DNA from: Kangiella shandongensis
GTDB taxonomy: Bacteria > Pseudomonadota > Gammaproteobacteria > Enterobacterales > Kangiellaceae
Assembly: GCF_020005365.1 (NCBI RefSeq)
Contig: NZ_JACNML010000009.1
Span: 1-64,000 of the forward strand
Reading direction: 5' to 3'
DNA length: 64,000 nt
Shown: positions 1 to 64,000 of the stretch, piece by piece
Layout: the number at the start of each line of letters is the position of its first letter
Numbering within the stretch: the stretch's first letter is position 1
Notes under the pieces: generated by a model
The model's input: the letters and a program-made list of their open reading frames with translations, nothing else
Database searches by the model: none
Told to the model about the DNA's origin: nothing
Position numbers and translations under genes: made by a program

Positions 1-1
1 A

Positions 2-883
2 CTCGCAGCATCTCGTTTAAACTCCGGACTGAATGACCGACGTTGTCTTCTTCTTACCATTGAACACCTCTTTGTTAAGGGTAATACTACCACTTAAAAG
101 AGTGTTCGGGTTTAGTCTGCCACTACAGTTTCTTCCAGCCAAACAAGTGAAGCAAACTTTTATAAGGAAATCCTGAATTACCTCAACTTCAACAACAATA
201 GACGAAATCATAGAGGGTCAGTTGCAAATAACAGAGCTCGAATCGCTGATTTTCTTTCGGCGAGAGCACAAGAAGTAGGGGAGTCACGTGTAATGCTATT
301 TATTGATGAAGCTGAAAATCTGTCCCACAATCAACTTAGTTGGCTAATCTCCATTCAGAATCAGATTAAACATAATCACGTCAAATTGATGACCATTCTA
401 GTAGGAACAAATGAGCTTAAGGATAAAAAGGAGTCTTTAAAGAAACTAGGCCAAAGGCAAATTACTAGGAGATTTATGACTATGGAGTATAGATTTCCGG
501 GGCTTTCAGTTCCGAGTGATATCAATAGCTTGTTGTCAGCAATCGATAATACAAAAATAAAGATCAACAATAAGGAACAAAGCTTGGTTTCATATTTTAT
601 TCCGGCTGCAACAAAGGGCTCCTTTAAAATAAGAGAATACTCAAAGGAAGTATATGAATTATTAATAGGTAGCATTAATCACGATTCCTATAACCATGGA
701 AACCAAAGATTAATTAAAGAACTGCCTATGGAACAGGTAATGGGCTATATTATACATTTACTTGATGTAGCATCAGAAAACGATAATACAAACCTTACGC
801 TTTCTAAAGAACTGCTATCCGACTGCTTAGTCCCACCAATATCGCACGCCATCAACGAGTTTGTGTTTTCTATTAATACTTAA
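2..883 (+). pseudogene. Decayed TniB/TnsC-like transposition ATPase
   Basis: TniB/TnsC AAA+ ATPases regulate DDE transposases of the Tn5053/Tn7 type. One frame runs from the window edge to 883 but is broken by TAA at 95-97 and TAG at 113-115. At 80-103 it reads GNTTT-stop-KS, a P-loop (GxxxxGKS) whose second glycine codon is now a stop. After the stops the frame continues with family-like residues and a clear Walker B (LFIDEAEN, 296-319), then an IxRRFM segment typical of the C-terminal half. Only 293-883 (196 aa) stays open from an ATG. It cannot make a working ATPase because the P-loop is lost. No transposase or TniQ gene is visible; the 5' end is outside the window. The region is AT-rich compared with the genes that follow. 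Family assignment is from motif pattern and memory. Confidence 0.6.
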
Positions 884-939
884 AAGAATTTATCTTTCTT
901 TTCTGGTAACTTCTAACTCTGTAGACAGTCGGATGAATA

Positions 940-990
940 CAACTATTTTTCTATAAAAAATGCGCAATACAAGTATTTATCTATAAAATA
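940..990 (+). repeat. Right-facing pair of end-type repeats
   Basis: Two 21-bp copies at 940-960 and 970-990 share CAA(C/G)TATTT(T/A)TCTATAAAA and differ at only three positions. Both are preceded by ATA. They are inverted relative to the three copies at 1005-1065, so the pair and the triple face each other across a short centre near 991-1004. Confidence 0.6.
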
Positions 991-1004
991 AGTGCATTTG
1001 CATA

Positions 1005-1065
1005 TTTTTTAGAAAAGTGGTTGTTTTTTAGAAAAGTACTTGCAGGATTTTCGGAGAAGTACTTG
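1005..1065 (-). repeat. Three left-facing end-type repeats
   Basis: TTTTTTAGAAAAGTGGTTG (1005-1023) and TTTTTTAGAAAAGTACTTG (1024-1042) abut directly. A third, TTTTCGGAGAAGTACTTG, is at 1048-1065, 8 bp from the proposed tip at 1073. Tandem or near-tandem ~20-bp sites next to a TGT/ACA tip are characteristic of TnsB/TniA-bound transposon ends; the binding role is inferred. Confidence 0.6.
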
Positions 1066-1177
1066 TCTGTACATTTACTTAAAAAGATTAAAGTAATTTT
1101 GTTAAACACCCATATGTCTCTGTGGCCATTACTTTGGCTCAACAATTAATTTAACATAATATAAGTTATGCGAATAT

Positions 1178-1405
1178 GTGAATGTAAAGTGTCAAACGTT
1201 ATCAGGTGAACGTAATTACGAGAAAAGTGATAAAAAGAAACATCGCACAGAGCGTTTTTATGGGCATTTCTCCAGAAGCTTTTCTTTGCCGGATAATGTT
1301 GATGAAAAGTCAATTAAAGCCGAGCATAAGAACGGTATGCTTTACCTGCATTTGATGAAGGCACCACAAGAAATAACTAAGTCTGTTGATATTAATATTT
1401 CTTAG
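1178..1405 (+). pseudogene. 5'-truncated small heat-shock protein (Hsp20)
   Basis: Hsp20 chaperones bind unfolded proteins through an alpha-crystallin domain. This fragment keeps only the C-terminal two-thirds of that domain: TLSGERNYE, RTERFYGHFSRSFSLPDN, then an AEHKNGMLYLHL strand (about 75 residues; intact Hsp20 is roughly 140-150). Upstream in frame there is a stop at 1157-1159, no N-terminal arm, no first beta strands and no clear ribosome site, only a GTG at 1178. It lies about 100 bp from the mobile-element end at 1073, so loss of the 5' half may date from that insertion or a later deletion. A terminator follows at 1421. Confidence 0.7.
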
Positions 1406-1420
1406 TAATATAGGGCTGAC

Positions 1421-1453
1421 GACAAGCATGTACTCATGCTTGTCTTCTTTTTG
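1421..1453 (+). terminator. Rho-independent terminator after the hsp20 remnant
   Basis: A perfect 10-bp stem GACAAGCATG/CATGCTTGTC with a TACT loop is followed by TTCTTTTTG. It survives although the gene it served is truncated. Confidence 0.85.
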
Positions 1454-1466
1454 TTCCAGCCTGATT

Positions 1467-1739
1467 TTAACCGTCTTTATATGACAGTTTGTTGTATATT
1501 GTCGCGATCAACCAAACGGTAATTCCGCCACATACTGCCCATGCGAGCATGCCAACGAATATGCCAGAAAATGTTAAGTGCCATCCCATGCCCATATCAG
1601 CTATGTTGCTATGCATCATATCAGCGAATATCCCCATACTGGTTGTAGGTAATAACCAGATAAAGACGACACACAGAATCCAGATTATAGCTAACCCAAT
1701 AGCCGTAGCGACTCCAAGGCGTAGCGCATCAATTTTCAT
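1467..1739 (-). CDS. Small two-to-three-helix membrane protein, DUF5676-like
   Basis: This 90-aa protein has hydrophobic segments at about 8-31 and 55-82, with a Met/His-rich stretch between them (MMHSNIADMGMGWH). Layout and the C-terminal A-x-IYNKL end resemble the DUF5676 family of small membrane proteins of unknown function; the assignment is from pattern memory. The start is supported by GGGAGG seven bases upstream. It is divergent from the 1923 gene, and the FNR-type site at 1830 lies in their shared upstream region, so both may answer to one regulator. The Met/His loop could bind a metal, but nothing shows this directly. Confidence 0.6.
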   Translation of the reverse strand: MKIDALRLGVATAIGLAIIWILCVVFIWLLPTTSMGIFADMMHSNIADMGMGWHLTFSGIFVGMLAWAVCGGITVWLIATIYNKLSYKDG

Positions 1740-1829
1740 AATAGCCTCCCTTGCATTTATTCACACTTACCATGTTACACCCTTTCCTTAAAAATGGTTT
1801 GATGCAGGTCATTTTGTGAACAACTATTT

Positions 1830-1843
1830 TTGACTTACATCAA
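1830..1843. promoter_or_regulatory. FNR/ANR-type site TTGAC-TTAC-ATCAA
   Basis: The site matches nine of ten positions of TTGAT-N4-ATCAA. Its centre at 1836.5 is about 40 bp upstream of a start point implied by TATACC (1865-1870), near the -41.5 spacing of a class II activator site for the 1923 gene. It is one of three such sites in the 1.4-14.4 kb island. Confidence 0.5.
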
Positions 1844-1922
1844 CATTTGCAACCTATTCTATGTTATACCTATAGATATCATATTGTTATCCATATCATT
1901 TCAAATTAAAGGAGATGAGGTT

Positions 1923-2213
1923 ATGAGTAATGATAAACAGAAAAAAGAAGCTGAAGAGCTTTTTGAATATATCAAAGGACAACGCGATGATCTCAGAGTA
2001 CAGGCGCATTTGGCGAAGTTAGAGTTAAAAGATAAATGGAAAGAAACCGAGGATAAATGGCACCATTTTGCTGCCAAGTTTCACTCTCTAAGTCGAGGTA
2101 CTGACAAGGCGACCGATGATGTTGCCGAGGGTTTTAAACACCTTGGTGAAGAACTCAAACACGCTTATAATGACTTAAAGCAAAGCGTTAAGTCTAAAGA
2201 CTCAACCGATTGA
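1923..2213 (+). CDS. Small highly charged helical protein, unknown function
   Basis: The 96-residue product is almost entirely Lys/Glu/Asp-rich with heptad-like spacing and no Gly/Pro breaks in the first half, so a soluble coiled coil is likely. It has no signal peptide. The ATG at 1923 is preceded by AAAGGAGATGAGG; an upstream in-frame start near 1830 would run through the FNR-type site and is not credible. It is the first gene of a run with the AMP-phosphorylase-like, PRPP-synthetase and P-ATPase genes (34 bp to the next start). I do not recognise a family. Small charged helical proteins in stress islands are often chaperone- or membrane-associated, but that is only suggestive. Confidence 0.75.
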   Translation: MSNDKQKKEAEELFEYIKGQRDDLRVQAHLAKLELKDKWKETEDKWHHFAAKFHSLSRGTDKATDDVAEGFKHLGEELKHAYNDLKQSVKSKDSTD

Positions 2214-2247
2214 TATATAACAATTAATTTAATTTCAGGAAAGTGCC

Positions 2248-3762
2248 ATGGAGCAGCCTGAGACCACCCTGCCCTTAGCCCATCGTCTGGGCATAGACAC
2301 AGGACATGAGCCTGTGATTTTCCTCCGTAGGGAATCACCGGTAGCTCGTTCCGAGGGCTTCGAGTCTATGTCTCGTATAGCCGTCGAGGTTAATGACAAA
2401 CGAATCTTGGCGACTTTAATGATCGTTTATAGCGACTTATTAGAGCCCGGTCATGCCGGATTATCGGAAAAAGCATGGCGTGCATTAAAAGTTAAGCCTG
2501 GTGAGCGATTAAAACTCAGCCATGCCCCTCCAATCAGCTCCCTTTCCTATATCCGTGCCAAAGCATTTGGCCATAAGCTGAACCGTAAACAGTTTCATAG
2601 CATTATTAAGGATATTGTCGACGGCTATTATATGAATGTGCATCTGGCGGCTTTTATTACTGCCTGTGCTAACAGTAATCTCAATGCCGATGAAATTATT
2701 TATCTGACCGAAGCGATGGTTAATACGGGGCAAAAGCTCGAATGGGAGGCCGAGACGGTTATAGACAAACACTGTATCGGCGGGTTACCAGGGAATCGCA
2801 CCTCCCCTATCATTGTCGCAATTCTGGCGGCTAATGGCCTAACAATCCCCAAAACTTCGTCAAGAGCCATCACATCACCCGCTGGCACCGCTGACGTGAT
2901 GGAAACCATGACTAACGTCGACTTTACGTTCGAGTCGCTTAAAAAAATTGTCAAAGAGACTGGAGGCTGTTTAGCGTGGGGAGGTTCTGTCAGCTTAAGC
3001 CCCGCCGACGATATTTTGATCACTGTTGAAAAAGCGTTAGATATCGACTTTGAGGGACAGTTAATCGCTTCTATTCTGTCAAAGAAAATTGCAGCTGGTT
3101 CACAACAAGTTCTGATTGACATCCCCGTTGGTAAAACAGCCAAGGTAAGAAGTCGTGCCGCTGCGGAAGCTCTATCAAAACAACTCATCTATACTGGAAG
3201 CCAGCTCGGTATTAAAGTTAATGTCGTTCTCACCGACGGTTCTCAACCTGTCGGCAATGGTATCGGGCCCGCATTAGAAGCTCAGGACGTGTTAGCGGTA
3301 TTAAAAAATGATAGCCATGCCCCCGCTGATCTGCGAGAAAGAGCCGTCACGCTTTCTGCAAAACTTTTAGAGTTGACAGAAAAGTCTCCCCCCGGACAAG
3401 GATACAAGTTATCCTTAGACACACTGACTTCTGGCTTGGCCTGGGATAAGTTCAGACAAATCTGTGAATTACAGGGCGGGTTCACTGAACCCAAAACTTC
3501 GTGCTGTACCTACACTATTACAACACCTCGCCGTGTGCTTGTGGAAGAGTTTGATAACCGGCAACTGGCACGGTTAGCGAAGCTTGCTGGAGCGCCAGCG
3601 GATAAAACCGCAGGAGTATTTTTACATGCAAAGGTCGGTGATACAGTCAGTGAGGATGGTGCTTTAATGACAATTCACGCCGAAGCTCCCGGAGAACTGG
3701 ATTACGCCATAAACTTCTATAAAGATAACATGAGCATGCTGAAGCTTAAGGAGCTCAAATGA
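2248..3762 (+). CDS. AMP phosphorylase-like (thymidine phosphorylase family)
   Basis: At 504 aa this is longer than DeoA (about 440), with an extra N-terminal domain (residues 1-85) as in archaeal AMP phosphorylases. A helical domain follows (about 92-155), then the phosphate/nucleoside-binding core with KHCIGG near 174 and IPKTSSRAITSPAGTAD near 200-216, and the pyrimidine-phosphorylase C-terminal domain (about 415-500). The SSRAITSPAGTAD signature matches AMP phosphorylases better than DeoA. The expected reaction is AMP (or another NMP) plus phosphate giving base plus ribose 1,5-bisphosphate. Its stop overlaps the start of the PRPP-synthetase gene by 4 nt, implying translational coupling. 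No RuBisCO or ribose-1,5-bisphosphate isomerase gene is in this window, so the fate of the product is unclear. Confidence 0.8.
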   Translation: MEQPETTLPLAHRLGIDTGHEPVIFLRRESPVARSEGFESMSRIAVEVNDKRILATLMIVYSDLLEPGHAGLSEKAWRALKVKPGERLKLSHAPPISSLSYIRAKAFGHKLNRKQFHSIIKDIVDGYYMNVHLAAFITACANSNLNADEIIYLTEAMVNTGQKLEWEAETVIDKHCIGGLPGNRTSPIIVAILAANGLTIPKTSSRAITSPAGTADVMETMTNVDFTFESLKKIVKETGGCLAWGGSVSLSPADDILITVEKALDIDFEGQLIASILSKKIAAGSQQVLIDIPVGKTAKVRSRAAAEALSKQLIYTGSQLGIKVNVVLTDGSQPVGNGIGPALEAQDVLAVLKNDSHAPADLRERAVTLSAKLLELTEKSPPGQGYKLSLDTLTSGLAWDKFRQICELQGGFTEPKTSCCTYTITTPRRVLVEEFDNRQLARLAKLAGAPADKTAGVFLHAKVGDTVSEDGALMTIHAEAPGELDYAINFYKDNMSMLKLKELK

Positions 3763-4670
3763 AGCCGATACTTTTTGATTTATCCTATAATCTAAACTTA
3801 TCAGCTCAGGTGAGACAAAAGCTTGACGCTGAACTGGGTTCGCTTACGCTCCGTAATTTTCCAGATGGTGAGTCGAGTATCAAGGTCATGGAAGACTGCG
3901 AGGACCGCGAGGTGATTGTTATGGCGGACCTGTCCCACCCCAATGAAAAAGTACTTCCGCTCTTATTACTGACACGAATACTCCGGGAGCGAAAAGCAAA
4001 AGAAATCAATTTAATTGCCCCCTACCTCCCATACATGCGACAGGATGCGCAGTTTACATCCGGCGAGTCGCAACTGGCCAGGCATTTTGCAGAGCTGCTG
4101 TCTGCTCATTTTGATAAAGTGATTACGGTAGAACCCCATCTACACCGTATTCTTCGGCTGGATACTATTTTTTCGATACCGACAGAAACGGTGCATAGCA
4201 CGATTCCAATCGCCGAGTGGGTCAAAAATCATGTGAAAAACCCTCTATTTATTGGGCCTGACATGGAAAGTTCACAATGGGTCTCGCCTCTTGCCAGACA
4301 GTTACAACAACCCTTTTTAGTCGCCGAGAAAAGTCGTAAAGGCGATCAGGATGTCAGTATCATAATCAAAGGATTAGATCACTGTCAGGGACATACCCCA
4401 GTGGTCATCGACGACATCATTTCGACAGGTTATACCATGGTGGGTATTGGTCAACGACTGAAAGACGAAGGCTTTAATGAAAGCATCTGTATCGCCACTC
4501 ACGCCATTTTCTCCGGTGATGCTTATATGCGTTTATCAAAGAATTATTTCGATAAAGTTATCACAACCAATACAGTCCCACATATTTCTAACCAAATTGA
4601 TGTTTCCGAAGAAATATATCGGGGTTATGCCGCCTGTGGTACAGACAAGCAATATGGCGCAGGTTTATGA
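3759..4670 (+). CDS. Divergent ribose-phosphate diphosphokinase (PRPP synthetase)
   Basis: PRPP synthetase transfers the ATP diphosphate to ribose 5-phosphate; run backwards it makes ATP from PRPP and AMP. This 303-aa protein keeps the fold landmarks: FPDGE near 28, LPYMRQD near 93 (canonical FPYARQD), the GPD segment, and a PRPP loop VVIDDIISTGYT near 214. The loop and the short length differ from the housekeeping Prs, so this looks like a paralog closer to class II/III or archaeal forms. It overlaps its neighbours by 4 nt on both sides (ATGA), tying it to the AMP-phosphorylase-like enzyme and the P-ATPase. A role in handling ribose phosphates released from NMPs is inferred. The housekeeping prs would be elsewhere. 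Confidence 0.82.
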   Translation: MKPILFDLSYNLNLSAQVRQKLDAELGSLTLRNFPDGESSIKVMEDCEDREVIVMADLSHPNEKVLPLLLLTRILRERKAKEINLIAPYLPYMRQDAQFTSGESQLARHFAELLSAHFDKVITVEPHLHRILRLDTIFSIPTETVHSTIPIAEWVKNHVKNPLFIGPDMESSQWVSPLARQLQQPFLVAEKSRKGDQDVSIIIKGLDHCQGHTPVVIDDIISTGYTMVGIGQRLKDEGFNESICIATHAIFSGDAYMRLSKNYFDKVITTNTVPHISNQIDVSEEIYRGYAACGTDKQYGAGL

Positions 4671-7318
4671 ATGCAGGGACCCAGATAGACTCAATCAAAA
4701 AGCTTGCAACACTGAGTAATGAAAAATTACTCAGTACGCTGGGCTCTGATGTGTCACAAGGCCTGAATGATCACGATATAGAGCAAAGGCAAGCACAATA
4801 CGGTGCCAATAGCGTTATAAAATATCACCGCACTTCCCTATTGCGCATCATTTTAAATCAGTTTACCAACCCTATCGCCTGGTTATTGCTGGTAGCGGTA
4901 CTTATTTCTCTTGTTTTCCAAGACTATCTAGAAATGTACGCGATTTTGGCTGTGTTATTTATCAATGCGGCCATTGGGGCTATTACCGAGCTGAAAGCGC
5001 TTGATTCGATGGAAGCATTAAGGAGCATGAGCGAAGCTCAGGCACTTGTTTTACGGCAGGGAAAGCGGATCACCATAAACTCATCCGAGTTAGTTCCTGG
5101 TGATATTGTTTTGTTAGCCGCCGGAGATCTGGTAACCGCAGATATGTGTTTACTCGAGTCAAATAAATTACAGGTCGATGAGTCTGCATTAACCGGTGAG
5201 TCGTTGCCCATTTCTAAGAATAACACCCCCACACATTATATCGAAGACATACAAAATCCCAGGCTATTATATAAAGGTACAGCTGTGCTGAGAGGTACTG
5301 GTGTCGCTGTCGTTGCCAATACTGGCGCTCATACCGAACTGGGAAGGATCAGCATACTGATTGCAGAAGCGACGCCGGAGCGCTCGCCGCTGGAGAATAG
5401 AATTCAGCATTTAAGCGGACAGCTGATCAAGCTAACGCTGGGCCTGATCCTTGCCATTACTATTTTAGGACTGATTAAAGCAGAATCTTATCTTGAGCTC
5501 ATTAAAACCAGTATCGCGCTAGCTGTTGCAGCGATCCCCGAAGGGATGCTTATTGTAACAACATTGGTGCTGGCACGTTCGATGCTAAAGCTCGCTAAGA
5601 AGAATGTGCTGATCGAAAGGTTATCAGCCATTGAGACGCTGGGCTCAACGACCCTGATCATGACTGATAAGACCGGAACCTTAACTGAAAACAAAATGTT
5701 AGTCACCGAACTGTTAACGAACCTAACTGAAAGAGCCCACCTGAATGAGTTACAACAACCCATAGATCCAGCGGTAGCTTCCCTGGTTGACGTTGCAGTG
5801 CTTTGCAACAATACCAACCGGGATGAGTTAAAAGGCGATCCTATCGAGATTGCCTTAATAAAAATGGCACAGCAAATTGCTCCGGAACAGCTACAGAAAC
5901 TGAATCAGTATGAGAAAGTTGCGGAGCAACCCTTTGATCCAGATGTCCGGTACATGATTACCTGCCATTCACTACCTTCTTCGTCGCAATTTCAAGTATC
6001 AATCAAGGGAGCTCCCGAGAGCATTATTGAGCATTGTCATTATTACCTTGATGGCTCTAACAAGGTCGCATTAAGCCCAGACCTGAAAAGCCAGTGGCTA
6101 AGCAGTATAAATCAGATGGCAGAGTCGGGGTTAAGGGTTCTGGCGTTAGCTTATCGTGTGAGTGATACCTCTTCAGTAGCGGTGGATGGCAACTTCTGCC
6201 TTATCGGTATCGTCGGTATGGAAGATCCTTTACGAGAAACCGTGCCAGAGGCTATTCAGCAGTGTCACGATGCGGGTATCCGAATTGTCATGGTGACCGG
6301 AGACAACGGGTTAACCGCCAGTAAAATTGCCAAAAAAATCAACCTCGGGGAACAAGGTGACAATACGACACTAACGGGCGTTGAGCTCGAGGAAATCGTA
6401 AAACATCAGTCGAAAGAAAGCGATGAAAAGCTGTATCAGGTCGATATCTTCTCGCGCGTTAGTCCTAAACAAAAATATGATCTGGCCGAATTCTATCAGG
6501 AAAGAGAGCACATCGTGGCAATGACAGGTGACGGGGTCAATGATGGGCCTGCCCTTAAGAATGCAGACATTGGTATAGCCATGGGTATTCGAGGCACTGA
6601 AGTCGCCAAACAGGCTGCGGATATGGTGCTGCTGGATGATTCCTTCCCTGCTATAGCAGAGGCGGTTTCCCAGGGCCGTACCGTTTTCAACAATATCAGG
6701 AAGTTTGTCCTCTATTTGCTATCGTGTAATTTAAGCGAAATTTTGGTGGTTTCTTTAGCGGTCCTGTCCGGTTTTCCGATCCCGCTACTGCCACTACAAA
6801 TCCTCTTCTTAAACCTGGTCACAGATGTCTTTCCCGCCCTGGCTTTAGGAACCTGCAAAGGTGAAGAAGATGTGATGAAACAACCGCCTCGTGATCCTGC
6901 AGAGACTATTATTGAGAAAGAACACTGGTTACAGATAGTCACCTACGCCGTGCTATTGTCCATCATCGTCTTTTCAGCTTTCCTGGTAGATTTATATTAT
7001 TTTGAGTCGTCTTCGGATCACGCTGTGACGATAGCCTTCCTCACGCTGGCTATCTCGCAACTGTTACACGTTTTTAATATGCGCGAGGAGAAAAAAAGAG
7101 TTTGGAAGAATGAGATTACTCGAAACCTCTATATCTGGATTGCCCTTGCGATATGCTCCCTTCTCTTATTGTTTGCCGTGCATATTCCTCTGCTTTCTAA
7201 GGTTTTGAATATCGTGCCTATGGGCTGGAGCTCCTGGCTTCTGGTCTTCGGCTTTAGTTTCCTAACCGTTCCGTTGTTTAATATCATCCACCTTTGGCCG
7301 ATTATTCGACGACGTTAG
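4667..7318 (+). CDS. Cation-transporting P-type ATPase, Ca2+/SERCA-like (P2)
   Basis: This 883-aa inner-membrane pump has the N-terminal cation ATPase domain, an actuator loop with LTGESLP (about 178), the membrane motif AAIPEGM (about 291), the phosphorylation motif DKTGTLT (about 334), a KGAPE nucleotide-binding motif, the TGDGVNDGPAL hinge (about 620), and four to six C-terminal helices. PEGM rather than CPC/CPH separates it from heavy-metal pumps and suggests Ca2+, Mn2+ or monovalent cations. The start overlaps the PRPP-synthetase stop by 4 nt. Its 3' end overlaps the convergent dehydrogenase gene by 17 bp with no terminator between them. Its place in a nucleotide-salvage unit is unexplained. 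Confidence 0.88.
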   Translation: MNAGTQIDSIKKLATLSNEKLLSTLGSDVSQGLNDHDIEQRQAQYGANSVIKYHRTSLLRIILNQFTNPIAWLLLVAVLISLVFQDYLEMYAILAVLFINAAIGAITELKALDSMEALRSMSEAQALVLRQGKRITINSSELVPGDIVLLAAGDLVTADMCLLESNKLQVDESALTGESLPISKNNTPTHYIEDIQNPRLLYKGTAVLRGTGVAVVANTGAHTELGRISILIAEATPERSPLENRIQHLSGQLIKLTLGLILAITILGLIKAESYLELIKTSIALAVAAIPEGMLIVTTLVLARSMLKLAKKNVLIERLSAIETLGSTTLIMTDKTGTLTENKMLVTELLTNLTERAHLNELQQPIDPAVASLVDVAVLCNNTNRDELKGDPIEIALIKMAQQIAPEQLQKLNQYEKVAEQPFDPDVRYMITCHSLPSSSQFQVSIKGAPESIIEHCHYYLDGSNKVALSPDLKSQWLSSINQMAESGLRVLALAYRVSDTSSVAVDGNFCLIGIVGMEDPLRETVPEAIQQCHDAGIRIVMVTGDNGLTASKIAKKINLGEQGDNTTLTGVELEEIVKHQSKESDEKLYQVDIFSRVSPKQKYDLAEFYQEREHIVAMTGDGVNDGPALKNADIGIAMGIRGTEVAKQAADMVLLDDSFPAIAEAVSQGRTVFNNIRKFVLYLLSCNLSEILVVSLAVLSGFPIPLLPLQILFLNLVTDVFPALALGTCKGEEDVMKQPPRDPAETIIEKEHWLQIVTYAVLLSIIVFSAFLVDLYYFESSSDHAVTIAFLTLAISQLLHVFNMREEKKRVWKNEITRNLYIWIALAICSLLLLFAVHIPLLSKVLNIVPMGWSSWLLVFGFSFLTVPLFNIIHLWPIIRRR

Positions 7319-8291
7319 GAGCCTTATCACCAAATTTATTAAAGTTCTGAACATTTAGCAGGGTTGTATAGGCGATATTATCGATGGAATCGTTGGTATA
7401 AAATGCAATATGAGGTGTGATAACCACATTATCCATCTGCTTGAAACGATTGAACATGGCATCATCTACTGACTTAGCATGATCCTTAAAGAACAGGTTC
7501 TTTTCGTATTCATAAACGTCCAAACCAGCATAACGCACCTTGTTTGTATCGAGAGCATCGATTAGATCTGTGGTTCGAATCACAGGCCCACGAGCGGTAT
7601 TGATAATCGTAACCCCTTGCTTCATCTTTTCAATAGTTTCTTTATTAATCAAGTGGTTAGTTGTTTCATTTAAAGGACAGTGTAAACTAATGACATCCGC
7701 TTGTTGCCATATTTCATTTAAGCTAACCCATTCTAGCAACTCGGGTTTAGATTCGCTAACAGCTGGATCATAACCAATCACCCGGCAGCCGAAACCTTTC
7801 ATGATCGATGCATAGGCGCTGCCAATATCCCCTACTCCTATAACGCCTATGGTTTTATCGTAGACACTTTCTCCCAGATTTCCATTGAGCGCGAATTGAC
7901 TATTGATTAGCCGTTTTTGTAATAAAAACATTTTCCGATATAAGCATAGCAGTAATGTTACAGCGTGTTCGGCAACTGACTGAGGTGAATAGCCTGGTAC
8001 GTTCATAACCGTCATCCCCAGTTCTTTTGCTGCAGTGATATCGACATGATCATATCCCGTCGAGCGTAACAGTATCAGTTTTACTCCTTGCGCTCGAATA
8101 AACGATAAGAGAGCTTTATCTAACGGGTTATTAGCAAAAATACTGATCGCAGAGGCTGACGCCAGTTGTGAAACATGTTCCTCTGTTAATGCGCTATCAA
8201 CAAACGACAGCTCAAAATTAAAAGACTCTTTATTCTTTTGTCGGTAGATCGGCTTCTCAAAATCCTGCACACCAAACAGAACGAGCTTCAT
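7302..8291 (-). CDS. ldhA: D-lactate dehydrogenase-type D-2-hydroxyacid dehydrogenase
   Basis: This 329-aa cytoplasmic NAD-dependent enzyme interconverts a 2-keto acid and a D-2-hydroxyacid, most likely pyruvate and D-lactate. It has the Rossmann motif GVGDIG (about 150) with an aspartate-type end (GYDP), the catalytic Arg in NTARGP (about 233), Glu in DVYE (about 257) and His in TPHIAF (about 290). LdhA regenerates NAD+ in fermentation, which fits the perfect FNR-type site 90 bp upstream. It is divergent from the Na/Pi symporter gene and converges on the P-ATPase with a 17-bp overlap. Exact keto-acid specificity cannot be read from sequence. Confidence 0.82.
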   Translation of the reverse strand: MKLVLFGVQDFEKPIYRQKNKESFNFELSFVDSALTEEHVSQLASASAISIFANNPLDKALLSFIRAQGVKLILLRSTGYDHVDITAAKELGMTVMNVPGYSPQSVAEHAVTLLLCLYRKMFLLQKRLINSQFALNGNLGESVYDKTIGVIGVGDIGSAYASIMKGFGCRVIGYDPAVSESKPELLEWVSLNEIWQQADVISLHCPLNETTNHLINKETIEKMKQGVTIINTARGPVIRTTDLIDALDTNKVRYAGLDVYEYEKNLFFKDHAKSVDDAMFNRFKQMDNVVITPHIAFYTNDSIDNIAYTTLLNVQNFNKFGDKAPNVVE

Positions 8292-8380
8292 GACAACACT
8301 TCCTTATATGCTTACTGAGATGATCTTCTGTTTAGTGTTATTGAACAACCCGTAAAAGGCAATGCTTATCCGAGCAATCA

Positions 8381-8394
8381 TTGATACCGATCAA
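8381..8394. promoter_or_regulatory. Perfect FNR/ANR-type site TTGAT-ACCG-ATCAA
   Basis: All ten consensus positions match. It lies between the divergent ldhA-like and Na/Pi symporter genes. Its centre (8387.5) is 41.5 bp from the start point implied by a GATAGT element at 8417-8422, the class II activator spacing, for the rightward symporter gene. A leftward promoter for the dehydrogenase is less clear. Confidence 0.65.
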
Positions 8395-8463
8395 AAAACA
8401 GACAGCAAAATAAAACGATAGTGTTATATTATTAGATAAGGAAAACAGAGGGTATTCCTATTA

Positions 8464-10059
8464 ATGCTTAACTTGGACTGGCTCCTATTACTTTCTGGTG
8501 TTGGGATATTTCTTTGGGGAATGTCCATGGTTGAAGCTAGTCTGACAAAACTCGCCTCTGGAAAGCTGCACTACTATATCGGAACCTGGACCAATACTAC
8601 TCTGTCCGCGGTAATCACTGGAGCGCTGTGCACAGCATTAATCCAAAGTAGTTCCTTATTAACTCTTATCGTACTCGCCCTGGCGAGTTCGAAACTGCTG
8701 AACCTGAAACAGGCTGTTGGCGTTATTTTTGGCGCCAATTTAGGTACCACAGCTACAGGCTGGCTGGTTACCTTACTGGGATTTAAGATCAGTCTCGGTG
8801 ATATAGCCATTTATATTATCGGCGTATCGGCCTTAGCTCGCTTATTTTTCAGAAACAGAAGCCAATATGGCCTGACGCTTTCTTTAATTATTAGCATTGG
8901 TTTAATTCTATTCAGTCTGGACTTAATTAAAAACTCAACTTTAGGTCTCAGCGAAACGATTGATATCAATGCAAGCGGTACGGCTGTACCTTTTGCCTTT
9001 TTTATAACAGGTATCGCTTTGGCAACCCTGTTCCAATCAAGCTCGGCAGTCATGATTATGACGTTAAGCGCCGCCAACGCCGGGCTCATTAATCTGGAAA
9101 GTGCTATTTCGGTCGTGATTGGCGCTGATCTGGGTACAACCAGTACCGCAGCACTGGGCAGCATCAATGGCGCAAAGATTAAAAAACAACTCGCGCTTAC
9201 TCACTTCAGTTTTAATTTTGTTATTGCTTTTATTGGTTTATTTGTGCTGTTACCTCAGGTTAATAACGTTTTAGACTGGCTCAACTGGCATGATCCGCTA
9301 CTGCCTATCGTTACGTTCCATAGCCTGAATAACGCCCTGGGTACCCTTCTATTCTCTCTATCGATAAAACCATTTGTTGCATTTGTATCCAAAAGGTTCG
9401 GTGAGCAGCGTAATACTATCGAATCTCGCTTTTCATTAATTCCTTTAGATGCCCCGGCGGTCGCATTAAAACAGCTCAGCGATGAAGGGAAACATTTTCT
9501 TCTTGCAGTGGCCAAGTTTAATCAGCGCGGCTTAAAACAAAACCGTAACTATGCCAGCGAGTATTTGCAGTTAAAGAAAACCGAAGGCGTTTTTATTGAT
9601 ACCTGTCAGAAGCTATCGAAGCAGGTGATTAATGATCAGCAAACTAATGATATTTACAGCCTGCTATCAGCCATAAGAGACGGAACCTACTCGGCTAAGG
9701 CGTTAAAAGATATAGCGCCGGACTTAGAGGTTATGGACATACAAAACCAACTAAATAAAACCAATATTGTTCCACTCTTTACATTAACCAAAGCATTTTA
9801 TGATGAGCAACAGGTTCATCTCGGCATTAACGCTGACGACAGCTCACAGGATATGCAGGAAACGGCAGAAGAGTTTTATCATACATTCAGGTCGACTCAG
9901 GAAACCCTCTTCAGCTCGGAGGTGTCACAAGATTTGCCAATTGAACAAGTTTCAACCTTGTTGAACATTAATAAACAGCTATATACGTCATCTAAATACT
10001 TTATTAGTGCACTAAATAGTATTAACCTTGTTGTTAAGGAGAGTTCTCATGAAAATTAA
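8464..10059 (+). CDS. Na+/phosphate symporter family protein with PhoU-like tail
   Basis: The 531-aa protein has two inverted membrane repeats, each with the QSSS substrate motif (about 60 and 190), typical of the NptA/YjbB Na/Pi family (PF02690). After about residue 350 it continues as a soluble, mostly helical PhoU-like domain. It would import phosphate with Na+, or export it as proposed for YjbB. Phosphorolysis by the nearby AMP-phosphorylase-like enzyme consumes Pi, so a supply role is attractive but inferred. It starts 70 bp after the FNR-type site, and its last 11 bp overlap the beta-CASP gene. Confidence 0.85.
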   Translation: MLNLDWLLLLSGVGIFLWGMSMVEASLTKLASGKLHYYIGTWTNTTLSAVITGALCTALIQSSSLLTLIVLALASSKLLNLKQAVGVIFGANLGTTATGWLVTLLGFKISLGDIAIYIIGVSALARLFFRNRSQYGLTLSLIISIGLILFSLDLIKNSTLGLSETIDINASGTAVPFAFFITGIALATLFQSSSAVMIMTLSAANAGLINLESAISVVIGADLGTTSTAALGSINGAKIKKQLALTHFSFNFVIAFIGLFVLLPQVNNVLDWLNWHDPLLPIVTFHSLNNALGTLLFSLSIKPFVAFVSKRFGEQRNTIESRFSLIPLDAPAVALKQLSDEGKHFLLAVAKFNQRGLKQNRNYASEYLQLKKTEGVFIDTCQKLSKQVINDQQTNDIYSLLSAIRDGTYSAKALKDIAPDLEVMDIQNQLNKTNIVPLFTLTKAFYDEQQVHLGINADDSSQDMQETAEEFYHTFRSTQETLFSSEVSQDLPIEQVSTLLNINKQLYTSSKYFISALNSINLVVKESSHEN

Positions 10060-11437
10060 CATCCATGGGGCTGCGGAAGAAGTTACAGGCTCATGTTCAG
10101 AAATATCAGTCGGCCATAACAAGTTTTTGGTTGACTGTGGGTTAATTCAAGGCTCTTGGAAACATGAAAAAAGGAATGCCGAACCGTTCCCTTTTGAGCC
10201 CGCCGATATTGATGCCTTAATTTTGACCCACGCCCATATCGATCACAGCGGTCGTCTACCTTTGCTTGTTAAATCAGGTTTTTCAGGACCAATCTACTGT
10301 CATAAGGCTAATCGAGAGTTACTTGAAATTCTATTATTGGATAGCGCTTATCTACAAGAAAAAGAAGCCGAATGGAATAACCGAAAACGATTGCGCAAAG
10401 GCTTACCCGAAATAGAGCCACTTTATACTCGCGCTGATGTGCCAGCAGTTTTAGAGCAACTACATTTAGTCGAATACAAAGAAAAGCTCCAGCTGTCGAA
10501 GGATACGGCATTCCGCTTAAGAAATGCCGGGCATATATTAGGCTCTTCCCATTTAGAGTTTTATGCGAATGAACAAGGCAAAGAAAAAACGGTCGTCTTT
10601 AGTGGTGATATCGGCAACCCTGGCGCTCCAATCCAGCAGGATCCAGACATTGATGGTCAGCCGGATCTGGTCATTATGGAGTCAACCTACGGCAATCGTA
10701 ACCATATCTCGTGGGAAGAGTCGGAACAAGAATTGAAAGAGTCTATCGAACATGCTGCCCGAGACGGCGGTAATGTGCTGATACCGGCCTTCGCTGTAGG
10801 GCGTACGCAGACCATACTTCACTACTTTGCAAAGTACTTCCGCGAGTGGCACCTGGATCAGTGGGATATCTTCCTTGATAGTCCTATGGCCATAAAGGTA
10901 ACCGAAGCTTATGAAGGCTACAGCTATCTCTATAAAGAAACAACACAACCCTTCTGGTCAAAAGGAGCATTATGCCGTCATATCCCAAATCTGCATTTTA
11001 CCGCAGATACCAACGAGTCGATGGCTCTTAACTCGATAAAGAGTGGCGCCATTATCATTGCCGGAAGTGGCATGATGACGGGTGGGCGAATAAAACACCA
11101 CATGAAACATAACTTATGGCGCAGCCAGTGCGACTTAATCATTACAGGTTTCCAGCCGGAAGGAACGGTAGGAAGAAGAATTGTTGATGGCTCCCCTTTT
11201 ATTAAGCTTTGGGGAGAATCTATCCGAGTCGCCGCATCCGTTCACACTATAGGAGGGCTCTCAGCACACGCCGGTCAACGTGATCTGCTTCACTGGTATC
11301 AAAAATTCAGTAACAGCCCGCCAGTTATTTTGAACCATGGTTCAGCATCGACCATAGAAGAATTTAAAGATTTTTTACAACAGCATACATCCGGCGATAT
11401 AACTATTGCGAAAAAAGGCCAAACATTCAACTTATGA
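10049..11437 (+). CDS. MBL-fold beta-CASP RNA-processing-type hydrolase
   Basis: This is a 462-aa metallo-beta-lactamase protein with the zinc motif THAHIDHSG (about 60), a GHILGS motif near 165, a beta-CASP insert and a C-terminal RMMBL region (GSGMMTGGR, HTIGGLSAHA), as in bacterial and archaeal CPSF-73-like ribonucleases. The likely role is Zn-dependent RNA cleavage in the cytoplasm. The start chosen is the ATG at 10049, preceded by AAGGAGAG at 10036; a start 21 bp upstream lacks a ribosome site. It overlaps the symporter gene by 11 bp, so the two are co-translated. Relatives of this type recur in stress islands; its RNA target is unknown. Confidence 0.85.
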   Translation: MKINIHGAAEEVTGSCSEISVGHNKFLVDCGLIQGSWKHEKRNAEPFPFEPADIDALILTHAHIDHSGRLPLLVKSGFSGPIYCHKANRELLEILLLDSAYLQEKEAEWNNRKRLRKGLPEIEPLYTRADVPAVLEQLHLVEYKEKLQLSKDTAFRLRNAGHILGSSHLEFYANEQGKEKTVVFSGDIGNPGAPIQQDPDIDGQPDLVIMESTYGNRNHISWEESEQELKESIEHAARDGGNVLIPAFAVGRTQTILHYFAKYFREWHLDQWDIFLDSPMAIKVTEAYEGYSYLYKETTQPFWSKGALCRHIPNLHFTADTNESMALNSIKSGAIIIAGSGMMTGGRIKHHMKHNLWRSQCDLIITGFQPEGTVGRRIVDGSPFIKLWGESIRVAASVHTIGGLSAHAGQRDLLHWYQKFSNSPPVILNHGSASTIEEFKDFLQQHTSGDITIAKKGQTFNL

Positions 11438-11557
11438 CGCCGGTGTTATGACTTTTCGGCCTAACCGTATGGTTCCATTGATCTTTTATCATGGCATATC
11501 ACGGCTATATTATTTACAATCCACGGCTTTTTTATAGCCTGAGTTCGAGCGCTTGAT

Positions 11558-11571
11558 TTGATTTACATCTC
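11558..11571. promoter_or_regulatory. Weaker FNR/CRP-type site TTGAT-TTAC-ATCTC
   Basis: The left half-site is perfect and the right half is degenerate (eight of ten). It lies 47 bp before the porin ATG at 11618. A TATAGT at 11580-11585 is too close for class II spacing, so activation or repression cannot be decided. It shares the TTAC spacer with the 1830 site. Confidence 0.35.
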
Positions 11572-11617
11572 TCGCTCGGTATAGTGGTAACTGAAAATAG
11601 GAGTTGAGGGATTTTAT

Positions 11618-12724
11618 ATGTGTAACAATTGGACGAAAATATCTCTGGCAGTATTGTGTGGTTTACTTGCTGCTCCAACGACCTCGTTTGCAGAAGAGGA
11701 TGAAACCGATATCAAGCTAGGCGGCGCCGTTCGCCTAAACTATGGCTGGAAAGATTATACAGATGATAGCGACGGTCAGTTTGACTTTGAGCTATTTGCT
11801 GTAGACGTTGACATCACTAAAGGTAAGTGGTTCGTTGACTCACAGTTTCGTTTTTATCAGTCTTTTAATGCCGTGCATCACGCTGAAGTTGGCTATAATT
11901 TTGATGAGTCGGATCGTGTTGCAGTCGGCGTATCTCAAGTACCTTTCGGCATCAGCCCCTACTCTTCCCATGGCTTCTGGTTCGGCGGAACTTATTACCT
12001 GGGGTTTGAGGATGACTACGATACCGGTGCGAAGTGGACACATAAAGCCGGCGACTGGACTTTCGACACGGCTTACTTTTTCAACAGCGAATACGACGAT
12101 TCGGCCCGTTATGGCAGATATTCGTTTGACGTTGCCAGTATAGATGGTCGAGACAACAAAGAAGACGGCCATGCTAACTTTAGAGCGCAATATCAGTGGG
12201 GCGACCATGTAATAGGCGCTTCGGTTCAGGGCGGCAAATTCCGCAACCGTACCACTGGTGAAAAAGGCGAGCATGCAGCTGCCGCTGTTCATTTTGATGG
12301 GCGCTATGATACCTGGAACATTCAACTACAGCATATCTATTATTACTTTGAAGATGCACCAGAACTTCAAACAGCAGACAACAGAATTGCGATGTCAGCA
12401 TTCGATTTCCCGTTTGAAATTGCTGCTGAAGCAAATGTCACAAGTTTCAATGTTGCAAAAACCTTCAAGGTTGGTAATGAGTTCGTAGATAAGGTGGTTT
12501 GCTACAATGACTTTACTTATACAGCAACTAAAAATGAGCCCGGTCTAACGGACTCAATCCAGAATGTTACTGGTTGTACCTTAATTAAAAATGGACTCTA
12601 TACTTACATTGACTGGATTGCCGGTAAAAATATGTGGTTTGCGGGCGGCCCAGGTATTGGCGTCTATAATGGACCAGAAAAGTGGCGTTCACGCTTGAAT
12701 ATTAATATTGGCTATTACTTTTAA
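11618..12724 (+). CDS. Outer-membrane beta-barrel porin
   Basis: The 368-aa precursor has a Sec signal peptide (about 1-26, cut after TSFA). The mature part is rich in alternating aromatic/polar strands and ends in Phe (IGYYF), the usual C-terminal assembly signal of outer-membrane barrels. A GAGGG lies upstream of the ATG. The BCCT carrier gene starts 15 bp after its stop, so the pair probably brings one solute across both membranes: outer-membrane entry here, Na+-coupled uptake next. Which porin family it belongs to is unclear. A single Cys pair near residues 290-320 could form a disulfide. Confidence 0.8.
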   Translation: MCNNWTKISLAVLCGLLAAPTTSFAEEDETDIKLGGAVRLNYGWKDYTDDSDGQFDFELFAVDVDITKGKWFVDSQFRFYQSFNAVHHAEVGYNFDESDRVAVGVSQVPFGISPYSSHGFWFGGTYYLGFEDDYDTGAKWTHKAGDWTFDTAYFFNSEYDDSARYGRYSFDVASIDGRDNKEDGHANFRAQYQWGDHVIGASVQGGKFRNRTTGEKGEHAAAAVHFDGRYDTWNIQLQHIYYYFEDAPELQTADNRIAMSAFDFPFEIAAEANVTSFNVAKTFKVGNEFVDKVVCYNDFTYTATKNEPGLTDSIQNVTGCTLIKNGLYTYIDWIAGKNMWFAGGPGIGVYNGPEKWRSRLNINIGYYF

Positions 12725-12739
12725 TCTAAAGGGGGATAC

Positions 12740-14350
12740 ATGAGTGACTCTGATAAAGAGCATAATGAAACACAAAATCCACTCCATGAAAAATATGATA
12801 CAGAACACGAAATAGGCGAAGATAACGTCGAATTGCTGGGTATGGATTTACATAACCCAGTATTTTTCACCTCCTCTTTTTTCGTTATTTTCTTTGTCAT
12901 TTTAACGTTAATATTCCCGAAGGAATCGAGTGATTATTACGAGGCAGCAAAAGACTGGTCAATAGCAAACTTTGACTGGTTATTTATGATAAGCGGCAAT
13001 GTTTTTGTTCTATTCTGCTTATTTTTACTTGTTTCTCCTTACGGAAAAATACGAATCGGTGGCAAAGACGCCAAACCCGACTTCAGTATCCTTTCATGGT
13101 TTGCCATGCTGTTTGCTGCAGGCATGGGAATTGGCTTGATGTTCTGGAGCGTGGCAGAGCCTGTCGGTTACTTTACTGACTGGGCAGGAACACCGTTTAA
13201 TGTCCCACCACTAACCGAAGAAGGTAGGGATTTAGCCATGGGAGCGACCATGTTTCACTGGGGGCTACACCCATGGGCTATCTATGCGGTCGTCGCTTTG
13301 TCGCTCGCATTTTTTGCTTATAACTGTAATTTACCTCTAACCATACGCTCAAGCTTCTACCCTTTGTTTGGAGAGCGCGTTTGGGGAGTAACAGGCAATA
13401 TTATCGATACCGTAGCTGTTTTAGCGACCATCTTTGGTTTAGCAACTTCACTGGGTTTCGGTGCCCAGCAAGCGGCTTCCGGTTTGCACTTCTTATTCGA
13501 TGTGCCGAATACCATTACTACCCAGCTGGCGATCATCTTCGGTGTTACGATGGTGGCAATCTTTTCGGTCGTTCGAGGCCTTGAAGGCGGCGTTAAAATT
13601 CTCAGTAACATCAATATGTCGCTTGCTGGGATTCTAATGATTTTCGTTATTATTGCTGGCTCAACCACCCTGATACTTAACGGTATTGGTAGTACGCTAG
13701 TAACTTATGTCGAACACATTATACCGCTCAGTAACTGGGTTGGACGTGAAGATACAGACTTTTATAGTGGCTGGACGATTTTCTATTGGGCCTGGTGGAT
13801 TTCCTGGTCGCCTTTTGTCGGCATGTTTATCGCCCGTGTTTCAAAAGGACGTACCGTCAGACAGTTCATTGGCGCAGTTCTGGTTATCCCAACGCTACTA
13901 ACAGTCGTTTGGATGTCAACCTTTGGTACCATGGGTTTAGAGCAGGTTCAGAATGGCATTGGTGAGTTAGCCAATGGTATTACTGACAAATCCCTTGCCC
14001 TATTCCAGATGCTGGAGAACTTGCCACTAGGCTTTGTTACCTCCTTTATCGCCATTGTGTTAGTTCTGGTCTTTTTCATCACCTCTTCTGACTCCGGCTC
14101 TCTGGTCATCGACAGTATTACCGCCGGTGGTAAGATTGATGCACCAGTAACACAACGTGTATTCTGGGCAGTGATGGAAGGTGTTATTGCCGCAGTTCTA
14201 CTATATGGAGGTGGAGAGCAAGCCTTAGGTGCGTTACAGGCAGCAGCCATTACTGTAGGGCTACCCTTCTCACTTGTCCTATTGCTGATGTGTGTCAGCT
14301 TATTCCTGGGACTTAGAGCAGCCTACAATTTGAACTACAAAAATAAATAA
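12740..14350 (+). CDS. BCCT-family betaine/choline/carnitine transporter
   Basis: This 536-aa inner-membrane protein has about 12 helices and the BCCT signature GWTIFYWAWWISW (about 345), followed by SPFVGMFIARVSKGRT, plus the glycine-rich AAGMGIGLMFW in helix 3. The N-terminal 45 residues are acidic and soluble. It should import a quaternary ammonium compound (glycine betaine, choline, carnitine) or a relative using Na+ or H+. It is coupled to the upstream porin gene and ends in a bidirectional terminator. No choline-to-betaine oxidation genes are nearby, so osmoprotectant uptake is more likely than catabolism. Confidence 0.88.
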   Translation: MSDSDKEHNETQNPLHEKYDTEHEIGEDNVELLGMDLHNPVFFTSSFFVIFFVILTLIFPKESSDYYEAAKDWSIANFDWLFMISGNVFVLFCLFLLVSPYGKIRIGGKDAKPDFSILSWFAMLFAAGMGIGLMFWSVAEPVGYFTDWAGTPFNVPPLTEEGRDLAMGATMFHWGLHPWAIYAVVALSLAFFAYNCNLPLTIRSSFYPLFGERVWGVTGNIIDTVAVLATIFGLATSLGFGAQQAASGLHFLFDVPNTITTQLAIIFGVTMVAIFSVVRGLEGGVKILSNINMSLAGILMIFVIIAGSTTLILNGIGSTLVTYVEHIIPLSNWVGREDTDFYSGWTIFYWAWWISWSPFVGMFIARVSKGRTVRQFIGAVLVIPTLLTVVWMSTFGTMGLEQVQNGIGELANGITDKSLALFQMLENLPLGFVTSFIAIVLVLVFFITSSDSGSLVIDSITAGGKIDAPVTQRVFWAVMEGVIAAVLLYGGGEQALGALQAAAITVGLPFSLVLLLMCVSLFLGLRAAYNLNYKNK

Positions 14351-14358
14351 ACACCCAC

Positions 14359-14386
14359 AAAAAAGCCCCTGTCCCAGGGGCTTTTT
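14359..14386. terminator. Bidirectional terminator between BCCT and aldehyde dehydrogenase genes
   Basis: Stem AGCCCCTG/CAGGGGCT with loop TCC is flanked by an A-run on the left and CTTTTT on the right. It can end transcripts from both converging genes. Confidence 0.9.
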
Positions 14387-14407
14387 CTTATATTTCAATC
14401 AATTCTA

Positions 14408-15841
14408 TTATTGGATGCAGGCGTACTTTATATCCAGATAATCACTAACCCCATACTTCGAACCCTCTCGCCCCATACCAGACTCTTTGACACCTCCAAA
14501 TGGCGCCATTTCATTGGACAACATACCGGTATTGAGCCCAATCATGCCATACTCCAGGTTCTGGATTAATCGTTGAATTCTTTGTCGGTCTTCAGTATAA
14601 GCGTAAGCAGCCAATCCTGCCAGGGTTTGGTTGGCCGCCGCGATGACCTCCTCTTCATCACTGAAAGAAATCAACGCAATGACTGGGCCAAAAATCTCTT
14701 CACAAGCGATATCCATATCGGCGTTAACATTGGATAACACTGTCGGCTCAACAATGTTCTCAAACTCTTTACTCATATGTCCACCAGCCAGTATTTCGGC
14801 ACCAGCCTCGGTAGAACTCTTTATTAACCTCAATACCTTGTCGATGCCATTTTGGTTAATCAGGGGCGTTATCTGAACCCCATCCGAAAGGCCATTACCA
14901 AGCGTCAATTCCGACACTTTTTTTCCAATGGTTTTAATAAACTCCTGATACAAGTTTTCATGTACAAAGATACGATTTGCACACACACAAGTCTGTCCAG
15001 AGTTCCTGAATTTGCTGGCCATTAATCCATCAACCGCCGCATCAATATCCGCATCATCGAAAACAATAAACGGTGCATTGCCTCCCAGTTCCATAGTTAC
15101 CTTTTGCACATTATCGGCTGATTGGGCTATCAGTTTTTTACCCACGGCTGTTGAACCAGTAAACGAAATTTTTCTTACCGTTGGGCTTGAGGTTAAGGCC
15201 TTGCCAACCTCACTGGAGTTTGTCGTTGGGACAAGGTTAATAACGCCTTTCGGTATACCTGCCTGATCCGCTAATTCAGCCATTGCCAAAGCCGACAGAG
15301 GTGTTTCGGCAGCAGGTTTTATAACGACAGTACACCCAGCCGCCAGCGCTGGCGCTACTTTTCGGGCAATCATGGCCTGGGGGAAATTCCAGGGAGTGAT
15401 AATCCCCACAACCCCGACAGGGAGCTTATGGATTTGTATTTGTTTATTACCATCGGGGGAAGGCAGCAAGTCACCGTTGATCCTTAATGCTTCTTCCGCA
15501 AACCACTTGATGTAGGAAGCACCATAGATGATTTCATTTTTGGCCTCCTGTAATGGTTTACCTTGCTCAATGGTCAAGATTTCAGCCAAATCGTCCACAT
15601 TGTCGATAATCAGCTGATACCAGGTAAGTAACAGATTGGATCGATCTTTAGCGGTCGTTTTACCCCATGTTTTAAAAGCATCTGAGGCGGCGGCAATAGC
15701 TTGCTCGGTATGCTCTGGACCACAGTTCGCAACTTTTGCGATGACTCCATTATCAAAGGGATTATCTACTTCAAAAGTACTATCTGTAGAGATCCACTGA
15801 CCGTTAATAAACGCTTGTTCTTTCAATAATTGTTTATTCAT
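14408..15841 (-). CDS. gabD: Succinate-semialdehyde-type aldehyde dehydrogenase
   Basis: This NAD(P)-dependent enzyme of about 477 aa probably oxidises succinate semialdehyde to succinate, the last step of GABA breakdown. It has the general-base motif MELGGNAP (Glu), the catalytic Cys in GQTCVCANR, and the N-terminal AFINGQW usual for GabD; the VCAN pattern after the Cys favours the GabD branch. The frame is open to 15895, but that stretch is the argS terminator. I choose the ATG at 15841 (15847 is the alternative); neither has a convincing Shine-Dalgarno site. No GABA transaminase is adjacent, so the substrate is inferred. Confidence 0.78.
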   Translation of the reverse strand: MNKQLLKEQAFINGQWISTDSTFEVDNPFDNGVIAKVANCGPEHTEQAIAAASDAFKTWGKTTAKDRSNLLLTWYQLIIDNVDDLAEILTIEQGKPLQEAKNEIIYGASYIKWFAEEALRINGDLLPSPDGNKQIQIHKLPVGVVGIITPWNFPQAMIARKVAPALAAGCTVVIKPAAETPLSALAMAELADQAGIPKGVINLVPTTNSSEVGKALTSSPTVRKISFTGSTAVGKKLIAQSADNVQKVTMELGGNAPFIVFDDADIDAAVDGLMASKFRNSGQTCVCANRIFVHENLYQEFIKTIGKKVSELTLGNGLSDGVQITPLINQNGIDKVLRLIKSSTEAGAEILAGGHMSKEFENIVEPTVLSNVNADMDIACEEIFGPVIALISFSDEEEVIAAANQTLAGLAAYAYTEDRQRIQRLIQNLEYGMIGLNTGMLSNEMAPFGGVKESGMGREGSKYGVSDYLDIKYACIQ

Positions 15842-15847
15842 ATCCAT

Positions 15848-15880
15848 AAAAAAAGATGGCTCTATAGTAAGAGCCATCTT
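15848..15880 (-). terminator. argS terminator abutting the gabD start
   Basis: On the minus strand a 10-bp stem AAGATGGCTC/GAGCCATCTT with an 8-nt loop runs into seven Ts, and the first possible gabD ATG follows at once. Only transcripts that read through, or that start inside or after the hairpin, can express the dehydrogenase. Confidence 0.85.
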
Positions 15881-15937
15881 AACGAACAAAACCATTTTTT
15901 CAAAAGAACAGTTGGTAATATTTGTATTTCTTTACAC

Positions 15938-17704
15938 CTACATTCGCTCCAATGTTTCGATTCCTAGCAGCTCAAGCCCTATTTCCATTTGAGCCAGGCA
16001 GATTGATGACAGTTTCAACAAGCTGGCACGCTTAAGCTCATCCGGCTCTTTGAGAATATGTTGTTTTTGATAAAAGGAGCTGAAGTCCTGTGCCAAATTA
16101 TACAAGTGCTCGCATAAGAAATGTGGAGCTCGCTTTTCAATCGTCTTATCCAGCGCCCCATTAAACTCAAGCAGTTTAAAGGTTAACGCTTTTTCATTAT
16201 CCGATGTCGGTAATAACTCGCCTGGCTGAGCGTTAATATCAGCAGCCTTACGTAGAATTGATTTAATACGAGCCACCTGCATCAATAAGTAAGGTCCGGT
16301 CTTACCTTCAAATTCGCTGAACTTCTCCAAGTCAAAAATGTAGTCTTTGATACGGAAATTACGTAAGTCAGCGAACTTTAACGTCGAGATAGCAACTTTA
16401 TGAGCAATGTCTTCTTTTTCGGCCTCTTCAAAGTCGACACCAAAATTTGACTCAGCCAGCTTTTTACGAGCTTCGTCTTTAGCCATTTGAATTAAGTCAT
16501 GCAGTTTCATGACTCCACCACTACGGGTTTTAAATGGCTTACCATCTTTACCATTCACCGTCCCGAAGTACGTATGCTCATAAACCGTGCTCTGCTCCAT
16601 TCCCATAAGATCGGCAGCGGCAAAAACCTGTTTAAAGTGCTGTTGCTGACGCCCATCAACTACGTAGAGAACAATATTAGCTTTATCATCATGAACACGC
16701 TCATACAGCGTCGCCAAATCCGTTGTGCCATACATCACGGCGCCATCTGACTTTCTTAAGATCAGCGGTGGCATCAACTTCTCACCTTCCTCATCAAGGA
16801 AAGGTACGATTAACGCCCCCTGATCTTTTATCGAAATATTTTTCTCTTCCAGCTCAGCCAGTACTTTCGGAATAAATGGATCGGCATCACTTTCACCTTT
16901 CCATAAATCAAACGTCACGCCGAGCTCGCCATAATCACGTTTTAAAGTAGCAATCGACACTTCAACGAAATGCTTCCATAAGGCACGGTAGCCTTCTCGG
17001 CCATTCTGTAGCTCTAAAGTCGCCTGACGGGCTTTTTCTGCCGCTGCATCATCGCTTTTGCATAACCCTGATTCTTCAGGATAGATCGTCTCGAGATCCT
17101 GAATCGTGACTGGCGATTCTTCCGGGTAAGGACCCGTATAGTTTTCATCAAAATAAGGCAGATCAGGCTGGCGTTTTTTCAGCCCTTCAATGAGCATGCC
17201 CATTTGAGTCCCCCAATCCCCTAAATGCGCGTCAGAAACCACATTGTAGCCCTTAAAACGGAAGATACGCTGTAAGGCGTCGCCGATGATCGCCGTACGT
17301 AAGTGCCCCACGTGCATGGACTTAGCCACGTTAGGCCCACCGAAGTCGATCATAACCTTGGTATCAGATAAATCTTCTGCACAACCGAATGTGTGATCAT
17401 TACTGAATGACTTTAACTTTGTAGCGAGATAATCCGAATGGAGGAAAACATTAATAAAACCCGGACGAACGATTTCTACGTTTTTGATTATGTCGTTATC
17501 AGGTAAGGCTGCAACTACTTTCTCGGCAGTAACAAACGGGTTGCCAGCCCCTTGCTTGGCAGCCGCCATAGCACCGTTACATTGAAAATCACCCAACTCT
17601 GGACGCGAGCAGCGCACAGTCGCGCCAAAATCAAAAGATAAATCGTTTGCTTCGAATGCTTGACCAAATAGTTGGCTTAAATCGTGTTCAATGGTGGTTA
17701 ACAT
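15938..17704 (-). CDS. argS: Arginyl-tRNA synthetase
   Basis: ArgRS charges tRNA-Arg using ATP. The 588-aa protein (E. coli 577) has the N-terminal additional domain (1-110), a class I catalytic site with FGGPN and SMHVGHLRT (HIGH equivalent, about 128), the GGVMKL loop near 405, and the C-terminal DALR anticodon domain (about 465-588). It ends with the typical C-terminal LxRM. It is a single gene, followed by a strong terminator at 15848. Confidence 0.97.
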   Translation of the reverse strand: MLTTIEHDLSQLFGQAFEANDLSFDFGATVRCSRPELGDFQCNGAMAAAKQGAGNPFVTAEKVVAALPDNDIIKNVEIVRPGFINVFLHSDYLATKLKSFSNDHTFGCAEDLSDTKVMIDFGGPNVAKSMHVGHLRTAIIGDALQRIFRFKGYNVVSDAHLGDWGTQMGMLIEGLKKRQPDLPYFDENYTGPYPEESPVTIQDLETIYPEESGLCKSDDAAAEKARQATLELQNGREGYRALWKHFVEVSIATLKRDYGELGVTFDLWKGESDADPFIPKVLAELEEKNISIKDQGALIVPFLDEEGEKLMPPLILRKSDGAVMYGTTDLATLYERVHDDKANIVLYVVDGRQQQHFKQVFAAADLMGMEQSTVYEHTYFGTVNGKDGKPFKTRSGGVMKLHDLIQMAKDEARKKLAESNFGVDFEEAEKEDIAHKVAISTLKFADLRNFRIKDYIFDLEKFSEFEGKTGPYLLMQVARIKSILRKAADINAQPGELLPTSDNEKALTFKLLEFNGALDKTIEKRAPHFLCEHLYNLAQDFSSFYQKQHILKEPDELKRASLLKLSSICLAQMEIGLELLGIETLERM

Positions 17705-17820
17705 GGCTTAACTTCTTAATGTCTATAAAAATTGAGAGTAAAAAACTGCCGGCATTATACTAAAATCCTGGTCTTAATTGCTATGCCAGTAACAATTAAT
17801 CACGGCTTTACTGATTAATG

Positions 17821-18363
17821 CTAGAAAGAGGAACCGGGTTGCTGTAAAAACTTCTGTTCTTCGGTGGTTGAGCGGCGGCCCAACGCTTTATTTCGATGGG
17901 GGTAGCGGCCAAAACGGTCGATAATCTCTTTATGTTTAAGCTCGAAATCGTAGCCGTAGTCCTTATCCAGCTGAGCATATAGCTTGACGGCTTCCTGATG
18001 GATCTTTTTCGACTCACTGTGCATGAAAGGTAAATACAAAAACTGCTGTTCCTGCTGAGATAGCTGTTGATTAAAACCTTTCTCAATAGCGACTTGAGCC
18101 AGAGTTAAGGCATGTGCATCCTGTGCAAAAGCTTTTGCCGAATCACGGTAAATATTACGTGAGAACTGGTCCAGGACGATAACTTCTGCCAGACTGTCTT
18201 TAGCCGTACTGCGCCACTCAAAAAGCTCTCCGAGAGACGCTTGACGATGTAATTGCCCAAAGCGCTCCTTGATACTTTGATCCAGAGACTCACTTTTAGT
18301 CCACCAATCTTTAGGACTTAATTCTTCAAACCAAAAAGACAATACCTCTTTAGGATTCATCAA
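17821..18363 (-). CDS. DUF924 family protein
   Basis: The 180-aa helical soluble protein shows the DUF924 (PF06041) landmarks: SFWFEE near the N-terminus, LDQFSRNIYR near 83, FLYLPFMHSE near 127, and RFGRYPHRN near 155. The biochemical function is not established; the fold is TPR-like. The start (ATG ATG) overlaps the upstream phosphatase gene by 14 nt, so it is the last gene of the kdsB-phosphatase run. Confidence 0.88.
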   Translation of the reverse strand: MMNPKEVLSFWFEELSPKDWWTKSESLDQSIKERFGQLHRQASLGELFEWRSTAKDSLAEVIVLDQFSRNIYRDSAKAFAQDAHALTLAQVAIEKGFNQQLSQQEQQFLYLPFMHSESKKIHQEAVKLYAQLDKDYGYDFELKHKEIIDRFGRYPHRNKALGRRSTTEEQKFLQQPGSSF

Positions 18364-18838
18364 GCTGCCCTCTTATCTCTTCCAGTAAATTGTTGCTTGC
18401 CAGTTCTATCATATTCAATACGTTGGCGAACCCGTCCGCTCCACCATAATATGGATCTGGCACTTCATCTATCTCCAAATCTGGAGCATAATCACGAATA
18501 AATAACTTCAACTTATCATTATATCGTGTTGTTTTTAAAAGAGATAAGTTATGGTAATTTTCGAGGTCCATGGCAATAATAAGATCAAAGTCCACAAAGT
18601 CTTTTGCTTCGGCTTGGCGGGCCCGAATATAGGACAGATCGTAACCGGCTTTACGCGCCTCGCGCTGTGATCGGCTATCAGGTGACTCACCAATATGAAA
18701 TGCACTGGTGCCAGCGGAGTCCACCCTAATTTGTTGCTCAAGCCCCGCTTGATTAACCTTATGCTGAAACACACCCTCAGCGGTTGGTGAGCGACAAATA
18801 TTCCCCAAACACACAAAAAGAACCGAAAACTGATGCAT
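18350..18838 (-). CDS. Low-molecular-weight protein tyrosine phosphatase
   Basis: The 162-aa cytoplasmic enzyme has the P-loop VCLGNICRSP (CX5R, about 10-18) and the general-acid loop DPYYGG near 131, so it should be active. In many gammaproteobacteria this gene follows kdsB as here, outside the capsule loci where Wzb-type enzymes reside. Its targets are unknown. It is separated by 11 bp from kdsB and overlaps the DUF924 gene by 14 bp. Confidence 0.92.
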   Translation of the reverse strand: MHQFSVLFVCLGNICRSPTAEGVFQHKVNQAGLEQQIRVDSAGTSAFHIGESPDSRSQREARKAGYDLSYIRARQAEAKDFVDFDLIIAMDLENYHNLSLLKTTRYNDKLKLFIRDYAPDLEIDEVPDPYYGGADGFANVLNMIELASNNLLEEIRGQLDES

Positions 18839-18849
18839 TCTTTAGACCT

Positions 18850-19620
18850 CTATAACTGGTGCTTTCTATAGTACGTATTGGCAGCGTCAAGATCTTCAGG
18901 GGTATCAACGCCTAATCCAGGTACCTCCTGCGCTGCTTCTACGTGTATGTGGTATCCATTAGCAAGAACTCTTAGCTGCTCCAGTGATTCCAGCTTCTCA
19001 ATATCAGCCGGCTTCATTTGCACATACTGCTTTAAAAACCCAGCGCGGTAGGCATAAATACCAATGTGTCGCTGACAACCCTCCAAAGCTGCCACTTTGT
19101 TCTCTTCGAAGCTTCCTCTTTGCCAAGGGATCGGGGCCCTTGAAAAATAGAGTGCTTTACCGTTATCTGCCGTAACAACCTTAACAACGTTGGAATTAAA
19201 AACTTCTGACTCGCCGGTGATTGGAGTACTTAAAGTCGACATAACACAATCTTTATGCTCACCGAGGTTTTGTGCCACCTGGCTGATATTTTCCGGTGAA
19301 ATAAAAGGCTCATCTCCTTGCACATTGACCACGATATCATCGTCATCCAGCCCCTCTTTTTCACAGACTTCAGCTAAGCGGTCACTTCCCGAAGCATGAT
19401 CGGCTCGAGTCATACAGGCGTAGCCACCGAAGTCAGTTATCACCTGCTCTATCCGCTTATCGTCAGTCGCCACAATCACCTTGTCAGCTCCCGACAAAAG
19501 TGCTCTGTCGTAGACATGTTGCACCATCGGCTTATCACCGATCAACGATAGAGGCTTACCCGGTAAGCGAGTTGAAGCATAGCGAGCCGGGATAACGACA
19601 ATGAACCGTGCCTTAGGCAT
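18850..19620 (-). CDS. kdsB: CMP-Kdo synthetase (3-deoxy-manno-octulosonate cytidylyltransferase)
   Basis: KdsB activates Kdo with CTP for the lipopolysaccharide inner core. The 256-aa protein opens with [17 protein letters not shown], the family signature, and has NVQGDEP near 100 and an ATDD motif. The frame is open to 19710, but the start at 19620 (MPKARF) gives the right length and has GAGGAG just upstream, inside the end of the Trm112 gene (8-nt overlap). Confidence 0.96.
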
Positions 19621-19801
19621 ATTTATCCAGCTCCTCAGCGGCCACCTTACGCGCCTCGTCTTCAAGCATAACAGGAATGTCATCACGAATCGGGTAAGCC
19701 AACTTATCAAAGCGGCAAATCAGTTCCTGTTCATCTTTATCGTAGAGCAGCTCGCCTTTACATAAAGGGCAAACCAGCACATCAATTAACTTATGATCCA
19801 T
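19613..19801 (-). CDS. ycaR: Trm112 family protein (YcaR-like)
   Basis: The 62-aa protein has a CPLC knuckle near residue 11, a single Cys near 30 (ELICR) and [12 protein letters not shown], matching E. coli YcaR, which also sits between lpxK and kdsB. Trm112-type proteins stabilise partner enzymes such as methyltransferases; the bacterial partner is not settled. It overlaps kdsB by 8 nt. Confidence 0.92.
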
Positions 19802-19813
19802 AGTCTTTCTCGT

Positions 19814-20773
19814 TTATCGTAGCAGCTGCAGTAATTTTTGCTGTACTGCTTCTGCACATGAGTCGTTTAATACTGTATTTACAGGCAGATAATACATTCT
19901 ATTATCTGCAAATGGATAACATTTTACCGCATCTTTCTCGGTCATCAGAATGGGACCTTGCATCCCCTCGAAATCGCTAAGCGAAAACTTATGATGATCG
20001 GGAAAGCTATGCGCCTCGACGCTATAGCCTTCTGCCTTAAGCGTATCAAAAAAACGTTTGGGATTACCAATGGCAGCAACGGCATAAACGCTGTGCTTCT
20101 GTATTTTCTCCTGATGTGCCAACGGCTTCACTGGCTGGGGATCTAGCACCATATCCTGACCATTGGTAATGATTATATCAACGTCATTCAGTCTCGATTT
20201 AGGTTCTCTTAACGGCCCCATGGGCATAAGCCAGCCATTGCCCAAGCCACGCCCCCCATCGACCACAGCAATTTCTAAGTCGCGTTGTAACGCGTAATGC
20301 TGTAGTCCATCATCGCACAAAATGATATCACAGCCGAGTTCAACCAGTTTGTGCGCACCGCGGCTACGAACAGGATCAACGACAACGGTCGCCCGGGTTC
20401 GTTGATAAATAAGAAAAGGCTCGTCGCCACACAATGCAGCGCTCGTTTCATCGAGCACTAATAATGGGAAAGAGTCACAGCTTCCACCGTAACCGCGTGT
20501 AACCAGGCCCGGCTTATAGCCTTTGGCCATGAGCCATTCGATAAGGTAGATAGATAAAGGTGTTTTACCGGTGCCACCGACATTGATATTTCCGATAACA
20601 ACCACCGGCTTATCAACTTTGGTCGACTTAAAAAGCTCTACACGGTAAAAAGAGCGCCTTAGCCACACAACGAATCGCAATAGCAACTGCAACGGTAGGA
20701 AGAGCCACAGCCACCAGACAGTTGGTCGATACCACAAACGCTCAAAAAATCGTTGGCTTGCGGAAACGGCCAT
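19814..20773 (-). CDS. lpxK: Tetraacyldisaccharide 4'-kinase
   Basis: LpxK phosphorylates the 4' position of the tetraacyl disaccharide to give lipid IVA at the inner membrane. The 319-aa protein has an N-terminal membrane anchor (about 12-40), the P-loop GNINVGGTGKTP (about 62), ILCDDGLQHY near 152 and a MTEKDAVK motif near 278. It lies 5 bp after msbA, the flippase that acts after acylation. Confidence 0.96.
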   Translation of the reverse strand: MAVSASQRFFERLWYRPTVWWLWLFLPLQLLLRFVVWLRRSFYRVELFKSTKVDKPVVVIGNINVGGTGKTPLSIYLIEWLMAKGYKPGLVTRGYGGSCDSFPLLVLDETSAALCGDEPFLIYQRTRATVVVDPVRSRGAHKLVELGCDIILCDDGLQHYALQRDLEIAVVDGGRGLGNGWLMPMGPLREPKSRLNDVDIIITNGQDMVLDPQPVKPLAHQEKIQKHSVYAVAAIGNPKRFFDTLKAEGYSVEAHSFPDHHKFSLSDFEGMQGPILMTEKDAVKCYPFADNRMYYLPVNTVLNDSCAEAVQQKLLQLLR

Positions 20774-20778
20774 CTGCT

Positions 20779-22527
20779 CTACTCGCTGAACTGCATCTGT
20801 TGTAGGCGGGTATATTCTCCATCAAGAGCCATCAGCTCTTGGTGAGAACCAGCCTCAACGATACGGCCTTCTTTTACCACCAGAATCTTATCCGCATTCT
20901 CAATCGTCGATAAACGATGAGCAACGACGATGGTGGTTCGGCCGATCATTAGTGCTTCCAGTGCCTTCTGAATATGGCGCTCAGACTCGGTATCCAGAGC
21001 AGAAGTAGCTTCATCAAGAATGAGAATAGGCGCATCCTTGAGCATGGCGCGTGCGATAGCAATACGCTGACGCTGGCCTCCGGATAGCATTAAACCATTA
21101 TCACCCACTTCGGTATCCAGCTGGTATGGTAGCTGTTCGATAAACTCCCACGCATGGGCATCTTTAGCCGCTTTGATGATTTCTTCATCTGTCGCATCGT
21201 CCAGTCTACCGTAAGCAATGTTATGGCGAATGGTATTGTTGAACAACACCACATTTTGCGAAACAGTGGCAATCTGTTGCCTAAGCGACGACAGCGTCAA
21301 ATCTTCAATTAAAATATCATCAACAAAAATCTTGCCATGCTCTGGGTTGTAAAAGCGCTGTATTAAACTGGCAATAGTGCTTTTACCACTGCCCGAACGT
21401 CCAACCAATGCGATCGTTTGCCCTGGCTCAGCCACAAAGCTAATATCGTTAAGAATGGCTTTTTCAGAGTCATATGAGAAGCCGACTTTGTCAAAAGTGA
21501 TCTTGCCGTCGGCTCGCTCTATAACCTGCTTTCCTTCATCAGGTTCATCTGGAAGATCAAGGATTTCAAAAACACTCTGTGCGCCAGCAATTCCCCGTTG
21601 TAAATGTGTGTTGACGTTACTGATATCACGCATTGGTTTGAGAATAATGCCCATCATGGTGATAAACGTCACTAACTCACCGCTACTCATGCGCCCTTCG
21701 AGAAACTCCAAACTGCCGAAATACATAATCGCAGCAAAACCAAAACCAGCAACGATTTGAATAACAGGCGAAGCAATACCTTTGGTCGCAATCAACTTCA
21801 TTTCCTGCTGGCGGTTGCGGTTAGCTTTATTATTAAAGTTTTTAATCTCACGCTGACTACCACCGAAAACTTTAATGACCTGATTACCTTTAATGGTCTC
21901 TTCCGCGGTCTTAGTCACGTCCCCCACCACGTTTTGAATATTGCCACTTACTTTCTTTAGGCGCTTGGCACTGACATTAATGATCCAAGCAATAACAGGA
22001 ACCACAATGAATAAAAATAAAGTCAGTCGCCAGCTAATGAAGGTCAGGTAAATCAAAACAAAAAGGATGGTGCCCCCGGTTCTCAAAGCCAGAGTGATGG
22101 CATCGGAGCTGGCTATGGCAACCTGCTCGGTATTAAATGTCATGGTCGACAATAAGTTACCGGGAGCTCTTTCAGAAAAAAACTTAGCCGGTTGGCGGAT
22201 ATATTTTGCGTAAAGGCTCTCGCGTAAGTCTTGGACCACTTTTCTTCCAACCCAACCCATACAGTAGGTAGAAATAAAGTTGAAAATGCCTCTTAAAAAG
22301 ATCGCACCAAGAATAAATGATGGCGTGACGACCAACAGAAAATGGCGATCACCTTTTTTTAAACCATCATCTATAAGGTATTGAATGGCATTAACGAATG
22401 ACGTTTCGACTAAGGCAAAAGATACATTAGCAAGAACACCTATCAAAAATACCCATTTGTATCTCTTGGTATATCCTAATAAGCGTTTATAAATTGTAGA
22501 GTTTTTTTCAACTTTCTTTTCAGACAT
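20779..22527 (-). CDS. msbA: Lipid A export ABC transporter MsbA
   Basis: MsbA is a homodimeric ATP-driven flippase for lipid A-core. The 582-aa protein (same length as E. coli) has six N-terminal helices and a C-terminal ABC domain with GRSGSGKST (Walker A), LSGGQRQR (signature), LILDEATSALD (Walker B) and a switch histidine in VVAHRLST. It sits between exbD and lpxK with 16-bp and 5-bp gaps, so the lipid A genes are co-transcribed. Confidence 0.95.
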   Translation of the reverse strand: MSEKKVEKNSTIYKRLLGYTKRYKWVFLIGVLANVSFALVETSFVNAIQYLIDDGLKKGDRHFLLVVTPSFILGAIFLRGIFNFISTYCMGWVGRKVVQDLRESLYAKYIRQPAKFFSERAPGNLLSTMTFNTEQVAIASSDAITLALRTGGTILFVLIYLTFISWRLTLFLFIVVPVIAWIINVSAKRLKKVSGNIQNVVGDVTKTAEETIKGNQVIKVFGGSQREIKNFNNKANRNRQQEMKLIATKGIASPVIQIVAGFGFAAIMYFGSLEFLEGRMSSGELVTFITMMGIILKPMRDISNVNTHLQRGIAGAQSVFEILDLPDEPDEGKQVIERADGKITFDKVGFSYDSEKAILNDISFVAEPGQTIALVGRSGSGKSTIASLIQRFYNPEHGKIFVDDILIEDLTLSSLRQQIATVSQNVVLFNNTIRHNIAYGRLDDATDEEIIKAAKDAHAWEFIEQLPYQLDTEVGDNGLMLSGGQRQRIAIARAMLKDAPILILDEATSALDTESERHIQKALEALMIGRTTIVVAHRLSTIENADKILVVKEGRIVEAGSHQELMALDGEYTRLQQMQFSE

Positions 22528-22543
22528 TCAATGGCTTCAAACA

Positions 22544-22963
22544 CTAGTTATTGTCAGAGTCAGGCTTTTGCGTTGGCAGCGTCAGATTGTTAAACCCGGC
22601 CTGACCCGCTGCATCCATAACCGTAATCACGGACTGGTAAGGTGCAGCTGCATCTGCGCTGATTATAACAGGTGTTTGAGTATCTGTGGACGATTCTTTT
22701 ATGGCTTGTTTAATGGTATCAACGTTACGATTCACCAGCCCTTTTCCATTAATATAAACTTCACCAGCCTTGGTTATACGCACGTCAATGGCGCTGGGTT
22801 TAGAGTCCATCATTTCGCCGCTGGCTTCCGGTAACTCCAAACTGACTTTGGTTTCTTTTTTGAAACTGGTCGACACCATGAAGAAGATCAGCAATAAGAA
22901 CACCACATCAATCAGCGGCGTCAGGTTTATCTGGATGTCTTCTTTTTTCTTCTTTAACCACAT
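22544..22963 (-). CDS. exbD: ExbD/TolR-type biopolymer transport protein
   Basis: The 139-aa protein has one N-terminal helix with the conserved Asp in PLIDVVFLLLIFF and a periplasmic domain of about 100 residues. ExbD/TolR proteins join ExbB/TolQ to use the proton gradient. No TonB or TolA is nearby; this exbB-exbD pair next to msbA/lpxK is a conserved arrangement whose client is not established. It is 18 bp after exbB. Confidence 0.9.
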   Translation of the reverse strand: MWLKKKKEDIQINLTPLIDVVFLLLIFFMVSTSFKKETKVSLELPEASGEMMDSKPSAIDVRITKAGEVYINGKGLVNRNVDTIKQAIKESSTDTQTPVIISADAAAPYQSVITVMDAAGQAGFNNLTLPTQKPDSDNN

Positions 22964-22981
22964 AATCAGTGCTGCACCGAA

Positions 22982-23671
22982 TTAATTGGAGGTGAAAATT
23001 TCACGCTCACCGTGAAGCACTTCAACCATTTTTAACGCTTCCTGCTCCATATCTGTCACCAGCTCCTCGACACGACGGATAAAGTGACGGTGCAGCACTA
23101 ACGTTGGGATAGCGACAGCCATACCAGCAGCAGTAGTAACCAATGCTTCTGAAATACCTCCAGCTAATGCATCGGCATTGCCAACACCTTCAATTCGCAT
23201 CACGGTAAAGACTTTGATCATACCAATTACGGTTCCCAGCAAACCCAGCAAAGGCGCAACCAAGGCGATCGAGCCAAGCATGTTCAGATAACGTTCAAGC
23301 CTTACCACAACAGCTCTCCCCGCTTCGTTGATGCTGGCTTTCATGGCTTCACGGCCATGCTGATGATTAAGCAGGCCGGCGGTTAAAACTTCACCCAGTT
23401 CAGAGCTGTTCTTCAGATCTCGCATCTTGGTCTTATCGAACTGTCCCTGCTTAATCCAGGTCCAAACCTGAGCCACCAGGTGTTTAGGCAAAATACGTTC
23501 GCGCTTTAACGCCCAGAAGCGCTCGACAATGATACCCATCGCGATTAATGAGCATATTGCGATTGGGATCATGGTCCAGCCACCAGCTTTAAAAAGGTCA
23601 AACAGTGTGCCTGTTGAAGTTGCAACCAGTGCCGTAGAAATGATTGTTGCAGAAAGTGCCATTGTCCCCAT
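22982..23671 (-). CDS. exbB: ExbB/TolQ/MotA-type proton channel protein
   Basis: The 229-aa inner-membrane protein has three helices (about 30-50, 133-155, 178-198), with the conserved GLLGTVIGMI motif and the LVTTAAGMAVAIP segment lining the proton path. The start at 23671 has TGAGG five bases upstream. It begins the exbB-exbD-msbA-lpxK-ycaR-kdsB unit; the 172 bp before it, up to comEC, must hold the promoter. Confidence 0.91.
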   Translation of the reverse strand: MGTMALSATIISTALVATSTGTLFDLFKAGGWTMIPIAICSLIAMGIIVERFWALKRERILPKHLVAQVWTWIKQGQFDKTKMRDLKNSSELGEVLTAGLLNHQHGREAMKASINEAGRAVVVRLERYLNMLGSIALVAPLLGLLGTVIGMIKVFTVMRIEGVGNADALAGGISEALVTTAAGMAVAIPTLVLHRHFIRRVEELVTDMEQEALKMVEVLHGEREIFTSN

Positions 23672-23843
23672 TACCTCAATGCGTTTGTTTTAATACGAAT
23701 GCGTTCAACGCTCAAAGAAAAACTGTTTAAATATTAATCGTTTATTGTTTGTTTAATCAATTTATTGTGCAGCAGCTCGCCACTAAGAGCAAGAACTTAT
23801 TAGCGGCAACTGTGAACGAGTCCACCGCTTTAAGGCATTTTGA

Positions 23844-26168
23844 TTAATTCTCAACCAGTGAGCAAGGCGCTACGCGCCACAGCTTTTGCTGCTGCCGCTG
23901 GAACCGATAGTCCAGACTTTGAAGCATAATGGTAATTTGCCCCAAACACCCTGTCCCCAGTTGTTTGGCACCAAAGACATCGTACCGTTTCACAACATCA
24001 CTGCTCGGCAAGTTATAGCGGCTGTAACGCTCTGAGGGGTAAAGCACCAGGGATGGATTGACCATTTTGACAAATGGATATATTGATGAGCTCCTACTGC
24101 CATGATGCGGTACCATTAATATATCGGATGCTATCTGATGCTGCAGCTCTTCGGCCAGCCTGTACTCGACTTCCCGCTCGATATCGCCTGTTAAGAGCAC
24201 AGAAAATGCCGGCTCAGAAGTGTTCGCCGTGACGCGAATGACACAGGAATCATTATTATCACCCTCGTACGCCGCTTGCGGATGTAATACCTGTAGTTTA
24301 AAACTACCGACAACAAACTGAGTCCCCTTATGACAGGCGATGGACGGTTGCTTTGAGTATCTGACAGCAAGCCACCCGCCAGCAACCAACCGCTCCACCG
24401 GCATAGTCTCGATAATACTCTTAGTTCCCCCGGCATGGTCATTATCCTTATGGCTCAATATCAATGCATCCAGTCGCCGGATCCCCATTCGCTGCAGGCT
24501 TGGATAAATATAACTCTCAAATGCCGAAGAGTGTTCACTGGCATAGCCCGTATCATAAAGGATATGGTGCTCCCCGTCAGTCAGTAGCACTGATAGCCCG
24601 TGGCCAACGTCAAAAATAACCATTTTAGGGAGCTTGCTGTTATTGATATTAGCCAAAGCCGCTGGTAATAACACGAGGGCACTTAATACCATCAGGGGGC
24701 GTTTAACCTTGCCTAAGGGACAGCACGCCATTAATGCAATGACAAACAAAATAACCAATACCCATGGCTCCACCGCCCAATCAAAATAAAATAGTTCCGT
24801 GTGGGGAGTTACGGTTGATAGTAACTGGAAAAAACCTTCAACCAGCCCATCCAGAGTATGCAATAACCAATAGTTGCCAAAGAGAAGCATGAGCACGATA
24901 CTGAACAAGACCAAAGGCAGTATAATGATGCTGAACAGCGGTATCATCACCAGGTTAACCACCATTCCGAGCAAACTGGCCTGTTGAAACAATAATAAAC
25001 TGGGTAGTAGTAATACCAGAGTTATGGTTACCTGTAACTTTATTAGTGTCTTAACCTTGGCGAACTTAGAACTATCGGCCCCGACTCGGCCAAATAACAG
25101 CAGACTAATCACGGCTACCGCAATAAAACTCATCCAGAAGCTAGCCGATAAAACAGATAGTGGCTCGATAAGAAGTATAACCAGTAAAGCTACCTTTAAA
25201 CCCGACATAAAAGCACCGGCTCGTCTGAATAACACGCAGAAAGCAACCGAACACCACATAATTAGCGCTCGCACAGTAGGTAATGAAAAGTCAGCTAAGG
25301 CGCTATATAGAAGTGCCATAATACAGCTACCGATTAATGCTGTTGTCAGTGGCTGAAACTCTATTTTAGGAAAGAGTCTCACCCCGAAACCAACCAGTTT
25401 GAAGAGCAACCAGAAACTGACACCGGCAATAATGGAAATATGAAGCCCGGATATAGCGACCAGATGGCTCAAGCCAAACTGCCGTAATTGCTCACGCTGT
25501 TGGTGTGAAATGTTTGCCTTATCGCCCAGCACTAAAGCCTGAAAAATCCCAGCCTGCGATAGTGAGTCCAGTTGGTGATAAAGATGCTGCCTGGCCCAGG
25601 AAATCGTGTATTTGCCCGGTGTTGAAGCTCGCTCTGCGTTTTTGATATAGCCTTTACCGTCAATACCCGCATGGAACATATAGAACTCATAATCAAAACC
25701 AGAGAGGTTTACAGGCCCGTGTATCGGCTTTAGTTTAACAGTTAAAGACCAGACATCACCCAGTTGATACTGACACTTTTTTGAATAATCTTTCAGCAGG
25801 ACTGTTTTGTTCATCAAGGTCGATGATTTGGCCTGAACAACTTTTGAGCGAAACTGGCAATATTCTGGATAAAGCACTGGTAATGAGTCAACTTCAGCTT
25901 CTATAATGTGCTCGCTTAGATTTTGAGGTGAAGGGATTTGTTGTTGTAGTCGAGCATCAGCATGGAGTGATGCCCAGGCGAACCCAAATGCAATACCGCT
26001 GATTATCACCACAATATTTTTAATTAATACATTTGTTAAGGCTTTAACGCACCATAGAGCACCAGCGGCAATAATGAAGCTGAATGTTAGAATGGTTGCT
26101 GAAGGAATGATGGGCAAAAGAAATAAACTGCAGCAACCGAGCAGTAAGCCAAGAATCCATATGAACAT
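23844..26168 (-). CDS. comEC: ComEC/Rec2-type DNA uptake channel
   Basis: ComEC moves single-stranded DNA through the inner membrane during transformation. The 774-aa protein has N-terminal helices, the DUF4131 region, the Competence domain (about 225-480, with GLSHLVAISGLH) and a C-terminal metallo-beta-lactamase domain with LSHKDNDHAGG near 563. I place the start at 26168 (MFIWIL); the open frame goes further, to 26282, but that would run into the divergent DUF2062 gene. The metal motif looks intact, so the nuclease-like domain may be active. No other competence gene is in the window except a possible GspE/PilB homolog far away. Confidence 0.92.
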   Translation of the reverse strand: MFIWILGLLLGCCSLFLLPIIPSATILTFSFIIAAGALWCVKALTNVLIKNIVVIISGIAFGFAWASLHADARLQQQIPSPQNLSEHIIEAEVDSLPVLYPEYCQFRSKVVQAKSSTLMNKTVLLKDYSKKCQYQLGDVWSLTVKLKPIHGPVNLSGFDYEFYMFHAGIDGKGYIKNAERASTPGKYTISWARQHLYHQLDSLSQAGIFQALVLGDKANISHQQREQLRQFGLSHLVAISGLHISIIAGVSFWLLFKLVGFGVRLFPKIEFQPLTTALIGSCIMALLYSALADFSLPTVRALIMWCSVAFCVLFRRAGAFMSGLKVALLVILLIEPLSVLSASFWMSFIAVAVISLLLFGRVGADSSKFAKVKTLIKLQVTITLVLLLPSLLLFQQASLLGMVVNLVMIPLFSIIILPLVLFSIVLMLLFGNYWLLHTLDGLVEGFFQLLSTVTPHTELFYFDWAVEPWVLVILFVIALMACCPLGKVKRPLMVLSALVLLPAALANINNSKLPKMVIFDVGHGLSVLLTDGEHHILYDTGYASEHSSAFESYIYPSLQRMGIRRLDALILSHKDNDHAGGTKSIIETMPVERLVAGGWLAVRYSKQPSIACHKGTQFVVGSFKLQVLHPQAAYEGDNNDSCVIRVTANTSEPAFSVLLTGDIEREVEYRLAEELQHQIASDILMVPHHGSRSSSIYPFVKMVNPSLVLYPSERYSRYNLPSSDVVKRYDVFGAKQLGTGCLGQITIMLQSLDYRFQRQQQKLWRVAPCSLVEN

Positions 26169-26243
26169 TTGAGGATAATCCTTATCCAAGCTTAAACAAA
26201 AGTATTGTACGATTGACGCTAATAAGTTTAACTGTGAAGTACT

Positions 26244-26852
26244 ATGCCACGCAAGATACTGAGAAAAATAACACCCGATCATAAGAAGATTACTGAAAAC
26301 CGTTTTTTAAAGATTTTCGGTAAACTTATCCATGATCCAGGTTTGTGGCATTTAAACCGCTACAGTGCTTCTGGTGCCTTTGCTGTTGGTTTGTTCATGA
26401 GTTTTATGCCGATACCGTTTCAGATGGTGCTGGCGGCTGGTGCGGCCATACTGTTCCGGGTAAACCTGCCACTATCAGTGCTACTTTGTTGGATAACCAA
26501 CCCACTGACCATTCCTCCCATGTTTTACTTTGCCTATTTAGTAGGTGCCTGGGTTTTATCCTGGCCACCGAGTGAGTTCGCCTTCGAGTTAAGCTTTGAA
26601 TGGTTGGGCAATGAGTTGATCCATATCTGGCAGCCTTTCTTACTCGGCTGCTTTATCTGCGCGACAATATTATCAATAATCGGTTATTACACGATTAGCC
26701 TGTCATGGCGTTATCATGTGGTAAAGGCATGGAAAGCACGCCAAAAGCGCTGGGCAGAAAAAATCAAGCATACCCTGCATTTAGACAACGACGATGATGA
26801 AAACGATGATGACGACAAAGAACTATCCACTCGTCGTCATCAGGATGATTAA
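26244..26852 (+). CDS. DUF2062 domain membrane protein
   Basis: The 202-aa protein has a basic N-terminus, the DUF2062 core with SASGAFAVGLFMSFMPIPFQ and ITNPLTIPP (residues 42-92), further helices near 95-110 and 130-155, and a C-terminal tail of about 20 alternating Asp/Glu/Asn residues. Function is unknown; the gene is commonly found between comEC and the lol genes. It diverges from comEC (75 bp) and converges on lolD with one base between stops. Confidence 0.88.
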   Translation: MPRKILRKITPDHKKITENRFLKIFGKLIHDPGLWHLNRYSASGAFAVGLFMSFMPIPFQMVLAAGAAILFRVNLPLSVLLCWITNPLTIPPMFYFAYLVGAWVLSWPPSEFAFELSFEWLGNELIHIWQPFLLGCFICATILSIIGYYTISLSWRYHVVKAWKARQKRWAEKIKHTLHLDNDDDENDDDDKELSTRRHQDD

Positions 26853-26853
26853 G

Positions 26854-27543
26854 CTACAGAGGTGCTAACTTCCCGTCCTCTAAATGCAATTGACGTTGCA
26901 TTTTTCCAGCCAGCTCCAGATCATGGGTTACCGTTATAAAGGTTGTACCCATCTCTCGATTCAATTCGCACATCAGCTCGTAGACGTGAGTCGCCGTAGC
27001 ATGGTCCAGGTTACCCGTCGGCTCATCAGCAAGCACACAGTCCGGCTCTGTCACTAGCGCACGTGCGAAAGCAATGCGTTGACGCTCACCGCCCGATAAT
27101 TCCGAAGGTTTATGAGTTTTACGATGACTCAGGCCAACCTTCTCTATCAGCTCGTTTGCTTTTTTCTGCGCTTCAGAGCGCTTCATGCCTCTGATAATCA
27201 GAGGCATAGCCACGTTATCCTGTGCTTCAAACTCCGGCAACAGGTGATGAAACTGATAAACGAAACCGATATGCTGATTTCGGAAGTTACCCTGAGCCTT
27301 AGCTGACAATCTATGGATATCCGTATTATGCACTAACACTTTTCCTGCCGTTGGTTTATCTAAACCACCAATCAGGTGAAGTAAAGTACTTTTTCCCGAG
27401 CCAGAGGAACCGACAATCGCCAATTGCTCCCCTTTCTCTACCTTAAGCGTTAAATTGGTTAACACCTGGACCTTATTAGCACCATCCGCATACTCGCGGC
27501 TTAAGCTATCAATATCTATCAAATACTGTGAGTCATTATTCAT
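26854..27543 (-). CDS. lolD: Lipoprotein-releasing ABC ATPase LolD
   Basis: LolD powers extraction of outer-membrane lipoproteins from the inner membrane. The 229-aa ATPase has GSSGSGKST (Walker A), LSGGERQR, VLADEPTGNLD (Walker B) and the VTHDLELA switch. The start at 27543 (MNNDSQ) overlaps the end of lolC by 8 nt; an upstream extension to 27627 would lie wholly within lolC and is rejected. Confidence 0.95.
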   Translation of the reverse strand: MNNDSQYLIDIDSLSREYADGANKVQVLTNLTLKVEKGEQLAIVGSSGSGKSTLLHLIGGLDKPTAGKVLVHNTDIHRLSAKAQGNFRNQHIGFVYQFHHLLPEFEAQDNVAMPLIIRGMKRSEAQKKANELIEKVGLSHRKTHKPSELSGGERQRIAFARALVTEPDCVLADEPTGNLDHATATHVYELMCELNREMGTTFITVTHDLELAGKMQRQLHLEDGKLAPL

Positions 27544-28783
27544 AGCGCAGTGCCTCAGCTGGTTGCGTACGTGATGCTTTCCACGATGGATACAAAGTCG
27601 CCAGGATACTGATCCCAAAAGCTGCACCGGCGATCTTTATCACGTCATCAGCTATTAGCTCCGTTGGTAAGAAGTTAATAAAGTAAACATCCTTGGGGAA
27701 AACGCTGGTATTAAAGGTCACCTCAATCCAGCTCACAATATCCGGTAAATTCAAAGCCAATAACACACCGAGAATAACTCCGGCACCGGTTCCGATAATG
27801 CCGTTAATAATGCCACTGGTCATAAAGATTCTTAAGATGGAACTGGGGCTGGCACCAAGGGTGCGCAAAATAGCGATATCGGCCTGCTTCTCATTCACCA
27901 GCATCACCAGAGAGGTGACGATATTAAAGGCCGCGACGGCAATAATGAAAGTTAGAAGAATAAACATGATCCTCTTTTCCATTTCTATCGCGTTAAATAG
28001 AGTTTGGTGCTGGCGCGTCCAATTGGTCACAAAGTAATTGTAATCAAGAGTTTTACTGATCGACTCTGTCACCTGATGGACCTTCATAACATTCTGAGTT
28101 TTGAGCTGTAACGCCGAAACACCATCGGTCATGCGCAGGATCTTCGCCGCATCTTTAAGGTGAACGAAAGCCATGCCTTTATCAGCTTCAGATCTGGTTT
28201 CGAAAATACCGGTAACGGTAAAACGCTTGGCTCTCGGGTTTATGCCGGCGATACTCATACGAGCTTCTTTTAGGAACATGAGCGTAATCTTGTCGCCAAC
28301 ATTTGCGGCCAGACTTCTTGCCAGCGACGCACCCAGAATGATGTTGTAGCTACCCTCTTGCAGCGAATCGAAAGAACCATTACGCATGTTTTCCTTAACA
28401 ACGGTTACTTCACCGATCTTCTCGGGTAAAACCCCTTGCATCAAACCGAAATGATCCTGCCCAAGATGCTGAAACATGGTTTCAGACTGGATATAGGGTG
28501 AGGCCCCCACAACACCAGGGTTTTGCAAAACAACCTCTTCCAGTTGCTGCCAATCTTCAATCGGACCACCAATATTACTCACCAGAACGTGAGGCGCCAT
28601 ACCTAGAATTCGGTCACGTAACTCCCTTTCAAAGCCGTTCATTACGGACATAACCGTTATTAACACCATCACGCCTAAGGCGATCCCGATCATGGAAATC
28701 AGCGAGATAAAGGATATAAAATGATCTCGACGCTTCGCCCGAGTGTAGCGAAGGCCGACAAATAAGGAAAAAGGAAGCCTCAT
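27536..28783 (-). CDS. lolC: Lipoprotein-releasing permease LolC/LolE
   Basis: The 415-aa protein has the MacB-type layout: a first helix (about 24-48), a large periplasmic domain (about 49-265) and three C-terminal helices. LRYTRAKRRDHFISFISLISMIGIA-type residues at the N-terminus are typical of LolC/E. Only one permease gene accompanies lolD; a second (lolE) is absent here, so the complex may be a LolF-type homodimer, or lolE is elsewhere. Confidence 0.92.
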   Translation of the reverse strand: MRLPFSLFVGLRYTRAKRRDHFISFISLISMIGIALGVMVLITVMSVMNGFERELRDRILGMAPHVLVSNIGGPIEDWQQLEEVVLQNPGVVGASPYIQSETMFQHLGQDHFGLMQGVLPEKIGEVTVVKENMRNGSFDSLQEGSYNIILGASLARSLAANVGDKITLMFLKEARMSIAGINPRAKRFTVTGIFETRSEADKGMAFVHLKDAAKILRMTDGVSALQLKTQNVMKVHQVTESISKTLDYNYFVTNWTRQHQTLFNAIEMEKRIMFILLTFIIAVAAFNIVTSLVMLVNEKQADIAILRTLGASPSSILRIFMTSGIINGIIGTGAGVILGVLLALNLPDIVSWIEVTFNTSVFPKDVYFINFLPTELIADDVIKIAGAAFGISILATLYPSWKASRTQPAEALRYE

Positions 28784-28931
28784 GGCGCTTTCTGTTCAAT
28801 TAAGTTGGCGTCATATTGAATGGTTCACAATTTGTAGTCAAGTTATCCGGTAGAATTATTACCAATATCATTAGGAATTATCGCTAATTTTTTGATATTC
28901 TAGAGAAAATTATGTCCGAGGAGTCAACATT

Positions 28932-29228
28932 ATGAAAACAATAACAGGAGCAATTTGCGCTATGTCGCTAATTGTCGGCGCGGGGATTGGCCTTAATACG
29001 GCTAAAGCCGACGAAGTAAAAGTGCCAGTAACGCAACAGGGCGAACAAAAGAATGTTCAAGTTCCTAAACAAGGCGTCTCCAAATCGTATGTCGAGCAGA
29101 AGTTTGGAACTCCGAGCCGTGTCGAAGGCCCTGTCGGTGATCCACCGATTACTAAGTGGATTTATGACGGCTATACGGTTTATTTTGAGTATGACCACGT
29201 CATTCATTCGGTCATTCATCACGGCTAA
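28932..29228 (+). CDS. Small secreted protein with a BamE-like PSRxEGP segment
   Basis: The 98-aa precursor has a signal peptide (about 1-26, cut after AKA). The rest contains YVEQKFGTPSRVEGPVGDPP and WIYDGYTVYFEYDHVIHSVIHH, reminiscent of the BamE/SmpA fold (FGxP then a WxY strand pair), though it lacks a lipobox and is short. An upstream CGAGGAG and a downstream terminator support expression as a single gene. Function is unknown; periplasmic location is inferred. Confidence 0.7.
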   Translation: MKTITGAICAMSLIVGAGIGLNTAKADEVKVPVTQQGEQKNVQVPKQGVSKSYVEQKFGTPSRVEGPVGDPPITKWIYDGYTVYFEYDHVIHSVIHHG

Positions 29229-29246
29229 AGATAACAGTTTATACCA

Positions 29247-29276
29247 GCCCATAGTGCAAGCTGTGGGCCATTTTTT
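29247..29276 (+). terminator. Terminator after the small secreted protein gene
   Basis: GCCCATAG pairs with CTGTGGGC (one G-T pair) over a TGCAAG loop and is followed by CATTTTTT. Confidence 0.8.
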
Positions 29277-29296
29277 ATGTTCCCTCTAAACCTCAC

Positions 29297-29641
29297 TTAC
29301 TTTTTTAACTGAGAAAGAATATAAGGCGCGACAACAACCGTCCAGAATTCTGTCTCTGGTTTGCAGTTCGCTTTGACAAATTCCATCGGCATTCTTTGTA
29401 TCTTCTCTGAATCAATCAAAGGCTTAATTTCTTCCGCATTATCCAACGACAGGTCGGCCGCAACATTGATCAGATCAACATCCTGATCTATCAATAGTAA
29501 ATTACCTTTAGCGAAAAAGCGCTCGATCTCTTTCCAGGCCACAATAGCAGTCTCACCATTTAACTTTGCTACCAGCTCTTCTCTTGGTGTCAGCTGGGTA
29601 AAGCTATCGCTTTTCTGCTGAATATCTTTGTCTTTAGTCAT
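29297..29641 (-). CDS. DUF2288 family protein
   Basis: The 114-aa soluble protein shows the DUF2288 pattern: LNGETAIVAWKEIERFFAKGN (middle), a VDLINVAADLSLDN stretch and FWTVVVAPYILSQ at the C-terminus. The family is small and of unknown function. It is 28 bp downstream of nagZ in the same direction and probably shares its transcript. Confidence 0.83.
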   Translation of the reverse strand: MTKDKDIQQKSDSFTQLTPREELVAKLNGETAIVAWKEIERFFAKGNLLLIDQDVDLINVAADLSLDNAEEIKPLIDSEKIQRMPMEFVKANCKPETEFWTVVVAPYILSQLKK

Positions 29642-29669
29642 AAATATATCAATAAGTTAGAGTTTTAAT

Positions 29670-30692
29670 TTAAACTAGCTTGTCAAGATTTAAGTCGCTT
29701 TCCAAGCGCAGCCAATCATCGCTTTGTTGGACTTGAGTTAACGAATAATTTAACGCCTGCCCTTTCATTCTTTCCAATCGCTGGCTCGACTTAGGAGCCT
29801 GCTCGAAATCAAACTGCTGCATTAACTCACAGCCTTCCTTTGGATGGTTACATACCAACACCATATCGCAGCCAGCTTTAACTGCTGCCTTAGCCCGCTC
29901 ATAATAACCGCCGACAACTTCAGCCCCCTTCATACTCAGGTCATCGCTGAAAATGACACCATCAAAGTCTAGCTGACCGCGTAAAATGTCCTGTAACCAT
30001 AGTTCAGAAAATCCCGCCGGTTGTTTATCGACACTCGGGTAAATCACATGAGCAGGCATAACCGCCTGATAATGTTGCGCTAATTCGGCAAATACTCGCA
30101 TATCCTGGCTGATAATTTGCTCGCGAGGACGCTCGTCTATCGGTATATCTACGTGAGAATCTGCTTCGACCGAACCATGGCCCGGGAAATGCTTAGCAGT
30201 AGCCGCCATGCCAAAATCATTCATACCCTGAATAAATTCACGACCTAACTCAATCACTTCATCGACTTTTGTCGAAAACGCCCTATCTCCGATGACACGG
30301 CTGATTTCATTGCCTAAATCAAGTACTGGAGCAAAACTAAAATCAATGCCTACTGCTTGGACTTCTATCGCGATAAGGCTTCCCCATCGATAAGCAGATG
30401 CTTTTGCTTCTGACAAGTCTTTTGCGTTTTGCAAAATAGTAGCCATGGCAGGGACGCTGGTAAACCCTTCGCGGAAGCGCTGAACACGCCCTCCTTCATG
30501 ATCCACGGCAATAAGAATGTCGTCTCCGGCAACCTCACGCACGGCTTGCGATAACTCAGCTATCTGTTGCGGACTGGCGTAGTTACGGCTGAAGAAAATA
30601 ATCCCGCCGAGCAATGGATTCTGGAGCATATCCACTTCTCGGGAAGTGAGTTCAAATCCTTCCAGATCAAGCATCAAAGGGCCTATAGGCAT
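29670..30692 (-). CDS. nagZ: Beta-N-acetylglucosaminidase NagZ
   Basis: NagZ (glycoside hydrolase family 3) removes GlcNAc from 1,6-anhydro-muropeptides in cytoplasmic peptidoglycan recycling. The 340-aa protein (E. coli 341) has VDHEGGRVQRF near 63, AKHFPGHGSVEADSH (the catalytic His loop, about 163) and IFSDDLSMKGA with the nucleophile Asp near 246. There is no signal peptide, as expected. AGGA lies upstream of the ATG. Confidence 0.95.
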   Translation of the reverse strand: MPIGPLMLDLEGFELTSREVDMLQNPLLGGIIFFSRNYASPQQIAELSQAVREVAGDDILIAVDHEGGRVQRFREGFTSVPAMATILQNAKDLSEAKASAYRWGSLIAIEVQAVGIDFSFAPVLDLGNEISRVIGDRAFSTKVDEVIELGREFIQGMNDFGMAATAKHFPGHGSVEADSHVDIPIDERPREQIISQDMRVFAELAQHYQAVMPAHVIYPSVDKQPAGFSELWLQDILRGQLDFDGVIFSDDLSMKGAEVVGGYYERAKAAVKAGCDMVLVCNHPKEGCELMQQFDFEQAPKSSQRLERMKGQALNYSLTQVQQSDDWLRLESDLNLDKLV

Positions 30693-30813
30693 ACGATTTC
30701 CTGCTGTCCTGATAAAGCCGCTATGATACCCGATCCACCAGCAACCACCAAGAGCGAAACACTTTTTAACAGTCCCCTTCTACGATTGGATTTCTCAAGC
30801 TCAGTAAACTCGC

Positions 30814-30819
30814 TATAAT
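30814..30819 (+). promoter_or_regulatory. Perfect -10 box TATAAT upstream of the M2 peptidase
   Basis: TATAAT at 30814-30819 lies 61 bp before the peptidase ATG. A good -35 at 17 bp is not present (TTTCTC at 30791), so another factor or an extended element may help. Confidence 0.45.
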
Positions 30820-30879
30820 AAGGCACGAAATTGAAACTAAATGACCAACAATATCCACTAAACAACCAAAGGTGTTTTT

Positions 30880-32724
30880 ATGATAACGCTAAAAAGAGCC
30901 GTCAGTGCCGCCGTTTTGGCTGGTGCTTTATTAGGCCAACCAGTTATCGCTCAAGCTGTAGACAACAAAAAGGTTACGGCTGAAGATGCTGCAGCCTTCG
31001 TCGCTGATGCAGAAAAGCGCTTAACTGAAATCTCCGAGTACGCTGCTCGAATCGCATGGGTTAACGCAAACTTTGTGACCCACGATACAACCAAACTTAA
31101 TGCACAGGTCGGCGAGGAGTTTACAAAGCTCGGCGTTGAACTTGCCAATGAAGCAAAGAAGTTCAACGGCCTAGACTTACCTTACGACGTTAATCGTAAA
31201 ATCGAAATGATTAAGCTAGCTTTAACGTTACCCGCACCAGCTGATGCCGCAAAAACCAAAAAGCTTGCGGAAATCACCTCAAAACTGGACAGTATCTACG
31301 CAAAAGGCAAAAGCCCTGATGGACGTAGCCTGGGAGAGCTAACTCAGGTATTGCGCGAATCTCGCGATGCTAATGAACAATTAAAAGCCTGGACTGGCTG
31401 GCGTGAAATTTCTAAAGAAATGCGCCCTCTTTATCAGCAGATGGTCGACATCGCTAACGAAGGTTCAAAAGAACTGGGTTATGCCGATACCGGTACTATG
31501 TGGCGTTCAAAGTATGACATGCCAGCCGATGGTTTCGCTAACGAAATGGATCGTCTATGGGGCCAGGTACAACCTTTATACACAGCCTTACACTGCCACG
31601 TTCGTGCTGAATTAAACGAGCAATACGGCGATGACGTCGTGCCCACTGACAAGCCAATCCCTGCCCACCTTCTAGGCAATATGTGGGCTCAGCAATGGGG
31701 TAACATCTACGATATCGCTGGCCCGGATAACGCAGGCGAAGGTATTGATATCGATCCAATCTTACGCCAGCACTATGGCGTTGATAAAGAAGAAGTCAGT
31801 CATGATGAAAAAGAAGTGGCCGTTAAGAAAATGGTTAAAACCGCTGAAAACTTCTTCTCATCGCTAGGCTTCGCCCCGCTTCCGCAAACATTCTGGGAGC
31901 GTTCGCTATTCGTAAAGCCTCGTGATCGTGACGTTCAATGCCACGCCAGTGCCTGGGATATCGACAATGAAGAAGATATTCGTATTAAAATGTGTACAGA
32001 AATCAACGGCGAAGATTTCCAGACAGTACACCACGAGCTAGGTCATAACTACTATCAGCGTGCTTACAAAGATCAACCAATCTTCTATAAAGGCAGTGCT
32101 AACGACGGCTTCCATGAAGCAATTGGCGACACTGTTGCCCTATCGATCACACCAAAATATCTGAAGCAAATTGGTTTAATCGACGAAGAGCCAGACGCAA
32201 GCGCTGATATTGCTCTATTGATGCGCTCGGCACTGGACAAGGTAGCATTCTTACCATTCGGCCTAATGGTTGACCAATGGCGTTGGAAAGTATTCAACGG
32301 TGAGATCTCACCAGAAGAATACAACCAGGGCTGGTGGGAACTACGTGAAAAATACCAGGGTATCGAAGCACCGGTTGCTCGCACTGAGAACCACTTTGAT
32401 CCAGGTGCAAAATACCATATTCCAGGTAACACGCCTTACTCACGTTACTTCCTTGCCCATATCCTACAATTCCAGTTCTATCGTGAAATGTGTGAAATGT
32501 CGGGTAATGAGGGACCACTTCACCGCTGCTCATTCTATGGCAACAAAGAAGTTGGTGAAAAGCTGATCAAGATGCTGGAGATGGGTTCTTCACGACCATG
32601 GCCTGACGCGCTGGAAGCGATGACTGGCAGCCGCAAAATGGATGCAACGGCGGTACTTGAGTACTATGCACCATTGAAAACATGGCTAGACGAGCAAAAC
32701 AAAGACCGCAACTGTGGTTGGTAA
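30880..32724 (+). CDS. M2-family peptidyl-dipeptidase (ACE-like)
   Basis: M2 enzymes remove C-terminal dipeptides from oligopeptides. The 614-aa precursor has a signal peptide (about 1-26, AQA cut) and is otherwise all-helical. The zinc site is VHHELGHNYY (HEXXH, about 387) with the third ligand in GFHEAIGD (about 411), and the chloride- and substrate-site residues around PARYHIPG-like KYHIPGNTPYSRY are recognisable near 510. It should act in the periplasm on imported peptides, fitting a proteolytic lifestyle. It has its own promoter and terminator. Confidence 0.93.
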   Translation: MITLKRAVSAAVLAGALLGQPVIAQAVDNKKVTAEDAAAFVADAEKRLTEISEYAARIAWVNANFVTHDTTKLNAQVGEEFTKLGVELANEAKKFNGLDLPYDVNRKIEMIKLALTLPAPADAAKTKKLAEITSKLDSIYAKGKSPDGRSLGELTQVLRESRDANEQLKAWTGWREISKEMRPLYQQMVDIANEGSKELGYADTGTMWRSKYDMPADGFANEMDRLWGQVQPLYTALHCHVRAELNEQYGDDVVPTDKPIPAHLLGNMWAQQWGNIYDIAGPDNAGEGIDIDPILRQHYGVDKEEVSHDEKEVAVKKMVKTAENFFSSLGFAPLPQTFWERSLFVKPRDRDVQCHASAWDIDNEEDIRIKMCTEINGEDFQTVHHELGHNYYQRAYKDQPIFYKGSANDGFHEAIGDTVALSITPKYLKQIGLIDEEPDASADIALLMRSALDKVAFLPFGLMVDQWRWKVFNGEISPEEYNQGWWELREKYQGIEAPVARTENHFDPGAKYHIPGNTPYSRYFLAHILQFQFYREMCEMSGNEGPLHRCSFYGNKEVGEKLIKMLEMGSSRPWPDALEAMTGSRKMDATAVLEYYAPLKTWLDEQNKDRNCGW

Positions 32725-32752
32725 GCTCTTCGTGTAAGAGACTCATAAGTCT

Positions 32753-32780
32753 AAAAAAGGCGCCAAGCGGCGCCTTTTTT
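32753..32780. terminator. Bidirectional terminator after the M2 peptidase
   Basis: GGCGCC-AAGC-GGCGCC is flanked by A6 on the left and T6 on the right, so it can stop transcription from both sides; the converging lipoprotein gene ends at 32837. Confidence 0.9.
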
Positions 32781-32836
32781 ATTCTTCATAAGTAATCTCA
32801 TCGAAACAGATACTAGCTAAGGTTTAATACTAGCCC

Positions 32837-33619
32837 CTAATTCAACCTCACCTCTAATCCTTTTATATATCGTGCCTGCTTTGCCTGAATAAAACTTTCA
32901 TTATCAAACTCAGTTGCAATACCCCCTAAGTTTTCCCGAGTTAAATCAATGATCATATCGCAGGTTTGAGGCCGCTTAAGAACATCATCTTCCCAGTCAA
33001 GTTCATTCTCCAGATTAGAAACAAGCTTCGGAATTGAAACATCAGACAGACCATCATCATCAACAAGCCACGTTTCGTTTTCTGTTTCATGATCGGTTTC
33101 ACCGTCATCATAAGCCGTGCAACCCAATTCTGCATGTAAGGCTATCAGGTTAGACGGTAAGCTATAACGCCAAAGTACATCAACGATTTCATGCTCTTCA
33201 AAGTGATAACCATAACCCGGTGATGTCACTTCAAACGGTTCGGGCAAAAACACTTCGGACTGAACTCGCTCACCATCAACTCTTTCTAAAACAACGGTAA
33301 CTTTTCCACCGGCATCACCCGTATAAAGGTTTCCTTCGTAATCTATATCGAGCAAATCTTCATCTTCTCGCAAGATAATAAATTGATCTTTAAATGACGC
33401 CGTAATTCTCTCACCTTCTACTAACTTGATACTGCTACCAAAGTCATGCCCTTCTTTAAGATCGACTTTCACTTCGGTGTAATCACTACCTGAATTTTCG
33501 ATCTTTATTTCAGCGTAGATACGTGACGTTTCGATCTCTGTAGAATCTTTTGATGGTGGCTCGCAAGCCAATAAAAAAGGCACCGTTGCTAACGGTAAAA
33601 TGCATTTAATCAATTTCAT
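32837..33619 (-). CDS. Putative lipoprotein, unknown function
   Basis: The 260-aa precursor has a signal peptide with lipobox FLLAC (Cys19). The mature protein is strongly acidic with predicted beta-strand segments (for example TEVKVDLKEGHDFG and KVTVVLERVDGE) and two further Cys (about 166 and 225). I recognise no family. It is monocistronic, converging on the M2 peptidase gene and divergent from the 33769 gene. Surface or periplasmic location is inferred from the lipobox. Confidence 0.75.
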   Translation of the reverse strand: MKLIKCILPLATVPFLLACEPPSKDSTEIETSRIYAEIKIENSGSDYTEVKVDLKEGHDFGSSIKLVEGERITASFKDQFIILREDEDLLDIDYEGNLYTGDAGGKVTVVLERVDGERVQSEVFLPEPFEVTSPGYGYHFEEHEIVDVLWRYSLPSNLIALHAELGCTAYDDGETDHETENETWLVDDDGLSDVSIPKLVSNLENELDWEDDVLKRPQTCDMIIDLTRENLGGIATEFDNESFIQAKQARYIKGLEVRLN

Positions 33620-33768
33620 TATTATAAATTCCCTTAAAAATATGAGGGCATTATAAATTGGTACGAACTACAGTCAATATCCATCGTAATAAGCTCTTAC
33701 ACTTGGACACAGATGGATATAGCTACTGTAGATACAATAAAAGATATATCAATACAAATGGAGATGTA

Positions 33769-34242
33769 ATGAAAAGCGTTATACTGATGTGGGCTACACT
33801 GACTCTTACCACTGGGGATGCGTTAGCAGCTCAAAATATAATGAAGAAGAGTTCTAATAAAACCCTGCCCCAGCAAATTAATTATATGGATCATAAGCTC
33901 TTTAATATTGGTTTTAACCAGTGTAATTTCGAAGTGTGGCAAGGTATCGTCAGCGAAGAATTAGAGTTTTATGATGACCGAACAGGCTTAAATACCTCTT
34001 TTGAGAAAGAAGTTAAAGCATTTAAGGATAAATGCTCGAAACCGTTCGATGTAACACGCAAGTTAATATCTAGTGAAGTCCATAAATTAGGCGATTTTGG
34101 AGCCTTTCAAACTGGAAAGCATAAATTTTACGTGGATGGCAACCTAGTCGAGACAGCGCAGTTTGCAGTAATTTGGCAGCAAACTGACACGGGTTGGGTT
34201 GTGAAAAGAATCGTTAGCTATGACCACAAAACTGCAAAATAA
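33769..34242 (+). CDS. Secreted NTF2/SnoaL-like protein
   Basis: The 157-aa precursor begins at the ATG at 33769, which has GGAG six bases upstream, and carries a signal peptide (about 1-21, ALA cut). The mature part has the NTF2/DUF4440 layout: an N-terminal helix, a WQGIVSEELEFYDDRTG turn, and C-terminal strands ending WVVKRIVSYDH. Such proteins are binding or enzyme-like domains; no substrate can be named. The frame is open to 33658, but that stretch has no ribosome site. It precedes the convergent PAQR gene by 34 bp. Confidence 0.7.
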   Translation: MKSVILMWATLTLTTGDALAAQNIMKKSSNKTLPQQINYMDHKLFNIGFNQCNFEVWQGIVSEELEFYDDRTGLNTSFEKEVKAFKDKCSKPFDVTRKLISSEVHKLGDFGAFQTGKHKFYVDGNLVETAQFAVIWQQTDTGWVVKRIVSYDHKTAK

Positions 34243-34276
34243 AGCCAGACACTTTCAGCATGACTGGCTCTAAGCT

Positions 34277-34948
34277 TTATATGACAAATAAATAGATTGC
34301 CAAGAAGTGGCAAATCGCGCCACCTAACACAAAAAGATGCCAGATAGCATGATTAAATGGAATACGTTTATCGGCGGCATAGAAGATCGTTCCTAAGGTA
34401 TACGATAAGCCACCAGCTAGTAATAACCATAAAGCTCCCGGAGCAACCTTTTCCAGCATTTCTGGAGCGGCGATAACGATGACCCAGCCCATTAAGATAT
34501 AAGTAATTAATGATACTTTGGGGAAACGAAGCTGATATTTGGTTTTAAAAATCACACCAAACAAAGCCAGCCCCCAGATAATTCCAAATAGGATCCAACC
34601 CCATGCTCCATCGAGGCTTACTAAGGTAAACGGCGTGTAAGTCCCTGCGATTAGGAAATAAATCGCGCAGTGATCCAAAGTTTGAAAAACTTTCTTTACA
34701 GGCTCCGGCTGAAAGCTATGGTATAACGTTGAGGTTGTGAAAAGCATGACCAGACTTAAGCCATAAACGATAGAGCTTCCCAACTTCCAACCATTAAATG
34801 GTTCCAGCGAGTCCATGATCATGAGAGTCATGGCTGACACACTTAATAGAGCACCAATGGCATGACTCAGCGCATTCGCAATTTCTTCGTTTATACTGTA
34901 AGTATGTTCCGTTAGCTCGACATCAAGATGAGCTTTTTCTGCTGACAT
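34277..34948 (-). CDS. Hemolysin III / PAQR-family membrane protein
   Basis: The 223-aa protein has seven helices with STLYHSF (about 83), LDHCAIYFLIAGTYTPF (about 104) and HLFVLGGAICHF near the end, the metal-site His/Asp residues of PAQR/YqfA proteins. The function is unsettled (membrane homeostasis or lipid hydrolase). I choose the ATG at 34948, with CGGAG upstream, over the GTG at 34975, which merges with the fadH stop (TAGTGA). It is co-transcribed with fadH. Confidence 0.87.
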   Translation of the reverse strand: MSAEKAHLDVELTEHTYSINEEIANALSHAIGALLSVSAMTLMIMDSLEPFNGWKLGSSIVYGLSLVMLFTTSTLYHSFQPEPVKKVFQTLDHCAIYFLIAGTYTPFTLVSLDGAWGWILFGIIWGLALFGVIFKTKYQLRFPKVSLITYILMGWVIVIAAPEMLEKVAPGALWLLLAGGLSYTLGTIFYAADKRIPFNHAIWHLFVLGGAICHFLAIYLFVI

Positions 34949-34974
34949 TCTATTCTCCGATTTATTTTGACTCA

Positions 34975-37005
<2,031 letters not shown>

Positions 37006-37023
37006 CTACTGCATACGTTAAAT

Positions 37024-37042
37024 CTTAGGTCTTATACCTAAG
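37024..37042. promoter_or_regulatory. Palindrome CTTAGGT-CTTAT-ACCTAAG
   Basis: A perfect 7-bp inverted repeat with a 5-bp centre lies between fadH and sppA, next to the operator-like site at 37046. It has no T-tract, so it is not a terminator. A protein-binding site is plausible. Confidence 0.4.
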
Positions 37043-37045
37043 TCT

Positions 37046-37060
37046 ACTGGTATAACCAGT
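37046..37060. promoter_or_regulatory. FadR-type operator ACTGGT-ATA-ACCAGT
   Basis: A perfect palindrome that fits TGGT-N3-ACCA, the core of E. coli FadR operators, in front of fadH. A second copy stands before the acyl-CoA dehydrogenase at 58951. It is 47 bp from the fadH start. The regulator protein is not in the window. Confidence 0.55.
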
Positions 37061-37231
37061 CTTGTGCAATGCTTACTGTAATATTTAATTACAAAAGAAA
37101 CCCACCCAAAAACCTTATAAAACAATAAGTTATTATTTCGTTACATTTAAAGACTAGTCATAAAATAAGCAATTTGGTTAGAATTGGCTCAACGTCATAA
37201 TATTAGATTCAAGAGAGAAGGAAACGAAAAC

Positions 37232-39103
37232 GTGTCAAAACCAAACTCGATGATAGGTAGATTTTTTTACCGTATCTGGAAAACCGTCGATGTTACTGGT
37301 CGATTCTTTATCGGTCTCATCGCGATTACTCTTTTTGCCTTGCTGATTCGCAGCTGCGTTAGTGGCCCGGATTTGCCAACCGTTAATGAAGGTTCAGCGT
37401 TAATCTTAAACCCTGCAGGTGTTTTAGTTGAGCAGGAAAAATACGTTGACCCAATCAAGGAAGTCATCGCCGGCTCTAAAAGTGCAAAAGACGCTGAAAC
37501 GTCTATGTATGACCTGTTGGATGCCATTGAATATGCTAAAGAGGACGACGATATCAGCGTTCTGGTGATTCAAACCAACAACTTAATGGGTGCTTACGGC
37601 GGCATCAGCAAATATCAGGACTTGCGAGATGCTATAGACGATTTTAAAACAACTGGCAAGAAAGTAATTGCCGTTGGTGACTGGTATTCACAAGGCCAGT
37701 ATTACTTAGCTTCAGCAGCCGATGAAGTCTATATGAATCCACAGGGCAACTTAATGTTTGATGGTATGGCTCGCACCGGCACTTACTTCAAGTCTGCACT
37801 GGACAAGCTTGGTGTGAAAGTTCACGTATTCCGCGTGGGGACATTCAAGTCTGCAGTTGAGCCTTTTATTCGTGACAACATGTCCGAAGCGGCAAAAGAA
37901 GCCAACATCGAATGGTTGGGCGACTTATGGCAACAAATGAAAAGTGATATTGCTGGTTCACGTGATATGAGCGTTGTTGAGTTTGACGCTTTTGTAGAAA
38001 ACTACCTGGACATCATTAAAGAGAATAATGGTAACGGTGCCCAAGCTGCGGTCGAACACGGTTTTGTCGATAAATTGATGACTCGAGGTGACTTCCGTGA
38101 ACACATGATCAATACCGTTGGCTTCAATGATAAGAAAGATTCTTATCAGGCAATTGGTTTCAAGAAATACCTCAAAGCACGCCGCCCGCTTATCGATATG
38201 CCTAGCAGCAAGGATAAAGTTGCAGTCATCGTCGCAAAAGGTGAAATTGTCGATGGCAAACGTAAGGAAGGCATTATCGGTGGCGACAGCACGGCGCGTT
38301 TAATTCGCAAGGCCCGTCTTGATGATTCAGTAAAAGCCATTGTCATGCGCGTAGACAGCCCGGGAGGCAGCGCTTTTGCATCCGAGGTTATCCGTAGCGA
38401 ACTAGCTCGTGCGCAAAAAGAAGGCAAAATTGTTGTCACTTCAATGGCAGGAATGGCAGCTTCAGGTGGCTACTGGATTTCAGCGACTTCTGACGAAATC
38501 TGGGCTCACCCTACGACGATCACAGGCTCTATTGGTATCTTCGGTATGGTTCCTACTTTTGAAGAACCCTTAAACCAGCTTGGCATTCATCGTGACGGCG
38601 TTGGCACAACCAAATGGTCGCGCTCTTTTGATATCATGTCAGGGATTTCTGACGACCTTAAAGCCGTCATTCAGGCGAATATCGAAAAAGGCTACGATGA
38701 CTTCCTGAGCCTGGTCGCCGAAGGTCGCGACATGAGCAAAGATGAAGTCGATAGCATTGCTCAGGGACGCGTCTGGTCTGGTGAAGATGCTCACCGTTTG
38801 GGTTTAGTCGATAAGCTGGGTGACCTGGACGATGCCGTAGATTCTGCAGCCAAGCTAGCAAATATCAGCGACTATGAAGTACGCTTCATTAAACGCGAAA
38901 TGGACCCAACGGAAAAAATGATCCGTGAAATTCTTCAAAATGCCCAGGCTTCTGGTGACTACCAAGCATTAGTATCTTCGGGAGCAGAGTCTAACCCTCT
39001 GCTTCACGCTGTAGGCAACCAGCTTCAAGAAGTCTATAGCTTGTTAATGAACTACAACGATCCTAATTACGCCTACGCGCACTGTATGTGTGAGATAAAA
39101 TAA
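37232..39103 (+). CDS. sppA: Signal peptide peptidase SppA (protease IV)
   Basis: SppA degrades cleaved signal peptides at the inner membrane. The 623-aa protein (E. coli 618) has one N-terminal helix (about 25-47) and two S49 domains. It contains GTFKSAVEPF with the catalytic Lys (about 205), RVDSPGGSA near 372, and MAASGGYWIS with the Ser nucleophile near 406. I choose the GTG at 37232, with AAGGA at 37218; a TTG at 37184 has no ribosome site. Confidence 0.93.
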   Translation: MSKPNSMIGRFFYRIWKTVDVTGRFFIGLIAITLFALLIRSCVSGPDLPTVNEGSALILNPAGVLVEQEKYVDPIKEVIAGSKSAKDAETSMYDLLDAIEYAKEDDDISVLVIQTNNLMGAYGGISKYQDLRDAIDDFKTTGKKVIAVGDWYSQGQYYLASAADEVYMNPQGNLMFDGMARTGTYFKSALDKLGVKVHVFRVGTFKSAVEPFIRDNMSEAAKEANIEWLGDLWQQMKSDIAGSRDMSVVEFDAFVENYLDIIKENNGNGAQAAVEHGFVDKLMTRGDFREHMINTVGFNDKKDSYQAIGFKKYLKARRPLIDMPSSKDKVAVIVAKGEIVDGKRKEGIIGGDSTARLIRKARLDDSVKAIVMRVDSPGGSAFASEVIRSELARAQKEGKIVVTSMAGMAASGGYWISATSDEIWAHPTTITGSIGIFGMVPTFEEPLNQLGIHRDGVGTTKWSRSFDIMSGISDDLKAVIQANIEKGYDDFLSLVAEGRDMSKDEVDSIAQGRVWSGEDAHRLGLVDKLGDLDDAVDSAAKLANISDYEVRFIKREMDPTEKMIREILQNAQASGDYQALVSSGAESNPLLHAVGNQLQEVYSLLMNYNDPNYAYAHCMCEIK

Positions 39104-39121
39104 TTGTTATATTTCAAACAG

Positions 39122-39146
39122 AAAAGGCAGCTTCGGCTGCCTTTAT
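39122..39146 (+). terminator. sppA terminator
   Basis: AAAGGCAGC-TTCG-GCTGCCTTT: a 9-bp stem with a stable TTCG loop followed by TATTTG. Confidence 0.85.
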
Positions 39147-39169
39147 TTGTTTGTCATAACATTATGAGA

Positions 39170-41128
39170 TTAGGTCAATTTTAACTGGCTCGCATTCGCT
39201 CGTATTTTGTAAACCTCGAATGCTGAAATTTCCTTATTCCGCGCCAACTCAAGTGCCATATCAGCGAGTCTGATCATTCCCTGCTTCCCTGCTTCCTGAG
39301 TCAGTTTTTCAATGTCTAACGTTTCATTAATTTCACGACTAATATCCGGTGTAATGGTCAAGAGCTCATAAACAGAACGACGGCCTGCTATGCCGGTATT
39401 AAAACATTCAGCACAGCCTGCACCTTTATAAAAGATATCCTTTTTATATGCCTGTATTTCCTGTCGAATTGAAGCTGGTACCTGCTCCTCTTCTAAGCAA
39501 TGAGGACAGTTCTTCTTAACCAGCCTTTGCGCTAAAACACCAACTAAAGCATCTTTCAGCAAATAAGGCTCAACCCCCATTTCAATCAAACGCGTGATCG
39601 TGCTTACGGCACTGTTGGTGTGTAGTGTGCTTAACACCAAATGTCCGGTTAAGGCACTTTCAACCGCAATTTTTGCCGTTTCATTATCACGTATTTCTCC
39701 GACCATAATAACGTCCGGATCATGCCTGAGTATATTGCGTAGGGCTCGAGCAAAAGTGTAGCCCGTTTTATGGTTAACTGGGATTTGCGTCACCCCATTA
39801 ATTTTATATTCAACAGGCTCTTCTACCGTGACGATGTGCGGGCCTTCTTTGACCTTTTCCTGTAGTGCGGCGTAGAGCGTGGTTGTTTTACCCGACCCTG
39901 TAGGTCCCGTCACCAGGAAAATGCCATAACTGGAACGCAATAAGTTTGTTAATTTCTCTGTGTCCTTCTCGTTAAGTCCAATTTCCTTAATATCTCTTAA
40001 CCCCTGTGAGCTATCCAAGATCCTGATGACAACACTTTCTCCATATACCGTTGGCATAATCGAAATACGCATATCGACGCTCTTATTATTACCAGAGTAC
40101 TCAATACGGCCATCCTGCGGCAGCCTTCTCTCAGAAATATCCATACCACCGATTATTTTAATGCGGCTAACGAGAGCTTGATGAAGCGACATATTAAGCT
40201 TTCTCACAGGTGTCAGGGTACCGTCTACTCGAAATAGTAGCTGTAGATGATCCGATCGTGGATGCAAATGAATATCCGAAGCGCCCTTTTCAATGGCATC
40301 GGTAATGATTGACGCCATGAGATTAATCACGCCTTTCTTTTTACCTAAATTCTCAATTTCATTCGTCGCTAACTGGTTACTAGCTGATACTCCTGACAGC
40401 TTTAATTCATTCAATGCTTCTTTTTCGTTCTGAAACTGAACTAAGCCACTTAAGTACTCCAGCAAGTCGTTTTTATCCGCTCTTTTTGGTTCGATATTGC
40501 AGCCCGCAATAAAGCTAAGAACCTGAATCGCATCTATCTGCTTAGGGTTAGAAAAGGCGACCTCAAGGAAGCCATTGTGCTTACCCAGAGGAAGTGCCTG
40601 ATACTTGAATAGTAAGTCTGATGGAAATTTCTTAATCCATTTTTCGTCAATTTCCACAATGTGGAGATCAACATCCTGTATCTGATCGGCATGGCTATTC
40701 GCCTCAATGCCAAACATTGATCGGCCATTACTTTGTATGAGCCTCATGTCAGTAATATTCTCTTCTGAGACTAAAACGATAAAGATATGATCCTTATGAA
40801 GTCGTAAAATTTTCCATAAACCGTTTTCTTTTTCACAATACACACACTGCCCTTTGATCGAAAACTGCTCACTCATTTCTATTCGATAGTTTGAATAATT
40901 GGTGTTGTCGGTTTCTTCCTGATACTGCTCAAAACTGTCATAAACGGCTTTCTGAAGGACGACATATTGTATCTCTTTAAATGAGACCGCTCCTTGCTCG
41001 GTTTGAAATACCCCTCCTTCAAAGTCAACTTCGATTAGATTCCGCTCTGATAACTGGTTTTCTGTATCACAGAATATGGCTCCTTTAGAGCTTTTGATTG
41101 CATCAACAAGCAGTTGCTTAAATTCCAC
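39170..41128 (-). CDS. Orphan GspE/PilB-type secretion ATPase
   Basis: Type II secretion and type IV pilus ATPases are cytoplasmic hexamers. This 652-aa protein has GPTGSGKTTTLY (Walker A, about 401), an Asp box RHDPDVIMVGEIRD (Walker B, about 461), the His box LSTLHTNS (about 490) and a CPHC...CAEC zinc module (about 535-570). The first 150 residues (acidic, mixed alpha/beta) do not look like the usual GspE or MshE N-terminus. No pilin, pilC/gspF or prepilin peptidase gene is nearby, so it is an orphan whose partners are elsewhere. Confidence 0.85.
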   Translation of the reverse strand: MEFKQLLVDAIKSSKGAIFCDTENQLSERNLIEVDFEGGVFQTEQGAVSFKEIQYVVLQKAVYDSFEQYQEETDNTNYSNYRIEMSEQFSIKGQCVYCEKENGLWKILRLHKDHIFIVLVSEENITDMRLIQSNGRSMFGIEANSHADQIQDVDLHIVEIDEKWIKKFPSDLLFKYQALPLGKHNGFLEVAFSNPKQIDAIQVLSFIAGCNIEPKRADKNDLLEYLSGLVQFQNEKEALNELKLSGVSASNQLATNEIENLGKKKGVINLMASIITDAIEKGASDIHLHPRSDHLQLLFRVDGTLTPVRKLNMSLHQALVSRIKIIGGMDISERRLPQDGRIEYSGNNKSVDMRISIMPTVYGESVVIRILDSSQGLRDIKEIGLNEKDTEKLTNLLRSSYGIFLVTGPTGSGKTTTLYAALQEKVKEGPHIVTVEEPVEYKINGVTQIPVNHKTGYTFARALRNILRHDPDVIMVGEIRDNETAKIAVESALTGHLVLSTLHTNSAVSTITRLIEMGVEPYLLKDALVGVLAQRLVKKNCPHCLEEEQVPASIRQEIQAYKKDIFYKGAGCAECFNTGIAGRRSVYELLTITPDISREINETLDIEKLTQEAGKQGMIRLADMALELARNKEISAFEVYKIRANASQLKLT

Positions 41129-41385
41129 AGTTATTCCTCCTATTATGAAGGCTAAACCCTATTGAATGGTTTTAGTGAGCCTAGAGTTTCAGCTCTTATA
41201 CTAGAGCCTAACACGGATGACGTCCTGATCTATATCAAGAGCAAGCTAAGATTAGCTCCAGTTCACGGGGTAAACTTCAACCACCATTTCACGCAGCTTA
41301 CCATCACTTCACAGAAAAGTGACTTATAATATGCTAGCTTTAAACTCGTAAAAGGATTTTGCACTTAACTCAAGGAGGATATGTT

Positions 41386-42180
41386 ATGTATTATTTACGC
41401 CATCTTGTCATAGTATTAGCTATTGCTCTAACCGCTTGTGACGATGTAAGAATCGTTCCTGCCCCGTCCACTTCACCTGACTTTGAGCCAATCGGAGACT
41501 CGACTGCCTGCCATACATGCGGCCAAAGAGCTTTAGCGTTATGTCAGGAAGCAGCCCCCGATAGTTACCCTGTTTGGTTTGGTTTTAATGCTGCCGGTAA
41601 TTGCAGTGCAGAGTGCAGTATTGGTCCCACCCAGTTTATTGGTGGCATAAGCGGCACCCCTCGCGCGGCATGCCCTTATCAGGTAAACACAGTTATCAAC
41701 TTCAATGGTCAAGAAGTCTGCCCTTCTGGAGAGCCCGAAAGAGGTGATAGAGACTTTTGGGGACATGGCCCCCGCTTTTCTGCAAACATTACGGCGATAC
41801 CCAATGGCGGTGGAACTCATGTTTTAGGGCAAATCAGCGCAACCTGGTCTGAAACAGAAAGTGACTTCTCCACAATAACGCTACCACCGACATCTATAGG
41901 AACAAGCCATCGACTCACTCAGAGGCCATCATTCAGTGCTCAAAATATTAGAATTTCCAGAGTATCTCCAAGTAGAAGCGCTTCTGTAAATAGGGTGATG
42001 AGTTCTAGACAACAAGAAATCATTTCTACAGCATCGGGAGACCCGCTTGTTAAACAACTCATTGTCATTGGCGATACTCATGCAGCGGATATCAGTGATG
42101 ACAATAACTGCCATGATGACGCAAGAATACACTCTATTACTTTCAAGCCAGTCAGAGTAACGATTGAACCAACTCCATAA
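41386..42180 (+). CDS. Cysteine-rich putative lipoprotein
   Basis: The 264-aa precursor has a signal peptide with lipobox ALTAC (Cys18). The mature part carries CHTCG, CQEA, CSAEC and further single Cys, around ten in total, suggesting disulfides. The rest is Ser/Thr/Pro-rich with no recognisable domain. The ATG at 41386 follows CAAGGAGGATATG, an unusually strong ribosome site. It is divergent from the GspE-like gene; no function is assigned. Confidence 0.75.
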   Translation: MYYLRHLVIVLAIALTACDDVRIVPAPSTSPDFEPIGDSTACHTCGQRALALCQEAAPDSYPVWFGFNAAGNCSAECSIGPTQFIGGISGTPRAACPYQVNTVINFNGQEVCPSGEPERGDRDFWGHGPRFSANITAIPNGGGTHVLGQISATWSETESDFSTITLPPTSIGTSHRLTQRPSFSAQNIRISRVSPSRSASVNRVMSSRQQEIISTASGDPLVKQLIVIGDTHAADISDDNNCHDDARIHSITFKPVRVTIEPTP

Positions 42181-42193
42181 ATAATACAGGAAC

Positions 42194-42221
42194 AAAAAAG
42201 CCGAGAGCAAAACTCTCGGCT
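42194..42221 (-). terminator. Terminator of the small porin gene
   Basis: On the minus strand AGCCGAGAG-TTTTG-CTCTCGGCT is followed by TTTTTT. It serves the leftward porin gene; on the plus strand there is no T-tract. Confidence 0.85.
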
Positions 42222-42256
42222 AAATGACTAACTGACTTTGAAACTGTTAGCAGTTA

Positions 42257-43057
42257 TTAGAACTGTGCTGATAAACCAACTGTATAAGTTTCAGCATCGA
42301 TTCCATCTTCGTCTTGAGAAGTGAAACTTCCATATAACGCGACATTCTCATTGAAGAAATGTTTAGCACCGATTTCATATAAGTCATTGTCAGCAACGCT
42401 AGCAAAAACTGAAGTTGCTTTACTGAAATAATAGCTACCACCTAATTTCCAGAAGTTATCCAGATCAGTATCAATATAGGTAAAGTCTGCTGTGAAGTAG
42501 TTTTCGCCGCCTAAGTGTGTAAAGTACTTCGAAGACAAGCTTACAACGTCAGTGTCATCATCGGTAGACAAAGTGAAACCTAAGTAGTCGGTGTCATTGA
42601 TCTGATGATTATATGCTGCCGAGATCTCGTAAACAGTATCACCTTCTTCAGGATCAGTTGCATCAACACGGACTAAAAAGTCGTCGTTGAAAAGGTAACC
42701 TAAAGAAAACTGGGTTGGGTTGTTATCGAATTTATCATCCGAAAAACCAAGGCCTAGCAATACGTTATTTACGAACAATTCGCCTTCAACGTTTGCTAAA
42801 TAATACTCGCCTGTTTCTACATTGGTATAGCCAGCGCTTACATTGCTAACTTTGTTGATGTATTCAAACTCGTTATATGGGCCTAGAGCTTGTTTTTTAT
42901 CGAAGAAGTAAGTACCTGACAAAGAAACCGAATCAATAGATTGGCCGTTAACATCAGTATTGCTTAACTCAAGATCTGAAAACCACTGGTACTCTTCAGC
43001 TGAAACAGAAACAGTTGAAGAAAGAAGAACCGCTGCAGTTATTAATTTTAATTTCAC
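42257..43057 (-). CDS. Small putative outer-membrane porin
   Basis: The 266-aa precursor starts at a GTG with GGAG eight bases upstream and has a signal peptide (about 1-22, VSA cut). Mature sequence is a run of amphipathic, Asp-rich strands (for example YDYLGFTLSTDDDTDVVSL-type) ending in Phe (GLSAQF), consistent with a 12- to 14-strand barrel. A strong promoter (TTGACC-17-TAGAAT) lies at 43095. It is monocistronic. Family is uncertain; pore substrate unknown. Confidence 0.75.
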   Translation of the reverse strand: MKLKLITAAVLLSSTVSVSAEEYQWFSDLELSNTDVNGQSIDSVSLSGTYFFDKKQALGPYNEFEYINKVSNVSAGYTNVETGEYYLANVEGELFVNNVLLGLGFSDDKFDNNPTQFSLGYLFNDDFLVRVDATDPEEGDTVYEISAAYNHQINDTDYLGFTLSTDDDTDVVSLSSKYFTHLGGENYFTADFTYIDTDLDNFWKLGGSYYFSKATSVFASVADNDLYEIGAKHFFNENVALYGSFTSQDEDGIDAETYTVGLSAQF

Positions 43058-43094
43058 GTTGTTATCTCCATGTATACGTTCAAATGCGGCGCGG

Positions 43095-43123
43095 ATTCTA
43101 TACAAAGGATTTTAGGCGGTCAA
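43095..43123 (-). promoter_or_regulatory. Sigma70 promoter of the small porin gene
   Basis: TTGACC (43118-43123) and TAGAAT (43095-43100) are 17 bp apart on the minus strand, 38 bp before the GTG start. Confidence 0.75.
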
Positions 43124-43440
43124 CGAAATCTTCAAATAATCTTAAAATAAATTTAACATATAAAATAAAGGAAGCTGTTCGCCCAGTTTATATTAGCTTT
43201 CCTTATCAATAACAGTCAGTTAGCCTCCTTTTGTACAACCAAACAAATTACGGTAACTTGCTGTAAGCCGCTTCGATATCGACTTTTTATCCAATTTCAA
43301 TGCCACAGCCCTACATGAGTGATCGTTTGTTGCTTTCATATAGGAGATAGGTTAAAAACTGGTAACAGTGGCTCCTTGTCTATGGAGTCTATTTGCTAAT
43401 AAATCTGAGGCTGCCCCGGAACATCGACATTCATCACAGG
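43124..43440. other. Gene-free spacer
   Basis: Stretch between the porin promoter and the tRNA-linked repeats. I see no gene, RNA or clear repeat in it. Confidence 0.6.
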
Positions 43441-43478
43441 TATAAAAAACCTGCAACAAAGTACAGGCTTTTAAATAG
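43441..43478 (-). repeat. Partial, older copy of the tRNA-linked repeat
   Basis: TATAAAAAACCTGC...CAGGCTTTTAAATAG matches the terminator portion of the full units at 43662 and 43865 with several changes. It marks the end of the array and still reads as a weak hairpin plus T6 on the minus strand. Confidence 0.7.
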
Positions 43479-43883
43479 TGGCGGAGCGGACGGGACTATC
43501 AATAACCTCCCTGTTATTGACCACTTTGTGGCCATCGTCGCAAAGCTCCGATGTTCAAAATCGTTCCAGACGATTTTGTCGAACACAGCTTCCCCTGAAA
43601 GAACTCTTTCAGTCGCGCGGCTTCTCGTCCCTGTAAATTTCGGGCATAAAAAACCTGCTAGAAAGCAGGTTTTCAAATAGTGGCGGAGCGGACGGGACTA
43701 TCAATAACCTCCCTGTTATTGACCACTTTGTGGCCATCGTCGCAAAGCTCCGATGTTCAAAATCGTTCCAGACGATTTTGTCGAACACCGCTTCCCCTGA
43801 AAGAGCTCTTTCAGTCACGCGGCTTCTCGTCCCTGTAAATTTCGGGCATAAAAAAACCTGCTAGAAAGCAGGTTTTCAAATAG
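43479..43883 (-). repeat. Two tandem 202/203-bp repeats carrying the tRNA-Asp 3' end
   Basis: Units 43479-43680 and 43681-43883 differ at three bases and one indel. Read on the minus strand each has a terminator hairpin (AACCTGCTTTCTAGCAGGTT then T6-7), then CTGAAAGAGCTCTTTCAG, AAAATCGT-CTGGA-ACGATTTT, GGCCACAAAGTGGTC and CAATAAC-AGGGAG-GTTATTG hairpins, and ends with the last 19 nt of tRNA-Asp including CCA. The array lies directly downstream of the tRNA in its direction of transcription. Confidence 0.9.
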
Positions 43884-43960
43884 TGGCGGAGCGGACGGGA
43901 CTCGAACCCGCGACCCCCGGCGTGACAGGCCGGTATTCTAACCAGCTGAACTACCGCTCC
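43884..43960 (-). tRNA. tRNA-Asp (anticodon GTC)
   Basis: The 77-nt gene folds into a full cloverleaf: acceptor GGAGCGG/CCGCTCC, D arm with TTCAGCTGGTT, anticodon loop CTGTCAC (GTC, Asp), GGGTTCGAGTCCC T arm, and an encoded CCA. Its promoter is at 44034. The last 19 nt are repeated twice downstream. Confidence 0.97.
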
Positions 43961-44033
43961 GCGATTTCTAACTTAGTACTCGAAGTGCTTTGTTAGAGTG
44001 TTTTGCTGGTGACCTCATCGGTCAACGACGCGC

Positions 44034-44062
44034 ATATTACTGGCGTTCCCCGATTCCGTCAA
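44034..44062 (-). promoter_or_regulatory. Strong sigma70 promoter of tRNA-Asp
   Basis: TTGACG (44057-44062), 17 bp, TAATAT (44034-44039), then a GCGCG discriminator. The GC-rich discriminator is typical of stringently controlled stable-RNA promoters. An A/T tract lies just upstream of the -35, as in UP elements. Confidence 0.85.
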
Positions 44063-44128
44063 CTCTTTTTTTCAATTTTATTTATTTTTTTTTAAAACCG
44101 TACAAAACACGAACAAAAAGGCTAAAAA

Positions 44129-44575
44129 TCAATCAGTTATAGCTATCCAGGCAATGATTCTATCTTCAATGGTTTCCGGGGCCAAGTCGCGTTCACTGAC
44201 TAACTGTCCGTATAAACTATTGCCTTTTTTATGAATTAACTGGCGATCACCACTAACCAGATGATGCCAGCTGGGTAAATCCTCTCCACGAGCAACAACT
44301 TTGTATGAGCAACTATCGGGCAACCAGTAGTAATCACCTAACGTATCTGGCGTTATTTGAACGCAGTCAGGCACTTTATTCAGCCTATTGTGATAATCAG
44401 TACATTGAAGCGTCTCTGTGTCTAACAGCCGGCAGGCCACATCGGTTTGCATCAACAAAGCATCATCATCGTCCAGGAATTGAATTCGGCAACATTTTCC
44501 ACAACCATCACATAATGACTCCCACTGCTGGTGAGTCATTTTATGCATGGGTGTTGTTAGCCAGAACTTATCCAT
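44129..44575 (-). CDS. ycgN: YcgN family cysteine-cluster protein
   Basis: The 148-aa soluble protein (UPF0260) has the CDGCGKCC cluster near 22 plus single Cys near 48, 58 and 70, matching the YkgJ-type zinc/iron cysteine-cluster family. Its function is not established. It is last in the fadD-rnd-ycgL-ycgN run, 5 bp after ycgL. Confidence 0.92.
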   Translation of the reverse strand: MDKFWLTTPMHKMTHQQWESLCDGCGKCCRIQFLDDDDALLMQTDVACRLLDTETLQCTDYHNRLNKVPDCVQITPDTLGDYYWLPDSCSYKVVARGEDLPSWHHLVSGDRQLIHKKGNSLYGQLVSERDLAPETIEDRIIAWIAITD

Positions 44576-44580
44576 CGAAA

Positions 44581-44844
44581 TTACTTACCTTTTATTAGCT
44601 GGGCTAACTCTTCCTGTGACGGAGGCATTTGCAAATAGTAGCCTTCTTCATCCAGTTTTGATTTAAGCTCATTAATATCCACCAAGGCTAATTGCTCTCT
44701 TTTCGCCAGGTCCAGGTGCATCACTAACTCCGGTTCTCCCCAGACGCTCATTAGCCCTTCCGGCAAATCCTCAAAATCAGTGTCAAAAGGCACATATAAA
44801 TAGGTATCAGGCTTCTTTGCGCTCTTGTAAATACTGCACATCAT
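44581..44844 (-). CDS. ycgL: YcgL domain protein
   Basis: The 87-aa protein has CSIYKSAKKPDTYLYV and EGYYLQMPP, the YcgL (UPF0745) signature. It is a small cytoplasmic protein of unknown function. The ATG ATG start leaves a 3-nt ambiguity. Confidence 0.9.
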   Translation of the reverse strand: MMCSIYKSAKKPDTYLYVPFDTDFEDLPEGLMSVWGEPELVMHLDLAKREQLALVDINELKSKLDEEGYYLQMPPSQEELAQLIKGK

Positions 44845-44872
44845 AACGGTATCAATCTCTTGTCGTGTTGAT

Positions 44873-46033
44873 TTAAGAAAAAGTGGCGAGCTGGGCTTGA
44901 AATGCAGGTTCTAGTAACTCGCGTCGCCAACTGTTCCAAAAATGATTTGGTCGGGTCATCAAGCCTTGCTCTGTCTTAATGTAATATTCTAACAGACGTT
45001 TACTGCTTAATGCCTCTTCTGGAATGTCGTGTTGCCTGGAAACTTGGCTGGCGGCAGCTTTCAGAGCTTTTATCTTCTGCTTAGCCCCAGGCAGTTTATG
45101 GAAAGCTGGAACAGGTTCGGGCCATTCACTGCTATCCATTTTATCGGCCTGGGTAATTTTATTCAGCAACTCAGCACCAAATTTACGAATACTGCCTCGG
45201 TTACAGCCGATTTTTAGTAAAAAACCTGTGGTTGGATTCGGCTGCATACAAATATCTAGCAGATGATGATCTCTAAAAATAAAAGTCTTCGGAATATCCT
45301 TATGTCGAGCCAAAGCCTCACGCCACGCAGCCACGGCTCGTAAACGGTTGAGCTGCTTTGATTTTAACTTAAAAGCTCCCTTTACTTTAAGGTAAGCCTG
45401 CTCAAAATCTTCAAGGTCAGTAATAGCACGGTAAATAGACTCTGTATCTTCAAGAACAAAACCATAATGCCCTTTCTCCAGCAGTTTTTCTCTAAGCTTA
45501 TAAAAGCAAGGTAGCAAAAACTGAACATCCTGCGCGGCATAAACTTTTTGCTCTTCGCTCAACGGCCTTTTCAGCCAGTCGGTTTTGGTGTGTTCTTTAT
45601 CCAATGTTAGCCCTAAGAACTGCTCAACCATGTTGCCATAGCCAATCATGGGACCATAACCGGCCAAAGCTGCTGCTATTTGCGTATCAAAGATGGAGTT
45701 AATGGGAAAGCCATAGCTGTTATGTAAAGCTTCTAAGTCTTCGCTACAACTGTGGAGTACTTTCAGTACCGAGTTGTTTGACAGCACCTTACCGAAGACT
45801 TCCAGCTTTTCGAGCTGCAACGGATCAATGAGGTATATCTCCTCACCATCATAAACCTGTATTAAGGCCAGTTTATGAAAAAACGTGTTGGTCCGATCAA
45901 ACTCTGTGTCTATGGCTAAAACCTCTTGTTTTAGCCAAGACTGACAAAGCTCTTCTAGACGTGCTGCGGTTGTGACTTTCTCAACCGCAACCAATTCGGA
46001 GTGATGATCTAATTCAAATCTATGCAAATTCAC
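44873..46033 (-). CDS. rnd: Ribonuclease D
   Basis: RNase D is a 3'-5' exonuclease that trims tRNA precursors. The 386-aa protein has the DEDD residues: DTEFDRT (about 41), SCSEDLE (about 97) and YAAQDV (YxxxD, about 170), followed by two HRDC-like helical domains. It starts at a GTG directly after the fadD stop (TAG-GTG), so the two are translationally linked. Confidence 0.93.
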   Translation of the reverse strand: MNLHRFELDHHSELVAVEKVTTAARLEELCQSWLKQEVLAIDTEFDRTNTFFHKLALIQVYDGEEIYLIDPLQLEKLEVFGKVLSNNSVLKVLHSCSEDLEALHNSYGFPINSIFDTQIAAALAGYGPMIGYGNMVEQFLGLTLDKEHTKTDWLKRPLSEEQKVYAAQDVQFLLPCFYKLREKLLEKGHYGFVLEDTESIYRAITDLEDFEQAYLKVKGAFKLKSKQLNRLRAVAAWREALARHKDIPKTFIFRDHHLLDICMQPNPTTGFLLKIGCNRGSIRKFGAELLNKITQADKMDSSEWPEPVPAFHKLPGAKQKIKALKAAASQVSRQHDIPEEALSSKRLLEYYIKTEQGLMTRPNHFWNSWRRELLEPAFQAQLATFS

Positions 46034-47689
46034 CTACTTACGCAGTTCCTTGCGTAATATTTTACCTACGTTGGATTTTGGCAGTTCCTCTCTGAACTCC
46101 ACGACTTTAGGGATCTTATACCCTGTCAGGTGTTCACGGCAATGTTTAATTAAGTCTTCTTCAGTAAGGTCAGAGTCCTTCTTAACCACAACTACCTTAA
46201 CCACCTCGCCTTTAATATCATCAGGCTCGCCAATCGCCGCGACTTCGAGTACTCCCGGGTGAAGAGCAACAATGTCCTCAATTTCATTAGGGTAGACATT
46301 AAATCCGGATACCAGAATCATGTCTTTCTTACGATCAACAATACGCAAGAAGCCATCGTTATCAATAGTTGCCATGTCGCCTGTGGCAAGCCACCCGTCT
46401 TTCAAGACCTCGTCGGTCTCTTTCAGTCGTCCAAGATATTGCTCCATCACCTGCGGGCCCTTAACCCATAACTCCCCGGGTTCGTCAAAGCTCAGTTCGT
46501 TGCCTTCTTCATCACGTATTTGCACATCGGTCGAAGGAATCGGCAAGCCAATGGTTCCGTTATAGGCTTCCGAATCCAAAGGATTCATGCTCACCACTGG
46601 CGAAGTTTCGGTTAAGCCATACCCTTCTAATAGAGGCGTCTTAGTCAACTTTTGCCACTCTTCAGCCACTGACTTTTGAACCGCCATGCCGCCGCCAACG
46701 GCCAGCTTTAATTTAGAGAAGTCCAGCTGTCGGAAACTTTCCTGATTCAACAGACCATTAAACAGGGTATTAACGCCTGTAATCGTTGTAAACTTATATG
46801 TGCGAAGGTGTTTACAGAAATCCTTCATATCACGAGGGTTAGTGATATAAATGTTATGCCCGGCTGCTTTGGTGAACAACAAACAATTCACACATAAAGA
46901 GAAAATATGGTACAGCGGTAACGCGGTGATAATAATTTCCTTACCTTCTTCTAGAAACGGTCCCATCCAGGCATAAGTCTGCAGAACATTCGCCACCATA
47001 TTTTTATGACTTAGCACAGCACCTTTAGCAACACCCGTCGTGCCACCGGTATACTGCAGGAAAGCCGTATCTTGGTGAGATACTTCAACAGGTGTAAAAG
47101 TTGAAGCGGCTCCTTTGTTCATCGCATCAACAAACGAAGTTACATCAGGCAAATTAACGCTTGGCACCATTCTCTTAAAATATTTAACTACAAAATTAAC
47201 GATAAAGCGTTTTGGCTGAGAACAAACATCCCCCACCTGAGTTACCACTATATTATCCAACTCAACCTTGTCCAGAGCCTCTTCAAGAGTATCGGAGAAG
47301 TTGGCTAATATGATGATGGACTTTGCACCGCTATCATTAAGCTGATGTGCCAGTTCTCGCGGCGTATACAGGGGATTAACATTGACCACTGCCAGGCCTG
47401 CTTTCAAAGCACCAAACAGTGCTATTGGGTACTGCAATAAGTTCGGCATCATCAGCGCCAACTTATCGCCTTTACTCAACCCCAGTGTGTTTTGTAAATA
47501 AGCAGCAAAATTCGTAGCTTTCTGCTCAAGTTCTTTATAGGTTAATGTGACACCAAGGTTGGTTACGGCTGGTCTATCCCCATGATTGCGCACGGCCTCA
47601 TCCAGGAGCTCACCGAGATTAGCATATTCATTAATATCTACTGTGTGCGCTACTTTTTGGGGATAATTTTTCAGCCAAACTTTTTCCAT
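46034..47689 (-). CDS. fadD: Long-chain acyl-CoA synthetase
   Basis: FadD activates fatty acids with ATP and CoA for beta-oxidation and import. The 551-aa enzyme starts MEKVWLKNYP like E. coli FadD, with the AMP-binding YTGGTTGVAKGA (about 202) and GYGLTETSPV (about 350). An open stretch upstream to 47734 is rejected. It is followed by rnd without a gap. No FadR-type operator is visible in front of it. Confidence 0.95.
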   Translation of the reverse strand: MEKVWLKNYPQKVAHTVDINEYANLGELLDEAVRNHGDRPAVTNLGVTLTYKELEQKATNFAAYLQNTLGLSKGDKLALMMPNLLQYPIALFGALKAGLAVVNVNPLYTPRELAHQLNDSGAKSIIILANFSDTLEEALDKVELDNIVVTQVGDVCSQPKRFIVNFVVKYFKRMVPSVNLPDVTSFVDAMNKGAASTFTPVEVSHQDTAFLQYTGGTTGVAKGAVLSHKNMVANVLQTYAWMGPFLEEGKEIIITALPLYHIFSLCVNCLLFTKAAGHNIYITNPRDMKDFCKHLRTYKFTTITGVNTLFNGLLNQESFRQLDFSKLKLAVGGGMAVQKSVAEEWQKLTKTPLLEGYGLTETSPVVSMNPLDSEAYNGTIGLPIPSTDVQIRDEEGNELSFDEPGELWVKGPQVMEQYLGRLKETDEVLKDGWLATGDMATIDNDGFLRIVDRKKDMILVSGFNVYPNEIEDIVALHPGVLEVAAIGEPDDIKGEVVKVVVVKKDSDLTEEDLIKHCREHLTGYKIPKVVEFREELPKSNVGKILRKELRK

Positions 47690-47784
47690 GAATAAACCTA
47701 TTAGATATGCGAATGTGTTTTTGATCTTGGACAAGAAAATTACATGATTCCGTCCTTTAGCGCAACTATTCCGACCACTTGCCG

Positions 47785-48666
47785 TTAGTTTGCTTTGTTT
47801 TGCTCGTTTTTCGACCAGAACTGGCGAACTTTTTCTGCAACCTGTTCCGCAAACTGCATGTGTAAATGATGGCCTCCTTTCATATCCACTCGCTCCACAC
47901 TGTCTAAATAATCAAACCGTTGCTCTATCCCCGGATACTCATCGAAAAGACCGCTTTCGGCAATAATAACTTGCATAGGACAGGTGATATTCCTCATTAT
48001 TGCTTCCAGCTGGGGCTCGGTCATTCGAACCCATGATAAATGCTTCAACCGCGAGTCACTGGACCATTGATAGCCTTCCTCGCACAGGGTCACCCCTCGC
48101 TCTATGAGTGGAAGCAGTATATCCACCGGTAACTCCGAGACTTGAGCTCTAGCTTTCGCAGCTGCTTTCAAATCTTTAAAATAACGTTTACGGTTTCCCT
48201 TTTCTTTGCGCTGAAGCAACGCCTTTCGTAACTGTTTCACCGCACTTTCCGGCGTTGAAACTAATGCCCCCAACGCATCAATGGACACAATGCTGTCAAC
48301 TTTATCCGGAAAGATCCCGGCATAAATTGCAGAAAGCGCCGCTCCCATGGAATGAGCCAGAAATTTAGGCTTGTTTAATTTCAGAATATCAATAACTGAA
48401 TCAATAACAGAGATTCCGGATACAAATTGATAGTCTGCTGCCGGATGCAAGTGATCAGACTGTCCATGTCCCGGGAACTCAATAGCAATCAACCGGTAGT
48501 TGCTATTCTTTGTTAGCAGAGGCGCTAAATAGTGAAAGCTGGCAGCATTATCGAGCCAACCATGGAGACATAATACCGGCTCGCCGTCGGGATTGCCCCA
48601 CTCAATAACACTGATTTTGCAATGATGGATTTCCAGGTGATATTCGCGTTCAAATCTAAAATACAT
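47785..48666 (-). CDS. Alpha/beta hydrolase
   Basis: The 293-aa soluble protein has the HGWLDNAAS oxyanion region (about 35), the nucleophile elbow AHSMGAALS (about 105) and a C-terminal GGHHLHMQ with the catalytic His (about 271). The acid is probably the Asp near 245. The substrate cannot be read from sequence. It is a separate transcript; the 118-bp gap to fadD holds nothing obvious. Confidence 0.85.
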   Translation of the reverse strand: MYFRFEREYHLEIHHCKISVIEWGNPDGEPVLCLHGWLDNAASFHYLAPLLTKNSNYRLIAIEFPGHGQSDHLHPAADYQFVSGISVIDSVIDILKLNKPKFLAHSMGAALSAIYAGIFPDKVDSIVSIDALGALVSTPESAVKQLRKALLQRKEKGNRKRYFKDLKAAAKARAQVSELPVDILLPLIERGVTLCEEGYQWSSDSRLKHLSWVRMTEPQLEAIMRNITCPMQVIIAESGLFDEYPGIEQRFDYLDSVERVDMKGGHHLHMQFAEQVAEKVRQFWSKNEQNKAN

Positions 48667-48708
48667 TGTTGTTCATATGAAGTGGTATATGGGCGTTATC
48701 ATAGCACA

Positions 48709-48736
48709 TAAAAAACGGGCCATTTTACATGGCCCG
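48709..48736 (-). terminator. Terminator downstream of the MBL gene
   Basis: CGGGCCAT-GTAAA-ATGGCCCG (minus strand) is followed by T6. It closes the nhaC-transglutaminase-MBL transcript. Confidence 0.85.
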
Positions 48737-48926
48737 GTATGAGAAAAAACTCATCAAAGAGAAGTGACAATGACAACCAAGTAAGCATCTAAGCAGTTAT
48801 GCTTTATTTGCTACTTGTATAATCTTTGAGCAAATATATCCAGATAAGTTCCATAAAAAGCTAGATTTTTTCAGTTATGCTTCTGACTTATGCTTTATTA
48901 CAAAATCTGAAATATTTATCAATAAG
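48737..48926. other. AT-rich spacer without genes
   Basis: Between the terminator and the MBL gene end. It contains short repeated TTATGCTT strings but no gene or defined element. Confidence 0.5.
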
Positions 48927-49808
48927 TTACATCGATAATCTTACAACTTTCTTTAATGGTTGGTCAGCAAAAAACTTACCCTTTTCGTTAACTGCAACCT
49001 CACCTAAAGCAACCTCTGGATCGTGGGTAAAAAAGACTTTACCCCCCTGCTCTTTTAACGATTCGAGTAGTGCTCGCTTTTCATCAATAAGACTTTCTGG
49101 ATAGCGATCATAACCCATGGTAATCGGCAGATGCATCCAGGGGGCGCCCGGTATCAAGTCGGCAGCGAAAGCCACCGGTCCCTGTATTGTTTCAACTTTA
49201 GTTATCAGCATTCCCGGCGTATGGCCACTGGATACGTAGAATGAGTAATCTGCTCCCAGTAAATCAGAGCTGTCGTTACTGACCAGATGGAGTCGTCCAC
49301 TGGCTTCGAGCTTGTCGGTTAAGCCAGGGATAAATGAAGCACGATCACGCGGATGAGGATTGCAGGCCCGCTCCCAGGCTTCCTGTCCGACGATAAATTC
49401 TGCATTTGGAAACAGCAGTTCCGACGCTTTGCCTTCCTCCCACTGAGTGAGCAGACCTCCGGCATGATCAAAATGCAGGTGGGACAGCACCAGAATATCA
49501 ATATCTTCGTGACTGAAACCGGCTTCTTTCAAAGAGTCTAACAACACATGCTGCGACTCCTGAACGCCATAACGATCACGGTATTTGGGCTCAAAGAAAG
49601 CACCAATTCCCGTTTCAAATAATATGGTTTTATCGCCATCAATAACCAGCATGGCCCGACACACTAAATCAATACGATTCAGCTCGTCCACATTTACCCA
49701 GCGCTGCCACAGTGCTTTAGGCGCATTACCAAACATGGCGCCGCCATCCAGCTTCTGGGTGTTACCATTGATTGAATAAAACGTTTTTTGGGTTGGATTA
49801 TTTGACAT
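48927..49808 (-). CDS. MBL-fold metallo-hydrolase
   Basis: The 293-aa protein has [11 protein letters not shown] (HxHxDH, about 104), a further His near 200 (SSGHTPGM) and FAADLIP, so two metals should bind. It resembles quorum-quenching/lactonase-type or N-acyl hydrolases of the MBL family; the substrate is unknown. The start is the ATG at 49808, 10 bp after the transglutaminase stop. Confidence 0.85.
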
Positions 49809-49818
49809 AGAAAGCCTG

Positions 49819-51225
49819 TCAGTTGAGTGATTGAGTATAGTGTATCTTCTCAACAGTAAAAACCAAGTCTGAAGCTGACTTTTCTTGTGAAATGGTGATC
49901 GGTAAATGCCCAGCGGTAACCTGTGTTAAGTTCCAGGTTGGGTCCACCCCGACCCACTCGCCATCAATTAATACTTCCACCCACTGATGCCCACCAAAAC
50001 GCTGCTCATCATCACCAAGATAGATATAACCGCTGACTTCTCTTGCCGGTATTCTGGCCTGGTTTAACAGTGCCAGTAACAGTTGTGTGTATTCAGTGCA
50101 GTCGCCATAGCCATTATCGATCACCTCATCAATGGTAAAACTGGCGGGTGTCGGCCGATAATATAAATAATCATTAACAAAACTGACCAGAGCCCTAACG
50201 TTAGACCAGGAGTTTTGACTACTCAGGTTGAGCCCGTTAGCTAACTTAAGGATTCTTGGACTACTCTTATAAAATGACCAATGCTCTATTTGCGCCTGGT
50301 TTGCTGGATACCGTATTCCTTTTGATGTAATCAATTGATTGTTTTTAAGTTGTACGCTGGGATGAGGCTGCAGCCAATTAAGTTCCCCCTCCAATAACGA
50401 AAGACTGATAGAGTCAGCTAGATCAACGTCACCCAATGGTTCAGAGAGAGGGATCCCGTTGGAAGCATAGAGATCCCGCTGCATTTCCGGATTAAGGCTG
50501 GGTTTGGCGCTGACTCCCACCAATTCAATGCCCCGCTGGCGTTTTTGCCTTGTCATACGTCCTGATAAGTTAAAAGTAAAACTCAAAGGAGAAAAGACGT
50601 TTATGTTTACCCTGTTAAAAACATAACGCGGGTGACGACTATCTGGTTTTTTGGCAACAGAATACTTAACCTGATCAGGTTCTAAGGAATGTGGATCGAT
50701 AATAGTATGTATACGAGTGTCACCGACTTTAGGCTGAGACGCTACCCACTGTCGTAGTGCCAAATAATTATTCAGGTGGTAATTCAGGGCAGGTTCTTCA
50801 AAGCGAAAGTCATTGCCGTTTCGCGTCTGCGTGATGGATAAGCTCTGTTGGTTAACAAAACTGGTCGTCATCGACAAACCCGGTTCGGTGGTTTGTGCCT
50901 GACCTTGCAATAAGCGATATGGAGGTTCACTATCAAACTCGAGGCTGCTGTCATAAAGAAACTTAAAGCGCTTTCCCCTGACTCGTCCTTCAAAATGTTC
51001 CTGTTGCGTCACGCGAATAATGTTGCTATCTCTAGTCAGCCGAGTTTTCGCCCAACCGACCATCTGCCCTTGCCAGTTAATTTGGGCCCATTCGGTAAAT
51101 GGCTTTATCTGCGACGGCTGCCATAGTCTTTGAAAGACATTATAGGAAGTAAGAGAAAGGAAGCATGTCACTAAAAAGACTATTTTCAACAACATGCTTA
51201 AACGATGTTTAGCTGCTCGCTTCAT
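49819..51225 (-). CDS. Transglutaminase-like membrane-anchored/exported protein
   Basis: The 468-aa protein has an N-terminal hydrophobic anchor or signal (about 11-30), about 300 residues of beta-rich sequence, and a C-terminal transglutaminase-like core with [11 protein letters not shown] (Cys), FGGHQWVEV (His) and VGVDPTW (Asp), a complete catalytic triad. Such domains are cysteine proteases or cross-linkers in bacteria. The start overlaps nhaC by 17 nt and the stop is 10 bp from the MBL gene, so all three form one unit. Confidence 0.82.
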
Positions 51226-52858
51226 CGCCTTCTATTGGAGTAATTTTGAAGTTAAATAGCGCATAGATAAAGGATACTAGCGGCGTTAATAAATTGAAAT
51301 AGCAATATATCCAATAAGCACCTGTGGCAACGCCTAAAGTGCCTGCCATATATGCACCACAGGTATTCCATGGGATCAATGGGGAAGTAATAGTGGCTGA
51401 ATCTTCCAGCGTTCTGGATAAGTTCTTAGCATCCAGCCCGCGCCGCTTAAACTCTGCCTTATACATTCGTCCGGGCAGAACAATCGATATATACTGATCT
51501 GCCGTAATAAGGTTCATTCCAATACAGGTCGCGAGTACAGAACCGATCAACGAACCAGTGGACTTTGCCATACCGATAACGGTTTTAATCAGTTTATGCA
51601 ATAAGCCTGTCACTTCCATGGCGGCACCAAAGCTCATCGCGGTAAAAATCAAGAATAAGGTATTCAGCATGCTGGCCATGCCACCACGACTTAACAGGTT
51701 ATCAAAGTTATCATTGCCCGTTGAGGCGGAAAAACCACTAAAGAGTGAGGTCCAAGTTGCCGATAACGTTGTCATGAAGTCACCATGACTATAGACACCA
51801 ACAGAGTGCTCTCCTAGTGTTAAAGTCTTATCCTCGCCCTCTTTTAACATCACTGTCTCTGAGTAAGTATCATCAGAATTTTTAAAAGCGATATCAAAGG
51901 TCACCGTACTAGAATCACCCTCAATGTGATAGTTCTGAACAGAACACTCATATTGCGATGAACGTTCACATTTATAACGACCGTCACCAACAAAAGTTTC
52001 GATCACTTTACTCTGGAACATAACGGCACAGATACAACCCAGCAAAGCACCAATCAATATAGTCGCGACGGCAGGGACCTTTTTAAAGGCCAACACAAAA
52101 ACGACCGCCATTGGCACCAGTGTCCACAACGAGATATTGAAATTATTATCCAGCAAATCCAAGGTACCCTGTAATGCCAGTACTTGCTGTTCGCTATCGC
52201 TGTTTATCCCCAGGATTGTAAAAATGATAAAAGAAAGAAGTAGTGCCGGAGCTGTAGTCCATACCATATGACGAATATGGGTAAAGAGATCAGTGCCAGT
52301 AACCGCCGGAGCCAGGTTGGTCGTGTCGGACAAAGGCGACATCTTATCGCCAAAGTAAGCACCGGAAATAATGGCGCCAGCAGTTATTTCCATCGATAAG
52401 CCTAAACCCTGAGAAACACCAATCAGGCCAATACCCACAGTACCCGCCGTGGTCCAGGAGCTACCGATACTTAAGGCAACAACGGCACAGATAGCACAGG
52501 TCGCCACATAAAAATACTCTGGAGAAAGCAACTGCAAACCATAGTAAATCATGGTCGGTACGGTCCCCGACAGGATCCAGGCACCAATCAAGGCACCAAC
52601 CATTAATAAAATCAACATAGCGGCCAGCGCAATACTGATTCCATCGACAATGCCCTTTTCCAGCTCTTTCCAGGTTTGCCCATTTCTAAGGCCAACCAGT
52701 AACGCCACCGCAGCGGCAATGACCAGTGCTATCTGGTTTGCTCCATAAGAGGAATCACTACCATATAAATAGACTGAAAAAGCTAAAAGAATCACCAATA
52801 GCCCTACTGGTAACAGGGCCTGGAGCATGCTTGGCTGACGCGTTGATGTATCTGCCAT
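51209..52858 (-). CDS. Na+/H+ antiporter NhaC family, with a soluble insert
   Basis: The 549-aa inner-membrane protein has the NhaC helices (for example GSSWTTAGTVGIGL near 132 and GDKMSPLSDTTNLAP near 170). Between helices, at about 286-362, is a hydrophilic, beta-rich insert of about 75 residues with two Cys (KCERSSQYEC). Most NhaC proteins lack this. It is first in the nhaC-transglutaminase-MBL unit. Exact exchanged ions are not determined. Confidence 0.85.
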   Translation of the reverse strand: MADTSTRQPSMLQALLPVGLLVILLAFSVYLYGSDSSYGANQIALVIAAAVALLVGLRNGQTWKELEKGIVDGISIALAAMLILLMVGALIGAWILSGTVPTMIYYGLQLLSPEYFYVATCAICAVVALSIGSSWTTAGTVGIGLIGVSQGLGLSMEITAGAIISGAYFGDKMSPLSDTTNLAPAVTGTDLFTHIRHMVWTTAPALLLSFIIFTILGINSDSEQQVLALQGTLDLLDNNFNISLWTLVPMAVVFVLAFKKVPAVATILIGALLGCICAVMFQSKVIETFVGDGRYKCERSSQYECSVQNYHIEGDSSTVTFDIAFKNSDDTYSETVMLKEGEDKTLTLGEHSVGVYSHGDFMTTLSATWTSLFSGFSASTGNDNFDNLLSRGGMASMLNTLFLIFTAMSFGAAMEVTGLLHKLIKTVIGMAKSTGSLIGSVLATCIGMNLITADQYISIVLPGRMYKAEFKRRGLDAKNLSRTLEDSATITSPLIPWNTCGAYMAGTLGVATGAYWIYCYFNLLTPLVSFIYALFNFKITPIEGDEASS

Positions 52859-52867
52859 GAAAACCTC

Positions 52868-54145
52868 TTATTTCCTGTAAAATGTATTATTATCGTTACT
52901 AATATCTTTGTAACGTTGTTCTAAACGAGTAGAGCGCGTCATCAAGCTTTGTTGCTTACCGTCAATAATCACAGCTTCCGGATAAGTCGTCACTTCAAAG
53001 GGGTCACCACTCCATACCACAAGCTCGGCCTTAAAACCCGGCATTAACTTGCCATAATTGCTGGCACCTCCAAATACTCTAGCCGGGATACTCGTCATAG
53101 CCGCCAACGCTTTCTCATAAGGCATGCCGTAAGCGACAGCATTCCCTGCCGCCTGACGAACATTATCCGCATTATGCGATGAACCCTTGAACATGACATC
53201 GACCCCAGCCTTACTTAGCAAGGCAGCATTATCATAACGCTTGCCTAGAGACTCAAAGCTACTAGGAATATTATCCATCGGGTTAACCATTACAGGCACA
53301 CCTGCTTCAGCAATCTGCTCAGAAACTTTCCAGCCTTCTGCCACGCCCGACAGAACCAACTTAATTTGGTGTTTCTGGGAAAACTCAATAATCGTTAAGA
53401 TATCATTGGCGCGATTGACGCTGATAACCAGTGGAATTTCACCTTCAAGTAAACGCCCAATTGCTTCTAAATCACCCAGACTATAATCTAAATCACGATA
53501 TTGACCACTTTTTATGGCTTCAGGATTATTTAAAAACTCTTTGCCCTGGTTGAATGCAGATTCAAGCTCATGCAAAGCACTCGCTCTCGAGCCGCCAGTC
53601 AAACCTGCGGCATACTCGCCGTAAGTGGCAAAGATGCCAACATCACTCAAAATTAGTGACTCATAATCGCCAGTCATATCCATAATTGCTGCATAACCTG
53701 CAAACAGGGACAAGCCGTTATACGGCGTAATCAGAGTTCGAGTCACCCCGCCCGCACGGTTCATTGGAACCAGCGTCGACTTAGGGTTAAAAACATCATC
53801 TACTCTGAAGGAAGCCCCTAAACCTTCGAGCTGATTAGCGGCGTCATTAGTACCTTCGATGGCACCAATTTCAACCAAACCAATTTGGTTAGCTAAAGCA
53901 AAAATGCCCGCCGTAACAACTCTGCCTTCACCATTAATAGTTGTGGCACCCGCAGCTGACAAATCCTCACCGATATTCCGGATCAGGCCATCTTCAATCA
54001 AAATATCTGCATTATCCAAAGTTCCAGCCGAGGTCATGGTATAAACTTTAGCATTTTTGATCAGTATCGTTTCTGCCTTGACGTCCGTCATCACAAACGT
54101 CATAGCCAGTAAAAAACCGGTTAAGCTTTTTAATACTTTGCTCAT
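52868..54145 (-). CDS. Amidohydrolase-like pseudoenzyme subunit
   Basis: The 425-aa precursor has a signal peptide (about 1-24, VKA cut) and the imidazolonepropionase-like amidohydrolase fold, ending with the usual MPGFKAELVVWSGDPFEV. All metal ligands are gone: the HxH after the first strand reads IFALANQ, HAHRA reads SVNRA, HG reads SGV, and the final TD reads KGS. It overlaps its catalytic-looking partner by 4 nt, so the two are probably made together and may pair. Confidence 0.8.
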   Translation of the reverse strand: MSKVLKSLTGFLLAMTFVMTDVKAETILIKNAKVYTMTSAGTLDNADILIEDGLIRNIGEDLSAAGATTINGEGRVVTAGIFALANQIGLVEIGAIEGTNDAANQLEGLGASFRVDDVFNPKSTLVPMNRAGGVTRTLITPYNGLSLFAGYAAIMDMTGDYESLILSDVGIFATYGEYAAGLTGGSRASALHELESAFNQGKEFLNNPEAIKSGQYRDLDYSLGDLEAIGRLLEGEIPLVISVNRANDILTIIEFSQKHQIKLVLSGVAEGWKVSEQIAEAGVPVMVNPMDNIPSSFESLGKRYDNAALLSKAGVDVMFKGSSHNADNVRQAAGNAVAYGMPYEKALAAMTSIPARVFGGASNYGKLMPGFKAELVVWSGDPFEVTTYPEAVIIDGKQQSLMTRSTRLEQRYKDISNDNNTFYRK

Positions 54146-55554
54146 AGTCTATTCTCCTCCGGCTCGATTATGCCCAGTTCAAAATCGCTGGCCGGTTGGA
54201 ACTTGTCATTATTACGATCGAACATCAAAGCGCCGTCCACATAAACTTTCTCTGCTTTGGTATAGACACTAAACGGATTGCCATCCCATAGCACAATATC
54301 CGCCATTTTGCCTTCCTCTAAAGACCCGGTCATATCATCAACTCCAATGGCTTTAGCCGCATTCAGCGTGATCCACTTAATAGCATGAGCCGGAGCAATA
54401 TCCATACCTAAACGATTGCCAGAGGTCATCGCTTTTGCTGCTTCTTTATTCAAGTGCTGAATAACGGTTGCCGAATCAGAGTGAACCACAGCACAGGCTC
54501 CAGCTTTATCCACTAAAGCAACATTAGACTCGACCATGTCGTAAGCTTCCTGTTTAAAGCCCCACCAATCTGACCACATGGCAGAACAAACGTCATTTTC
54601 AGCAAGCTTATCCGCGATCTTGTATGACTCAACGGCATGATGGAAAGTCGTCACTTTAAAACCAAACTCGTTAGCAATTTCCATCATAACTAGCATTTCA
54701 TCGGCGCGGTAACAGTGATTCTGGATCAGAATTTCGCCGCGCAAAACTCCGGCAAGGCTCTCCAGTCGTAAGTCACGCTTTGGTGGCTGACCGTTACCTT
54801 TGCCAGCTTCATAGTCATCCCACTTATTCATATATTCTTTGGCATCGATCCATGATTTACGATACCCGGCGACGTTACCCATGCGAGTCATCGGTGCCAT
54901 ACCTTTCTCACCATAAACGCGCTTCGGGTTTTCACCACAGGCCATCTTTAAACCATAAGGAGCACCTGGAAACTTCATTTCCATGACGGATCGGCCAGGT
55001 ACATTTTTCAATGTGACACCACGTCCGCCAACTAAGTTAGCGGAGCCGGGTAAAATTTGTAATGATGTCACTCCACCGGCTAAAGCAAGCTGGAACTGAG
55101 GGTCCTGCGGCCAAACTGAGTGCTCTGCCCATACGTCAGCAGTAACAGGCGACGTCATTTCATTACCATCAGCACTGGAAGCAACACTTGGCGCAGGGTA
55201 CACACCCAGATGTGAATGCACATCAATCAGACCAGGAGTAACCCACTTACCAACTGCGTCGATCACTTCTAAATTGTCATCATCAGGAATCTCGACCTCT
55301 TCGCCAACGGCAACAATTTTGCCATCGGAAAAAAGCACCTTGCCCTGTTCTATTTTATCGCCGGTAGCCGTTAAAACTGTTGCGTTTTTTATCAGCACCG
55401 GGTGATATTCATGCGCCTTATATTCAGACTCAAAGGCTTCTTTCTGGTTATCTTCCTGTGATTTAGAAGCAGTGTCGTCATCGCTACACGCAACCAAAAA
55501 AGCAGCCCCAATAAGAGCTGCTAACATCGGTTTTGAGAATCGTTCAATCATCAT
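54142..55554 (-). CDS. Periplasmic amidohydrolase (lipoprotein)
   Basis: The 470-aa precursor has a lipobox AAFLVAC (Cys23). The amidohydrolase barrel keeps PGLIDVHSHLG (HxH), NHCYRADE (His), TFHHAVE (His) and VVHSDSA (Asp), so metal binding is intact. It is probably an imidazolonepropionase-like or peptidic-amide hydrolase of the periplasm. Its stop overlaps the start of the ligand-less partner (ATGA). Confidence 0.85.
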   Translation of the reverse strand: MMIERFSKPMLAALIGAAFLVACSDDDTASKSQEDNQKEAFESEYKAHEYHPVLIKNATVLTATGDKIEQGKVLFSDGKIVAVGEEVEIPDDDNLEVIDAVGKWVTPGLIDVHSHLGVYPAPSVASSADGNEMTSPVTADVWAEHSVWPQDPQFQLALAGGVTSLQILPGSANLVGGRGVTLKNVPGRSVMEMKFPGAPYGLKMACGENPKRVYGEKGMAPMTRMGNVAGYRKSWIDAKEYMNKWDDYEAGKGNGQPPKRDLRLESLAGVLRGEILIQNHCYRADEMLVMMEIANEFGFKVTTFHHAVESYKIADKLAENDVCSAMWSDWWGFKQEAYDMVESNVALVDKAGACAVVHSDSATVIQHLNKEAAKAMTSGNRLGMDIAPAHAIKWITLNAAKAIGVDDMTGSLEEGKMADIVLWDGNPFSVYTKAEKVYVDGALMFDRNNDKFQPASDFELGIIEPEENRL

Positions 55555-55576
55555 ACATTAATCCCCAAAATAGTTA

Positions 55577-56995
55577 TTAAAATACCTGAATACCAAAGAA
55601 GCGTTCCAAAATTGTAATAATGGTAATAGCACCAAGGACAACCGGACAAATAAACATAATCGCAAAGTCAATATACTTTGATAACCATTGGCTTTGCGTC
55701 TCACGCCCTTCCATCAACTCAGCATTCAAGTTGTTTTTCTTCCAGACATAGGCTGTAAAGATTGCGATAAAGGTACCGCCTAACGGTAAGAAAGTATCGC
55801 TGGCAATTAACTCAACAAAGTCAAGGAAAGGCAGCGCGGTCTCTTTTAAGACACCGTCAGCATCAGCCTTAAACAAATTCACAAAAGAGCTTAAGGTATC
55901 TGACGCACCATAACTTAATAAAGATGGAATTCCGATGGCAAAAATGATAATAGCCATGCTCCATACTGCTACTGGGCGCTTAATTTTCTTTTCATCAACT
56001 AAATACGCAACCGGAACCTCAAGTAATGAAACGGTGGAGGTTAATGCAGCAAAAGAAAGTAATAAGAAGAATACAGCGCCAACAATTTTTCCTAGAAGCG
56101 GCCCCAAACTTTCAAATACGCCAGGAAGTGTCATAAAAATCAAGCCTGGACCACCAGAAACGCTGCTCATATCTCCAGCGTTTAAGAATGCGACGAAGGG
56201 GAAAATCATTAAGCCAGCAAGGAAGGCAACCGAAACATCGGTCAGAGTAATCATGGCTGCCGAGCGCACGATATCCTGCTTACGGGAAACGTAAGAGCCG
56301 TAGGTGATTAATGCCCCCATCCCTAGCGATAAGGAAAAGAAGGCCTGACCAAGTGCTGAATAAATGACCTCACCCGTAATTTCTGAGAAATCGGGAACCA
56401 GATAATAGGAAACACCGGCCATGGCATCACTTAAAGTGAATGAATAAATCATTAGGCCAATGATCATGGCGAACAAGGTCGGCATTAAGATTTTTGCTGC
56501 TTTTTCAATACCGCCCTGAATACCTTTGGACACAATCAGCGCAGTAATGCCCATAAAGACAATACCGTAGATGAAGATGTGTTCCCAGTCAGCCGTAAAT
56601 CCGACAAACTTTTCTACAGAGCCAAAATCGAAGTTACCCTGCGACATTTCGAGGAAGTAACCAAACGCCCACCCCGCAACAACATTGTAGAAGGAAAGAA
56701 TTAAGACACCAGCCAAAACACCTAAGAAACCAATCCAGGCCCAATTGTGGTGCCCTAGCTTCTTGAAAGCGCCGACTGCGTTAAGTTGAGTTTTTCGGCC
56801 GATTGCAATTTCTGATACCATGACAGGAAAACACAATAAGAAACAGAATGCTAAGTAGATCAGTACAAAAGCTGCACCGCCACCTGCTCCTACCTCAAAT
56901 GGAAATTTCCAGATATTTCCCAGTCCTACTGCGGAACCCGCTGCAGCCAGAACAAATCCAAGCCGAGAGTTAAATTGACCTCTATTTGTTGCCAT
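55577..56995 (-). CDS. Sodium-dependent transporter, NSS/SNF family
   Basis: The 472-aa protein has about 11-12 helices and opens with the NSS signature GFVLAAAGSAVGLGNIWKFP, carrying the Na+-site residues. It should import an amino acid or related compound with Na+. It lies 22 bp upstream of the amidohydrolase pair, so it may import the products released in the periplasm. This coupling is inferred. Confidence 0.88.
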   Translation of the reverse strand: MATNRGQFNSRLGFVLAAAGSAVGLGNIWKFPFEVGAGGGAAFVLIYLAFCFLLCFPVMVSEIAIGRKTQLNAVGAFKKLGHHNWAWIGFLGVLAGVLILSFYNVVAGWAFGYFLEMSQGNFDFGSVEKFVGFTADWEHIFIYGIVFMGITALIVSKGIQGGIEKAAKILMPTLFAMIIGLMIYSFTLSDAMAGVSYYLVPDFSEITGEVIYSALGQAFFSLSLGMGALITYGSYVSRKQDIVRSAAMITLTDVSVAFLAGLMIFPFVAFLNAGDMSSVSGGPGLIFMTLPGVFESLGPLLGKIVGAVFFLLLSFAALTSTVSLLEVPVAYLVDEKKIKRPVAVWSMAIIIFAIGIPSLLSYGASDTLSSFVNLFKADADGVLKETALPFLDFVELIASDTFLPLGGTFIAIFTAYVWKKNNLNAELMEGRETQSQWLSKYIDFAIMFICPVVLGAITIITILERFFGIQVF

Positions 56996-57163
56996 TATTT
57001 CTACCGTATGATTGTTTGTTATATTTGGAAGGTTTTGATCCTAGCCGCTAATAACACCATATTTAGGCTAATCACTCAAGTACAGAGGGATAAATCCTGC
57101 TAATTTTTTAAGCCAGAAGCCAGGTCAAACGGCAGCTTGTGTAGAAAACAGACAAGAAGAGGA

Positions 57164-57188
57164 CAGGCCCGCCGGATCTGCGGGCCTG
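57164..57188 (-). terminator. Hairpin after the acyl-CoA dehydrogenase gene
   Basis: CAGGCCCGC-(7 nt)-GCGGGCCTG, a 9-bp GC-rich stem just past the stop. No T-run follows, only a pyrimidine tract, so it may be a weak or Rho-aided stop. Confidence 0.55.
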
Positions 57189-57194
57189 AAAATA

Positions 57195-58892
57195 TTAAGT
57201 CGTGAGTTCATTCTCGATACCGGCTTTAAGGCCTAAAGTACGAGTCAGTACTCTTTTGAAGAAAAACTCCGATTTTTCATCAAACTTACCATTGGCAGCC
57301 ACTTCCATCTTTAACCATAAGTAGGAATAAGTTACGAGTGCAGTGTAATGTAAATAATCACAAGCGACCAACTGAGCCAGCTCCGAGTTAATTTTACTGC
57401 TCTCAATAATGGCTAACGAAAGCTTTTCCAATTCTTCCAAATGCTGTTCAACTAGAGTTTTATGATTAGAACTGGCGAATCCAGACAGATCCCGACGTAT
57501 CTCGTTTAAGAAAACCTTTAAAAACTCACCATCATTTGCGATAAGCTTTCGGCCAACTAAATCAAGCGCCTGGATACCATTAGTACCCTCGTATATTTGT
57601 GCAATGCGGCAGTCGCGCACATGCTGCTCCATTCCCCATTCACGCACATAACCATGTCCACCAAAGACCTGCTGACCGATAGTGCAGGTTTCATACCCCG
57701 CATCGGTAAAATAGGCCTTAGCGATGGGGGTTAGCCAGGCCGACATGATATCGCCCACTTTTACCGCCTCTTTATCCTCGCTGTGAAAAGCTACGTCCAG
57801 ATAGCTACCAAGCCATACGGCCAGTGCTCGCCCTGCTTTATTGAATGACTCCATGGTATTGAGCATGCGTTGAACATCACCATGCTTAACCAATGCCGCC
57901 GGTGCTTCGCCATCACTCGCCTTACCCTGCAGGCGTTCTCTAGCATAAGCATCCGCCTGTTGGAAGGACATCTCACCGAGCCCAATGCCCTGAATACCAA
58001 TTGATAGACGCTCCAGGTTCATCATGGTAAACATGCAGCGCAACCCCTGGTGCGGAGGGCCGACAAGCCAACCTTTGGCCCCGTCCATATTCATGACACA
58101 GGTTGATGAGGCTTTGATACCCATCTTATGCTCGATAGCACCACATCGAATGGCGTTACGTTCTCCTAAAGAGCCATCGTCGTTAACCATGAATTTAGGT
58201 ACCAAAAACAAACTGATTCCTTTAGGTCCCGGCGGGGCATCTGGCAGACGGGCCAACACCAGGTGAATAATATTATCCGTCATATCATGCTCACCACCTG
58301 TGATAAATATCTTTGAGCCTTCCAGCGAATAACTGTCGTCATCATTAGGTTCGGCTTTCGTTTTAAGTAGTCCTAAGTCCGAGCCCGCATGCGCTTCTGT
58401 TAAGCACATCGAACCAGACCATTCACCACTGATCAACTTAGGTAAGTATTTTTCTTTGGTTGACTCATCGGCGTGAGCCTGCAAAAGCTGTGTTGCACCG
58501 GCAGTTAAGCTGCCGTACAAGCAGAATGAGGTATTGGCTGAATAGAACATTTCTTCAATCAAGACATGAAGTGCTTTAGGCAAGCCCTGCCCACCATAGT
58601 TCGGATCAGCGGTGATTGACTGCCATCCGCCCTCAACGTAGGCCTGATAGGCTTCTTTAAACCCGTTAGGTGTCGTCACGACTCCGTCTTTAAGGCTACA
58701 GCCCTCCTCGTCACCGCTACGATTAATCGGATATAACACGCCGGTCGCGAACTTACCAGCCTCTTCTAAAATAGCAGCATACAGGTCATCATCAAATTCT
58801 GAAAAGTCTGCAATATCGCCTAAGCGTTTAGTGAGTGAAAAAACGTCTTTGACCAAGAACATCATGTCATCGACCGGTGATTGATATTGCAT
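57195..58892 (-). CDS. Acyl-CoA dehydrogenase, long C-terminal type
   Basis: This FAD enzyme makes the first double bond in beta-oxidation. The 565-aa protein has the three acyl-CoA dehydrogenase domains with MCLTEAHAGSDLG (about 166) and YEGTNGIQALDLVGRKL carrying the catalytic Glu (about 430), plus a C-terminal extension as in DmdC/FadE5-type enzymes. A TGGT-N3-ACCA operator is 60 bp upstream. Substrate chain length is unknown. Confidence 0.88.
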   Translation of the reverse strand: MQYQSPVDDMMFLVKDVFSLTKRLGDIADFSEFDDDLYAAILEEAGKFATGVLYPINRSGDEEGCSLKDGVVTTPNGFKEAYQAYVEGGWQSITADPNYGGQGLPKALHVLIEEMFYSANTSFCLYGSLTAGATQLLQAHADESTKEKYLPKLISGEWSGSMCLTEAHAGSDLGLLKTKAEPNDDDSYSLEGSKIFITGGEHDMTDNIIHLVLARLPDAPPGPKGISLFLVPKFMVNDDGSLGERNAIRCGAIEHKMGIKASSTCVMNMDGAKGWLVGPPHQGLRCMFTMMNLERLSIGIQGIGLGEMSFQQADAYARERLQGKASDGEAPAALVKHGDVQRMLNTMESFNKAGRALAVWLGSYLDVAFHSEDKEAVKVGDIMSAWLTPIAKAYFTDAGYETCTIGQQVFGGHGYVREWGMEQHVRDCRIAQIYEGTNGIQALDLVGRKLIANDGEFLKVFLNEIRRDLSGFASSNHKTLVEQHLEELEKLSLAIIESSKINSELAQLVACDYLHYTALVTYSYLWLKMEVAANGKFDEKSEFFFKRVLTRTLGLKAGIENELTT

Positions 58893-58950
58893 AAGGACTC
58901 CTATACCTACTATAGATTAATAATAATACACAACTGCTGCTCAGACGCAT

Positions 58951-58961
58951 TGGTCTGACCA
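58951..58961. promoter_or_regulatory. FadR-type operator TGGT-CTG-ACCA
   Basis: Matches the fadH operator core at 37046 and lies 58 bp before the acyl-CoA dehydrogenase start. It overlaps another short inverted repeat (TCAGAC/GTCTGA, 58941-58956). Confidence 0.55.
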
Positions 58962-59059
58962 GACCTAGTATAGGAAAAAAAATTTACCGTTGTCCAGAGC
59001 CTATGCCGTTTATTTTGCTAGTGTCACTAACCTAAAACTGTTATTTGCTACCGCAAACG

Positions 59060-59080
59060 AAAAAGCCGCCCGAGGGCGGC
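59060..59080 (-). terminator. AGCS symporter terminator
   Basis: GCCGCC-CGAG-GGCGGC on the minus strand followed by TTTTT. Confidence 0.88.
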
Positions 59081-59102
59081 TGTATTCTTACTTATGATGA
59101 GC

Positions 59103-60803
59103 CTAATGAGCTTTCCCTTTCCTAAAGTCTTCCCAGTATTGTTTAACTGTTTGCTTCATATCTTTATGCAGCAAAGTGATACCGATCAGGTTAGGTATGG
59201 TCATCATGACAATAGCCACATTAGCCAGTGCCCAGACAACCGTCGTATCCACCACCGCTGCAACAGCGAACATCACAACATACACGGCTCGGTAGACAAG
59301 GACTCCACGTTGACCAAACAAATAGATTACCGCACGGTCACCATAGTAAGACCAGGCGATCGCTGTGGTAAAGGCGAACAGCAACAATCCCAGCGAAACA
59401 ATATACTTACCATTTTCACCTAAAAAGCCACGAGTAAATGCTTCTGCAGTAAGACTCGCTGAGTGAATCAATGAACGACCTTCCACCACGATGGATCTAT
59501 TCTCCAGCTTGCCATCTTTTACTGTAATCACACCAGTGATCGGTGTCAGTTTATTCGTCGTATCATCTTTTTGCTTATAAACCACCTCTTCAGCAACCGA
59601 ATTAGCGTTCAACAAGGTGAAACCTTCTGAAATAGCTTCGCCGTCTTGCAGTGAGATACTGCCACTGTATGGTTCAATAGCTGAATCACTGTTAGTTTGA
59701 GGATTTAAGAACTCCCTTAACTTCTCAACATGCTCTGGGTTTTGATCGGTCCATTGTCCGGCGACAAAGTCCATATCAATACGGTCAAAAGTATTTTGGT
59801 GTTTATCTTTCCACACCCCTGAAGACAAAATAACTAGAGAGGTCAAAGTACAGATAATCAAGGTATCAATAAACGGCTCTAATAAAGACACCATACCTTC
59901 TGAAGCAGGCTGTTTACCTTTCGCCGCAGAGTGTGCAATTGCAGCAGAACCCTGACCGGCTTCATTCGAGAATAACCCTCGGTTTACACCACGCTGCATC
60001 GCATAAGCAAAACTAGCACCCAGGAAGCCACCTACGGCAGCAGAGCCTGAGAAAACACTGCCAATAATGGCAGAGAATGAAGGAATGATATTCTCATAGT
60101 TGTAAACAATAACTAATAAAGCGCCAACCACATAGAGAAAAGCCATAAACGGCACCACTCGCTCAGCAACTTTAGCAATACGCTGAATACCACCAATAAT
60201 CACCATGGCTAACAAAATTGCCAGGCCAACACCGGTAATCCAATTCGGCAAGGCAAAGGTATCATTCATTACCTGAGCGATGTTATTGATTTGCGGCATG
60301 TTACCGGTACCAAAGGAGCTGATAATAGTCGCAATGGCGAAAATAACTGCCAGCCACTTCATATTCAGCTTCTTCTCCATGTAATACATGGGACCACCGG
60401 CCATGGTGCCATCTTCAGTGACTTCACGGTATTTGTGGGATAAAGTGACCTCAACAAACTTGGTCGTCATACCGAGGAAAGCCGTGATCCACATCCAGAA
60501 GATAGCTGCTGGACCACCAACAAAAATCGCCAATGCAACACCACCAATGTTACCCGTACCTACGGTACCGGATAACGCCGTTGATAAGGCACCAAAGTGA
60601 GAAGTATCCCCTGGGTCGGACTTTTTACTGTACTTACCCCGGACGATGCGTATCGCTTGACCGAAATAACGAATTTGCGGAAAGCCTAGATATAGAGTGA
60701 AAAATACACCCACACCGATTAACAAATATGGAAAGTAATCTGCGCCGCCTAGATAGCCGTTTAGAAAGTCCAATCCATTTTTAATTTGCTCGATAATATC
60801 CAA
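59103..60803 (-). CDS. Na+:alanine symporter (AGCS) with a soluble insert
   Basis: The 566-aa inner-membrane carrier has the AGCS motifs [11 protein letters not shown] (about 78) and [12 protein letters not shown] (about 276). Typical members are about 450-480 aa; here residues ~331-448 form a hydrophilic, beta-rich insert between the SSGVW helix end and SLTAEAF. It should import alanine or glycine with Na+. The insert is probably periplasmic. Confidence 0.9.
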
Positions 60804-60882
60804 AGAATAATCCCCATTAAACTTATAAATTTAAATTATCGGCTAACCTTACCATTATGAGAAAAGCTTGGCTAGTTCTGGT

Positions 60883-61998
60883 TTAGTCCCACTCCTCGTG
60901 GAATACATCATCAATATACTCCAACGGCAGCTGGACAAAGTTTGCTGACTCAGCATTTTGAAAACGCACGCCAATCCCCAGTAAACGCACTGATTTATCG
61001 CGACGATGGAACCCCTCATCCATCAATTCATAGAACAAATCATCATTTATTCCAAAACTGGTTCTTTCCACTGTGGTTGCTGAAAAGTCACTAAACTTCA
61101 CTTTGACAAACATTTTGCTGACAGGAGCGTTAACTTTAGAGCGAGCCAAACGGTGCTTTAATGTTTCCAACAAATTAGGCAGTTGCGCTAAACACTCGTC
61201 CAGCGTATAGAGATCATGAGCGTAGGTATTTTCAACGCTCAATGACTTCCGTGGGTAATGCGTGATCACGGGCCTTTGATCGATGCCTCGAGCCAAGTAG
61301 TACAAATTTCGCCCAAAAGAGCCAAACTTTCTGGTGAGCTCCAGTAACTCCAGCTCTTGTAACTCTGCGCAGCTGTATACACCAACATTGTGTAACTTTT
61401 CAGAGGTTTTCTTACCTACTCCAGGGATTTTCTTCACCGGCAGCTCCAACATAAAAGCATCCACATCATCTGGCGTGATCACAAACTGTCCATTAGGTTT
61501 TTCCCAGTCCGATGCGACTTTGGCTAAAAATTTATTCGGGGCGATCCCGGCTGAAGCCGTTAACTTAAGCTCCTGATAAATCTTATGACGTATCGCCTGC
61601 GCGATATAGGTAGCACTCCCTTTATACTGCCGGCACTCTGTTACATCTAAAAAAGCTTCATCTAAGGATAAAGGCTCAATCAGATCCGTATATCCGGCAA
61701 AAATAGAACGAATCACTTTGGAATCATGCCGGTATTTATCGAAGTTGGGAGGAACAATAATGAGGTTCGGACACAAGCGCTTGGCATGAGCCGACGCCAT
61801 CGCCGAATGCACCCCATAACTCCGTGCCTCATAATTACAGGTCGCAATCACCCCCCGCTTATCCGGCGAACCACCCACCGCCACCGGCGCACCCTTCAAC
61901 AAAGGATCATCCCGCATTTCTATGGCCGCATAAAAGCAGTCCATATCAACATGAATGATTTTCCTATTCGTGTGGTTTTCAGCTGGAGCAGTAGGCAT
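60883..61998 (-). CDS. dinB: DNA polymerase IV
   Basis: DinB is a Y-family lesion-bypass polymerase. The 371-aa protein has VDMDCFYAAIE (about 18) and LSLDEAFLDVTE (about 109), the catalytic carboxylates, helix-hairpin-helix motifs (KIPGVGKKTS), and a little-finger domain. The C-terminus shows no clear beta-clamp motif. I find no CTGT-N8-ACAG SOS box just upstream. Confidence 0.95.
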   Translation of the reverse strand: MPTAPAENHTNRKIIHVDMDCFYAAIEMRDDPLLKGAPVAVGGSPDKRGVIATCNYEARSYGVHSAMASAHAKRLCPNLIIVPPNFDKYRHDSKVIRSIFAGYTDLIEPLSLDEAFLDVTECRQYKGSATYIAQAIRHKIYQELKLTASAGIAPNKFLAKVASDWEKPNGQFVITPDDVDAFMLELPVKKIPGVGKKTSEKLHNVGVYSCAELQELELLELTRKFGSFGRNLYYLARGIDQRPVITHYPRKSLSVENTYAHDLYTLDECLAQLPNLLETLKHRLARSKVNAPVSKMFVKVKFSDFSATTVERTSFGINDDLFYELMDEGFHRRDKSVRLLGIGVRFQNAESANFVQLPLEYIDDVFHEEWD

Positions 61999-62146
61999 GC
62001 TTTATTTTATTCTGGAATGGAATCATTGTCATTCTGTCTTCGATGAAATAGCCCAGGTGTTTAAAGCCTGCTATTAAGCGATGGGGTACGGTTAAGCCTA
62101 TCCCATCCTATGGAATCAACAACCTGTAGAGATATACCAAACGCTT

Positions 62147-63520
62147 CTACTGTTTGAAGCTCACTCTCATCAAACTGCCGCCAAGATCACTGGTGTCGAT
62201 CTGAATTTTTCCATTGTAGGCAGCAACAATTTCTTTAACCACCGACATGCCAATACCCTGTCCTTCTACGGTTTCATCGAGACGCTTACCCCGAGAAAGA
62301 ATAGCTAAACGAACATTTTCAGGAATCCCCGGACCGTTATCTTCAATCGTGATACGGACACGTCCAGCCACTCTTTCTGCATGAATTCGGATCTTTGAAT
62401 CCGTCCACTTACAGGCGTTGTCCAATATATTGCCGAAGACTTCATAAAAGTCACCTTCGTTTAAGGCTATAGTAAGTCCTTTGGTTACGCTAACCGCAAA
62501 GTCGATATTCTTATCCTGATAGACTTTACCGAGACTGGCCACCAACTTATCAACGGCGGGCTCAACTTCCATGGAGCGCATCATAACCTGAGGTCCGCTG
62601 GTAGCTCTTTGCAGTTGATATGCCACTATTTGATCCATGCGCCCTATCTGCTCTGAACAAATTTTAGCCAGTTTCTCTGCGTCATTTTCATTTTGCAGCG
62701 CCGTATTCATAACCGCCAGTGGCGTCTTTAGGCTATGCGCTAAATTCCCCAGGGTTTCTTTATAGCGCTTGCTTTGGTGTCGCTCATTCTTAATAAAGCG
62801 GTTAATATTTTCCGTTAAACGCTGCAGCTCTTGCGGGTATTGATCCGACAAGTTATTGAGCAAGCCTTTTTCAATTTGGCGCAATTCTTTTACTGCCCGT
62901 CGGATTGGACGTAAGGTCCAACGCATGACAATGAAAAGTATAAACAACAATGACAGCGCTAGAATTGAAAGCCACATCCACAGCTGGTTACGATATGCGT
63001 CAATCACCTGATCAAAAGGACGCTTATTCTCAAGTATGACAAAGTGATATAGCGAGATTTCGCCTTCTGGGGACTCCCACTCTGCGATATAGTGAAACCG
63101 AAAATACTCCGTATCTTCCATTGTGATATCCGTTAACGTTGCTTCACCAGGTAAGCTCAGAGGCAGTGGTACTTTGTGCTGCTCCTGATCATAGCGGGCA
63201 GACAATGATTTCCAGATCAAGCTTTCTGTCTCATCATACACCAAAGCAGATAAACCACTGTTATATTGATTAAATCGTTTATCAGAAGGAATTTCTTCAG
63301 GAAGAAACAGGTTGCCTGGTTCCATCTCATCGGCATAAGACAGCAGGCTATAAAACTGAGCATACAATCTTTCATAAGTAGCCTGCTTGATACCGGTTTT
63401 ATAGGTATCAAGCAAGATGAAACTCATGGCAGCAATAAAAAATACCAGTACGATACTGGTATTCAATAGTAAGCGCCTTTGTAATGAGTAAGGCTGTTTT
63501 ATCTCAGTCTGTTTAGCCAA
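62147..63520 (-). CDS. Sensor histidine kinase, PhoQ-like
   Basis: The 457-aa kinase has two helices (about 18-38 and 178-200) flanking a periplasmic sensor domain of about 140 residues, then HAMP-like, H-box LGNLAHSLKTPLAVM (about 263), N-box GNILDNACKW, and G-boxes EDNGPGIP and GQGIGMSVVKE. NLAHSLKTPL is typical of the PhoQ group. It is 17 bp after its response regulator gene. The signal (Mg2+ or peptides) is inferred from the family. Confidence 0.88.
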   Translation of the reverse strand: MAKQTEIKQPYSLQRRLLLNTSIVLVFFIAAMSFILLDTYKTGIKQATYERLYAQFYSLLSYADEMEPGNLFLPEEIPSDKRFNQYNSGLSALVYDETESLIWKSLSARYDQEQHKVPLPLSLPGEATLTDITMEDTEYFRFHYIAEWESPEGEISLYHFVILENKRPFDQVIDAYRNQLWMWLSILALSLLFILFIVMRWTLRPIRRAVKELRQIEKGLLNNLSDQYPQELQRLTENINRFIKNERHQSKRYKETLGNLAHSLKTPLAVMNTALQNENDAEKLAKICSEQIGRMDQIVAYQLQRATSGPQVMMRSMEVEPAVDKLVASLGKVYQDKNIDFAVSVTKGLTIALNEGDFYEVFGNILDNACKWTDSKIRIHAERVAGRVRITIEDNGPGIPENVRLAILSRGKRLDETVEGQGIGMSVVKEIVAAYNGKIQIDTSDLGGSLMRVSFKQ

Positions 63521-63537
63521 AGCGGTTCCCTGTCCAG

Positions 63538-64000
63538 TTAGAGCTCGCTATTCAAACGATACCCTCTGCCTCTCAGTGTTTCTATTGGCTTCAAACTACC
63601 ATCCGGGTCGATTTTCTTACGCAAACGACCAACGAACACTTCTAGTACATTAGAATCTCGGTCATAGTCCTGGGCATATAAGTGCTCTGTCAACTCGGTC
63701 TTAGAGACGACTTTATCGGGATTGAGCATTAAATACTCTAAAACTTTATATTCATAAGCAGTGAGGTCCATCGCTTTACCATGAACTTTAACCTCTTGTT
63801 TCAGACTGTTTAAGCTAATTGGCCCTTTCTCAATTTCCGGTTTAGCATAACCAGAAGCCCGACGAAGCAAGGCATTAACCCGAGCCAGAAGCTCCTCGAT
63901 TTGAAACGGCTTAACCAGGTAATCATCCGCACCAGCAGCTAGACCGTCGACTTTATCCTGCCAATGGCCACGAGCAGTCAAGATCAGGACAGGAAAAGAC
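63538..64000 (-). CDS. PhoP/OmpR-type response regulator, 5' end beyond the window
   Basis: The visible 154 codons hold the end of the receiver (AGADDYLVKPF) and the winged-helix output domain (RVNALLRR linker, VLEYLMLNP, SNVLEVFVGRLRKKID, RGRGYRLN). The phospho-acceptor Asp and the start lie right of 64000. It precedes the kinase gene by 17 bp. Confidence 0.92.
   Translation of the reverse strand, partial: SFPVLILTARGHWQDKVDGLAAGADDYLVKPFQIEELLARVNALLRRASGYAKPEIEKGPISLNSLKQEVKVHGKAMDLTAYEYKVLEYLMLNPDKVVSKTELTEHLYAQDYDRDSNVLEVFVGRLRKKIDPDGSLKPIETLRGRGYRLNSEL

Follow-up and report, generated by a model that had tools for sequence, protein, structure and literature searches.

A three-gene operon (2248-7318) in the analysed stretch of Kangiella shandongensis DNA (64,000 nt; hereafter the window) encodes an AMP-phosphorylase-like enzyme (AMPp), a PRPP-synthetase-like enzyme (PRS) and a P-type ATPase. 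With a confidence only just above even, we favour the interpretation that it belongs to a horizontally transferred low-oxygen module which, under control of FNR or FixK, recovers ribose phosphate from RNA or nucleoside monophosphates (NMPs) and feeds it into fermentation. In the proposed mechanism, a fall in oxygen would lead FNR to switch on the operon. A beta-CASP nuclease would help to convert RNA to 5'-NMPs, AMPp would split these into free base and ribose-1,5-bisphosphate (R15P), and PRS would hand on the sugar in the form of R5P or PRPP; R5P would then enter pentose-phosphate metabolism. Some relatives encode a phosphoketolase and an acetate kinase in the same operon; these could convert R5P to acetyl phosphate and ATP, with redox balanced by GAPDH and a D-hydroxyacid dehydrogenase in the manner of heterolactic fermentation.

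RNA is a large sugar pool in the cell. If the module ferments RNA, it would help to explain how respiring bacteria survive without oxygen. It would also provide a function for a gene set annotated in many genomes as 'thymidine phosphorylase family', 'ribose-phosphate pyrophosphokinase' and 'MBL fold', and would connect a nucleotide pathway of archaeal type with phosphoketolase fermentation in bacteria. Neither a paper on a bacterial AMPp-PRS-phosphoketolase module nor a dedicated bacterial route for fermenting RNA was found in searches of a literature collection made up mostly of open-access papers.

Gene content and limits of the unit

The following features were assigned in the window:

1830-1843, + strand: FNR-type box TTGACTTACATCAA, one mismatch; TATACC (1865-1870) begins 21 nt past the box
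1923-2213, + strand: small 96-aa protein, first gene past the FNR box, with relatives in congeners
2248-3762, + strand: AMPp, archaeal type with N-terminal domain (TIGR02645, PRK04350, AF2 model)
3759-4670, + strand: PRS (PRK07199, AF2 model)
4667-7318, + strand: type II P-type cation ATPase (Pfam)
7302-8291, - strand: D-2-hydroxyacid (D-lactate-type) dehydrogenase, convergent with the pump (PF02826, PF00389)
8381-8394, + strand: FNR-type box TTGATACCGATCAA, no mismatch; flanked by the dehydrogenase and Na/Pi genes (pattern scan)
8464-10059, + strand: Na/Pi symporter-like protein (PF02690)
10049-11437, + strand: beta-CASP metallo-nuclease, CPSF-like (PF10996, PF07521)
11618-14350, + strand: porin-like gene and BCCT transporter; backbone outside the unit (synteny in AMPp-free congeners)

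The genes are real and most of the labels given in an earlier note on this DNA hold. That note was broadly right, except for the Na/Pi and porin/BCCT components, which are not general, a third FNR site and the Ca2+ specificity of the pump. Its statement that 4-nt overlaps couple phosphorylase, PRPP synthetase and pump was borne out by the coordinates: AMPp and PRS share 4 nt, as do PRS and the pump. Relatives of the 96-aa protein precede AMPp in five congener loci, with 51-64% identity; no family in the Pfam and NCBIfam profiles matched this protein above cut-off, and 'phasin-like' is our own label for it.

The pump, a P-type ATPase of type II, scored under every Ca-specific NCBIfam cut-off (best, 577.6 versus 798.3), so that the Ca2+ label is not supported. 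Similarly, the dehydrogenase belongs to the D-2-hydroxyacid family, and its best NCBIfam matches were the proposed D-lactate types, all below cut-off (PRK08605, 238 versus 356). Membership of the Na/Pi symporter family was clear from PF02690. The gene occurs in congener islands and in 1 of the 80 wider loci (the best 80 of at least 587), and it is thus not a general part of the module. The beta-CASP RNase-like protein was recognized unambiguously by PF10996 and PF07521; its best NCBIfam matches, cas14_MBL_CASP (342.6 bits) and aCPSF1 (251.7 bits), were both below cut-off.

The porin/BCCT pair was ruled out as part of the unit. The BCCT label stood (PF02028), and the 'porin' gene had no Pfam or NCBIfam match. 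Eight congeners were queried, of which four without SSADH at E <= 1e-100 were set aside. The other four (G017, G019, G033 and G032) had no AMPp at E <= 1e-100, and their loci (L188-L191) keep an identical porin-BCCT-SSADH-argS arrangement. Because porin-BCCT adjoins SSADH-argS in congeners without AMPp, the unit was delimited to about 1830-11437.

AMPp, PRS and the proposed fate of ribose-1,5-bisphosphate

AMPp passed the cut-offs of TIGR02645 (599.8 bits; cut-off, 434.6) and PRK04350 (661.2 bits; cut-off, 434) and fell below that of the AMP-phosphorylase equivalog TIGR03327 (504.7 versus 535 bits). The best PDB match of its AF2 model (pLDDT 91.6) was AMP phosphorylase 4ga5 (TMq 0.89, TMt 0.91, 499 columns), whose fold, including the extra N-terminal domain, the model has over its full length. 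TM values to nucleoside phosphorylases were 0.66-0.74, lower partly because those enzymes are without the N-terminal domain. Family and model suggest the reaction NMP + Pi -> base + R15P, which by family would be the first step of the archaeal NMP shunt or pentose bisphosphate pathway (AMP phosphorylase, R15P isomerase, form III Rubisco). An archaeal-type AMPp with the full-length fold is common to both systems. In contrast to the archaeal pathway, no R15P isomerase (TIGR00511) was found in the window genome at E <= 0.001. PRS and, in relatives, phosphoketolase and acetate kinase seem to replace the isomerase and Rubisco, of which the search covered the isomerase.

PRS passed PRK07199 (342.4 bits; cut-off, 322), and its AF2 model (pLDDT 91.0) has the PRPP synthetase fold (TMq 0.87 versus 3mbi). 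Across 15 aligned relatives, PHLHR and GPDxESxQW are invariant, and the latter takes the place of the canonical SPDxGGxxR-type segment. In alignments, this segment, which lies at the phosphate site, reads SPDAGGAKR in human PRPS2 and APDKGALEF in M. jannaschii. The invariant residues K191, R193, D218-D219 and H127 are retained.

A far-reaching and rather improbable version of the proposal is that PRS has turned into an R15P-using phosphotransferase (R15P + AMP -> R5P + ADP), which, with phosphoketolase and acetate kinase downstream, would make up a complete mobile RNA fermentation pathway. This reaction would be that of PRPP synthetase less one phosphate, run in reverse. RNA phosphorolysis would then directly yield high-energy phosphate, and oxygen-starved bacteria with the downstream enzymes would make ATP, acetate and lactate from their own RNA by fermentation.

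Retention of the PRPP-synthetase fold and of the residues listed above also suits base and nucleotide recycling without a role in energy conservation. AMPp and PRS would then tune the NMP, R15P and PRPP pools, so that phosphoribosyltransferases could salvage free bases once growth has stopped. This alternative is possible but on the unlikely side; among the points against it is a separate, canonical PRPP synthetase already encoded in the window genome.

In the favoured reading, in which ribose is fermented, PRS was placed after AMPp because it shares the operon and because no other R15P user was found among those looked for, PhnN and R15P isomerase. PhnN was rejected as R15P consumer, with a best match of 56.3 bits against a cut-off of 156 in the window genome; this match is probably guanylate kinase. 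Searches of the same genome found no phosphoketolase (PF03894) at E <= 1e-10 and no acetate kinase (PF00871) at E <= 0.001. With none of these four enzymes found, PhnN being judged by its cut-off, the route from R15P in the window organism probably runs through PRS, and the fermentative tail must differ there from that of relatives with phosphoketolase and acetate kinase.

Predicted control by oxygen

The window genome encodes an FNR protein (347.1 bits; cut-off, 228). The box at 1830 and its 21-nt spacing are kept in congener loci L022, L019, L021, L024 and L025, and the TATA-like hexamer after it is TATACC in the window, L022, L019 and L025, TATACA in L021 and TATATC in L024. For the box at 8381, a counterpart occurs in L022, likewise 30 nt from a TATATT hexamer; the genome holds 18 perfect FNR sites, this one included, versus 2 when the pattern is read backwards. 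In the window, 8 sites carry no more than one mismatch, versus 4.0 expected, and 4 of 100 shuffles reached 8. Of the three FNR sites reported earlier, these two are thus backed by congener counterparts. The third, at 11558, carries two mismatches and was dropped as chance-level; most single sites of this kind mean little, because the window holds 81 such or better sites versus 48.6 expected. An FNR protein and a conserved predicted FNR-type box ahead of the unit were both present, and from these we infer that the operon would come under FNR control when oxygen falls.

Among 161 regions ahead of leading marker genes, 11 FNR boxes with one mismatch or none were counted (0-5 for eight control patterns), and TTGA-N6-TCAA also numbered 11 (0-4 for nine other spacers); Poisson values for the survey counts assume independent loci, and related loci are not independent. 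Across whole 20-kb windows, boxes with at most one mismatch were not enriched (22 in 20 test versus 25 in 20 control windows).

In Bradyrhizobium diazoefficiens, genes with the same three names in the same order (bll3117-3116-3115: thymidine phosphorylase family, ribose-phosphate pyrophosphokinase, MBL fold) form an operon that, according to tabulated data, is induced at 0.5% O2 and lowered in a fixK2 mutant (PMC6515984, PMC9104804). The likeness is one of name and order, not of sequence, and the predicted operon comprises those three genes only. FixK2-dependence at 0.5% O2 was -6.6 for bll3117 and -30.6 for bll3115, and -10.0 and -10.2 for phosphoketolase-acetate kinase (PMC9104804). Low-oxygen control by this FNR-family regulator, reported for bll3117-3116-3115 and bll2518-2517, would parallel that predicted here; both operons appear as table rows, without a proposed pathway in the accompanying passages (PMC6515984, PMC9104804). 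The earlier note had named a lack of response to oxygen as grounds for abandoning its proposal; the Bradyrhizobium operon, as matched by name and order, does respond. Joint control of both operons by FixK2 in one species (PMC9104804) also speaks against mere recycling.

The signs of low-oxygen control, together with the AMPp family, could also point to adenylate control, in which the module would remove AMP during energy collapse so that the adenylate kinase balance and the energy charge stay within a workable range, ribose recovery being a by-product. The presence of an ATP-consuming pump in the operon accords with such a role. We consider it very unlikely, as it does not account for operons in which a nuclease, phosphoketolase and acetate kinase are also encoded.

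The low-oxygen-activated locus (lxa) of Burkholderia cenocepacia is a large low-oxygen island, for which one paper lists M0300, an MBL protein, as well as a universal stress protein, a phosphofructokinase and a phosphate acetyl/butyryl transferase; neither AMPp nor PRS is named in the main text of this paper (0 word matches; PMC6127331).

Gene neighbourhoods in other genomes

The AMPp loci named here, 80 in number, are the best of at least 587, are biased to relatives of the window protein and include many MAGs. Fifty-six of them exceed 20 kb, and L035 and L027 are on one contig, L027 having formed part of the query alignment. Among these best 80 of at least 587, PRS was near AMPp in 67, beta-CASP in 51, phosphoketolase in 19 and acetate kinase in 8 (all 8 with phosphoketolase); relatives of the type II P-type ATPase occurred in 14 and of the D-2-hydroxyacid dehydrogenase in 10. 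The HMM panel was partly built from the 80 loci, and a comparison of 20 matched loci (one test window being 12.8 kb) with 20 control windows is cleaner: AMPp-PRS pairing is general, at 20/20 versus 0/20. The matched loci held beta-CASP in 4, type II ATPase in 2, and phosphoketolase and acetate kinase in 1 each. A neighbourhood search, suggested beforehand as a check, thus revealed co-occurrence: contigs whose titles span several phyla, many of them MAGs, carry AMPp together with PRS and frequently beta-CASP.

In several operons, fermentation enzyme genes overlap the AMPp gene itself, which argues against recycling. The order was AMPp-AckA-XFP-PRS in L071 and L074, and AckA-XFP-AMPp-PRS in L054 and L092. 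GAPDH and D-hydroxyacid dehydrogenase genes also occurred in AMPp neighbourhoods of relatives, which share these two enzymes, phosphoketolase and acetate kinase with pentose phosphoketolase (heterolactic) fermentation. The module would differ from that fermentation in being fed by nucleotide phosphorolysis and, in the window genome, in that phosphoketolase and acetate kinase were not found. The chain proposed earlier, from RNase through NMPs to phosphorolysis with redox balanced by a lactate-type dehydrogenase, would fit this gene content.

Of the 19 phosphoketolase copies near AMPp (best 80 of at least 587 loci), 13 belong to a divergent type, and two of these have scores well under the NCBIfam phosphoketolase cut-offs; the expected phosphoketolase rate, 0.0027 per window, is a rough estimate. 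Co-occurrence of AMPp and phosphoketolase in the same genome was 38/76 versus 67/293, uncorrected for ancestry, and only 4 of those 38 genomes had both within 20 kb. PRS over threshold was missing from 13 of the best 80 of at least 587 loci, including L094, where a contig end cuts PRS. Since such loci include L062 and L066, with AMPp-AckA-XFP, PRS is not indispensable.

AMPp-PRS is nevertheless the most constant part, and the pair stands alone in many lower-scoring loci, as recycling would predict. PRS was the sole partner in 15/15 low-scoring loci of one set and 11/14 of another; the second set consisted of 29 loci, the top scorers of the class search apart from the window, and the low/high split reflects the score against model A1, not a tree. 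The pair may thus have a more general role. A clean division into a partnered 'low-oxygen' clade and a bare-pair clade was rejected in favour of a tendency: three of the 14 low scorers do have a partner (type II ATPase in L126 and L127, beta-CASP in L131). Such partners beside low-scoring AMPp loci and the scarcity of phosphoketolase in the matched set count slightly against the ribose-to-fermentation reading and against a PRS phosphotransferase, and in favour of recycling.

AMPp was present in 114 plasmid records; viral contigs yielded no relative with the window protein as query. Copper genes surround several plasmid copies, and heavy-metal P-type ATPases occurred in 26 of the 80 loci, or 13 of 65 groups (best 80 of at least 587). 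Such neighbours would be expected if AMPp and copper or heavy-metal pumps merely shared mobile elements, with no joint function. This passenger status appears highly improbable in view of the close or overlapping pairs formed by AMPp, PRS and beta-CASP, and in some loci AckA and XFP, among which none with a heavy-metal ATPase was tallied, and of the FixK2 control reported for Bradyrhizobium in tabulated data (PMC9104804).

Gene set and borders

Seven genes, grouped by us into three units, were found in window positions 1830-11437.

Genes of the insertion and its right-hand neighbours
1923-2213, plus strand, small protein (unit 1, first gene)
2248-3762, plus strand, AMP-phosphorylase-like enzyme, AMPp (unit 1)
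3759-4670, plus strand, PRPP-synthetase-like enzyme, PRS (unit 1)
4667-7318, plus strand, type II P-type ATPase (unit 1)
7302-8291, minus strand, D-2-hydroxyacid (D-lactate-type) dehydrogenase (unit 2, convergent)
8464-10059, plus strand, Na/Pi symporter-like gene (unit 3)
10049-11437, plus strand, beta-CASP nuclease (unit 3)
11618-14350, plus strand, porin-like gene and BCCT transporter (outside the unit)

As the earlier note had stated, 4-nt overlaps join AMPp, PRS and the pump within unit 1. The pump, described there as Ca2+-type, is a P-type ATPase of the type II family, and the dehydrogenase is a D-2-hydroxyacid enzyme of D-lactate type. The porin/BCCT pair, previously counted as part of the island, was ruled out as a member: it adjoins an aldehyde dehydrogenase gene (SSADH) and argS in four congeners that lack AMPp (L188-L191). 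Because this neighbourhood is present without AMPp, the segment 1830-11437 was, as judged from gene order, an insertion next to a pre-existing neighbourhood. The left edge of the window (293-1405) holds an open reading frame whose AAA match is borderline, together with a C-terminal Hsp20 gene fragment (1202-1402, matching HSP20 profile positions 36-101); a full-length Hsp20 gene precedes the unit in congener G021 (L022:8291-8710).

In the family sample, AMPp occurred in 9 of 40 genomes, four congeners carrying two copies 50-83 kb apart with differing partners. Locus L022 of G021 reproduces the gene order of the window (small protein, AMPp, PRS, ATPase, dehydrogenase, Na/Pi, beta-CASP, porin). 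In four other congener loci (L016, L020, L023, L026), acetate kinase and phosphoketolase come after AMPp-PRS-beta-CASP (Pfam for L016). Phosphoketolase was found in 4/40 family genomes, always about 6-7 kb from an AMPp start. Judged from protein starts only, a Kangiellaceae metagenome-assembled genome has a Crp/FNR-like regulator and anaerobic ribonucleotide reductase-like genes in the vicinity of beta-CASP-AMPp-dehydrogenase (L035, the exact reverse complement of same-family contig G015:C188, L027).

Core enzymes and their recurrence

AMPp scored over the cut-offs of TIGR02645 and PRK04350 in an NCBIfam profile search and under that of the AMP-phosphorylase equivalog TIGR03327 (504.7 vs 535 bits). 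TIGR02645 matched 3 of 14 control genomes, each archaeal. The AlphaFold2 model of AMPp (pLDDT 91.6) was closest to AMP phosphorylase 4ga5 (TM 0.89), in agreement with the earlier label; the alignment spans 499 columns and therefore takes in the N-terminal domain. Nucleoside phosphorylases gave TM 0.66-0.74, partly because they lack this domain. The archaeal enzyme is reported to convert all natural NMPs to ribose-1,5-bisphosphate (R15P) (PMC8376864).

Profile search and predicted structure placed PRS in PRK07199, with a PRPP-synthetase fold. Among 15 aligned relatives, K191, R193, D218-D219 and H127 were kept and the segments PHLHR and GPDxESxQW, which we take to act at the phosphate site, were invariant; human PRPS2 has DLHASQ and SPDAGGAKR at these places. 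PRS is divergent, as proposed earlier, and the alignment suggests a phosphate site changed relative to canonical PRPP synthetase.

The proposed neighbourhood was examined in three sets of loci. Among same-class genomes (Gammaproteobacteria), AMPp occurred in 76/369; in the 29 best-scoring loci PRS adjoined it in 28 (exception L114), and beta-CASP was seen in 11 within the few kb covered per locus. When 20 AMPp loci were each compared with a matched control window of the same genome, PRS was present in 20/20, beta-CASP and heavy-metal ATPase in 4 each, and type II ATPase in 2, while phosphoketolase, acetate kinase, Hsp20 and universal stress protein were each seen once; none of the 20 control windows had a marker over threshold. 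AMPp scores in these loci formed a high group, to which the window's AMPp belongs (5 of these 20 loci), and a low group (15/20), with beta-CASP in 4/5 and 0/15, respectively. The 15 low-scoring loci (L145-L154, L158-L160, L162, L163) are AMPp-PRS pairs without other partners. Among the 29 same-class loci, 3 of 14 low scorers had a partner (ATPase in L126 and L127, beta-CASP in L131), so the contrast between partner-rich high and bare-pair low groups is only a tendency.

The best 80 of at least 587 loci, all high-group by score (676-833), contained PRS (67), beta-CASP (51), heavy-metal ATPase (26), type II ATPase (14), ATP-cone/Mrr protein (14), divergent phosphoketolase (13), type II GAPDH (11), D-hydroxyacid dehydrogenase (10), acetate kinase (8), universal stress protein (7), canonical phosphoketolase (6), Hsp20 (3), BCCT (3) and Na/Pi (1). 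After collapsing at 80% AMPp identity, the 65 groups held PRS (53), beta-CASP (42), any phosphoketolase (13), type II ATPase (13), dehydrogenase (6), acetate kinase (6) and GAPDH (5). AMPp and PRS were close neighbours in 62 cases (exact 4-nt overlap by longest reading frames in 36), and beta-CASP and AMPp in 35 (4-nt overlap in 14). PRS was absent from the DNA covered in 13/80, that of L094 being cut by the contig end. The proposed gene set recurs as AMPp-PRS, often with beta-CASP; the Na/Pi part is not general and looks lineage-specific. The ATP-cone and Mrr-nuclease-domain protein (Pfam on L048), perhaps a nucleotide-sensing nuclease, lies upstream of beta-CASP/AMPp in L046, L048, L049, L058, L060, L063, L064, L068, L072, L078, L084, L090, L104 and L107.

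Proposed oxygen control and predicted working

The window genome encodes FNR (over the profile cut-off) and has 18 perfect FNR boxes, vs 2 for the reversed pattern. Of the FNR-type sites noted earlier, that at 1830 is conserved upstream of the small-protein gene in L022, L019, L021, L024 and L025, always with a TATA-like hexamer 21 nt after the box, and that at 8381 has a counterpart in L022, with 30 nt to TATATT in both; over whole 20-kb windows no enrichment was found. Upstream of 161 leading marker genes of the named loci, TTGA-N6-TCAA occurred 11 times, spread over 9 loci, vs 0 to 4 times for nine other spacers.

The low-oxygen response proposed earlier was found for same-named genes of B. 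diazoefficiens, likened to those of the window by names and order alone. In this species, bll3115, bll3116 and bll3117 increased at 0.5% O2 in protein (log2 2.9, 4.4, 2.1) and transcript (15.4-, 7.7-, 5.1-fold), as did phosphoketolase bll2518 (log2 4.3; 8.2-fold); these genes are marked there as outside the direct FixK2 regulon by an older definition (PMC6515984). The excerpted fixK2-mutant data give decreases for bll3117 (-6.6), bll3115 (-30.6), phosphoketolase (-10.0) and acetate kinase (-10.2), and list a box for each of the two operons; bll3116 is not listed separately there but lies inside the predicted operon (PMC9104804).

The module probably works from RNA to ATP: beta-CASP and other RNases would release NMPs, AMPp would convert these to base and R15P, R15P would become R5P or PRPP, perhaps by PRS, and pentose phosphates would finally yield ATP. 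Searches of the window genome returned no R15P isomerase, no PhnN over the cut-off, no acetate kinase and no phosphoketolase, which leaves PRS as the candidate R15P user among the users looked for. The predicted redox role fits the D-2-hydroxyacid dehydrogenase, and the pump and Na/Pi protein may help to keep ions and phosphate in balance. Individually, the parts are of known kinds. Their combination joins archaeal-type NMP phosphorolysis to a remodelled PRPP-synthetase relative, with FNR/FixK-type control and mobile DNA, and some relatives add phosphoketolase/acetate kinase; this combination was not found in the open-access full-text literature searched.

Phosphoketolase and mobile DNA

Phosphoketolase (XFP) accompanied acetate kinase (AckA) in 8/8 acetate-kinase loci of the best 80. 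Gene orders seen include AMPp-AckA-XFP-PRS with beta-CASP upstream (L071, L074), AckA-XFP-AMPp-PRS (L054, L092) and AMPp-AckA-XFP (L062, L066). The divergent phosphoketolases scanned, those of L016 and L071, scored far under the NCBIfam cut-offs. In an alignment, 14 divergent and 6 canonical enzymes shared H67, H100, H145, H322, E478 and H551 (L080 numbering), presumably catalytic. In the same class, phosphoketolase occurred in 38/76 genomes with AMPp vs 67/293 without (Fisher p 6e-6, uncorrected for ancestry), within 20 kb of AMPp in only 4/38 (G043, G046, G307, G406).

A stretch of 18-21 kb at 98.9-99.5% DNA identity is common to a Burkholderiales bacterium, Hydrogenophaga, Achromobacter ruhlandii and Pseudomonas rhodesiae (L097, L098, L102, L109; three loci compared with L097). 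Its cargo comprises AMPp, PRS, beta-CASP, GAPDH-II, hydroxyacid dehydrogenase and divergent phosphoketolase. AMPp was also present in 114 plasmid records. Annotated plasmid contexts came from Acidovorax, Sphingobium, Pseudorhizobium and Criblamydia, the last with P-type ATPase, phosphoketolase, GlgP, ATP cone, MBL (metallo-beta-lactamase fold), AMPp, PRS, acetate kinase and glucoamylase. MBL, AMPp and PRS occur together in annotated stretches of Celeribacter, Methylophaga and Variovorax, where phosphoketolase is not listed; acetate kinase is listed for Methylophaga. A ninth region (Cupriavidus) carries no annotation. By annotation, two plasmid proteins labelled 'xylulose 5-phosphate 3-epimerase' (L194:20497-22917, L200:8250-10637) have the size and place of a divergent phosphoketolase. 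GlgP (alpha-glucan phosphorylase) occurs together with AMPp and phosphoketolase in plasmid loci L200 and L201, the latter also with glucoamylase, a hint that phosphorolysis may serve to open glycogen as well as RNA.
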